Source of the DNA: Clostridiales bacterium | GTDB taxonomy: Bacteria > Bacillota > Clostridia > Oscillospirales > Acutalibacteraceae | Assembly: GCA_012517675.1 (NCBI GenBank) | Contig: JAAYUL010000095.1 | Location: 1-35,566 of the forward strand | Direction: 5' to 3' | DNA length: 35,566 bases | In this document: piece after piece, positions 1 through 35,566 of the stretch | Layout: every line of letters starts with the position of its first letter | Position numbering within the stretch: position 1 is the stretch's first letter | The notes under the pieces: model-generated | Told to the model about the DNA's origin: nothing | The model's input: the letters and a program-made list of their open reading frames with translations, nothing else | Databases searched by the model: none | Made by a program: the position numbers and the translations under genes

Positions 1-52
1 AAACAAACGTAAAACGGTATTTGATAACCCATGCATTTAAGTTATACCTGAA

Positions 53-430
53 TTAATACGAAAAAGCAATCAGTTTTAAAAAATCCGCCGCAAAATATCC
101 CGCCGAAAAGCAGGCCATCCCCGCAGAACAGGAAAGAAGGATGAACGCGGCGGCCTTTTTCTTCGCGTGCTCGTGGACCAGCTGCACGCTTTCCACCGTA
201 AAGGTGGAAAAGGTGGTGAACGCCCCGCAAAAACCGTCGCCGAACAGGACATACGGATTTCCGCCGACTCCCATGCCGCAGATGATTCCCAGCAGAAGCG
301 CGCCGGAAACATTGATCAAAAAGGTTCCAAGCGGGAACGTGTGTTTTTTCTTTCGAAGGATAAACGCGCCCAATCTGTAACGCGCCAGCGCGCCAAGCGC
401 ACCGCCCGAGGCAAGTAAAAACAAGGTCAA
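53..430 (-). CDS. crcB: CrcB/Fluc fluoride channel subunit (second gene of pair)
   Basis: 125 aa; GGALGALARYRLG, GTFLINVSGALLLG and GFCGAFTTFSTFTVE are hallmark CrcB motifs; overlaps the start of a second crcB. Confidence 0.93.
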   Translation of the reverse strand: MTLFLLASGGALGALARYRLGAFILRKKKHTFPLGTFLINVSGALLLGIICGMGVGGNPYVLFGDGFCGAFTTFSTFTVESVQLVHEHAKKKAAAFILLSCSAGMACFSAGYFAADFLKLIAFSY

Positions 431-819
431 GCCACTCGCCTCCGTTCAAGCCGTTTTGCACATAAAATGCCGAACCAAGCCGCTGCAAGTCCCAGAAGAA
501 CGGTCGCGCCGGCATACAGCGCGCAAAGCGCGGCGTTCCCGGAACCGGCCAGAAAAAAGGTCTCTTTGCAGAGGGTGGAAAAGGTGGTAAAGCCGCCGAG
601 AAAGCCCGTCGTGATCCCAAGCCGCAGGTCGGCGTGAATCGGAAGGCATTTAATAAAAAAGATCAGAAAGAAGCCAAGCAGAAAGCTGCCGAAAAGATTG
701 ACCGCCATGGTCAGAAACGGCAGATAAGGCTCGGGAACAGGAATCGGAATATGCTGCACGCCGAACCGGCACACCGCGCCCAGCGCGCCGCCGATTCCCA
801 CGGAAAAATTCTTTTTCAC
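427..819 (-). CDS. crcB: CrcB/Fluc fluoride channel subunit (first gene of pair)
   Basis: 130 aa; GGALGAVCRFGVQ, NLFGSFLLGF, GFLGGFTTFSTLCKE; 4-nt overlap with downstream crcB. Confidence 0.93.
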   Translation of the reverse strand: MKKNFSVGIGGALGAVCRFGVQHIPIPVPEPYLPFLTMAVNLFGSFLLGFFLIFFIKCLPIHADLRLGITTGFLGGFTTFSTLCKETFFLAGSGNAALCALYAGATVLLGLAAAWFGILCAKRLERRRVA

Positions 820-836
820 GATACATCCCCCGCAAG

Positions 837-874
837 AAATAGAAAAAGCTGATTTCCTGTAGAAACAGGCGTCA
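837..874 (-). terminator. Intrinsic terminator/attenuator in the crcB leader
   Basis: Minus-strand GCTGATGACGCCTGTTTCTACAGGAAATCAGCTTTTTCT: GCTGAT/ATCAGC and CCTGT/ACAGG stems followed by a T-run, between promoter and crcB start. Confidence 0.7.
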
Positions 875-986
875 TCAGCTCACCTTTTATAACACACAAT
901 CAGCGCGCGCCACCCAGTTTATGAAAAGACATCAGCTGCTGCAACGGCCTGCTCCGGCGGCCGTAAAACATTAATTTTATTTTTTA

Positions 987-1015
987 ATTATAGCATAACA
1001 CTTTGCATTTATCAA
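987..1015 (-). promoter_or_regulatory. Sigma-A-like promoter for crcB pair
   Basis: Minus strand TTGATA-17 nt-TATAAT. Confidence 0.75.
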
Positions 1016-1074
1016 TATTTGAATGATCTCTCTTTTCTCCCCGTTCGTTTCTTTTGTTTCGGGTCGAATTATGG

Positions 1075-1080
1075 TATAAT
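1075..1080 (+). promoter_or_regulatory. Extended -10 promoter element for FUSC-HAD gene
   Basis: TGGTATAAT upstream of ATG at 1114; weak -35. Confidence 0.5.
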
Positions 1081-1113
1081 AAAAAAAATTATTGTACGGA
1101 TAAGGGGTTCTGT

Positions 1114-2433
1114 ATGCCAAAAATCGGAATGAGGATCATAAAATCCGCGATCGCGGTATTTCTTTGCTTTGCTATTTATCTGATTCGGGGCGACGGAATC
1201 CCGTTTTATTCCGCTATCGCCGCCGTGCTCTGCATGCAGCCCGATGTTTCAAACAGCCGGAAAGTCGCTTTCAACCGAACGGTCGGCACTTTTATCGGCG
1301 GTTTTTTCGGTATGCTGTCCATGCTGATTGAAAAACAGTTTATTCCCCCGGAAATCCCCATTTTGAAGTATCTTCTGGTTTCCGCTTTGATCATCCCGCT
1401 GATTTATGTGACCGTGGCGCTGAAAAAGCCGACTTCCTCTTACATTACCTGCGTGGTTTTTATGAGCGTAACCGTTTCGCACGGGTTGGACGCCAATCCC
1501 TATTTATTCGCCCTCAACCGTATTGCGGATACATTGATCGGAATTTTTGTTTCTCTCGGTGTGAATGCCTTTCATATTCCGAAGCGCAAAAATTCCGGGC
1601 TTTTGTTTGTTTCGGACCTCTTCGGAACACTGATCAATTCCGGCGGGACTGTCAGCAGCTACTCCCGGGTCAAGCTGACGCACCTGATTCAGAAGGGCGC
1701 GATGATCACCGTGGCAAGCCGGCGTTCCGCAGCCTCCATTGTTCCTTTGCTTCAGGGAATCCCGTTCGAGCTGCCGATCATCACCCTGAACGGCGCGGCG
1801 CTTTACGACCTGAAATCCAAAACATACCTCTACTGTAAAACCATTCCCCGCTCCGCGGCAGCGGAAATCCTGGGCGTTTTTAAAACACACGGATTAAACT
1901 GCTTTACCCACACGATCATCAACGACATTCTGCACATCTATTACGGAACCTTTACCAACCCGGCGGAAGAGAAGCTGTACCATGAAAATAAATACCACCC
2001 GCTGAAAAACTATATTTGCAGTTCGGTGCCGGAGGAACGCGAAGCCGTATTTTTCCGCGCGGTGGATACGCTCGACATGGTGCGCCGTCTTTCCCGGGAA
2101 ATATTGCAGCTGAACTGCGGGGACAGCATCAGCACGGAATTTTACCCCTACAGTGCATACCCCGGCTACTATTTCCTTGAAATTTACAGCGCGGAGGCTT
2201 CCAAATCACACGCCGTTTTTGAGCTGCAGCGCAGGCTGGGCGCGGACCGTGTCGCCGCGTTCGGCGACGACAAAAGCGATATTTCCATGATTGCGGACGC
2301 GGATTACGGTTACGCCGTGGCAAACGCGGATGAAGCCATGACAGAGATCGCGCCGAACATCATCGGGAACCGGGACACCGATTCCGTTGTGAAAACAATG
2401 GAAAAACTGTTCCATTCCAAAAAACTGATCTGA
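1114..2433 (+). CDS. Fusion: N-terminal FUSC/aromatic-acid-exporter-like membrane domain plus C-terminal Cof-type HAD hydrolase domain
   Basis: N-term MRIIKSAIAVFLCFAIYLIRG...AVLCMQPDVSNSRKVAFNRTVGTFIGGFFG resembles FUSC/ArAE; C-term SDLFGTLINSGGTVS...TLNGAALYD...FGDDKSDISMIADADYGYAVANA is HAD-IIB. Start placed at 1114 (AAGGGG RBS); the ORF-track start at 1054 lies inside the promoter region. Confidence 0.8.
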   Translation: MPKIGMRIIKSAIAVFLCFAIYLIRGDGIPFYSAIAAVLCMQPDVSNSRKVAFNRTVGTFIGGFFGMLSMLIEKQFIPPEIPILKYLLVSALIIPLIYVTVALKKPTSSYITCVVFMSVTVSHGLDANPYLFALNRIADTLIGIFVSLGVNAFHIPKRKNSGLLFVSDLFGTLINSGGTVSSYSRVKLTHLIQKGAMITVASRRSAASIVPLLQGIPFELPIITLNGAALYDLKSKTYLYCKTIPRSAAAEILGVFKTHGLNCFTHTIINDILHIYYGTFTNPAEEKLYHENKYHPLKNYICSSVPEEREAVFFRAVDTLDMVRRLSREILQLNCGDSISTEFYPYSAYPGYYFLEIYSAEASKSHAVFELQRRLGADRVAAFGDDKSDISMIADADYGYAVANADEAMTEIAPNIIGNRDTDSVVKTMEKLFHSKKLI

Positions 2434-2526
2434 CCCGGCCGCCGCCAAATTTGAAACAAAACCCAAATTACGAAAAGGGGCCGCGGCAGCGTTCCGCCCC
2501 AACAGGGAAATGAAACGCCCTGACAC

Positions 2527-2571
2527 AAAGGATTTTTCGGGGCCTGTGCCCAACGGAAAATCCTTTTTTTT
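2527..2571 (+). terminator. Intrinsic terminator
   Basis: AAAGGATTTT...AAAATCCTTT stem then T-run. Confidence 0.8.
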
Positions 2572-2671
2572 GCATATTACAATATTTTAATTGACTATAA
2601 CAATCATTTATGGTATTGTAGTAACTGTATTAAGTAAGATAGTACAAATAGTAATGTGAGGAGTGGAAGCC

Positions 2672-3355
2672 ATGAGGCACTTTTTCAAACGCGTGAACCG
2701 CGGCATTTTGCTGGGCGTGATTTTGCTGATCGGGCTTACTGTCTTTATCTGGCAGGATGAAACCGTATTTCAAAAAGAAATTCCCTCCATTGAAAGCACC
2801 ACGGCTGCTTACATGGAAGGCATCGGAAAAATCAACACCTCCGGCAAGGATTTTCAGAAAATCGGCGCGACCATGACAAAGGAACAGCAAAAGGCAAAGC
2901 TGACAGAATTCACCGACTTCATCAACCGGTACTGGATCGAATCGGAGTCCAAAAACGCAATATCAAAATCGACCCTGATCGAACAAATAAAAGGTATGAT
3001 GGAAAAAGACAGCGGCGGAAACGGCTACATACAAAAATTCACCGTGAAACAAAACGGACAGCCAAAGGTCAGCAAAACGGGACCGGGCAGCGCCGATATC
3101 AATGCGGAATATACGTTTGTCATTGAATTCGCCGGTTGCCCAACGCTCTTTCTCGGGGATTACATCTACCCCATTGATAATTTATTCAATTACGGAAAAG
3201 ACTCCTCTTCCACCGAAAAGGTTGACCCCACACGCAAACGCTTCACGTTGAACACGCAGCTCACGGTCAGCCTTGAAAAAGTGGGCGGAAGCTGGAAAAT
3301 CTGCGCCGCATCAGGCGGGTTCAACTCCAGCGGAGAACCTGTCGACATTGAATAG
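2672..3355 (+). CDS. Single-TM extracytoplasmic protein of unknown function, first gene of ABC operon
   Basis: RGILLGVILLIGLTVFIWQD anchor then soluble domain; GTGAGGAG RBS; immediately upstream of ABC ATPase. Confidence 0.7.
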   Translation: MRHFFKRVNRGILLGVILLIGLTVFIWQDETVFQKEIPSIESTTAAYMEGIGKINTSGKDFQKIGATMTKEQQKAKLTEFTDFINRYWIESESKNAISKSTLIEQIKGMMEKDSGGNGYIQKFTVKQNGQPKVSKTGPGSADINAEYTFVIEFAGCPTLFLGDYIYPIDNLFNYGKDSSSTEKVDPTRKRFTLNTQLTVSLEKVGGSWKICAASGGFNSSGEPVDIE

Positions 3356-3366
3356 GAGGTGTTCGG

Positions 3367-4311
3367 ATGACAACCGCACTGAAACTGGAACATATCAGTA
3401 AAACCATCGGAAAGAAGCAAATTCTTCACGATATTTCCTTTGAGACCTACGCCGGAGAAGTATTCGGCTTTTTAGGCCCGAACGGAGCCGGTAAGACCAC
3501 CACGATCAAAATCATTGTGGGGCTTCTGTGTCTGGACGAAGGCGCGATCACGGTATGCGGAACGGCGCTCAAAAACCATTTTGAAAAAGCGATGCAGAAC
3601 ATCGGCGGGATTGTGGAAAACCCGGAAATGTATAAATATCTGACCGGAATGCAGAACCTTCGCCAGTACGCGAGGATGCGCGGCAATGTTTCGCAGAAGC
3701 GGATTGACGAGGTTGTGGAAATGGTCGGTTTAAGCAACCGCATTCACGAAAAGGTCGGGCATTATTCGCTCGGAATGCGCCAGCGGCTGGGAGTCGCGCA
3801 GTCCATTCTTCATCACCCGAAGGTGCTGATTCTGGACGAACCCACCAACGGCCTTGACCCCGCCGGGATCAAGGAGCTGCGCGATATTCTGAAAAATCTG
3901 GCCCATAAAGAAGGCGTCGGCGTCCTGGTTTCCTCCCACCTGATGTCCGAAATGGAAATGATGTGCGACCGCGTCGGCATTATTGCGGAAGGAAAACTGA
4001 TCGGCGTGCAGACGGTGGAAGAACTGATTTCCACCTCCTCCGGCGGAAAAACCGGCTTTGTATTCACCGTAAGCGACGTGCCGCGCGCGCTGGAGCTGAT
4101 TGCCGGCCTGAATCAGGAAGCGACCCGGCTGGACGGCAGGCGCTTTCAGGTCGCGCTGCCGAGCGGTGAAACCGACGAACCGGTGAGCGCAATCTGCGCG
4201 AAGCTGATCGGCGCGGGGATCGGGCTTTACGGGGCCGCGCCCATGGAAAACAAGAAGCTGGAGGATGTGTTCATCGCTCTGACGGAGACGGGAGGCAAGC
4301 AAATTGGGTAA
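3367..4311 (+). CDS. ABC transporter ATP-binding protein (BcrA/CcmA-like)
   Basis: Walker A GPNGAGKTTT, signature YSLGMRQRLGVAQ, Walker B VLILDEPTNGLDP. Confidence 0.95.
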   Translation: MTTALKLEHISKTIGKKQILHDISFETYAGEVFGFLGPNGAGKTTTIKIIVGLLCLDEGAITVCGTALKNHFEKAMQNIGGIVENPEMYKYLTGMQNLRQYARMRGNVSQKRIDEVVEMVGLSNRIHEKVGHYSLGMRQRLGVAQSILHHPKVLILDEPTNGLDPAGIKELRDILKNLAHKEGVGVLVSSHLMSEMEMMCDRVGIIAEGKLIGVQTVEELISTSSGGKTGFVFTVSDVPRALELIAGLNQEATRLDGRRFQVALPSGETDEPVSAICAKLIGAGIGLYGAAPMENKKLEDVFIALTETGGKQIG

Positions 4312-5722
4312 GTTTTTTAAACTGGTACAAAACGAATATATTAAAATTTTAAATCGAATCAGCACCTGGATCATTCTCGGCCTTGTCGTGCTGGCCGCTC
4401 TCGGCCTTTGCCTGGTTTCTGTTTTGGTGAAGAACGAAATGAACCGAAACAACGACACATATTCTCAGAGCACCTATACGGACGGAATGTACGACAGCGA
4501 AATCGCGTACCAGAAGGATTCCAAGCCGGAGGGCTATGAGCAAATGATCGAAGCGCTTGAGTTTCTGCGGGACAACAAAATCCCCTATGCGGACTGGAGG
4601 TACGCGGCCGCGAATGACATGGCGCAGGTCAAAACACAGCTCGCGTCGGCTTCCGCCTCCGGTCTGGACGACGCAACGGTAAAAGCGCTGACCAAAACGG
4701 CGCAGGATTATAAAAACGCAATCCTCGCCAAGGACTGGAAAGCCTATTATCAGATAAAAATTGATGTGATTCAGGAGGACGCGTCTCTTTCCAAAGAAGA
4801 AAAAGAAATGCAGGAGTGGCAGTACCAATACCGACTTGGGCATGACCTGAAACCCGGCTCCGACTGGAAATCCAACCTGATTACGGAAACCGCGACGCTG
4901 AAAGCACAGGTTGCCTCCATGCGGAAGGAGCAGGAAAGCGGTACCGCGCAGGATATGGAAAAGCTGAATCAAAACGTCGACAAGATTCAGGCCAATTTGT
5001 ACCGGATAGAACACAATATCCGCCTCGACATCGCCTCCGCCGGGCTGACGCACCCTCAGGGCACGCTGGGATTCTGGGATGTTTTCTCCACCTCTTCCAA
5101 AATGATCTCCGTCATCAGTCTGTTGATTATTGTCATTGCCGGCAGCTGCGTCGCCAGTGAATTTTCCTCCGGCACCATTAAATTTCTGCTGATCAACCCG
5201 GTCAAACGCGGCAAGATTCTGTTTTCCAAATACGTAATGGTCGTTTCGTTCGCCTATCTGATGCTGCTTTTCTTCTTTATTCTGAACGCTCTGTTCTGCA
5301 TGATGTTTTACGGCACCGGCGACCTCGGGATTCCATACCTGTCCGTCGCGGGCGGTACGGTCCACAGCACGCCCGGATTTGCGTACATTGCGGGGAAGTA
5401 TCTGCTGGCCAGCGTGGATATTCTGGTCATGGCAACGCTCGCATTCGCCATCTCTTCGCTGATTCGCAGCTCCGCGCTGGCAATCGGCGTGGGCGCGTTT
5501 GCCATGCTGGGCGGCAACACGCTGATTTTGATCCTGAAGCAGGCGCTCAATCTGGACTGGGCGCGCTACCTGATTTTCGCCAACACAAATCTTTCCTCCA
5601 TTATGGACGGCAGCTCCCTGTTCGCGCACCAATCGGTGCAGTTTGCATTGATTGTGGTCGCCGTTCACATGTTCGTTTTCCTTCTGACCGCATGGGACGG
5701 TTTTGTCCGGCGGGAGGTCTGA
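4304..5722 (+). CDS. ABC-2 type transporter permease
   Basis: N-term TM, large extracytoplasmic helical region, C-term multi-TM block with SCVASEFSSGTIKFLLINPVKRGKILFSKY; overlaps ATPase gene. Confidence 0.9.
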   Translation: MGKFFKLVQNEYIKILNRISTWIILGLVVLAALGLCLVSVLVKNEMNRNNDTYSQSTYTDGMYDSEIAYQKDSKPEGYEQMIEALEFLRDNKIPYADWRYAAANDMAQVKTQLASASASGLDDATVKALTKTAQDYKNAILAKDWKAYYQIKIDVIQEDASLSKEEKEMQEWQYQYRLGHDLKPGSDWKSNLITETATLKAQVASMRKEQESGTAQDMEKLNQNVDKIQANLYRIEHNIRLDIASAGLTHPQGTLGFWDVFSTSSKMISVISLLIIVIAGSCVASEFSSGTIKFLLINPVKRGKILFSKYVMVVSFAYLMLLFFFILNALFCMMFYGTGDLGIPYLSVAGGTVHSTPGFAYIAGKYLLASVDILVMATLAFAISSLIRSSALAIGVGAFAMLGGNTLILILKQALNLDWARYLIFANTNLSSIMDGSSLFAHQSVQFALIVVAVHMFVFLLTAWDGFVRREV

Positions 5723-5782
5723 TGGATTCCGCCTGTGAAAAGAAATTTATCATAATTTAAAATTAAATCAGTGCTGTTCCGC

Positions 5783-5827
5783 AAGGGCCTGTTTGTCGAT
5801 CCGTGTTGGATCGACAAACAGGCCCTT
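5783..5827. terminator. Perfect 20-bp hairpin, intrinsic terminator
   Basis: AAGGGCCTGTTTGTCGATCC-GTGTT-GGATCGACAAACAGGCCCTT followed by CTTTT. Confidence 0.88.
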
Positions 5828-5946
5828 CTTTTCCGCCGCTGACATAAAATGGCCGTTACGACAGTATTAACGAATAATAAGCAATCAAAATTCGGTTAAA
5901 ATGTACATTTATTTTACACATACACATTATATGTTGATAAATTTGA

Positions 5947-5975
5947 TTGACAAATATTTACAATAAACATATAAT
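5947..5975 (+). promoter_or_regulatory. Consensus sigma-A promoter of the secreted-protein/ABC cassette
   Basis: TTGACA-17 nt-TATAAT, exact consensus. Confidence 0.85.
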
Positions 5976-6018
5976 ATTATTATAAGGCATTAAAAAATTC
6001 CTTTTTTTTTGCTATTTG

Positions 6019-6040
6019 CTATAAATAGTATGCGTGTTAG
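6019..6040 (+). repeat. Left arm of 22-bp inverted repeat flanking secreted-protein gene
   Basis: CTATAAATAGTATGCGTGTTAG; matches reverse complement of 6527-6548 at 20/22. Confidence 0.85.
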
Positions 6041-6059
6041 CAAAAAGGAGGTCAAAGAT

Positions 6060-6494
6060 ATGGCGAAAAGAGTATTCGCTTTCGTTTTCGCGGTAGCTCT
6101 ATTAACTGCAAATATTCTTCCAGCATTTGCAAAAACAGTTTATCAACAAAGAAATTTATACCGATCATGGTCGGATGATTATCAGAGAGTCCATATGTAT
6201 TATGACATCGGATCTACATGGCCTTATGATGATGTAAATGCCGAAACACATGTCACCGTATATGGTAATGGTGGCGGTGAATGGGGAGCCGCATATGTCA
6301 GAGTTACTTGCTCCGATGGAACATCACGCTCTGATTGGGAAACAAGCGTTTGCCAATATAATATTATGGCGACAAATACTGTTACGGTTCCTGGTCACGA
6401 TTATGCTTCTCAGGTGAATTATTATGGAAATGTACAAAAACCTATGGGATCTATACAAAACGTTTGGGATATTTATGTAACTTCTAGTGTTTAA
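6060..6494 (+). CDS. Small secreted protein of unknown family (candidate bacteriocin or extracellular factor)
   Basis: Start at 6060 behind AAAAAGGAGG; signal peptide MAKRVFAFVFAVALLTANILPAFA-K; mature part rich in Tyr/Trp/Gly with two Cys. Confidence 0.8.
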   Translation: MAKRVFAFVFAVALLTANILPAFAKTVYQQRNLYRSWSDDYQRVHMYYDIGSTWPYDDVNAETHVTVYGNGGGEWGAAYVRVTCSDGTSRSDWETSVCQYNIMATNTVTVPGHDYASQVNYYGNVQKPMGSIQNVWDIYVTSSV

Positions 6495-6526
6495 TTTCAT
6501 TACTTATTATTAAATAAAATGTAAAA

Positions 6527-6548
6527 CTAACACGCATATTATTTATTG
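6527..6548 (-). repeat. Right arm of 22-bp inverted repeat flanking secreted-protein gene
   Basis: CTAACACGCATATTATTTATTG; reverse complement CAATAAATAATATGCGTGTTAG. Confidence 0.85.
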
Positions 6549-6567
6549 TCTCGAAAGGAACGAAATC

Positions 6568-7689
6568 ATGAAACAATGGAGCCTTGCTTTCGATAATATT
6601 AAAAATTTGTTCAGGAAAAACAAATTAATATTTATGTTGTTTTTTATCGGTATGACCGTATGCATTATTTGCTTCATTTATTTTTACGGCAATACGATGT
6701 CCTATAAGGTCAATGAAGCAAAAAACTTAGACTTGCTGCGAACTTACCGTATCACATTCTCTCCGGCAGAACAAACGGATCATCATATGCCGGCTTTTTT
6801 GGACGGCGAGCCTGTGGAGGATATCATCCTGCAAAGCGAAATTCCGTTTCAAAAAATTCAATATCAGGAAATGAATTCCATCTTTAAAGAAATGTACCAG
6901 AATGGTGCCGTTCCATTTTGTGCCTCAGTGAAAAACCGCACGACTCTGTATGCGGAGCAGGGAAGGGTAACCTTTCACCCCGATGAATTGGAAAACGCCT
7001 CACCCGTATTGATCGTCCCTTATTTATTTCTCAGCAGGCACAGCATCTCAAATCAAGATCACCCGTTACTGATTGACGGAACCCGTTTCCGGATGATTGG
7101 GGCATGCACGCTGAACACTTTTTATATTCCTGTCAATACCTTTTTCAAAATGGGTCTTTCCTCAACCGGAATGAAGGTTGTATTCAAAAACATTTTAAGC
7201 GTTCAGCAGGAACAAGCCTTTTACCGTAAGATCAACGCGCGGTTTCCCTCCGCTAAAATCACCGGACCGGAACCGTTTAAGGAATTTCAGAAAGAGAACG
7301 CTCCCACCGAACTTTTTATGGTCGGCATCGTATATGTAATGGCGTTAATCTCCTTTATGTTCCTTATGAAATATATGATTGACGAAAACCGCAGGGAACT
7401 GGTCATTTACTCCATTGCAGGCGCGTCGCAAAGACAAATATCAAGGCAGCTGATTCTCCAGATTACCCTCTTATCTGTTCTCGCAAGTATCGCTGCAATT
7501 GCGCTTTATGTTTGTTTTTACAACCTGTTATTTTCAAAAATAAACATTACCGAAAACATCACCTATAATTGGCGGGATTATGGAATCATTTTAATTTTCT
7601 CCGTCCTGCTTGCCGATCTCACCGCCTACCCGTTCCTCCTGAGCTGCCGGGCAAAATCGATCGTCCAGTTAAAAAACAAGTGTGAATAA
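6568..7689 (+). CDS. FtsX/MacB-like ABC half-permease
   Basis: N-term TM, about 200-aa extracytoplasmic domain, three C-term TMs (VGIVYVMALISFMFLMKYM; RQISRQLILQITLLSVLASIAAIALYV). Confidence 0.75.
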   Translation: MKQWSLAFDNIKNLFRKNKLIFMLFFIGMTVCIICFIYFYGNTMSYKVNEAKNLDLLRTYRITFSPAEQTDHHMPAFLDGEPVEDIILQSEIPFQKIQYQEMNSIFKEMYQNGAVPFCASVKNRTTLYAEQGRVTFHPDELENASPVLIVPYLFLSRHSISNQDHPLLIDGTRFRMIGACTLNTFYIPVNTFFKMGLSSTGMKVVFKNILSVQQEQAFYRKINARFPSAKITGPEPFKEFQKENAPTELFMVGIVYVMALISFMFLMKYMIDENRRELVIYSIAGASQRQISRQLILQITLLSVLASIAAIALYVCFYNLLFSKINITENITYNWRDYGIILIFSVLLADLTAYPFLLSCRAKSIVQLKNKCE

Positions 7690-7701
7690 AAGAGGATAAA
7701 A

Positions 7702-8931
7702 ATGAAGCATCTTAAATTTATTTTCAGTTTATACAGCAAAAACTGGCTCTCTGCAATCCTTTTGATTTTTGTCACCTCTGTTTCCCTGTTTACGCTGACG
7801 AACGCAATCGGCAAATACCAGTTTTATCATTATTCTCTGGATTTGTTTTCGTCAACAAAATTAAACGACCATGATGTGTATTTCATGCCGTTTGTATCGG
7901 AAGATCAAAGGAAAGACCCCGAAAGTAACTATTTGAGCATGGAGCAGGCCACGTCAAATGCGGTTCAGCAGATTAAAAACACAGCGGGAGTAGAAGCAGT
8001 CATTCAAAGCCCCTTCCTTATTTCGGGAGAATATAAGGGCAATTCCCTATTAATGGCTATTTACGACCGGGAATTGAACGAAAAATTTTCGCTGCCGCTG
8101 GAAACCGGAACCTGGTTTCGCAATACAGCCAAAACAAAAAACGCAGAAGCAATCGCGGGCGGTTACTCCTTTCAGAACGTACAAGTCGGTTCTGCCATTC
8201 ATGTGGAATATAAAAAAGGGAACGGAATAACAAAAGAAATTGATCTGAAAATCGTGGGCAAACTGAAGGATCCGTCCGCTTTCCCAAATTTTTCTTTGAG
8301 CGGTACAACGATTTTTGCTGACGATATCTGGAAATGGCAGGATGTTCTGATCCTCAATCAGAAAAATCTGCCGGATGATGTCGGAAAGGACGCCCAAGTA
8401 TCCGGAAGTAATTTTTTTATTTCCATCCGCAGCCAAGCAAATTATGACGCTGCGGTTCGGAGCATTGAACAATTCGGAACGGTAAAACCCTATCGCAAAA
8501 TTCTGAGCGATTCCAGTATCAACGCAGAAAACAAAATAAGGCAAAATCTTCCGATTCCGCTTTTTTTCCTTTTCATTTCGAGCATGACGCAGCTAAGCGT
8601 TTCCGTCCTTTTTGTCAACAAAAAGATCCCGGAATTCGGGATCTATTATTTATACGGCTGCACCAAATTCCGATATTTCTGCTCTTTAATGATTTGCATT
8701 ACGGCGCTCGCACTGGTTTCCGTTCTGATCAATTTTGTTATGGTGGTCGAATGTCCGGCGCTGCTGCATTATGGAATTTTAAATCTGGGTCATGTGGTTT
8801 TCGATTGCAGACAGATTTTTTCTTTTGTTCTGCCTTATGAAATCATCAGCCTGCTCTGTTCCATCCTTTTCTGCTTCAGTATATTCCGAAAAAAAACTCC
8901 CATTGAACTGTACAGGAGGCTCGAATCATGA
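7702..8931 (+). CDS. FtsX/MacB-like ABC half-permease
   Basis: Same 1+3 TM layout; 4-nt overlap with ATPase start (8928). Confidence 0.75.
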   Translation: MKHLKFIFSLYSKNWLSAILLIFVTSVSLFTLTNAIGKYQFYHYSLDLFSSTKLNDHDVYFMPFVSEDQRKDPESNYLSMEQATSNAVQQIKNTAGVEAVIQSPFLISGEYKGNSLLMAIYDRELNEKFSLPLETGTWFRNTAKTKNAEAIAGGYSFQNVQVGSAIHVEYKKGNGITKEIDLKIVGKLKDPSAFPNFSLSGTTIFADDIWKWQDVLILNQKNLPDDVGKDAQVSGSNFFISIRSQANYDAAVRSIEQFGTVKPYRKILSDSSINAENKIRQNLPIPLFFLFISSMTQLSVSVLFVNKKIPEFGIYYLYGCTKFRYFCSLMICITALALVSVLINFVMVVECPALLHYGILNLGHVVFDCRQIFSFVLPYEIISLLCSILFCFSIFRKKTPIELYRRLES

Positions 8932-9590
8932 TCACATTGGAACATATCTACAAAATCTATTATTCGCACGGGGTGGAGTTCCAGGCGTTGAAGGACGTCT
9001 CCCTGACCATTTCCGACGGGGATTTTATTGCGATTCAGGGAAAATCCGGGGCGGGAAAATCGACTTTGTTACATATCCTTGGAGGTATCGACGATTATGA
9101 TACGGGTACGTACCGGTTTAACGACACGAATGTCGCGGATTTCACCAACCATCAGCTGGCAAAATTGCGAAACAGCGAAATTGGTTTTGTTCTTCAGGAT
9201 TTTTCCCTGATCAATCACAAGTCCGTCTTGTTCAACGCCATGCTTCCACTCTATTTTAACAAAACTCCCGCAAAAGACATGAAACCAATGGCGCTGAACG
9301 CGCTCCGATTGGCGAGGATTGAAGATCAGGCAAAAAAACCGGCCAACCAGCTTTCCGGCGGCCAGCGGCAAAGGGTTGCAATTGCCCGCGCAATTATCAA
9401 TAATCCCAGTGTGATTTTGGCGGACGAGCCAACCGGTTCTCTGGATACGGAAACCTCGGCCCAAATTATGGACCTGCTGATGTCCCTAAACAAACAGGGA
9501 ATCACTTTAGTTGTCGTCACGCATGATAACACCGTCGCCGGTTATGCTCATAGAATCATCACGCTGCGGGACGGGGAAATCCTATCATAA
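8928..9590 (+). CDS. ABC transporter ATP-binding protein, LolD/MacB type
   Basis: [46 protein letters not shown]. Confidence 0.96.
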
Positions 9591-9694
9591 AACCGCAAAT
9601 AGCAGCTACAAAAAAATTTTAATAAAAATATGAAAGCTCTGTCTGGAAAGCACGAAGATTACCCGACATGTAGCCCTGTTAGGAAGGTGAAAAG

Positions 9695-10081
9695 ATGAAA
9701 TGGAAAGTTTTATTTCTGCTGGCGATCCCATTGATGCTGGTTTCCTGCGCATCCAATCCTGTCTCTCGTAATGTTGAGGTTTTCTCAGGCGACCGCAAGA
9801 GTTCTTTGTGTAATACGGCGGAAACGGATAAAATCGTACGTTTTTTAGATATTTTAGGTCACTACAGCGTTTCCGATGATCCGCTTCCTTCAAAAACTCC
9901 GGACTATATTGTCAAAATACAGCCCGTGGACCGCGCGGGCAGAAGTATGGAATATAACATCTGGATCAAAGACGACAAAATCATTCTCCAGCCGCCGGAG
10001 ATGGAACAAGGCCCCGCCGCCAAACCGGGGGTGTCGGAATACCCGGCGAAGGACTTCTTGCAGCTTCTGAAAAAAGGGTAA
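9695..10081 (+). CDS. Small lipoprotein of unknown function
   Basis: MKWKVLFLLAIPLMLVSC lipobox; RBS AGGAAGGTG; last gene before terminator at 10091. Confidence 0.75.
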   Translation: MKWKVLFLLAIPLMLVSCASNPVSRNVEVFSGDRKSSLCNTAETDKIVRFLDILGHYSVSDDPLPSKTPDYIVKIQPVDRAGRSMEYNIWIKDDKIILQPPEMEQGPAAKPGVSEYPAKDFLQLLKKG

Positions 10082-10090
10082 ATCAGATGG

Positions 10091-10133
10091 AAAAGATTCC
10101 GCCCGTGTTGTGAAAACGGGGCGGAATCTTTTT
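10091..10133 (+). terminator. Intrinsic terminator
   Basis: AAAAGATTCCGCCC...GGGGCGGAATCTTTTT. Confidence 0.88.
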
Positions 10134-10251
10134 GCGATGCGCCTATCCCGCCGAGCCGGGCATTTTTATTTTCATGACCCCTTTCCCTTTATGGGAATCT
10201 GTGCTATGATGAAATAGAACAAATGTGCTTTATCAGAGGGAGGCGCGGAGG

Positions 10252-11478
10252 ATGGACAGAACCGTTTTGCACTGCGACTGCAACGGATTTTTTGCCTCTG
10301 TCGAATGTATTCTGCACCCGGAATACGCCGCCGTGCCCATGGCGGTGTGCGGAAACCCCGAAAACCGCCACGGCATTATTCTGGCAAAAAACGAGCTTGC
10401 CAAACGGTTCCACGTGCAGACGGCGGAAACCATCTGGCAGGCCAAACGCAAATGCCCGGAGCTGGTTCTGGCCCCGCCCCACCATGAAGAATACCGCAAA
10501 TATTCCAAACAAATCAACCGGATATTCCAGCGCTACACCGATCTGGTGGAACCGTTCGGCATTGACGAAAGCTGGCTGGACGTGACCGGCAGCCAAAAGC
10601 TGTACGGCAGCGGGAAACAGATCGCGGACGAGCTGCGCGCGGTCATCCGCCGGGAAATCGGGCTGACAATTTCCGTGGGTGTCTCCTTTAACAAAATTTT
10701 TGCAAAGCTCGGCAGCGACTATAAAAAGCCGGACGCCACCACAGTCATCAGCCGGGAAAACTGGCGGCAAATTCTTTTTCCCCTGCCGGTGAGCGCCCTG
10801 CTTTACGTGGGAAAAAGCGCTGCGGAAACACTCGCCAGACTGGGAATTCACACCATCGGGGACCTCGCCCAAAGCAGCAGAAAAATGATCGTCGGCCGTC
10901 TCGGCAAGCCGGACGGCGAGCTGCACGATTATGCCAACGGACTTGACACAAGCCCCGTTCGCAATTATCATGAGGAGAGGGATGTAAAGTCCGTCGGCAA
11001 CGGGATGACGTTCCGGCGCGATCTGGTCGGAACGGAGGACATCCGCCTTGCCGTCACCGTACTGGCCGACAGCGTCGCGGCGCGAATGCGCAAAAGCGGC
11101 GTGAAATGCTGGGCGGTGCAGGTTACCATCCGCAACCCCGCTTTTCATACCATCACACGGCAGAAAACGCTCCGCTCCCCCTCCTGTCTGGCCAAAGAAG
11201 TGGCGAAAGCCTCTATGGAGCTGGTGCTGGCCTCATGGAACCCAACCGCGCCCATCCGCATGCTGACCATTACCGCGCTGAACCTTACCCCGCAGGAAAG
11301 CTGCGGCGGGCAGCTCAGCTTTTTTGAGACGGAACGCGAGGAAGACCGAAAAAAGCAGGAGCAGCTGGAAACGGCGATGGACAAAATCCGCTCCCGGTTC
11401 GGCAGGGACGCGCTGACCTTCGGCGGCGTTCTGAAAAACGATATCGGCATGGAAGACCCGGCGGACCACAGCGATTGA
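10252..11478 (+). CDS. dinB: Y-family DNA polymerase IV-like
   Basis: MDRTVLHCDCNGFFASVECILHPEYAAVPMAVCG; YTDLVEPFGIDESWLDVT; ISVGVSFNKIFAKLGSDYKKP. Confidence 0.95.
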   Translation: MDRTVLHCDCNGFFASVECILHPEYAAVPMAVCGNPENRHGIILAKNELAKRFHVQTAETIWQAKRKCPELVLAPPHHEEYRKYSKQINRIFQRYTDLVEPFGIDESWLDVTGSQKLYGSGKQIADELRAVIRREIGLTISVGVSFNKIFAKLGSDYKKPDATTVISRENWRQILFPLPVSALLYVGKSAAETLARLGIHTIGDLAQSSRKMIVGRLGKPDGELHDYANGLDTSPVRNYHEERDVKSVGNGMTFRRDLVGTEDIRLAVTVLADSVAARMRKSGVKCWAVQVTIRNPAFHTITRQKTLRSPSCLAKEVAKASMELVLASWNPTAPIRMLTITALNLTPQESCGGQLSFFETEREEDRKKQEQLETAMDKIRSRFGRDALTFGGVLKNDIGMEDPADHSD

Positions 11479-11497
11479 AAACAAAGGAGAGACTGCC

Positions 11498-11923
11498 ATG
11501 AATATGAAGCGATTTGGAAATACGCTGATGCTCCGGATCGACCGGGGCGAGGAAATTCTTGCCTGCGTCACAAAAGCCTGTGAGCAGAACGGAATCCGCC
11601 TGGCCGGCATTTCCGCAATCGGCGCGGTGGACCACGCCGTGGTCGGACTTTACCGCGTGGAGGAAAGGGCCTATCATTCTCACGCGCTGGACGGCGAAAT
11701 GGAGCTGACGTCATTAACGGGAAACGTGACCACAAAAGACGGCGAGCTGTACCTGCATCTTCACGCTGTGCTTGCCGACGAACAGGGGCACGCGTTCGGC
11801 GGGCATCTGAACGAAGCGAGGGTCAGCGGCACCTGTGAAATGATGATCCAAATACTCGACGGAACGGTCGGGCGGTCGATCGACCCGAAAACCGGTTTGA
11901 ACCGGTGGGATTTTTCAGACTGA
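11498..11923 (+). CDS. PPC/DUF296-domain protein
   Basis: ISAIGAVDHAVVGLYRVEERAYHSHALDGEMELTSLTGNVTTKDGELYLHLHAVLADEQGHAFGGHLNEARVSGTCEM is typical of PPC domains. Confidence 0.88.
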   Translation: MNMKRFGNTLMLRIDRGEEILACVTKACEQNGIRLAGISAIGAVDHAVVGLYRVEERAYHSHALDGEMELTSLTGNVTTKDGELYLHLHAVLADEQGHAFGGHLNEARVSGTCEMMIQILDGTVGRSIDPKTGLNRWDFSD

Positions 11924-12008
11924 AACGATGTATCATCAGGCCCGGCTTGAAAAATCAAAGGACCGGTCTAATTCGGCTAAAATGGCACCGTCCAGCGTCA
12001 AAAACGCT

Positions 12009-12029
12009 CGGAATACGGAACGTATTCCG
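12009..12029. repeat. Short inverted repeat
   Basis: CGGAATACG-GAA-CGTATTCCG, intergenic. Confidence 0.6.
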
Positions 12030-12115
12030 ATGCCTTTTCCCTTGTCCGGTACAGTTTCACCCCGAAAATCCGTCGTTTTTATTGATCAAACAAGGCCTAT
12101 AAGGAGGAAATCAAA

Positions 12116-12409
12116 ATGGTAAAACACATTGTCATGTGGACACTGAAAGACGAGCAAAAAGCAAATGCCGAAAAAATTGCCGGAGAGCTGCAGGGAAAAT
12201 TCAAAAGCCTGCTCGGCGTGGTGGAAGGACTGACTGCCATAGAAATCGGGCAAAACTACAACGGCGGGAACTACGACATCGTCCTGTACTGCGAATTTAC
12301 CAATCGGGAAACTCAGGACGCCTATCAGAATCACCCCGCGCATGTGGCGATTAAGGGCCGCGTGCACGAGCTCACCTGCGCGCGCGAATGCGTGGATTAC
12401 GAGATCTGA
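12116..12409 (+). CDS. Dabb (stress-responsive alpha/beta barrel) domain protein
   Basis: MVKHIVMWTLKDEQKANAEKIAGELQGKFKSL...YDIVLYCEFTNRETQDAYQNHPAHVAI. Confidence 0.9.
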   Translation: MVKHIVMWTLKDEQKANAEKIAGELQGKFKSLLGVVEGLTAIEIGQNYNGGNYDIVLYCEFTNRETQDAYQNHPAHVAIKGRVHELTCARECVDYEI

Positions 12410-12420
12410 AAAAATCGCAC

Positions 12421-12455
12421 AAAAAACGGCATGGCGTTCGGCCATGCCGTTTTTT
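12421..12455. terminator. Bidirectional intrinsic terminator
   Basis: AAAAAACGGCATGGC-GTTCG-GCCATGCCGTTTTTT, perfect 15-bp stem between convergent genes. Confidence 0.9.
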
Positions 12456-12474
12456 GTTTCAACCGCGAAAAGCT

Positions 12475-13389
12475 CTATTTCAAAAAGCCTTCGATGATTT
12501 TCTCCTCCGCCTCTTTGCCGGTCAGACCGAATGTGCAAAGCTTTGTAATCTGTTCGCCCGCTATTTTCCCGATTGCCGCCTCGTGAATCAGCGCCGCGTC
12601 GGTGTTTTTTGCCGAAAGGCAGGGGGTCGCGTCGACGGAGCCGTTTTCGGCCAGAATGGCGTCGCACTCGGAATGCCCGGTGCAGCGGCTGTTCCCGACA
12701 ATCCGCGAGCTGTACCGCTGGCTCGAATGTCCCCTCGCGACGGAGCGCGACACGATATCCGCCTTGGAGTCCTCCCCATTCAAAATCACTTCAAAAGCGG
12801 TGTCAAGGCTGTCGCTTCCGTCGGTCAGCAGGCGTTCATGCACCAAATAAACGGCATGGTCCGCCAGGGTTGCGGATGTAACCCGGTTGGCTCTGTTGAC
12901 ACCGCGAATCTGCTCGGACTCCATCGTGACACTCGCGTTCTCCGCAAGCGAAAACTCGGTTTTCGTATTGATCTCCTTGCTGTCCGCATCGCCGGTTCCG
13001 ACATGCTTTTCAATATATTCGACATGCGCGTTTTTTTCAATAAAAAACCGGTGCGTCCCGCTGTGCGCCGTCGTTTCGTGGCCGTCCGCGTGGACCCCGC
13101 AGCCCGCGATGATCGTGACATCCGCGTTTTCGCCGATGTAAAAGAGATTCGTAACCGAATCCCGCAGGCCGGACTCAGTCACGCAGGCCGGGATATAGAC
13201 CGTTTCATTTTTCGTGCCCGGCTTGACGCGGATGGAGATGCCCGACTTGTCTTCCAGATCTGAAATCACAACATTGGCGGACGATTTTCTGCCGGCACAT
13301 GTTCCGTTTTCCCGCAGATTATAGGCGCCGTGAAACGTCCCTTTAAAGGATGATACGATGCCCAGCAGCTGCTCCGTAAAACTGTTCAT
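12475..13389 (-). CDS. SufB/SufD-family Fe-S assembly scaffold protein
   Basis: VYIPACVTESGLRDSVTNLFYIGENADVTIIAGCGVHADG...HSECDAILAENGSVDATPCLSAKNTDAALIHEAAIGKIAGEQ; ATGA overlap with upstream sufC. Confidence 0.88.
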   Translation of the reverse strand: MNSFTEQLLGIVSSFKGTFHGAYNLRENGTCAGRKSSANVVISDLEDKSGISIRVKPGTKNETVYIPACVTESGLRDSVTNLFYIGENADVTIIAGCGVHADGHETTAHSGTHRFFIEKNAHVEYIEKHVGTGDADSKEINTKTEFSLAENASVTMESEQIRGVNRANRVTSATLADHAVYLVHERLLTDGSDSLDTAFEVILNGEDSKADIVSRSVARGHSSQRYSSRIVGNSRCTGHSECDAILAENGSVDATPCLSAKNTDAALIHEAAIGKIAGEQITKLCTFGLTGKEAEEKIIEGFLK

Positions 13390-14111
13390 TTTCCGCACCC
13401 CTTTCCGACCGGGCAGACGCACCCCGAATCCTCTCCAAACAGTGCCGGAAGCACTTTGTCCGGCACGCCGTATTCCACAACGGTACCTGCGCTGATCACC
13501 GCAATGCGGTCCGCGATTTCAAGAATGCTTTTCTGATGCGATATGATCATCTGCGAAGCGGAAGAATCGGATTTCATTTCACGGAAAATATCGATCAACT
13601 TCTGAAAGCTCCACAGATCGATGCCGGCTTCCGGCTCGTCAAAAATATTGAACGGCGTCCGCCTTGCCAGAACGCTTGCGATTTCGATGCGCTTCAGCTC
13701 GCCGCCGGACAAGCTGGCATTGAGCTCCCGGTCGGCGTAATCGCACATGCAAAGCCCCACCATTCCGAGAAGCGATTTCAATTCATTCGCCGTAAGCTCC
13801 CTGCCGGCCGCTATGTTCAGCAGGACCCGAACGGTAATGCCTTTAAAACAAACCGGGCGCTGAAAGCCGGAGCTGATTCCCTTTTTCGCTTTGCCCGTCA
13901 CATCGAGGGCGGTGATATCCTGACCGTCGAGGATGATCTGACCGGAAGACGGCTGGTAGATGCCCGCGATAATTTTTGCGAGCGTGCTTTTCCCTCCGCC
14001 GTTGGGCCCGGTCACCACCAAAAGCTGCCCGTCTTCTATTTGAAGGTTGACGTCCTTCAAAATGAATTTCCCGTCGGGCGCTTGAAAGCAAATATCTTTT
14101 AATGTCAGCAT
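13386..14111 (-). CDS. sufC: SufC-like Fe-S assembly ATPase
   Basis: GPNGGGKSTLAKIIAGIYQPSSGQI, LSGGELKRIEIASVLAR, FNIFDEPEAGIDLWSFQKL; start at 14111 behind GGAAGGAG. Confidence 0.88.
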   Translation of the reverse strand: MLTLKDICFQAPDGKFILKDVNLQIEDGQLLVVTGPNGGGKSTLAKIIAGIYQPSSGQIILDGQDITALDVTGKAKKGISSGFQRPVCFKGITVRVLLNIAAGRELTANELKSLLGMVGLCMCDYADRELNASLSGGELKRIEIASVLARRTPFNIFDEPEAGIDLWSFQKLIDIFREMKSDSSASQMIISHQKSILEIADRIAVISAGTVVEYGVPDKVLPALFGEDSGCVCPVGKGCGK

Positions 14112-14233
14112 TTTTTCTCCTTCCAAACAGGCGAGACCTTGTTTATGGCCGTTTCATTTGGCTGATCCCGTTTTTCAAAATAAGAAAGCCCATTCGCCGG
14201 ATTTATTTTTTCCGGTCGGCTTCTCCTCATCCT

Positions 14234-14262
14234 ATTATTGTACTTCTATTTTTATTTGTCAA
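14234..14262 (-). promoter_or_regulatory. Promoter for sufC-sufBD pair
   Basis: Minus strand TTGACA-17 nt-AATAAT. Confidence 0.6.
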
Positions 14263-14350
14263 TTATTTCTTGTATTCCTGATTTTTCACGGCTCGCAGTG
14301 ACTGTTTTCGTTCCGGATGCGCCAATCAACGCATTTTCGGCTGTGCCGAC

Positions 14351-14392
14351 AAAAAATCGACCCTACCCGTTCGCAGGTGGGGCCGACTGATT
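14351..14392 (-). terminator. Intrinsic terminator of DUF3298 gene
   Basis: Minus strand TCGGCCCCACC..GGTAGGGTCGATTTTTT just after stop. Confidence 0.6.
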
Positions 14393-14394
14393 TG

Positions 14395-15090
14395 TCACTG
14401 CCGGCAGGAGGGCTGCCAGCCGATGATTCCGTAAGGAATCGTGAAAACCATGATGCCGGAGGAGTATGGCGCTATTTCGTACTGCTGGTAGTAAACAGCC
14501 AGCCCATCCGGCGTCAGGTAAAAGTGCTCCCCGTTGAAATACCGCACGATCAGCTTCCGGTAATCTTCAAACAGAACGCCCGGCTGATGCTTCATCATGC
14601 CGTCCGCCTGCTTCAGAATCTGCTCCAGCAGCAGGTTCCGATAACCGGCGCAGTAGCCGAAAATCTGCCGCAGCGTGAGAAGCCTCCCGCTTTTCAGGCT
14701 CCACGTGTCCGCGGAGCGTATCGTATTGCCGTGGGCCCCGCCGGTAAATTCATAGCGGTCACGGAAAGCACTCAGATAACAGTTTGCATTATAAGTAATT
14801 TCATAGTGCAAAACCGCGTCGTAGGGGTGAAACGGAAACGCATTGTTTTGGGAATCCCTGTACTGCAGAACCGCCCGGCGGTACAGCGCCGAACCGGAAT
14901 ACCGGATAAATTGGCCGACCTGCGCCCCGATCCTGGCGTTGATCCGGTTCTGCGCCGGGCGGTTCTCCGGTATTTCGACCTGCGGAAAAACCGCTTCTAT
15001 CGCAATGACCACCGTGCCTGCATATTGCAGTTTCCTGTAAAATTCGCGCATGGTAACGATCGCGCCGTCATTCATCATGCTGATCATCAT
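14395..15090 (-). CDS. DUF3298/DUF4163 (RsiV-like) domain protein
   Basis: RYEFTGGAHGNT...LTPDGLAVYYQQYEIAPYSSGIMVFTIPY; no signal peptide apparent. Confidence 0.8.
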   Translation of the reverse strand: MMISMMNDGAIVTMREFYRKLQYAGTVVIAIEAVFPQVEIPENRPAQNRINARIGAQVGQFIRYSGSALYRRAVLQYRDSQNNAFPFHPYDAVLHYEITYNANCYLSAFRDRYEFTGGAHGNTIRSADTWSLKSGRLLTLRQIFGYCAGYRNLLLEQILKQADGMMKHQPGVLFEDYRKLIVRYFNGEHFYLTPDGLAVYYQQYEIAPYSSGIMVFTIPYGIIGWQPSCRQ

Positions 15091-15223
15091 CCTTTCGCCC
15101 TATCTTATGCGAAAGGAGAGAAAAAGTGGAAGCCGCCCCCATTCCATGCCGGAAGAAGCTGCCCTTACACCCGTTCCGTTATGATTTTATCCCGGGGAAA
15201 TCTGCCGATCCGCGATAAAACCT

Positions 15224-17557
15224 TTAATTGATGCCGTCCCGCTGATTCTTCAGCTCAAGCACGATTTGCTCCGCGGATGCTTCGGGAGTCAGGAGCAGAC
15301 CGTCCGGCGTCACCTGCGCGCCGGCGCCGGTCACGGAAGCTGCTTCCCTGATATTGCGCACAAGCACCTTATACGGTTTTCCCCCCTGCGCGCGCAGAAC
15401 AATTCTGCCGCCCGTGCGCTTTGCCTGTGCCCGCAGTTCCGCCTTGCCCTGCGGCGCATATACCGTACAGCACGCCGTGCCGCCGTCTTCCAGGCCGACC
15501 AGCTGAAGCGTCACGTCCTGCGCGTAATCATAAACGACATCCCGTTCATTGTTCCCCACGGCGAGCAGCGTATTGGGGCGGACAAGCAGCGGAAGGCTGA
15601 AATAATCGTAAACACCCTGACGGTACCGGCCGCCCCGCACCGGATTCCCGGTGAAAAAGTCCAGCCATTCGCCCTCGGGCACATAATAGCTTGCCGCGCC
15701 TTTCTCATTGAAAATGGGCGCGACCAGCAGGCTTTCGCCCAGCATGTACCGGGTGTCGAGAAAACGGCAGGCCGGGTCGTCGAATTCCAGCACCATTGCG
15801 CGCAGCATCGGGATGCCGGTCTGCGACGTCTGCACGGCCTGTGCCCAAAGATAAGGCATCAGCCGGCAGCGCAGATTCGTGAAGAAGCGCAGAACGTCGA
15901 CCGCTTCCTCATCGAACAGCCACGGCACGCGGTAAGAGCTGCTGCCGTGCAGGCGGCTGTGTGTGGAAAGCAGTCCGAACGCGGCCCACCGTTTGTAAAG
16001 GTCGGGGGTGGCGGTTTTTTCAAAGCCGCTGATATCGTGGCTCCAAAAGCCGAAACCGGAAAGGCTCAGCGACAGGCCGCCGCGCAGGCTTTCCGCCATG
16101 GAAGCGTAGGTGCCCCAGCAGTCGCCGCCCCAGTGTACGGGAAACTGCTGGCAGCCCACCGTGGCGGAGCGGGCAAACACCGCCGCTTCGCCTTCGCCGC
16201 GCTCCGACCGGAGCAGGTCAAACACGCATTGATTGTAAAGATAAGGATAGAAATTGTGCATTTTCTGCGGGTCGGAGCCGTCGTGCCAGACCACGTCCGT
16301 CGGAATGCGCTCGCCGAAGTCGGTTTTAAAGCAGTCCACCCCCATGTCCAGCAGGGCACGCAGCTTGTCCCGGTACCAGCGGCAGGCGTCGGGATTCGTA
16401 AAATCCACCACTCCCATGCCCGCCTGCCAGCGGTCCCACTGCCAGACGTCTCCGTTTGCCTTTTCCACCAGATAATGGTGCTCCATGCCTTCCTGAAAAA
16501 GTCTGGATTTCTGCGCGATGTAGGGATTGATCCACACGCAGATTTTCAGCTCCTCTGCCTTCAGTCGCTTCAGCATGCCGCGGGGGTCGGGAAAGATTCT
16601 TTGATCCCACTCAAAATTGCACCATTCGCAGGCTTCCATCCAGAAAGCATCAAAATGGAACACATGCAGCGGCAGGTTGCGCTCGGCCATGCCGTCAATG
16701 AAACCGGTCACGGTTTTTTCATCGTAGCTTGTCGTAAAGGAGGTCGTCAGCCACAGGCCGAACGACCATGCCGGCGGCAGGGCCGGCATGCCGGTCAGCC
16801 TGCAATAATTTTGCAGGACCTCTTTTTTGTCCGCTCCGCCGATAAAAATATAGTCCAGCTGCTCCCCGGGAAGGGAAAACTGCACGCGCTCCACCTGTTC
16901 ACTGGCCACCTCGAACGAGATTTTCTCCGGATGGTTGACCAGGATGCCGTACCCCCGGCTGGTCAGATAAAACGGGATGTTTTTATAGGCAAGCTCCGAC
17001 GCCGTGCCGCCGTCGTCATTCCACATTTCAACCTGCTGGCCGTTTCTGCAAAAAGCGGTAAACCGTTCCCCAAGGCCATAGACATACTCTCCCGCGTCCA
17101 GCGAAAGCTGTTCCCGCAGATAGACGCCGCCGTCGGGAGCACAGATGCGCGCCGCGGCTTTCGGCGCGCTTTGCGTGCGGGGCGCGCCGTCCCAGGTGTA
17201 ACGAACGGAAAACGGCCGCCTCGTGATGACCGCCGCCGCACGGCCCGCGGTGAACACCAGCTTTTCCCCGTCCTGCTCAAAGGTGACGGGCGACGGTACG
17301 CGGTTCAAGTGAAAGGCCGGTCCCCGGGCGCGGACACCCTCGTAATGGCTGACGCGGACCCGAACCGTATCCGGCAAATCGGAGGTAAAGCGCAGGGTAA
17401 AAGCCGCCTGGTCCAGCGTTTGCCCGCGTCCGTCTGCAAATTCAGTGTAAACAAACACCGTCAGTTCCCCGTTTTCAAAACGTGCGTCGAATACCTGCTG
17501 CGGGTATAAAAATGAGTACCCGGGTTTTGTGATCCATTGTCCGTCTGTAAATTTCAT
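15224..17557 (-). CDS. yicI: GH31 alpha-xylosidase (YicI-like)
   Basis: MKFTDGQWITKPGYSF; PALPPAWSFGLWLTTSFTTSYDEKTV; MGVDCFKTDFGERIPTDVVWHDGSDPQKMHN; FPVHWGGDCWGTY; start chosen from AAGGAG spacing. Confidence 0.94.
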   Translation of the reverse strand: MKFTDGQWITKPGYSFLYPQQVFDARFENGELTVFVYTEFADGRGQTLDQAAFTLRFTSDLPDTVRVRVSHYEGVRARGPAFHLNRVPSPVTFEQDGEKLVFTAGRAAAVITRRPFSVRYTWDGAPRTQSAPKAAARICAPDGGVYLREQLSLDAGEYVYGLGERFTAFCRNGQQVEMWNDDGGTASELAYKNIPFYLTSRGYGILVNHPEKISFEVASEQVERVQFSLPGEQLDYIFIGGADKKEVLQNYCRLTGMPALPPAWSFGLWLTTSFTTSYDEKTVTGFIDGMAERNLPLHVFHFDAFWMEACEWCNFEWDQRIFPDPRGMLKRLKAEELKICVWINPYIAQKSRLFQEGMEHHYLVEKANGDVWQWDRWQAGMGVVDFTNPDACRWYRDKLRALLDMGVDCFKTDFGERIPTDVVWHDGSDPQKMHNFYPYLYNQCVFDLLRSERGEGEAAVFARSATVGCQQFPVHWGGDCWGTYASMAESLRGGLSLSLSGFGFWSHDISGFEKTATPDLYKRWAAFGLLSTHSRLHGSSSYRVPWLFDEEAVDVLRFFTNLRCRLMPYLWAQAVQTSQTGIPMLRAMVLEFDDPACRFLDTRYMLGESLLVAPIFNEKGAASYYVPEGEWLDFFTGNPVRGGRYRQGVYDYFSLPLLVRPNTLLAVGNNERDVVYDYAQDVTLQLVGLEDGGTACCTVYAPQGKAELRAQAKRTGGRIVLRAQGGKPYKVLVRNIREAASVTGAGAQVTPDGLLLTPEASAEQIVLELKNQRDGIN

Positions 17558-17670
17558 GCGCATGCTCCTTCTTTGATTGCGGCGCCGCCGAACGCGCCGA
17601 TCCACATTTCCGTATTAGTTTGCTCCGAATCCGCCGGCAATAACAGGCGCAAATCCGGCCTGTCCGTTTT

Positions 17671-18417
17671 TTATCGATAGACAATCCGCCTCGGTTCCCT
17701 GCCGTACGGATGGGCTTTGCAGACGCCGCCGAACCATTCATACGGAATATCGCGCTCATTTTTTCCTTCGCAGACCTCCTGTACGGCGTTTTTATGCGCT
17801 TCATACAGAGACGCGTCTTCCAACCCCCTGCCGTGCCCGGTTAAAATAAAGTCATATTCGCCGCGTATCCCCTTCAGCGCGTCCAGAGAATGCAGAAAAA
17901 CCTCCATCGGCAGGCTTTCGGGCAGCTGCATCCACGTTTGTTCAATCATGCTGTCCCCGGTAAACAGAATCCGGTCCCGGCGGTCCAGCAGGCAGATTCC
18001 GCCCGGCGTATGACCCGGGACCAGATAGACCTCCAGACCGATCCCGCCCAAATCGACGACATCCCCGGCCTGAATCGGCCGGAAGGCCGCCGGCTTTAAA
18101 TTCGCTTTTTCAATTGCCTCACGAAACATCGGTTCCTCAAAAAACTCCCGCGCCAGAGCCATGTCGTCCGGGTGAAGATACGCTTCCTCAAAATAGATGT
18201 TGCCATAAATATGGTCCGGATGCCCGTGCGTATTGACCACCATAAGCGGAAGCTTTGTGACGGTTTCCGCAATTTGCCTTACATTTTCATATCCGTTCAT
18301 CGTGTCGATGACCAGCGCCTTCTCCGTACCCGTCACAAGATATCCGGTCGCTTCGTCGTTGTCGTTCATCAGCCAAATATGGTCGTTGATCCGCTTCATT
18401 TTCACCCGTTCAAACAT
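17671..18417 (-). CDS. MBL-fold metallo-hydrolase
   Basis: VVNTHGHPDHIYGN, LVPGHTPGGICLLDRRDRILFTGDSM, LTGHG. Confidence 0.93.
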   Translation of the reverse strand: MFERVKMKRINDHIWLMNDNDEATGYLVTGTEKALVIDTMNGYENVRQIAETVTKLPLMVVNTHGHPDHIYGNIYFEEAYLHPDDMALAREFFEEPMFREAIEKANLKPAAFRPIQAGDVVDLGGIGLEVYLVPGHTPGGICLLDRRDRILFTGDSMIEQTWMQLPESLPMEVFLHSLDALKGIRGEYDFILTGHGRGLEDASLYEAHKNAVQEVCEGKNERDIPYEWFGGVCKAHPYGREPRRIVYR

Positions 18418-18656
18418 GGCGTCACTCCCTGTCATTTTTACAAACAATTGCCCCCGCCGCTTTGTCTGCTGCCATTTTATCACCCTGACCGTTTTTTCGC
18501 AAGACGCTGTTTTCTGATTTTTTCGTTCCTCCTCTGAAATTCGTTATGCCGGTGCCCGATCGCGGAAACGAAAAATCCCGATTCCGACGGAACGTCTAAA
18601 ATCCATAAAAACGGGCATATTCAAGAATAAAGAATTCATGGAGAGGCTGTGGTTTT

Positions 18657-19115
18657 ATGACACATGCAAAGCGGATTTTCTGGTTATTGTGGGCCTGCGT
18701 TTCGGCCGGGTCCTTTCTCGCTTTTTATACCGGCGTAGCCTGTGTTCTGAAAAATCCCGTGGAACCGCAAAATCTTTTCGCGTTCCTGATTGTGTCCCTG
18801 CTGTTCGGCGCGGTCTGTTCCGCTCTTTTTCTGCTTCGGCTTAAAACGGCCGTCTGGACTTTTGTTGCCGGAATCGCATTCGGATTTTTTGAAATGTTCC
18901 GCGCGTTTGCAAGCGACCTGAACGGCTGGCAGGACCTTGCCGGACTGGTGTCGCTGTTCCTGTGGATGGGCACCGGCCTGACCGCCGGAATTTTGTATGA
19001 GATCGCCCGGCATTTCTTCTTCCCGGTCCAGGCAAAAAACAGGGCGGATTTTCCTGCTCTATTCCGGAGAATTCCTCACAAACTATTACCGCGGCGGAAA
19101 AACAAAACCGGATAA
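18657..19115 (+). CDS. Small integral membrane protein of unknown function
   Basis: Four hydrophobic segments in 152 aa. Confidence 0.65.
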   Translation: MTHAKRIFWLLWACVSAGSFLAFYTGVACVLKNPVEPQNLFAFLIVSLLFGAVCSALFLLRLKTAVWTFVAGIAFGFFEMFRAFASDLNGWQDLAGLVSLFLWMGTGLTAGILYEIARHFFFPVQAKNRADFPALFRRIPHKLLPRRKNKTG

Positions 19116-19139
19116 AAACCACAGCGGACCGCCGCGGAG

Positions 19140-19319
19140 GTGATTGATCTGTCGGAATACATGCATCTGTGTTTAACCGACCTGCTGGACCAGGATTTAT
19201 CGAGTTACGAGTATTTTCACTCCCTGCCGCAGGATGTTCAGAGAAAGGTTGCCGCGGAGGATGTGCGCAGCTTTGAGCAGCTGCAGTCTGTCGCGGAGGA
19301 AATCAAGCAAACCTTGTGA
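19140..19319 (+). CDS. Small acidic protein of about 52-59 aa, start codon uncertain (GTG 19140 or ATG 19161)
   Basis: GCGGAGGTGAT Shine-Dalgarno-like sequence; frame reads IDLSEYMHLCLTDLLDQDLSSYEYFHSLPQDVQRKVAAEDVRSFEQLQSVAEEIKQTL*; absent from ORF track. Confidence 0.5.
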   Translation: MIDLSEYMHLCLTDLLDQDLSSYEYFHSLPQDVQRKVAAEDVRSFEQLQSVAEEIKQTL

Positions 19320-19372
19320 TTTTTTCCCGCAATCCTCTTTGCCGGCTTACGGGAAAACCGTATCAAAGCATG

Positions 19373-19411
19373 AAAGCCCCGCGTCCATGCCGAAACGGCC
19401 GGGCGCGGGGC
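19373..19411 (+). terminator. Intrinsic terminator-like hairpin
   Basis: AAGCCCCGCG...CGCGGGGCTT; weak T-tract. Confidence 0.5.
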
Positions 19412-19480
19412 TTCCGCTGTTCGATCGGTCAAACAGCCTGCCTTGCTGAATCCCACGATTGTCTGAATCGAGCCGCCGCC

Positions 19481-19717
19481 TTACGCAAGGATATTCCGGA
19501 CTCTGCCGACCAGATCCTCTTCTTCGAGCATGACCTTAATCCCGCGCGGATGCGTGGGGCTGTTTGTAAGAATTCGCTTCACATGTCCGCGCGTAAGCTT
19601 CCCCGTCGGCTGATCTTTTTTCAGCACCACGTCGACCAGCGCGCCAATCCGGATGTTGCTCCTGATGGTTCCGTCCAACCTGATTTCCTCCCCTGATTCC
19701 TGTATTTTACCCGACAA
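19481..19717 (-). CDS. ywbE: YwbE family protein
   Basis: IRSNIRIGALVDVVLKKDQPTGKLTRGHVKRILTNSPTHPRGIKVMLEEEDLVGRV. Confidence 0.93.
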   Translation of the reverse strand: MSGKIQESGEEIRLDGTIRSNIRIGALVDVVLKKDQPTGKLTRGHVKRILTNSPTHPRGIKVMLEEEDLVGRVRNILA

Positions 19718-20069
19718 CCGACGCGCCGAAAGGCATAAGCGCGAGCTTCGCCATTTTAAAGCACTGCAGGCCGAACGGAATGCCGATCACCGTGAGGCAG
19801 AACAGCATGCCGATCACCGCGGCTTCCGCCGCGAGCGCAAACCCGCCGAAAAACAGCCAAAGAAGATTCAGCAGGAAAGAACCCACTCCCCCACCGTAAA
19901 CCACCTCTTTCCCGAAAGGGAAAAAGGCCAGCCCGGCAAACTTGAAGCACTGCATGCCGACCGGGATCCCCACAACCGTAACGCACCAGAGGACCCCGAT
20001 GATGATCCAGCTGATCCCCTGAAAAAAGCCACCGAACACAAACCATAAAAAATTCCCGACGCAGCCCAT
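19707..20069 (-). CDS. YccF domain membrane protein
   Basis: Two copies of a NLLW.F.GG...I.G...C.T.VGIP.G.QCFK.A.LA..PFG pattern. Confidence 0.92.
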   Translation of the reverse strand: MGCVGNFLWFVFGGFFQGISWIIIGVLWCVTVVGIPVGMQCFKFAGLAFFPFGKEVVYGGGVGSFLLNLLWLFFGGFALAAEAAVIGMLFCLTVIGIPFGLQCFKMAKLALMPFGASVVG

Positions 20070-20221
20070 AAAAAATCTCCTTTATCCCTGTTGTTCTGTC
20101 ATGAAGCAGGAAGTTCAATACTATTAATTATATTGACATTATAGCATTGCGGCGGCAATTTGAAAAGAAGAATTCCAAACGAAACAGCCGAACGCCGCCG
20201 GAAGAACAGGAGGAAACGCGG

Positions 20222-20719
20222 ATGCTGGTTGAAATTCCCTATCAAAGGGAGAAAGCGGTCAGGTACGCGCAGCGCTGGGCGCTGAAAAGGAACCCCGCGT
20301 TCCTGAATTTTGAAGGCATGGGCGGGGACTGCACGAACTTCGCCTCCCAGTGCCTGTTTGCCGGCAGCGGCGTGATGAATTACAGTCCGGTTTACGGCTG
20401 GTATTATATCTCCGCAGGCAAGCGTTCCGCCTCCTGGAGCGGCGTGACCTTTCTTTATAATTTTCTGCTCAAAAACACGGGTGCCGGACCTTACGCGACC
20501 GAAACGAATCGAATCTCCATGGAGCCCGGCGATCTTTTGCAGCTTGGCGACGAAACCGGAAATTTTTACCACACGCCGGTGGTCGCCGCGGTTTCCCCCG
20601 ATGAAATCTACGTTGCCGCGCATACCTTCGACGCGTGGATGCGGCCGCTGAGCAGTTATTCTTACGAAAAAATCCGTTTTCTTCATATTCAGGGCGCGCG
20701 AAAATACCAGCGGCAATAA
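20222..20719 (+). CDS. Amidase_6-like putative amidase
   Basis: YAQRWALKRNPAFLNFEGMGGDCTNFASQCLFAGSGVMN...GWYY; start behind AGGAGG; no signal peptide. Confidence 0.85.
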   Translation: MLVEIPYQREKAVRYAQRWALKRNPAFLNFEGMGGDCTNFASQCLFAGSGVMNYSPVYGWYYISAGKRSASWSGVTFLYNFLLKNTGAGPYATETNRISMEPGDLLQLGDETGNFYHTPVVAAVSPDEIYVAAHTFDAWMRPLSSYSYEKIRFLHIQGARKYQRQ

Positions 20720-20756
20720 CGCCGGGGAACGCATGCGGGGATACTCTCAGCACAAA

Positions 20757-20787
20757 AGCAGGCGCGCCGATTTGCGGCGCGCCTGCT
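20757..20787. terminator. Bidirectional intrinsic terminator
   Basis: AGCAGGCGCGCCG-ATTTG-CGGCGCGCCTGCT between convergent genes, T-rich both sides. Confidence 0.8.
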
Positions 20788-20803
20788 GCTTTTCATTGAG
20801 GAT

Positions 20804-21613
20804 TCAGTTCCCGTCCTCGATGCTGATTTCATTGAACTTATCCGTCAGATCACGGATATGCAGAGCGGACTTTGCTGCCCCGGCAGCGTCCACCACCACG
20901 CTGCCGCGGTGCATCATGATCAGCCGGTCGCCGTACTGGGCGGCAAATTTCAGGTTGTGCGTCACCATCAGCGTGGTGAGCTTTTTCTCCCTTACGATGC
21001 GCTCGGTCAGCTCCATCACGTTTTCGCTGGAACGCGGGTCGAGCGCCGCGGTGTGCTCATCCAGAATCAGAAGGTCGAGCGGCGTCATGGTACAGATGAG
21101 CAGCGCCAGCGCCTGCCGCTGCCCGCCGGAAAGGCTGCCGACCTGAAGGCCGAGCTTATCCTCCAGCCCAAGGCGGAGCAGCTCCAGCTGCGTGCGGTAC
21201 GTATCCAGACGCTTTTTGCTCACGCCGCGTTCCAGGCCGAACCCGCCGCCCTTGTTGTCCGCAAGCGCCATGTTTTCCAGGATGGTAAGCTGAGGGCAGG
21301 TTCCTTTGGAAGGGTCCTGAAACACGCGGCCGATGAATCTGGAGCGTTCATACTCCTTCATTTTGTCGACCACGCGGCCGTTGATTCCGATGCTGCCGGA
21401 ATCCGCCGGAATACTGCCGCAGATCAGGTTCAATATGGTGGTCTTTCCCGAGCCGTTGCTGCCGATGATGGAGACAAACCGCCCTTTTTCGACCGTCAGG
21501 CTGAAATCGGTGAACAGAACGACCTCGCTGACGGAATCGGGAAGAAAGGTTTTATGAATATGCTGCAGGCTGACAAAAGCGCGGTCTGCTTCAGATTTGA
21601 GTTGGGTTGACAT
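20804..21613 (-). CDS. ABC transporter ATP-binding protein, TrpZ-like
   Basis: GSNGSGKTTILNLICG, LSGGQRQALALLICTM, LLILDEHTAALDP; third gene of T-box operon. Confidence 0.92.
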   Translation of the reverse strand: MSTQLKSEADRAFVSLQHIHKTFLPDSVSEVVLFTDFSLTVEKGRFVSIIGSNGSGKTTILNLICGSIPADSGSIGINGRVVDKMKEYERSRFIGRVFQDPSKGTCPQLTILENMALADNKGGGFGLERGVSKKRLDTYRTQLELLRLGLEDKLGLQVGSLSGGQRQALALLICTMTPLDLLILDEHTAALDPRSSENVMELTERIVREKKLTTLMVTHNLKFAAQYGDRLIMMHRGSVVVDAAGAAKSALHIRDLTDKFNEISIEDGN

Positions 21614-22505
21614 GACTTGTTTTCCTCCTGCCTGCGAAAAAATTGTTGGAAACCAGTGCAATGGTGAAAATAACGGCCATGAGCAGCTTGAGGTAGTTGG
21701 TGGGCAGCCCGAGCTGCATGGCGGCGACAAGGCAGGTCTTGTAAAGGATCGCGCCGAAAACGACGGACGTGGTGGCCCGCACAAATTTCACCTTTCGGAA
21801 CAGGCTGGTCCCGATGATGACGGAGGCAAGCGCCATAACCACCATGCCGAAGCCGCTGGAAATGTTCGCGGATTCCGTCTGCTGCGCCAGAATGCAGCCG
21901 GACAGCGCCGTGCAGCCGTTTCCAATCGCAAGCCCCAATATTTTCATGGAGCCGGGGTCCCTGCCGAGCGATACCACATACTGCGGATTGTCACCCGCGG
22001 CGCGCAGCAGAAGGCCCGATTTTGTCCGCAGATAAAGGTCGATCAAATATTTCACCGCAAGGCAGACGGCCGCGCCCAGGATCACCACACGAAAGTCCTG
22101 AAGCCCTCCGGACAGAAGAGACGCGGGGCCGGAGCTGAACACCGTGGGCTGATCGTAGAACGGCAGAACCGCTTTGCCGCCTGTAATGACCAGATTCACG
22201 CTCCACATGGCGGTCATGACCAGAATTCCGGAAAGCAGATCGGTAATGCGCAGCTTTACATGAAGGAATCCGGTCACGCAGCCCGCCGCCGCGCCGCAGA
22301 GGAAGGCGATCAGGCAGGCGAGCCACGGGTTCACGCCGACCGAAATCAGCGCCGCCGTAACGCACGCGCCGAGCGGAAAGGTGCCGTCCACCGAAAGGTC
22401 GGGAAAACCGAGCACCTGATAGGTAATGTAGACCCCAACGGCCATAATGCCGTAGATAAAGCCCTCTTCCAGCACATCCCTGACTAAACCGAGAATGATA
22501 TCCAT
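21591..22505 (-). CDS. ABC transporter permease, TrpY-like
   Basis: MDIILGLVRDVLEEGFIYGIMAVGVYITYQVLGFPDLSVDGTFPLGACV; multi-TM. Confidence 0.9.
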   Translation of the reverse strand: MDIILGLVRDVLEEGFIYGIMAVGVYITYQVLGFPDLSVDGTFPLGACVTAALISVGVNPWLACLIAFLCGAAAGCVTGFLHVKLRITDLLSGILVMTAMWSVNLVITGGKAVLPFYDQPTVFSSGPASLLSGGLQDFRVVILGAAVCLAVKYLIDLYLRTKSGLLLRAAGDNPQYVVSLGRDPGSMKILGLAIGNGCTALSGCILAQQTESANISSGFGMVVMALASVIIGTSLFRKVKFVRATTSVVFGAILYKTCLVAAMQLGLPTNYLKLLMAVIFTIALVSNNFFAGRRKTSHVNPTQI

Positions 22506-22606
22506 TGGAAAAACCTGCTTTCTGTCCTTACTGTCTGTGAAAACCGCGCATCCGCGCGGTTTGGCCGCCGCCGTTTCAAAATCGCGCCGTCCCGTCACAC
22601 AAGCCT

Positions 22607-22634
22607 TTCAGCCGGGCTTGACCGCCCGGCTGAA
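22607..22634 (-). repeat. GC-rich hairpin between substrate-binding and permease genes
   Basis: TTCAGCCGGGC-6 nt-GCCCGGCTGAA, no T-tract. Confidence 0.7.
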
Positions 22635-22677
22635 TCCAGTGTGAAATACGGAGCTTCCTGAGCGGAACCCCTGTTTT

Positions 22678-23718
22678 TTATTTGCCTACCGCGGTGGCGC
22701 CGGAGTAAGCGGAGGGCAGCGTGAGGCCCAGTGTCTTCATGACGGATTTATTGTAAATCGGGGCAAAATTCTTCACAATATACACCGGCGTATCGGAAGC
22801 CTTGGCTTCTCCCTTCAGGATTTTCGCAGCCATTTTCCCGGTCTCTTTTCCAAGCGCCACATAATCAATCCCCTGCGAGGCGAGGCAGCCGTTCTTCACC
22901 TGCTCCTCTTCGGAACCGAACACGGGGATTTTTTTGGAATTGGCGGCTTTCAAAACCGAGGAAAGGTTATTGACCACATTGTTGTCGGTAAAATTATTGA
23001 TGCAGTCGATCCCCTTGGAAACGAGGCTTTGCGCGCCGGCCGCCACTTCGGAAGCGCTGGTCACGCCGACATCGACGACTTCAAAGTTGTATTTCGGGGC
23101 GATTTCCTTGAATGTTTTGAGCTGCGAAACGGAATTCGGCTCGCTTGTGGTGTAGAGGATGCCGATTTTCTTTGCATTCGGCAAAAACGCGCGGATCATT
23201 TTGATCTGCTCTTCCAGCGGAAGCACGTCGGAAGAACCGGTGCAGTTCGTGCCGGGCTTTTCCAGCGTTTTGACAATGCCCGCCGCGACCGGGTCGGAAA
23301 CCGCGGTGAACACGACCGGAATCTGCGTGCTTTTCGCCGCGCTGAAAGCCGACATGGCGGAAGGCGTCGCAATCCCCATGATCAGGTCGTACTTTTTGGA
23401 CACCATGTTCTTTGCGATCAGATCGCTGTTGGAGGTGTCGCCCTGCGCGTTCTGAAAATCGATGGTCAGGTTGGAGCCGTCCTTCAGGCCGGCTTCCTCC
23501 AACCCGGCTTGAAACCCTTTGTAGCAGTTGTCCAGCGAAGGATGGGGCGCATATTGAATCACGCCGATTTTATAGCTTTTCCCCGACTGGCTGCTGGCCT
23601 GGGAAGCGCCGGACGCGGCGGAAGAGGTCGCCGCCGTGGAAGAGCAGGCCGCCAGCGAAGCCGTCAGAACGGCGGCGGTCAGCACGGAAGTAATCTTTTT
23701 CAATGTGTTTTTCATCAT
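22678..23718 (-). CDS. ABC transporter substrate-binding lipoprotein (ABC_sub_bind family), TrpX-like
   Basis: LTASLAACSS lipobox; YKIGVIQYAPHPSLDNCYKGFQAGLEEAG; PVVFTAVSDPVAAGIV. Confidence 0.92.
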   Translation of the reverse strand: MMKNTLKKITSVLTAAVLTASLAACSSTAATSSAASGASQASSQSGKSYKIGVIQYAPHPSLDNCYKGFQAGLEEAGLKDGSNLTIDFQNAQGDTSNSDLIAKNMVSKKYDLIMGIATPSAMSAFSAAKSTQIPVVFTAVSDPVAAGIVKTLEKPGTNCTGSSDVLPLEEQIKMIRAFLPNAKKIGILYTTSEPNSVSQLKTFKEIAPKYNFEVVDVGVTSASEVAAGAQSLVSKGIDCINNFTDNNVVNNLSSVLKAANSKKIPVFGSEEEQVKNGCLASQGIDYVALGKETGKMAAKILKGEAKASDTPVYIVKNFAPIYNKSVMKTLGLTLPSAYSGATAVGK

Positions 23719-23831
23719 AAATTCCTCCTGTAAGTTAAGAAGTGTAAAGTTCGAACCGGATTTGCTCTTTTCTCACAGCTTTGCCATCGACGCCGGCTGT
23801 CCGACATACGCATCCGCCTCCTTAACAAAAT

Positions 23832-24122
23832 AAAAAGCCCCTGCCCCTGAAAAACAGGGACAAGAGCATTTGTGACTCCTGCGGTACCACCCAAATTGGC
23901 GAAATTTCGCCCGCTTGTTCCATACACAAAACATGTATGCTTCCTTGGTAACGGGTGAAGCTCCCGTCAAAAGCTACTCTGCCGTCGGCATTTCGCTCCG
24001 CCCTCATAAGTCCATTCAGCCTGCCGGATTCCGCCGCAATTCCACCGCCTGCGGCTCTCTTCGAAAACCCTTCCGCCTGCCTACTACTCTTAATCATCGG
24101 TTTCAGGTGCCTATCAACTTTT
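23832..24122 (-). ncRNA. T-box leader with UGG (Trp) specifier
   Basis: Minus strand GGGTGGTACCGC (23881-23892), terminator stem 23837-23867 with T-run, Stem I with GAA-UGG-AC specifier at 24012-24014. Confidence 0.93.
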
Positions 24123-24128
24123 AAGGTT

Positions 24129-24157
24129 ATTATATGCAGATCCGCATGATTTGTCAA
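24129..24157 (-). promoter_or_regulatory. Consensus sigma-A promoter driving T-box operon
   Basis: Minus strand TTGACA-17 nt-TATAAT, exact. Confidence 0.85.
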
Positions 24158-24182
24158 GCAAGCCAGCAAATTATTTTTTCCT

Positions 24183-25433
24183 TCACCTGCTGTTTTTCAG
24201 CATTTTGACGATTTCATTCGGCTTCGGCGCATTGCCGTACAGAAGGACTCCCATGCGGTAGATTGCGGCGGCCAGAAATCCGACCGCGACGGTGGAAACG
24301 ATTAAAACGGCAACGGAAACCGCGATTTCCCAGCCGGCCACATTTCCCATTGCAATGCGCACAAACATGGCCATGGGAGAGGTGAACGGAATAAACGAGC
24401 ACACCTTCATCGCGGTATTGTCCACCAAACCGCTGTTCATGCTGAACATGACCACCATAAAGGCGACGACAAACGCCATGTTAACCGGCATGATCGTATT
24501 GCTCAGCTCCTCCATGCGGCTGACCAGCGAGCCGAGCGCACCGTAAAGGAAAGCATAGATGAAAAATCCCAGCACAAAAAACAGAACGGCATAGAGCAGG
24601 ATGTTCAGCGGCATATTGAAAACGGACTGAACGACCTGATCGTCTTTAAAATAATCTTTGTTCAGATTGTAGAACAGGTAACTGGAACCAAAGATCAGGA
24701 CAAACTGGGAAAGACCCGCAAGCCCCGCGCCCAGCACTTTGCCGAACATCAGGTTCTGCGGTTTGGTCGAAGTAATCAGCAACTCCATGGCGCGGTTGCT
24801 CTTTTCCGTTGCAACGCTGGTCGCCACGAACTGGCCGTAAAGCAGAATCGCCATGTAAAGCGCAAAAATCAGGATATAGGTGTAATAATAATTTTTCATC
24901 TGATCTTTGCCGGAACCGGTCTGCACGGTTTCAGAGGTAACCTTTGCGGAAAGGATGTCCCCGGTGTCTGCCGCCGAAACGCCGAGCCGGGTCAGCTTGT
25001 CGCTGCGGTATTTTGCCAGCAGCACTTCCTGAAAGCGTTTGCTGAAATCGTCGTACATGCCGATATTCTTTACCACATACGTGTAAGTGAGCGGCGTGTT
25101 CAGGATGACCGCGCCGTCACAGTCTCCGTTATCCACTTTGGTTTTCAGCGCGCTTTCGCTTTCCGCCGTTGTTTCAAATTTCGTGTCCGGCATGGCCTTC
25201 ATAAAAAAAGCCGCGGCAGCGGCAGCGTCGCCGCTGGTTTTGTCCACAAGGGCAATCACCGTTTTGCCGCTTTCCCCATTCTGCGGTTCATTGCGGCTGT
25301 TCAAGTCCTGAAACCTGGGGATGGAAAGCACCGCGCCGACCACCGCGACGAAAAGGATGGTCGTAATCAGGAACAGCTTGTTTTTTACATAGTTACGATA
25401 CTCAAAACGAAAAACCGTCCAAAACTGTTTCAT
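24183..25433 (-). CDS. ABC-2 transporter permease (NatB-like)
   Basis: FRFEYRNYVKNKLFLITTILF; VATEKSNRAMELLITSTKPQNLMFGKVLGAGLAGL. Confidence 0.9.
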   Translation of the reverse strand: MKQFWTVFRFEYRNYVKNKLFLITTILFVAVVGAVLSIPRFQDLNSRNEPQNGESGKTVIALVDKTSGDAAAAAAFFMKAMPDTKFETTAESESALKTKVDNGDCDGAVILNTPLTYTYVVKNIGMYDDFSKRFQEVLLAKYRSDKLTRLGVSAADTGDILSAKVTSETVQTGSGKDQMKNYYYTYILIFALYMAILLYGQFVATSVATEKSNRAMELLITSTKPQNLMFGKVLGAGLAGLSQFVLIFGSSYLFYNLNKDYFKDDQVVQSVFNMPLNILLYAVLFFVLGFFIYAFLYGALGSLVSRMEELSNTIMPVNMAFVVAFMVVMFSMNSGLVDNTAMKVCSFIPFTSPMAMFVRIAMGNVAGWEIAVSVAVLIVSTVAVGFLAAAIYRMGVLLYGNAPKPNEIVKMLKNSR

Positions 25434-26341
25434 ATCGCATCCTCCGTGTACTCCACAAAAATGTCGTTCAGCGAGGGTTCAAACACCCGGACCGAATCCA
25501 AATCAAACTGCTGTGAAACCAGTGCGGAAATCAGCGCATTTTTTTCTTTGGGAGATTTCATATAAATTTTCAGCTCTTCCCCGACCGGCTCCGTTTTGAG
25601 GACCAGCGCGGAAAGGCGTTCCCGGCAGAATGCCGCGATTTGATCGCGCTGCGCGGAAGCAACCACGATTTTGCTGCGGTCGTAGGAACGCTTGATTTCG
25701 CGGATCTTGCCCGAAAGGACGATTTCGCCCTGATTGAGAATCGCGATATTGTCGCAGAACTCCTCCACATAATTCATCTGATGGCTGGAAAAAAGAACGA
25801 CTTTCCCCTGTTCAATCAGTTCTTTCACCACATCTTTCAGCATCATGGCGTTCACCGGGTCAAGACCGGAAAACGGTTCATCCAGAATGACGAAATCCGG
25901 GTCGGTAATCAGGGTCGCGGCCAGCTGAATTTTCTGCTGGTTTCCTTTGCTGAGCGTGTCAAGCTTTTTATTGAGCTGCTCCTCCATGCCAAAGCGCGTG
26001 AGCCAGCGTGTAATGGAGGCCTTGGCGTCGCGGCGGCTCATGCCGTGCAGCTGCGCCAGATAAAGCAGCTGTTCCAGAATCAGCTTTTTGGGATACAGTC
26101 CCCGTTCCTCGGGCAAATACCCGATATTGACATTTTCACGCTGAATCGGCGCGCCATCGATCAAAACACGGCCGCCGTCCGGAGGAAAAACGCCCATAAT
26201 AATGCGGATGGTGGTGGTTTTCCCCGCGCCGTTGCGCCCTAAAAGCCCAAGCGCGCTCCCGCTTTTCGTGTGCAGGCTTACATTTTTCAGGACCTGCTTT
26301 TCCCCGAAGCTTTTGGTGAGTTGTTCCGTCTGAAATTCCAT
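25430..26341 (-). CDS. ABC transporter ATP-binding protein (NatA-like)
   Basis: GRNGAGKTTTIRIIMG, GYLPEERGLYPK, LSKGNQQKIQ, FVILDEPFSGLDP; start behind GGAGGGG. Confidence 0.94.
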   Translation of the reverse strand: MEFQTEQLTKSFGEKQVLKNVSLHTKSGSALGLLGRNGAGKTTTIRIIMGVFPPDGGRVLIDGAPIQRENVNIGYLPEERGLYPKKLILEQLLYLAQLHGMSRRDAKASITRWLTRFGMEEQLNKKLDTLSKGNQQKIQLAATLITDPDFVILDEPFSGLDPVNAMMLKDVVKELIEQGKVVLFSSHQMNYVEEFCDNIAILNQGEIVLSGKIREIKRSYDRSKIVVASAQRDQIAAFCRERLSALVLKTEPVGEELKIYMKSPKEKNALISALVSQQFDLDSVRVFEPSLNDIFVEYTEDAI

Positions 26342-26376
26342 GCTTCCCCTCCTGTCACAATACAATTCTGCATACA

Positions 26377-26404
26377 ATCATACTCCTTTTTTCTGAATTG
26401 TCAA
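26377..26404 (-). promoter_or_regulatory. Promoter for natAB-like operon
   Basis: Minus strand TTGACA-16 nt-TATGAT. Confidence 0.6.
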
Positions 26405-26507
26405 TTACCCGTTCCCCTCTTCCGCTTTCCGTACGGCGCATTGTAAAATTGAATTCTCCCGCCTCAAATTGTTATCATTTGATCGCATTATCGCATCAAA
26501 ATTTTAT

Positions 26508-26536
26508 TTGACAAATTGCTGTTCTTGCAGTAAAGT
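26508..26536 (+). promoter_or_regulatory. Promoter for cytidylate-kinase-like gene
   Basis: TTGACA-17 nt-TAAAGT. Confidence 0.6.
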
Positions 26537-26600
26537 ATTTAACATGCATATCCCAAATGTGTGAATTGCACAATTTTTCCTATTTACAGGAGTGATTTTT

Positions 26601-27230
26601 ATGAATCAGACAATTTTTACAATTGGACGGCAATACGGCAGCGCGGGCCGTGAAATTGGGAAGCGGCTGGCTCAGTCTCTGGATATTCCGTTTTATGACA
26701 AGGCGCTGATTGCTCTTGCCGCCAAAGAAAGCGGACTCAGCGAAAAAGTATTGCAGAACGCGGACGAAAAGGCAAGCGGCAGCTTGCTGTATTCCCTGAT
26801 CATGGGCAACTATACCTTTGGAAGCCTTCCCGAAATTTCAGAAAATCTTCCTGTCAACGACCGGCTTTTTTCGATACAGTCCGATCTGATCAAAAAGGCG
26901 GCGGAAAAAGGGCCCTGCGTGATCGTCGGGCGCTGCGCGGACGACATTCTCCGGGAAAACCCGCATCTGTTCAGTGTTTTCATTTTTGCGGACAAGTTTT
27001 CCCGCATGGACAGAATCGTGGACCAATACGGCATTGAACCTGAAAAAGCCGCGGAATTCCTGGTGAAAAAAGATAAGCAGCGCGCGAATTACTATAACTT
27101 CTATACCAACAAAAAGTGGGGCGGCGTGGAAAATTACCACTTATCCCTGGATTCCTCTTCCGTTGGCATTGACGGCGCAGTGGATCTGATCCGCCGGGCC
27201 GGCGAATGGAAGGAAGCACAAAAATCCTGA
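26601..27230 (+). CDS. Cytidylate kinase-like family protein
   Basis: FTIGRQYGSAGREIGKRLAQSLDIPFYDKALIALAAKESGLSE...CVIVGRCADDIL. Confidence 0.92.
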   Translation: MNQTIFTIGRQYGSAGREIGKRLAQSLDIPFYDKALIALAAKESGLSEKVLQNADEKASGSLLYSLIMGNYTFGSLPEISENLPVNDRLFSIQSDLIKKAAEKGPCVIVGRCADDILRENPHLFSVFIFADKFSRMDRIVDQYGIEPEKAAEFLVKKDKQRANYYNFYTNKKWGGVENYHLSLDSSSVGIDGAVDLIRRAGEWKEAQKS

Positions 27231-27556
27231 CGGCCGGAGCCGTGGCTGCCGCAAAACAGCCCCGCCAAAAACAAGGAACAAAAATGCGTCTTGTTGATGA
27301 GTTGCACCTCATTTGTTTGACAGTATGATATACTGAAAAACGGATGGGATGCGGCTCATTTTTGCGCTTGGCGATTGATCCGCCTGCATCGGCGGTCTTG
27401 CCTGGCTTTGCGCGCGCCGGGCCGTTTTAAAACGCGGCGAATAAAAATTGCGGTATTCCGTGTTTTAATTTTAATTTAGAAAAACATTGACCGCGGCGTA
27501 TATTATATTATGAAAAAGCAATATTCTATCCGGCATAAAAATGAGGAGGTTTTTCC

Positions 27557-28195
27557 ATGAAAGCATCCATCAGCTCGCGCACCCTGTTTCTGGCTCAATT
27601 TTCCATGCTGCTCGCGATTGAAGCCATCGTGTGCTTCACCCCGCTCGGCTCGCTTCCGATCGGGCCGATCGTCGCAACGCTGGGCATGGTTCCGGTCATC
27701 ATCACCGCCGTGATTCTGGGCACGGGCGCCGGCTCCGCAATGGGCTTTTTCGCGGGACTGTTCAGCTTTTGCGTCTGGACGTTCACCCCGTCAAGCCCGC
27801 TCATCGCCTTTGTATTCACCCCGTTTTACTCGGTGGGCTCCGTCCACGGTAATTTCTGGAGCCTTGTGATCTGTTTCGTGCCCAGAATTCTGGTCGGCAC
27901 GGTTACGGGCCTGTGTTTTGCCCTGTTCACCCGGCTAAAATGGCGCCCGGTGTTTTCCTACAGTGCCAGCGGTATTTTGGGAAGCCTTGTCAACACCTTC
28001 CTGGTGCTCGGCGGAATTTACGTATTTTTCGGGCAAAGCTATGCGTCCGTCATCGGCAAAAGCTTTGATGCCCTGCTTGGCCTGATCGGCCTCACCATTT
28101 TGACCAACGGCATTCCGGAAGCCATCATCGGCGGGCTGGCCGCCTATGCCGTCTGCTATCCGGTCAAGAAAAACATCAACAGCAAATTTGAATAA
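27557..28195 (+). CDS. ECF transporter S component (substrate unproven, possibly pantothenate)
   Basis: About six TMs; PIGPIVATLGMVPVIITAVILGTGAGSAMGFFAGLFSF; NTFLVLGGIYVFFG; AGGAGG RBS. Confidence 0.82.
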   Translation: MKASISSRTLFLAQFSMLLAIEAIVCFTPLGSLPIGPIVATLGMVPVIITAVILGTGAGSAMGFFAGLFSFCVWTFTPSSPLIAFVFTPFYSVGSVHGNFWSLVICFVPRILVGTVTGLCFALFTRLKWRPVFSYSASGILGSLVNTFLVLGGIYVFFGQSYASVIGKSFDALLGLIGLTILTNGIPEAIIGGLAAYAVCYPVKKNINSKFE

Positions 28196-28264
28196 TGACG
28201 CGGATCGGGCACACAATAAGAACTGCTGATTCTTTCAGTAGTTCTACAAAGGAAGGTGCCTGTT

Positions 28265-28591
28265 ATGACAACCCTTGGCTGCAATGTGATGAACTGCGCC
28301 TACTACAAGGATTCCCTCTGCTGCCGCCCGGATATTCAGGTCAGCGGCCCGCGCGCCGGCACGTCGCGCGAAACCTGCTGCTCTTCTTTTACAAAAGCGT
28401 CGGACGGCGCGCAGAACTCCGTCTCCTACGCGCTGCCGAACACCTCCGTGGAGGTCCGCTGCGACGTAAAAAGCTGTGCTTTCAACAGCCGTGAACGGTG
28501 CGGAGCAGAACAAATCAGCATTTGTGCCGAAGACGAAGGCGGCTCCGCCCCGGAACAGAATTCGGAATGCGGCAGCTTCCGGCCGAAATAA
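28265..28591 (+). CDS. Tandem DUF1540 Cys-rich protein
   Basis: Two Cys-rich repeats: LGCNVMNCAYYKDSLCCRPDIQVSG..TCCSSF and VRCDVKSCAFNSRERCGAEQISI..CGSF. Confidence 0.85.
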   Translation: MTTLGCNVMNCAYYKDSLCCRPDIQVSGPRAGTSRETCCSSFTKASDGAQNSVSYALPNTSVEVRCDVKSCAFNSRERCGAEQISICAEDEGGSAPEQNSECGSFRPK

Positions 28592-28638
28592 CCGGAACCG
28601 TCTTTTGCGTGAAACAGAGAAAATCCCCCGACATGCGG

Positions 28639-28669
28639 AAATCCCCGCCGGAAGACCCGGCGGGGATTT
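28639..28669. terminator. Bidirectional hairpin terminator
   Basis: AAATCCCCGCCGG-AAGAC-CCGGCGGGGATTT between convergent genes. Confidence 0.7.
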
Positions 28670-28670
28670 G

Positions 28671-29144
28671 TCATCTTGAAATCAGTTTCGGATAAAGGCG
28701 CAGCGTTTCAATGACCGAACAGAATTTGTCGGAAAGGCTGACGATCAGCGATTCCTTATATTTCGGCGGAATAAGGGTGAGCGGCCACATGTGTTTGACA
28801 ATGATGTCGCGCTCCAGATCGTTCAGCGAAAAATATTCCTCCGCGTTGGCCAGCGCCGTTTTCGGGTGAGTAAAGCCGTGAAGCCCCTTCTCCCCGTTTC
28901 CGACATGCCAGTCATAAAGAAAAAAGTCATGAAGCAGCGCACCGCGTATAATGCTCCGGCCGTCCACCTTGATATGCAGCCTCCGGCACATCCAATAGCT
29001 GTAATACGCGACGGAAACGCTGTGCTCCAGCGTGGTAACGTTGGCGTGCTGAATATACTCCCTCATGCGCTGCACTTCGCCGGATTCCAGCAGTTCATGG
29101 GCGCAGAGTGTAAAGTACTCTTTTTCCTTTCGGTTCAAGGTCAA
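28671..29144 (-). CDS. HD-domain phosphohydrolase
   Basis: LEHSVSVAYYS...IIRGALLHDFFLYDW; TTG start at 29144 behind GAGGAG. Confidence 0.82.
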   Translation of the reverse strand: MTLNRKEKEYFTLCAHELLESGEVQRMREYIQHANVTTLEHSVSVAYYSYWMCRRLHIKVDGRSIIRGALLHDFFLYDWHVGNGEKGLHGFTHPKTALANAEEYFSLNDLERDIIVKHMWPLTLIPPKYKESLIVSLSDKFCSVIETLRLYPKLISR

Positions 29145-29255
29145 TATAGGTTCTCCTCTCACAGAGCTGAACTTGCCTATTATAGTAACGCATTTCTTTT
29201 CAGAAATCAAGAGGAAACTCCGTATTCCCACAAGGATAAATGCAACCGACGGCTT

Positions 29256-30026
29256 TTACGCGGACACGTTGTCCTTGTAAATTTTGAGAAGGCCGTCGAG
29301 CAAAAGCGTGTCGCAAAAATGGATGCTGTGGTCGCAGTGCTGAATAATTTCGCGGCAAAGCCCGCCCGTAGCCACCACGTGGCATTTTTCGCCGATTTCC
29401 TCCTCCATGCGCTCCACAAGTCCGTCAATCATACAGGCCGTGCCGTAAATAATGCCGGAGCGCATGCAGTCCACCGTATTGTCACACGCCACGTGCTCCG
29501 GCGCCTCCAGGCTGATGGAAGGAAGCTGCGCCGCGCGGCGCGTCAGGGCATCCATGGAAATGCCGACGCCCGGGATGATACAGCCGCCCCGCATGTTTTT
29601 TTCGCGGTCAAGCATCACCAGCGTGGTCGCGGTGCCCATGTCCAGAATAATGGTGGGCCCGTGGAACATTTCAGCCGCGGCGACACATCCGACCACGAGG
29701 TCGGCGCCCACCATCTCCGGCTGGCGGACGTCAATGCGGATCGAGGTTTTCGTGTTCGGTCCCACGCAAACCGGCTCCACGCCGGTCAGGCGCTTCACGG
29801 CCCGCATCATATGCGTTGTTAACGGGGGCACCACGGAACTGATGGCCGCCCCTTTGATCTCATGAACGGAAACCCCGTATATTTCCAATATGTCGCGAAG
29901 CTCAATGGCGTACTGATCTTCCATGCGGGAACAGTCGGTCGCCATGCGTGAAACAAAAAGAAGCTCATCCTCCCGGTACACACCAATGGTAATATTGGTA
30001 TTCCCGATATCCAGCGCTAATATCAT
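29256..30026 (-). CDS. coaX: Type III pantothenate kinase
   Basis: MILALDIGNTNITIGVY, SSVVPPLT, GADLVVGCVAA, ILDMGTATTLVML, GGCIIPGVGISMDAL, VVATGGL. Confidence 0.97.
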   Translation of the reverse strand: MILALDIGNTNITIGVYREDELLFVSRMATDCSRMEDQYAIELRDILEIYGVSVHEIKGAAISSVVPPLTTHMMRAVKRLTGVEPVCVGPNTKTSIRIDVRQPEMVGADLVVGCVAAAEMFHGPTIILDMGTATTLVMLDREKNMRGGCIIPGVGISMDALTRRAAQLPSISLEAPEHVACDNTVDCMRSGIIYGTACMIDGLVERMEEEIGEKCHVVATGGLCREIIQHCDHSIHFCDTLLLDGLLKIYKDNVSA

Positions 30027-30069
30027 GCGACAGCCTCCATCACAAAGATTGAAATTCCCGAATAATTAG

Positions 30070-30098
30070 ATTATAGCAACTTCTTGCCCGACTTTCAA
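30070..30098 (-). promoter_or_regulatory. Promoter for coaX
   Basis: Minus strand TTGAAA-17 nt-TATAAT. Confidence 0.65.
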
Positions 30099-30138
30099 TA
30101 AATAAATGATAATTTTTTAACGATTATTGTAATTACCC

Positions 30139-31095
30139 ATGAATTCTTTTATAATTTGTATGATATTGTCAAGTCTACATAAAAAAGGAGGGATCCCTGT
30201 AAAACAGAGTCTATACCCAAAACGCAGACGCCAGCCGGGCGACCGGTACGATGGCTTTCGCCTGAGAAAGCTTGACCCTTTTTTTGTGTTGATACCCCAC
30301 ATTATGAAGAGACGTACCGGAAGCATGGTCTTTTTTGAGGAGCGGATCGAAATTTCGCAGCTTGAAAAATTCATAAGGCGTCTTCGCCGTGAAAGCGAAA
30401 TGAAGGATTTGAGCCTTTTGCAGGTCATTATGGCCGCCGCGGTTCGAATGATTGCGACACATCCAGGCGTCAACCGGTTCGTAGCCGGACGAAGGCTGTA
30501 TGCGCGCAATTCGATCAGTCTGTCCCTCAGCTTCAAGAAAAGCATGAGCACCGAGGGGGCCGAAACCACGATCACACCCTGCTTTTCGCCCGCCGATACC
30601 CTTCCCGACGTTTGGCGCAGGCTTCACGACGAATTTGCGGCGAGTAAAAACAAGGAGGACAACGGAACGGACCGGCTTGCCGCTCTGTTTGCGCATCTGC
30701 CCGTTTTCCTTGTAAAATGGACCGTATGGCTGGTGAACGGTCTGGATCAGCTTGGCCGGATGCCGAAAGCGATTCACCGTCTTTCGCCCTTTCACGCCAG
30801 CGCGTTTATTGTGGACAACGGTTCCCTCGGAATTGGTTCCGTTTATCATCATCTTTATGATTTTGGGACCTGCTCCGTCTTCATTTCCATCGGCCGCAAG
30901 GAAAGCACTCTGAAAATCGATGAAAACGACAATATCAAAACGGAAAAGACGATGAACATTCGGTTTGTGGTGGATGAGCGAATCTGTGACGGTTACTATT
31001 TCGCCATCACCCTGCGGGATTTTCGCAGGCTGCTGCGCCACCCGGAACAGCTCTTAACGGTACCCGGGGAATTTCCGGAGGACCCGCAGCTCTGA
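30139..31095 (+). CDS. Stand-alone 2-oxoacid dehydrogenase E2 (CAT-like acyltransferase) catalytic-domain protein, start uncertain
   Basis: SPFHASAFIVDNGSLGIGSVYHHLYDFGTCSVFISIG...RFVVDERICDGYYFA matches the E2 catalytic fold; no lipoyl or binding domain. Confidence 0.8.
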   Translation: MNSFIICMILSSLHKKGGIPVKQSLYPKRRRQPGDRYDGFRLRKLDPFFVLIPHIMKRRTGSMVFFEERIEISQLEKFIRRLRRESEMKDLSLLQVIMAAAVRMIATHPGVNRFVAGRRLYARNSISLSLSFKKSMSTEGAETTITPCFSPADTLPDVWRRLHDEFAASKNKEDNGTDRLAALFAHLPVFLVKWTVWLVNGLDQLGRMPKAIHRLSPFHASAFIVDNGSLGIGSVYHHLYDFGTCSVFISIGRKESTLKIDENDNIKTEKTMNIRFVVDERICDGYYFAITLRDFRRLLRHPEQLLTVPGEFPEDPQL

Positions 31096-31101
31096 CCCGC
31101 G

Positions 31102-32949
31102 CTACGGAAAAAAGCGGCCGAGCAGAAGCCCGCACTGGTACACCAGGGCGGAGCAGTACCACGCCGTTGCAAACTGATACACGGCGCTTGCGGCCGCCCA
31201 TTTGATACTGCCCGTTTCACGCCTTATGGTGCTCAGCGCCGCCACACACGGCGTGTACAAAAGCACAAAGACAAGGAACGAGCAGGCGCTCAGTCCGGTA
31301 AAATTCGTTCGGAGCGCCCCGGTCAGGCCGCCGGAATACAGCACGTTCAGCGAGCTTACCACCGACTCTTTGGCAACCAGGCCGGTGAGCAGCGCAACCG
31401 AGGGCTTCCACGTGCCGAAACCGCACAGGGAAAAGACCGGCGCAATGAATTTTCCCCCAGCGGCCAGAAGGCTTCGGCCGCTGTCGGAGGTCATGCGGAA
31501 ATCCGCCGAGACCGACTGCAGCAGCCAGATGACCACGGCAGCGGCGAAAACCGTGGTGCCGGCCTTCTGCAAAAAATCCTTCACGCGCCGCTCCACATGC
31601 CGCCAGACGCTTGTGAGCGTAGGCATCCGGTAATCGGGAAGCTCCATTAAAAACGGCGCGGGCTCCCCTTTCAGCACGCTGTTTTTCAGCAGCAGCGCCG
31701 AAAGGATCCCCATCAGGACGCCGAACCCGTACAAAGCAAGCATGACGAACGGCCGCGCCTCCGCGAAAAAAGCCGCGGCAAAGAGCAGGTAGACCGGCGT
31801 TTTGGCACTGCAGGACATAAACGGAGTGATCAGGATGGTCAGCCGCTTGTCTTTTTCACGCTCCAGAATTCTGGTGCCCATCACCGCGGGCACCGTGCAG
31901 CCAAACCCCATAAGCAGGGGAACGAACGCCCTTCCGGAAAGGCCGATGCGCCGCATGGGGGCGTCCATAATAAAGGCCGCGCGCGCCATGTAGCCGCTGT
32001 CCTCCAAAAGCGACAGCAGCACAAACAGCAGCAGTATTTGGGGAAGGAACCGCAGCACCGCGCCCAGACCCGCCAGAATTCCGTCGACCACCAGGCCCCG
32101 CACCCAAACGGAGGTTCCCGCCGAAGAGAGCGTTTTTTCCACAAGCGGCGACAGCCGGGAAAACAGGAGAAAATCCACCCCGTTCACCAGAAACGTACCG
32201 ATCGGGCCAAAGGTCACGCCGAATATGGCGAGAATCGCGCCGATAAAGATCGGGATGGCCAGAACACGGTTTGTGACAACACGGTCGATCCGTTCCGTTG
32301 CGCTTTCAGAGCCGCCGCGTGCCCGCACCGCCGCATGAGTCAGACTCTCGATATAACGGTAGCGCGCATCCGCGAGCGCCGTTTCCGGGTCCGAGCAGCC
32401 GGCGGCCGGTTTGTGAACACGGTGGTAATGGACGGGCTTTCCCGCTGCGGAGACCGCCGCTTTCAGAATTTCATCAAGACCTTCCCCCCGGGAAGCCGAA
32501 ACAGGCACGACACGGATTCCGGTCAGGGAAGAAAAAAGGGCGCAGTCAATCCGGCCGCCGCGCCGTCTGACCACGTCCATCATATTCAGCGCGATCACCA
32601 TGGGAATGTCAAGCTCCATGAGCTGGGTGGTCAGGTAAAGGTTGCGCTCCAGGTTGGAGGCATCCACAATATTGATGATGACATCCGGTTTCTGCGCGGA
32701 CAGGTATTTTCCCGCGATCGCTTCCTCCGGCGAATAGGGTTCCAGCGAATAGACGCCGGGCAGATCGGTGATGCGGATGCTTTTTCCGGAAAAGCGGGCT
32801 TCTCCGCTCTTCTTCTCCACGGTGACGCCGGGCCAGTTGCCCACATAAGCGGCGGAACCGGTCAGCGCGTTGAACAGCGTGGTTTTGCCGCTGTTCGGAT
32901 TTCCCGCCAGCGCGGCGGTCAGCGTTCGGCTCGGTGCGTTCTGCTTCAT
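31102..32949 (-). CDS. feoB: Ferrous iron transporter B
   Basis: G1 AGNPNSGKTTLFNALTG, G3 DLPGVYSL, G4 NMMD, Gate domains (MGFGCTVPAVMGTRILEREKDKRLTILITPFMSCSAKTPVY). Confidence 0.97.
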   Translation of the reverse strand: MKQNAPSRTLTAALAGNPNSGKTTLFNALTGSAAYVGNWPGVTVEKKSGEARFSGKSIRITDLPGVYSLEPYSPEEAIAGKYLSAQKPDVIINIVDASNLERNLYLTTQLMELDIPMVIALNMMDVVRRRGGRIDCALFSSLTGIRVVPVSASRGEGLDEILKAAVSAAGKPVHYHRVHKPAAGCSDPETALADARYRYIESLTHAAVRARGGSESATERIDRVVTNRVLAIPIFIGAILAIFGVTFGPIGTFLVNGVDFLLFSRLSPLVEKTLSSAGTSVWVRGLVVDGILAGLGAVLRFLPQILLLFVLLSLLEDSGYMARAAFIMDAPMRRIGLSGRAFVPLLMGFGCTVPAVMGTRILEREKDKRLTILITPFMSCSAKTPVYLLFAAAFFAEARPFVMLALYGFGVLMGILSALLLKNSVLKGEPAPFLMELPDYRMPTLTSVWRHVERRVKDFLQKAGTTVFAAAVVIWLLQSVSADFRMTSDSGRSLLAAGGKFIAPVFSLCGFGTWKPSVALLTGLVAKESVVSSLNVLYSGGLTGALRTNFTGLSACSFLVFVLLYTPCVAALSTIRRETGSIKWAAASAVYQFATAWYCSALVYQCGLLLGRFFP

Positions 32950-32959
32950 ATTCTTTCCC

Positions 32960-33481
32960 TTAATTAAAAAAGATTCGGACCGTCAGCGCGGCCACAACAC
33001 ACGCCGTTAAGTCGGCGGTGAGCGCCGCCGGGATGGTATGGCGCGTTTTTTTCACGCCGACCGCTCCGTAATAAACCGCGATCGCGTAAAAAGTGGTCTC
33101 CGTGGAACCGGACATGACGGAAGCCACCCTGCCCACGTAGCTGTCGGCTCCGTTGCTCTGGAAAATCTGCATCAGGATTGCCGTCGCCCCGCTCCCGGAA
33201 ATCGGTTTGATCAGCAGGAGCGGCGTGACCTGCGGGGGCAGGCCCAGAAGATGGGCGGCGGGCGCCAGAAACGACGCCAGCATGTCAAGGGCGCCGGACG
33301 CGCCGAGCATGGTGACCGCCATGATGAGTCCGACCAGCGTGGGCAGAATTTCGACCGAGGAACGGAACCCTTCCTTTGCGCCGGCCACAAAGGCGTCAAA
33401 CAGAGGCACGCCGCGGAACAGGCCGAACAGCACGATCATCACAACCGCAGCCGGAATCACGCAGTCGCCCAGCTTATCCAC
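32960..33481 (-). CDS. spmB: Spore maturation protein B
   Basis: VKEGFRSSVEILPTLVGLIMAVTMLGASGALD-type core; LLLIKPISGSGATAIL; VASVMSGSTETTFYAIAVYYGAVGVKKTRH; GTG start behind GGAGGG. Confidence 0.94.
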   Translation of the reverse strand: MDKLGDCVIPAAVVMIVLFGLFRGVPLFDAFVAGAKEGFRSSVEILPTLVGLIMAVTMLGASGALDMLASFLAPAAHLLGLPPQVTPLLLIKPISGSGATAILMQIFQSNGADSYVGRVASVMSGSTETTFYAIAVYYGAVGVKKTRHTIPAALTADLTACVVAALTVRIFFN

Positions 33482-34061
33482 GTTTGACGCCCTCCAGAAG
33501 TTTGGCCGCCAGAACCCCCGCAAGAAGCGCGCAGGCGGATGTGACCCAGACCGCCGGAAGGATGTCAAACGGGGAAGGCGAACCGTACTTCGCCCGCAGG
33601 GTCGCCATAAAGGTCGGGATCAGCTGCAGAGAGGCCGTGTTGATCACAACAAACATCACCATGGAGTTATCCGCCTCGGTCCCCGGGTTCTGCCTGGAAA
33701 GTTCTTTCATGGCGGCAATGCCGAGCGGCGTCGCCGCATTGCCAAGCCCCAGCAGGTTCGCGGTGATGTTCATGCAGATCGCCCTGACGGCGGGGCTTCC
33801 GCCCGGGCAGGACGGGAACAGGCGCCGGGTAAGCGGTCTCATCATACGGGAAAGAACGGCGGTGACTCCTCCCTCGTCGGCAATCTTCATCAGGCCGGTC
33901 CACGCGCACATCATCCCGAGCAGTGAAATCACCAGCTTCACCGCGCTTTCCGCCCCGTTCATGACCGCCGCGGAAAGCTGCGGCACGCGGCCCGTTGCAA
34001 TCGCACAGACAACACTGAGCAAAATCATTGCGCCCCAAATGTAATTTAACAGGATGTTCAC
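33474..34061 (-). CDS. spmA: Spore maturation protein A (start approximate)
   Basis: LNYIWGAMILLSVV, VISLLGMMCAWTGLMKIADEGG, NITANLLGLGNAATPLGIAAMKEL. Confidence 0.94.
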   Translation of the reverse strand: MNILLNYIWGAMILLSVVCAIATGRVPQLSAAVMNGAESAVKLVISLLGMMCAWTGLMKIADEGGVTAVLSRMMRPLTRRLFPSCPGGSPAVRAICMNITANLLGLGNAATPLGIAAMKELSRQNPGTEADNSMVMFVVINTASLQLIPTFMATLRAKYGSPSPFDILPAVWVTSACALLAGVLAAKLLEGVKRG

Positions 34062-34146
34062 CACCTTTTTGCATGACGCCATATAATAAATATGCGATTG
34101 TAAAGCGAAACATAACAAAAACGCCGCTATGCCTGTGTTCAATTAA

Positions 34147-34175
34147 TTGACATAATTGGCAATTTATGCTATAGT
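34147..34175 (+). promoter_or_regulatory. Promoter for abrB-like gene
   Basis: TTGACA-17 nt-TATAGT. Confidence 0.7.
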
Positions 34176-34221
34176 TATAACAATGTATGACAAATATTGA
34201 TTTTTTACATTATGAAAGGCG

Positions 34222-34485
34222 ATGAATCAAATGAAATCAACTGGAATAGTTAGGAAAGTTGACGAGTTGGGTCGAATTGTATTACCGAAGGAACTGCGTA
34301 TGACCCTTAATATAAACGAGAAAGATCCGCTCGAAATTTTCGTGGACGACGATGGCAGAATTATTCTGAAGAAGTACGAACCCGCCTGTATTTTTTGCAA
34401 CAGCATGAACGGCGTGACCATGTTCAAAGGACATAATGTTTGCCGGGAATGCATGGCGAAAATCGCGGCCCGTCTGGAAGAATAA
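34222..34485 (+). CDS. AbrB/SpoVT-family transition-state regulator
   Basis: MKSTGIVRKVDELGRIVLPKELRMTLNINEKDPLEIFVDDDGRIILKKYEPACIFC; C-terminal CxxC pairs; ATG 34231 also possible. Confidence 0.95.
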   Translation: MNQMKSTGIVRKVDELGRIVLPKELRMTLNINEKDPLEIFVDDDGRIILKKYEPACIFCNSMNGVTMFKGHNVCRECMAKIAARLEE

Positions 34486-34525
34486 TCCTGCGCGGCCGGT
34501 TTTTAACAGCAGCAGAATGAAATTG

Positions 34526-34549
34526 AACCCCGGCCGGGCCGGGGTTTTT
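34526..34549 (+). terminator. Intrinsic terminator of abrB-like gene
   Basis: AACCCCGGCC-G-GGCCGGGGTT then T-run. Confidence 0.8.
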
Positions 34550-34573
34550 CCATTCAGGCAGGGGTCTGCCGAC

Positions 34574-34628
34574 AGGACGGAAAACGCCGCCGTGATATTT
34601 GAACTATCACGGCGGCGTTTTCCGTCCT
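34574..34628. terminator. Perfect 24-bp hairpin, terminator of DegT-family gene
   Basis: AGGACGGAAAACGCCGCCGTGATA-7 nt-TATCACGGCGGCGTTTTCCGTCCT adjacent to minus-strand stop at 34641. Confidence 0.75.
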
Positions 34629-34640
34629 CGGACTTTTTTA

Positions 34641-35566
34641 TTATTTATGGTATTTCTCCACGATATCCTTAACGGCGTCGATTACATACTGCACCTGCCC
34701 GTCGGTCAGGCCGGGATAAAGCGGAAGGGAAATTAAACGGCTGAAGTGTTTCTCCGCATTCGGGAAATCCCCTTCCCTGAACCCGAACCGGCTGGTATAC
34801 GCGCTCATATAAGTCACCGGGATGAAGTGTACGCTGGTCCCCACGTTCCGTTCGTTCAGCTCCTCAATGAAACGGTCGCGGTCGATATTGAGCAGCTCCG
34901 GCACAATGCGCACCACATAAAGGTGCCAGCAGTGCGTGGTGTAACCCGGGACAAACGGCGGTTCTATCGCATCGATTTTGCCGAACTCCTCCTGATATTT
35001 CGCGGCGATGCGAAGGCGCTTCGCCTGCATTTCCTCCAGGCGCTCCAGCTGCTTCAGGCCCATGGCCGCCTGAATGTCGAACATATTGTACTTATAGCCC
35101 GGCTCGCAGATATCATACCGCCAGGTGCCGCCTTTCGCGTAGCGGTTCCATGCGTTTTTGCTCATGCCCTGCCCGGCAAAGATCCGCGCCCTGCGGTCAA
35201 TTTCATCACTGTCGGTCACCAGCATTCCGCCGTCGCCCGTGCAGAGGTTTTTGGTGGCGTAAAAGCTGTAGGAAGCCGTTCCGCGCAGCCCGTTTCCGAT
35301 CAGCCTGCCTTTGTAGCGGCTCCACAGCGCGTGCGCGGCGTCTTCCGAAACAAAAAGGCCGTATTTGTCGGCAATTTGATAAATGCGGTCCAGATCGCAC
35401 ACCTGCCCGCTGTAATGCACCGGAACGATCGCCCTGGTGCGGGGCGTGATCTTCCGCTCGATATCGTCCGGGTCAATGCATGCCGTGCGGTAATCAATGT
35501 CCGCGAAAACCGGGGTCGCGCCGGTGTGGAGCACCGTGTTCGCCGTGGAGGCAAAGGTCATGAAAG
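34641..35566 (-). CDS. DegT/DnrJ/EryC1/StrS aminotransferase, 5' end beyond window
   Basis: VPVHYSGQVCDLDRIYQIADKYGLFVSEDAAHALWSRYKGRLIGN, SYSFYATKNLCTGDGGMLVTDS (PLP lysine), FHFIPVTYMSAY-like C-term. Confidence 0.93.
   Translation of the reverse strand, partial: FMTFASTANTVLHTGATPVFADIDYRTACIDPDDIERKITPRTRAIVPVHYSGQVCDLDRIYQIADKYGLFVSEDAAHALWSRYKGRLIGNGLRGTASYSFYATKNLCTGDGGMLVTDSDEIDRRARIFAGQGMSKNAWNRYAKGGTWRYDICEPGYKYNMFDIQAAMGLKQLERLEEMQAKRLRIAAKYQEEFGKIDAIEPPFVPGYTTHCWHLYVVRIVPELLNIDRDRFIEELNERNVGTSVHFIPVTYMSAYTSRFGFREGDFPNAEKHFSRLISLPLYPGLTDGQVQYVIDAVKDIVEKYHK

Follow-up and report, generated by a model that had tools for sequence, protein, structure and literature searches.

Positions 5947–10133 of the window, by which we mean the whole 35,566-nucleotide stretch analysed, contain five intact genes in an AT-rich island, with an exact-consensus promoter in front and a strong terminator on each side (Table 1). 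The genes encode, in this order, a protein with a signal peptide, two half-permeases, an ABC ATPase, and a lipoprotein. The initial annotation had described a self-contained block with this promoter and gene order, and all of its parts were recovered in place. None of 200 shuffles reached either terminator stem. The upstream terminator is a property of the preceding ABC-2 transporter operon. The description of the whole cassette as AT-rich holds for its first part, which has a GC content of 37–43% per kb versus 52.6% for the whole window, while the ATPase and lipoprotein genes are nearer 48%. The secreted-protein gene is the most AT-rich of the block (GC3 of 0.26). The operon contains no regulator, modification, or pheromone gene.

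Table 1. Coordinates of the operon genes and associated signals in the window.
Feature	Position	Strand	Evidence
Upstream intrinsic terminator	5783..5827	+	20-bp perfect stem, -38.7 kcal/mol, z -9.9
Sigma-70-type promoter	5947..5975	+	TTGACA-17-TATAAT, 12/12 consensus positions
Inverted repeat, upstream arm	6021..6040	+	19/20 complementary to 6527-6546; 0/200 shuffles; duplex z -5.9
Secreted beta-sandwich protein, 144 aa (ATG at 6060, stop at 6494), candidate bacteriocin structural gene	6060..6494	+	signal peptide; family alignments A7/A8; AF2
Inverted repeat, downstream arm, between secreted-protein gene and permease 1	6527..6546	+	
FtsX-like half-permease 1, 373 aa, 4 predicted TM	6568..7689	+	PF02687 E 1.9e-13; alignments A1/A6
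Half-permease 2, 409 aa, 4 predicted TM	7702..8931	+	profile A5 vs permease-1 profile A6, 98% probability
MacB/LolD-type ABC ATPase, 220 aa	8928..9590	+	PF00005 E 6e-31; Walker A, LSGGQ
Lipoprotein, 128 aa	9695..10081	+	lipobox LVSC
Downstream intrinsic terminator	10090..10133	+	-27.5 kcal/mol, z -6.3

The secreted protein and its relatives

The first gene product has hydrophobic signal residues at positions 5–23. Its mature part is much as had been described from the sequence, with 120 residues, a Tyr/Trp-rich composition, and two cysteines (Cys84 and Cys98). The protein is also acidic, and its aromatic residues number 18. Direct searches with this protein found nothing in Pfam (no match at E ≤ 1), NCBIfam, PDB, phages, plasmids, viral contigs, or genome contigs, and the matches of an order-wide plain search (E of 0.01–0.6) were discarded as noise. 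Its relatives were reached via the permease instead of by direct search. About 25 relatives or look-alikes were thus found in Acutalibacteraceae and other Clostridia, so the protein is not the orphan it had been taken for. Many of them have in common the motif Y[YF]D[YI]G[ST]xxPYDD[VA]. The window protein matches that of locus L119 with an E of 8e-12 among a set of 24 proteins, and the two share the motif YDxGxxxPYDD; the window gene thus has both the motif and the position upstream of the permease pair that mark the family. A leave-one-out comparison on the ten secreted proteins collected first gave a weak result (6.8 bits for the window protein, with 4 of 300 shuffles scoring better), and closer members were needed to make the relationship clear. 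Three loci (L057, L059, and L063) were kept as having a similar layout, not as proven homologues. The permease alignment A1 and the secreted-protein alignment A2 were too diverse for a contig scan. Conservation of the secreted protein is poor, with a mean of 21% between loci.

The AF2 model of the mature protein is an all-beta sandwich with a pLDDT of 83.9 and a pTM of 0.78. A full-length model built on a shallower alignment was poor (pLDDT of 65), and the rise from 65 to 84 for the mature protein with a deeper family alignment is as expected of true homologues. The fold search returned generic Ig-like sandwiches, namely ApaG, carbohydrate-binding domains, and glycosidase side domains, with TM scores of 0.4–0.5 and no specific PDB match; no lactococcin 972 structure is among the 50 best PDB matches. 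No known antimicrobial protein matches it in sequence or, specifically, in structure. The initial annotation had suggested that the protein does not look like lactococcin 972 and may define a new family. This view is borne out, as the family is unnamed and none of 25 members matches PF09683 or TIGR01653 at E ≤ 0.1. A limited search of the open literature found no paper on it. DUF2712 (PF10916) was considered as a known parent family and rejected. In its favor, a small secreted protein also lies upstream of ABC transporter genes in a DUF2712 locus (L168 of genome G1194), and a single member of alignment A7 weakly touches PF10916 (E of 0.004). The DUF2712 transporter differs, however, in having several membrane proteins of ABC-2 size and an ATPase that scores only 73 bits against the profile of the one described here.

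The transporter and its known counterparts

Both half-permeases have an external domain of approximately 200–260 residues after the predicted TM1. They had been annotated as a pair of FtsX-like half-permeases, and this stands for permease 1 through its Pfam match; permease 2 has no direct Pfam match and joins the class through profile homology, as a distant homologue of permease 1. The best NCBIfam model for the ATPase is TIGR03608, the lactococcin-972 transporter ATPase, with 213.4 bits versus a cut-off of 254.85. It is followed by LolD (209 bits) and FtsE (207 bits), with DarD and MacB also among the top models, in agreement with the MacB-type assignment made earlier. The set has the features of a type VII ABC transporter: the FtsX C-terminal domain in permease 1, four TM helices, the large domain after TM1, and an ATPase of the MacB/LolD/FtsE branch. 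The half-permeases have the arrangement of LolCDE, MacB, and FtsEX, with TM1 followed by the large external domain and TM2–4, and two different permeases are present as with LolC and LolE. Unlike these systems, the operon has no MacA-type adaptor or outer-membrane partner and is linked to a dedicated secreted protein.

The closest analogy is in the lactococcin 972 systems, in which a secreted beta-sandwich is accompanied by two genes of a presumed immunity ABC transporter (PMC11796350, PMC4055356); even there, the immunity role of the ABC transporter lacks experimental verification (PMC11796350). As in the lactococcin 972 and streptococcin B operons, a small secreted protein comes first, then membrane protein(s), then a MacB-like ATPase. 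The structural protein is again a beta-sandwich, here by AF2 prediction and as an analogy only, and the ATPase is nearest to TIGR03608. Lactococcin 972 operons combine PF09683 or TIGR01653 with a TIGR01654 7TM protein and a TIGR03608 ATPase, and they have one 7TM protein of approximately 680 residues in contrast to the two four-TM half-permeases here. The permease scores 13 bits against TIGR01654 (cut-off of 189). The membrane protein had been proposed to be of DUF1430 type, which did not hold: the DUF1430 match has an E of only 0.34, and hhalign gave a probability below 1% for both permease profiles against the 7TM partner of a real lactococcin-972 system in the same bacterial family, for which L151 is the direct comparison locus. 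This lack of profile similarity indicates a different transporter design. The ATPase of a true lactococcin 972 locus in genome G142 scores 267.5 bits with TIGR03608, while the present one falls under the cut-off. The operon is therefore lactococcin-972-like in logic and not a member of that family, as judged by its structural protein, its permeases, and its ATPase score.

The lipoprotein gene begins 104 bp after the ATPase gene. It had been counted as part of the system, which its distribution does not support, as neither the genomes of the genus nor the loci retrieved contain a relative. The lipoprotein is probably accessory or unrelated. As a candidate immunity gene it was dropped from the core for want of recurrence.

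Recurrence of the module and its interpretation

We inspected the 14 loci whose permease-1 homologue scores at least 360 bits. In 13 of them, a small secreted protein, either a homologue or a similar one, is encoded directly upstream of the permease-permease-ATPase triad; the count among generic FtsX loci is 2 of 19. The outcome that the initial annotation had set against its own proposal, permeases never lying beside a secreted-protein gene, did not occur. A search by the secreted protein alone led to L148 and L175, both with permease 1 and then permease 2 downstream, and in L148 the ATPase also follows. A recurring module of the secreted-protein, permease, and ATPase genes is hence supported. 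In L115 the secreted genes are in tandem. The distribution is patchy and cassette-like, with the operon present in 1 of 11 genomes of the genus. The orthologous pol IV locus of G004, a genome that is not syntenic at the left side of the cassette, lacks it. G602 has the triad without the secreted gene, with 74% nucleotide identity to L148 and beside the same glyA gene. A triad kept alone at the same chromosomal site is as expected of an immunity transporter. Several more distant triads (L047, L130-L132, and L134) also have no secreted protein upstream, showing that the transporter can have other roles.

We favor the reading, with a probability of about 0.6, that this is a candidate for an undescribed bacteriocin-type operon of gut Clostridia, in which the producer is protected by a cognate type VII (MacB-like) ABC transporter. 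Of the earlier proposal of a bacteriocin or effector system with export/immunity genes, the secreted-protein/transporter module stands as a recurring unit, and killing, its target, the immunity role, and the stoichiometry are what we infer from it. The product of the first gene would be exported by Sec, lose its signal peptide, and fold outside the cell into the 120-residue beta-sandwich, which may act at the cell surface to inhibit susceptible bacteria, probably related ones. The half-permeases would form a heterodimeric transporter of the MacB/LolCDE type powered by the adjacent ATPase. Instead of exporting the secreted protein, it would perform mechanical work at the membrane's external face and strip the protein from the membrane or from a lipid-linked target. 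The substrates of MacB-family transporters are extracytoplasmic, and in Bacillus both YknXYZ and BceAB protect against toxic peptides (PMC5985334). The putative guarding against an extracellular antimicrobial would be similar here, although YknXYZ has an adaptor (PMC5985334) and this operon has none.

A sensor ligand, a surface protein, or a transporter client would yield the same gene neighbourhood. The secreted protein may be an envelope component or client that the type VII ABC pair activates, positions, or releases on the producer's own surface, for wall remodelling or adhesion and with no killing. FtsEX-type systems regulate extracytoplasmic wall enzymes (PMC5985334, PMC10694151, PMC6705773), and the generic Ig-like matches and the acidic, Tyr/Trp-rich composition agree with such a role. 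We nevertheless consider it rather unlikely, given the patchy distribution, the weak conservation of the secreted protein, the triad of G602, and the finding of no known wall-binding domain in the protein. A signalling function, with the secreted protein as the ligand and the transporter as a sensor or uptake device as in BceAB for bacitracin, could draw on the part that MacB-family transporters take in antibiotic sensing (PMC5985334). It is distinctly improbable, since BceB has ten TM helices and works with a two-component system (PMC5985334), whereas the half-permeases have four and no two-component system was found among the window genes tested beside the operon. Slightly less probable again is a dedicated secretion system in which the transporter exports the protein. 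NCBIfam does label TIGR03608 as a "putative bacteriocin export" ATPase, but the secreted protein bears an ordinary signal peptide of the Sec type, and transporters of the MacB type do not carry substrates across the membrane in which they sit (PMC5985334). A chance neighbourhood of an unrelated secreted protein and a generic FtsX transporter, to which the triads lacking a secreted protein could be ascribed, is contradicted by recurrence in both search directions and across genera and orders, and we give it almost no weight.

If the bacteriocin reading is true, the protein bacteriocins of this unnamed family in Acutalibacteraceae and other Clostridia are diverse, have an ABC immunity of their own type, and can be recognised from a short motif and from their neighbours. 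The question of ABC-gene immunity in lactococcin-972-like operons then becomes testable, and L148 and G602 provide a natural comparison of a producer with an immune strain.

The inverted repeat of 20 bp encloses the secreted-protein gene, and its upstream arm stops 20 nt before the ATG. It takes the place of a strong hairpin that lies between the secreted gene and the permeases in 10 related loci. In the bacteriocin reading, the RNA stem, local in relatives and long-range here, would set expression of the secreted gene above that of the immunity genes. It is a speculative and improbable idea that these would be a new family of protein bacteriocins, with immunity from a heterodimeric type VII ABC transporter, in which the structural gene of some strains is a DNA segment that can invert. 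One arm lies between promoter and ribosome-binding site and the other between stop codon and permease 1, so that inversion would silence the bacteriocin while immunity stays on.

Operon layout and transporter type

The features listed in the initial annotation are all present in the window at the positions assigned to them. Both terminators flanking the operon are matched by no shuffled sequence. The block is AT-rich, starting at 37–45% GC per kb versus 52.6% for the whole window, and GC follows a gradient along it: the secreted-protein gene is lowest (GC3 0.26), the permease genes are in between, and the ATPase and lipoprotein genes reach ~48%. The upstream neighbor is an ABC-2 transporter operon and the downstream neighbor is a DNA polymerase IV gene.

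Features of the window and of loci fetched from other genomes (L numbers)
Feature	Location	Strand	Remark
FUSC–HAD fusion	window 1054-2433		aromatic-acid exporter/FUSC membrane domain fused to Cof-type HAD phosphatase (PF13515/PF06081 + PF08282)
ABC-2 transporter operon	window 3367-5722		ATPase nearest to lantibiotic-protection ATPases
Promoter	window 5947-5975	+	exact consensus
Five intact ORFs	window 6060-10081	+	downstream of the promoter, between two intrinsic terminators
Inverted repeat, 20 bp (19/20)	window 6021-6040 and 6527-6546		exactly surrounds ribosome-binding site and secreted-protein gene
T-box leader (RF00230)	window 23853-24106	-	score barely above gathering threshold
Local gap hairpin, no long-range repeat	L119, L111, L138, L046, L049, L115, L116, L118, L050, L051
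Half-permease/ATPase locus	L054:1898-3994		upstream, a MerR-like protein with membrane/extracytoplasmic part and a second such protein, not a secreted protein
Lactococcin 972 locus	L151:4152-7201		structural gene, 7TM TIGR01654 protein, TIGR03608 ATPase
DUF2712 (PF10916) locus	L168:6237-11091		secreted protein, then three membrane proteins the size of permeases, plus an ABC ATPase
Large-serine-recombinase-like protein	L175:4147-5727		~1.1 kb upstream of secreted-protein gene, which lies between the arms of a mismatch-free 14-bp inverted repeat

Permease 1 matches the FtsX C-terminal domain (PF02687, E 2e-13). Library families gave no convincing match to permease 2, but a profile–profile comparison aligns it with permease 1 (98% probability). 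Both are predicted to cross the membrane four times and have a large domain after TM1, the pattern of MacB, LolC/E, and FtsX. The top models for the ATPase are TIGR03608 (213 bits), LolD (209), FtsE (207), and a darobactin exporter (205), every score being under the model's cut-off; these scores assign it to the MacB/LolD/FtsE branch and to no established subfamily. The transporter is by test a type VII ABC transporter. As MacB-family transporters perform mechanical work outside the membrane without carrying the substrate across (PMC5985334), and the secreted protein has a signal peptide, the transporter more likely handles this protein outside the cell than exports it.

A secreted-protein family upstream of the permease pair

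Direct searches with the secreted protein as sole query returned no relatives. Relatives were reached via a whole-genome search with permease 1 and inspection of the upstream DNA, where a signal-peptide protein of 130–160 residues, high in Tyr, Trp, and Ser, repeatedly lies directly 5' of the permease pair. The protein had been described as an orphan, a view overturned by the recurrence of relatives at this position in many loci. In an all-against-all comparison of 24 proteins, the window protein matched that of L119 with an E-value of 8e-12 and those of L133, L112, L111, and L117 with about 5e-5, values that are optimistic and valid for this small set alone. The family core motif is Y[YF]D[YI]G[ST]xxPYDD[VA]xA, followed further along by G-x-D-Y-A-x-x-V. 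Three remoter groups (L046/L048/L049, L115/L116/L118, and L050) retain the layout without the PYDD motif; L127, L137, L051, and L121 share the layout and are candidate homologues, as, with most reserve, are L057, L059, and L063. One member locus, L146, is from Pseudoruminococcus massiliensis, of the family Acutalibacteraceae. None of 25 members scored above the cut-off of any named family in Pfam and NCBIfam, and we rate the secreted proteins as an undescribed family.

The association was then inspected in both directions, in genomes that are mostly drafts. Among loci with a permease 1 score of 360 bits or more, 13 of 14 have the secreted protein (the automatic rule finds 12, and the other is L048, with its truncated predicted start), and most of these also served to build the profile; by the automatic rule it is found at 2/19 generic FtsX loci. 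Conversely, scanning the collected genomes for the motif gave four loci, in each of which the two permease genes and the ATPase gene follow immediately downstream; three are repeats of loci already in use, and L148 alone is new. Scanning 190 family genomes with the profile added one genome, G491, in which the gene (locus L175) is followed by both half-permeases and soon afterwards by the contig end. Both held-out cases, L148 and L175, hence fit the association. Four loci were fetched twice (L146=L113, L147=L112, L149=L133, L176=L114).

AlphaFold2 modeling with eight sequences gave a pLDDT of 65, and modeling of the mature part with 19 sequences gave an all-strand structure with a pLDDT of 83.9 and a pTM of 0.78. 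Foldseek returned generic Ig-like sandwiches alone (ApaG, CsgC/H, and glycosidase side domains; TM 0.4–0.5), with no match at E<=0.001. Lactococcin 972 is reported to have the same fold class (PMC11796350), but a specific structural relationship was not found.

Inverted repeats and hairpins around the secreted-protein gene

In the window, the inverted repeat is accompanied by additional short pairing extending to the ribosome-binding site of permease 1. At L175 (14/14), L133 (15/15), and L063 (about 16 bp), repeats of unrelated sequence are placed in the same way. In the duplex test, the window, L175, and L063 were beaten or equaled by no shuffle; for L133, no shuffle was as good in the repeat test, and 20/300 were as good in the duplex test. 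Ten other loci have a strong local hairpin in the gap between the secreted gene and permease 1 (0–1 of 200 shuffles), which is absent from the window. Hairpin and long-range repeat occur together at no locus, in a sample of insufficient size to prove that they exclude each other. The pattern is most simply read as an RNA stem located 3' of the structural gene, separating its expression level from that of the immunity genes; similar stems are known from other bacteriocin operons. The segment between the repeats could, less probably, be invertible DNA, and the unrelated repeat sequences argue against a single recombinase common to these loci.

Proposed toxin/immunity logic and parallel systems

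The genome G602 has the triad of both permeases and ATPase at the chromosomal site of L148, the adjoining glyA region being 89% and the triad 74% identical. The gap upstream of this triad contains no secreted gene, so the transporter has been retained in the absence of the secreted protein. The cassette is sporadic, being found in 1/11 genomes of the genus; in G004, no part of it lies upstream of the orthologous pol IV gene. L115 has tandem secreted genes. A genome from the same family of bacteria has a genuine lactococcin 972 locus (L151); both designs therefore co-exist there, with parallel gene order. The triad alone in G602, the sporadic cassette, the tandem genes, and the parallel locus argue for a toxin/immunity logic, in which the secreted protein would kill and the triad would have a putative immunity role.

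The window operon falls outside the lactococcin 972 system on each of three tests: the structural protein, the type of permease, and the score of the ATPase. We infer that the operon is lactococcin 972-like in working; what sets it apart is a secreted-protein family that is undescribed and a permease of another design. The DUF2712 locus L168 has a parallel arrangement of small secreted protein and ABC genes.

What the first reader, a model, noticed from the sequence alone, without database searches (positions are those of the whole stretch)
6019..6548. Near-perfect 22-bp inverted repeats bracket the secreted-protein gene
Seen: 6019-6040 CTATAAATAGTATGCGTGTTAG and 6527-6548, reverse complement CAATAAATAATATGCGTGTTAG (20/22, with an uninterrupted 12-bp match including TATGCGTGTTAG). 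The promoter at 5947-5975 lies outside the repeats, and the left arm ends one base before the RBS. Inversion would therefore turn the CDS antisense while keeping the promoter pointing at the ABC genes. Alternatives: termini for cassette exchange, a long-range mRNA stem that loops out the CDS, or paired regulator sites.
Basis: partly seen in the sequence, partly recalled or inferred. Interest (0 to 1): 0.75.

Follow-up and report, generated by a model that had tools for sequence, protein, structure and literature searches.

The report
Self-unmasking mRNA around secreted-protein gene
The two mirror-image sequences around a bacterium's small secreted-protein gene most likely pair in the messenger RNA, closing a loop around the gene and freeing a ribosome-binding site that the unfinished message keeps hidden, so translation may wait until the gene has been fully copied.

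Summary
The inverted repeat is real: 6021-6040 / 6527-6546 match at 19 of 20 positions, and the odd position is a G·U pair in RNA, so the RNA stem is 20/20. It is the only repeat of its kind in the window and never appeared in 400 shuffles. DNA inversion is poorly supported. The best reading is an RNA stem. The left arm lies in the 5' leader of a 144-aa secreted protein. The right arm lies in the gap before the FtsX-like/ABC genes of the same operon.

Two tests support the RNA reading. First, nine of ten distant sister operons with a gap of at least 50 nt carry a strong local hairpin in that same gap. The window has none there; its right arm sits in that place and pairs with the 5' leader instead. 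Second, the leader alone is predicted to hide the protein's Shine-Dalgarno (SD) site (unpaired 0.03; 0.7% of shuffles). Once the right arm is transcribed, the long stem forms (0.98) and breaks the hiding hairpin (SD unpaired 0.48).

This resembles icaR 5'-3' UTR pairing and hok/AapA/timP toxin mRNA folding, but the long-range pairing here would open the start site. No close relative carries these arms, so conservation cannot be tested. All folding is predicted.

The parts
5947..5975 (+). Sigma-70-type promoter TTGACA-N17-TATAAT; predicted transcript start about 5982
   Evidence: 12/12 consensus match; start site inferred, not mapped
6000..6014 (+). U-rich anti-SD segment CCTTTTTTTTTGCTA of the 5' leader; predicted to pair with 6038-6051 and mask the SD
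   Evidence: Partition function: SD unpaired 0.03 in leader alone; masking is lost if the transcript starts at 6008 (0.76)
6019..6040 (+). Left arm of the long-range stem, in the 5' leader
6044..6051 (+). Shine-Dalgarno AAAGGAGG of the secreted-protein gene
   Evidence: sequence
6060..6494 (+). pep: 144-aa protein with N-terminal signal segment; predicted all-beta sandwich (pLDDT 83); bacteriocin-like by context only
   Evidence: no Pfam/NCBIfam family over cut-off
6527..6548 (+). Right arm of the long-range stem, in the pep-permA gap; same place as the local hairpin of related operons
6568..7689 (+). permA: FtsX-like permease
   Evidence: PF02687 E 1.9e-13
7702..8931 (+). permB: second membrane protein of the operon (about 25-30% identical copies in related operons)
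8928..9590 (+). ABC ATPase; best NCBIfam hit TIGR03608 (lactococcin 972 group), below its cut-off

Best explanation
The arms act in the mRNA. Shown by the sequence: two arms able to form a 20-bp uninterrupted RNA stem bracket the pep coding region inside one predicted transcript. Predicted by folding: while pep is being transcribed, a U-rich stretch of the 5' leader (6000-6014) pairs with the SD (6038-6051) and hides it. Once RNA polymerase has passed 6546, the right arm invades, the long-range stem 6021-6040/6527-6546 forms, the masking hairpin is lost and the SD opens. Inferred: (i) pep translation is delayed until its whole message exists; (ii) the stem is an RNase III / Mini-III target or a clamp that separates a pep message from the ABC-gene message and, once cut, removes the masking leader for good; (iii) it takes over the job of the local hairpin that sister operons have in the same gap, which may set the pep to transporter ratio.
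For: Repeat beyond chance. The full-transcript minimum-energy fold contains the stem, z = -2.9 against shuffles; stem duplex -26 kcal/mol. The only mismatch in the 20-bp core is a G-U pair. Truncation series: SD unpaired 0.02-0.04 up to 6526, then 0.48 at 6546 with stem probability 0.98. In silico complementing of the right arm alone restores masking (0.06), and complementing both arms restores stem (0.93) and opening (0.48). Holds from 25 to 55 C and for transcript starts 5978-5998. SD masking by the leader alone is rare (0.7-0.8% of shuffled leaders) and is by far the strongest among 14 operons (next 0.19). Nine of ten sister operons with a gap of at least 50 nt have a strong hairpin in the gap (z -2.7 to -6.1); the window has none (z -0.4) but pairs the same place with its leader. 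The genome encodes RNase III and Mini-III type proteins. Experimental precedent for the separate steps in other mRNAs: icaR (PMC3868564), aapA3 (PMC6733600), timP (PMC11228461), cspA (PMC3386247).
Against: No relative shares these arms, so there is no covariation test and this is one sequence. The only other hairpin-less relative, L095, shows that a gap can lack a hairpin, though its pep reading frame looks broken. In the opened state the GGAGG core is still largely paired with 6222-6225 (unpaired 0.19), so opening is partial. Translating ribosomes and folding kinetics over a 486-nt loop are not modelled. The switch reading was formed after looking at the folds. The transcript start and the single transcript are predicted, not measured.
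Confidence: 0.55

Rival explanations
1. Plain processing or stability stem: the arms form a long-range RNA stem that is cut or protects message ends and so separates pep from the ABC genes, with no meaningful SD switch; the leader hairpin is a by-product of an A/U-rich leader.
For: Sister operons keep a gap hairpin but do not mask the SD in the leader; RNase III and Mini-III present; pre-rRNA-like geometry (arms flanking the part to be released; from general knowledge).
Against: Leader masking is rare in shuffles (0.7%), uses a well-placed U/C tract, and is exclusive with the stem.
Confidence: 0.25
2. Paired operator sites: a DNA-binding regulator binds both arms, looping the DNA or blocking transcription.
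For: Two near-identical 20-bp sites flank the gene; the left site lies just downstream of the promoter.
Against: No third copy in the genome above control, the arms are not themselves symmetric, the sites are in opposite orientation 486 bp apart with one in a gap without a promoter match, and no regulator was recognised by Pfam next to the operon.
Confidence: 0.08
3. Invertible or exchangeable DNA cassette: the arms are recombination sites and the pep segment flips or is swapped.
For: Repeat length is in the range of known invertible elements (general knowledge); the operon is absent from the other ten genomes of the genus and is AT-rich, so it was probably acquired.
Against: No recombinase recognised in the window; only two large serine recombinases found on other contigs; promoter outside the arms; no ORF of 60 aa or more in the flipped sense; arm core absent from other loci; the AT-rich block extends well beyond the arms.
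Confidence: 0.04
4. Chance or neutral repeat with no role.
For: A single species; no conservation test possible; long inverted repeats with large loops do occur in 196 kb of related loci (three scoring 19 or more).
Against: 0 of 400 shuffles, position exactly where relatives place a stem, and interplay with the SD mask.
Confidence: 0.08

Closest known systems
icaR 5'-3' UTR pairing in Staphylococcus aureus (PMC3868564)
   Same: Long-range pairing between 5' leader and a region downstream of the CDS on one mRNA, next to the SD; RNase III substrate there; authors also propose a leader fold that is displaced by the 3' part.
   Different: There the 3' motif covers the SD and stops translation; here the stem stops 3 nt short of the SD and is predicted to open it. 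Here the downstream arm is in a gap inside an operon, not a 3' UTR.
hok / AapA3 type I toxin mRNAs with metastable hairpins and 5'-3' long-distance interaction (PMC6733600)
   Same: In aapA3, SD-masking hairpins form by CU-rich elements while transcription is under way and are replaced by a long-distance 5'-3' interaction in the finished message.
   Different: There the long-distance fold is translationally inert and needs 3' trimming; here it is predicted to be the open form. No antisense antitoxin RNA was identified here, and the protein is a 144-aa secreted beta protein, not a short membrane toxin.
timP structural activation (PMC11228461)
   Same: Nascent mRNA inactive, activated by an intramolecular structural change without cleavage.
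   Different: timP uses a pseudoknot and an antisense RNA; here a stem across the whole CDS.
cspA mRNA maturation by RNase III in S. aureus (PMC3386247)
   Same: Cutting a 5' double-stranded part removes a leader and raises SD access and translation.
   Different: Local 5' hairpin rather than a stem bracketing the CDS; here cutting is only inferred.
Lactococcin 972-type three-gene operons, e.g. scbABC (PMC11796350)
   Same: Secreted protein gene followed by membrane and ABC ATPase genes; ATPase best matches TIGR03608.
   Different: Two permease genes instead of one, 144-aa protein without a match to that family, ATPase below the TIGR03608 cut-off.

Membership tests
Invertible DNA element (phase-variable) | Inverted repeats flanking the switched segment | tested here: met
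Invertible DNA element (phase-variable) | Site-specific recombinase nearby | tested here: not met
   none recognised by Pfam among the window ORFs scanned; two large serine recombinases on other contigs; tyrosine recombinases elsewhere in the genome not searched
Invertible DNA element (phase-variable) | Both orientations found | not testable with these tools
   one assembly without reads
5'-3' long-range mRNA pairing (icaR/hok-like) | Complementary arms in 5' leader and downstream of the CDS on one transcript | tested here: met
   sequence and fold; single transcript inferred from promoter and lack of a terminator match in the gap
5'-3' long-range mRNA pairing (icaR/hok-like) | Long-range arm pairs over the SD and blocks translation | tested here: not met
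   stem ends at 6040, SD 6044-6051; predicted opening instead
5'-3' long-range mRNA pairing (icaR/hok-like) | Pairing and effect shown by probing and mutants | not testable with these tools
   needs RNA work
Type I toxin-antitoxin | Antisense RNA antitoxin to the toxin mRNA | tested here: inconclusive
   only a consensus promoter scan; no Rfam match in the operon
Lactococcin 972-type bacteriocin operon | Bacteriocin matches the family model | tested here: not met
   no such Pfam/NCBIfam match; fold search names no bacteriocin in the 50 rows shown
Lactococcin 972-type bacteriocin operon | ABC ATPase of TIGR03608 | tested here: inconclusive
   best hit but 213 bits against cut-off 255

The most novel reading that the evidence does not exclude
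A self-timing mRNA: the SD of a secreted, possibly toxic protein is hidden by its own leader and is opened only when a 20-nt arm beyond the stop codon has been transcribed, so the message checks its own completeness before translation, uncoupling transcription and translation without antisense RNA.
Probability: 0.3. Interest if true: 0.75.

Novelty: new variant of a known kind. Interest (0 to 1): 0.5.

Why it matters
Bacteria usually start translating before a message is finished. The exceptions read here (hok, aapA3, timP) are small toxins. A leader that stays shut until an arm beyond the coding region appears would be a simple cis-acting way to delay translation, here in an operon for a secreted beta protein with its own ABC genes. 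The comparison also shows a group of pep-permA-permB-ATPase operons, without a family model for pep, with a gap hairpin in most members. That is a tractable set for testing how such operons set the ratio of secreted product to transporter.

Tried and rejected
Close relatives for a covariation test: none in the genus, in genome contigs or in about 1,400 genomes. L053 showed a possible long-range pair but has no pep gene upstream, so it was dropped as chance. Cross-pairing of leaders with gaps of other operons is not informative on its own, because GC-rich hairpins pair with many leaders; in that test the window's own gap tied for best partner of its leader. Comparison with the nearest genus member that has the polymerase IV gene (G304) gave no shared gene upstream, and the upstream ABC-2 gene is also absent from the genus, so the acquired block's left edge is undefined. 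The pep fold search gave only loose beta-sandwich matches, so a bacteriocin fold could not be confirmed. Two literature searches for gap hairpins in bacteriocin operons found no direct precedent in the library.

Full report
Observation. The two arms are present at the stated places. The core is 6021-6040 against 6527-6546, 19/20 as DNA. The one odd position (G6028 opposite T6539) is a G-U pair in RNA, so the stem is unbroken over 20 pairs at RNA level. It is the only inverted repeat of its score with a 100-1000 bp loop in the window and was never matched in 400 dinucleotide shuffles of the region (best 14 against 17). The 12-bp core occurs nowhere else in the assembly.

Setting. A consensus promoter (5947-5975) precedes a four-gene operon: pep (6060-6494, a 144-aa protein with a signal segment), permA (6568-7689, FtsX-like), permB (7702-8931) and an ABC ATPase (8928-9590) whose best NCBIfam hit is the lactococcin 972 group, below cut-off. 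The upstream operon ends at 5722 with a strong terminator hairpin at 5783-5827. The left arm is in the 5' leader, the right arm in the 73-nt gap between pep and permA. The operon is AT-rich (about 37-49% GC against mostly 52-60% around) and absent from the ten other genomes of the genus searched, so it looks acquired.

Relatives. Searches with pep and permA found the same gene order in other members of the window's family and order (for example Caproicibacter fermentans, L065/L014), at about 16-34% protein identity. These pep proteins form a diverse family without a Pfam model, predicted as an all-beta sandwich (pLDDT 83) without a specific structural match.

Comparative anatomy. Of ten relatives with a pep-permA gap of at least 50 nt, nine have a strong local hairpin in that gap (z from -2.7 to -6.1 against dinucleotide shuffles). 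The tenth, L095, has none, and its pep reading frame appears broken. Two of the nine (L016, L056) come from one genome and share their hairpin, so they are not independent. The window's gap folds no better than shuffles (z -0.4), but its right arm sits at the hairpin's place and pairs with the 5' leader: about 21 expected leader-gap pairs, against 12 in L014 (which also has the local hairpin) and under 5 in the rest. So the window has a stem at the usual place, with its second strand moved to the other side of the coding region. That the one replaces the other is inference.

The leader. Folding the leader alone hides the SD: 6000-6014 (CCUUUUUUUUUGCUA) pairs with 6038-6051 and leaves the SD unpaired at 0.03. 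Only 0.7-0.8% of shuffled leaders do as well, and none of the other 13 leaders does (lowest 0.19). The masking state persists for every 3' end tested up to 6526. When the right arm is present, the stem forms at 0.98 and the SD opens to 0.48. In silico complementing of the right arm restores masking, and complementing both arms restores opening. The result is stable from 25 to 55 C, and leader masking holds for transcript starts from 5978 to 5998. The opening is partial: GGAGG still pairs with 6222-6225 in the model, a contact that lies in coding sequence. RNAs cut inside the stem keep the open state.

Mechanism. I take the arms to work in the RNA (about 0.8 for RNA-level function of some kind; 0.55 for the combined model given as best explanation; 0.3 for the strict completeness-check form). 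RNase III and Mini-III type proteins are encoded in the genome, and a 20-bp stem is a plausible substrate, but cutting is inferred. Published precedents: icaR leader-3' UTR pairing (PMC3868564), aapA3 metastable SD-masking hairpins replaced by a long-distance interaction (PMC6733600), timP structural activation (PMC11228461) and cspA leader removal by RNase III (PMC3386247). The difference is direction: in icaR and aapA3 the long-distance form is closed, here it is predicted to be open.

Rivals. Inversion lacks a nearby recombinase, a promoter inside the arms and an ORF in the flipped sense. Paired operators lack further copies and symmetry. A plain processing stem without a switch remains a serious rival. 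Chance is unlikely by shuffles but cannot be fully excluded because no close relative is held.

Noticed in passing
L011, L013, L014, L016, L046-L051, L056, L093, L094: A group of pep-permA-permB-ATPase operons in Clostridia with a very diverse secreted beta protein (no Pfam model) and, in nine members, a strong hairpin between pep and permA.
   Followed up: partly
window 5783-5827: Perfect 20-bp inverted repeat with 5-nt loop after the upstream ABC operon, a strong terminator.
   Followed up: no
window 5926-5953, minus strand: An 11/12 promoter match on the minus strand overlaps the pep promoter's -35; it would transcribe leftwards into the terminator hairpin.
   Followed up: no
window 23853-24106, minus strand: T-box leader (RF00230) upstream of an ABC substrate-binding protein and permease operon.
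   Followed up: no
window 1054-2433: One reading frame joins an aromatic-acid-exporter-like (FUSC) N-terminal part to a Cof-type HAD hydrolase.
   Followed up: no
L095 860-1300: pep gene seems to have lost frame with its start region in a relative that also lacks the gap hairpin.
   Followed up: partly
L056 and L051: Two permA-like genes in tandem, suggesting duplication of permease units in some pep operons.
   Followed up: no
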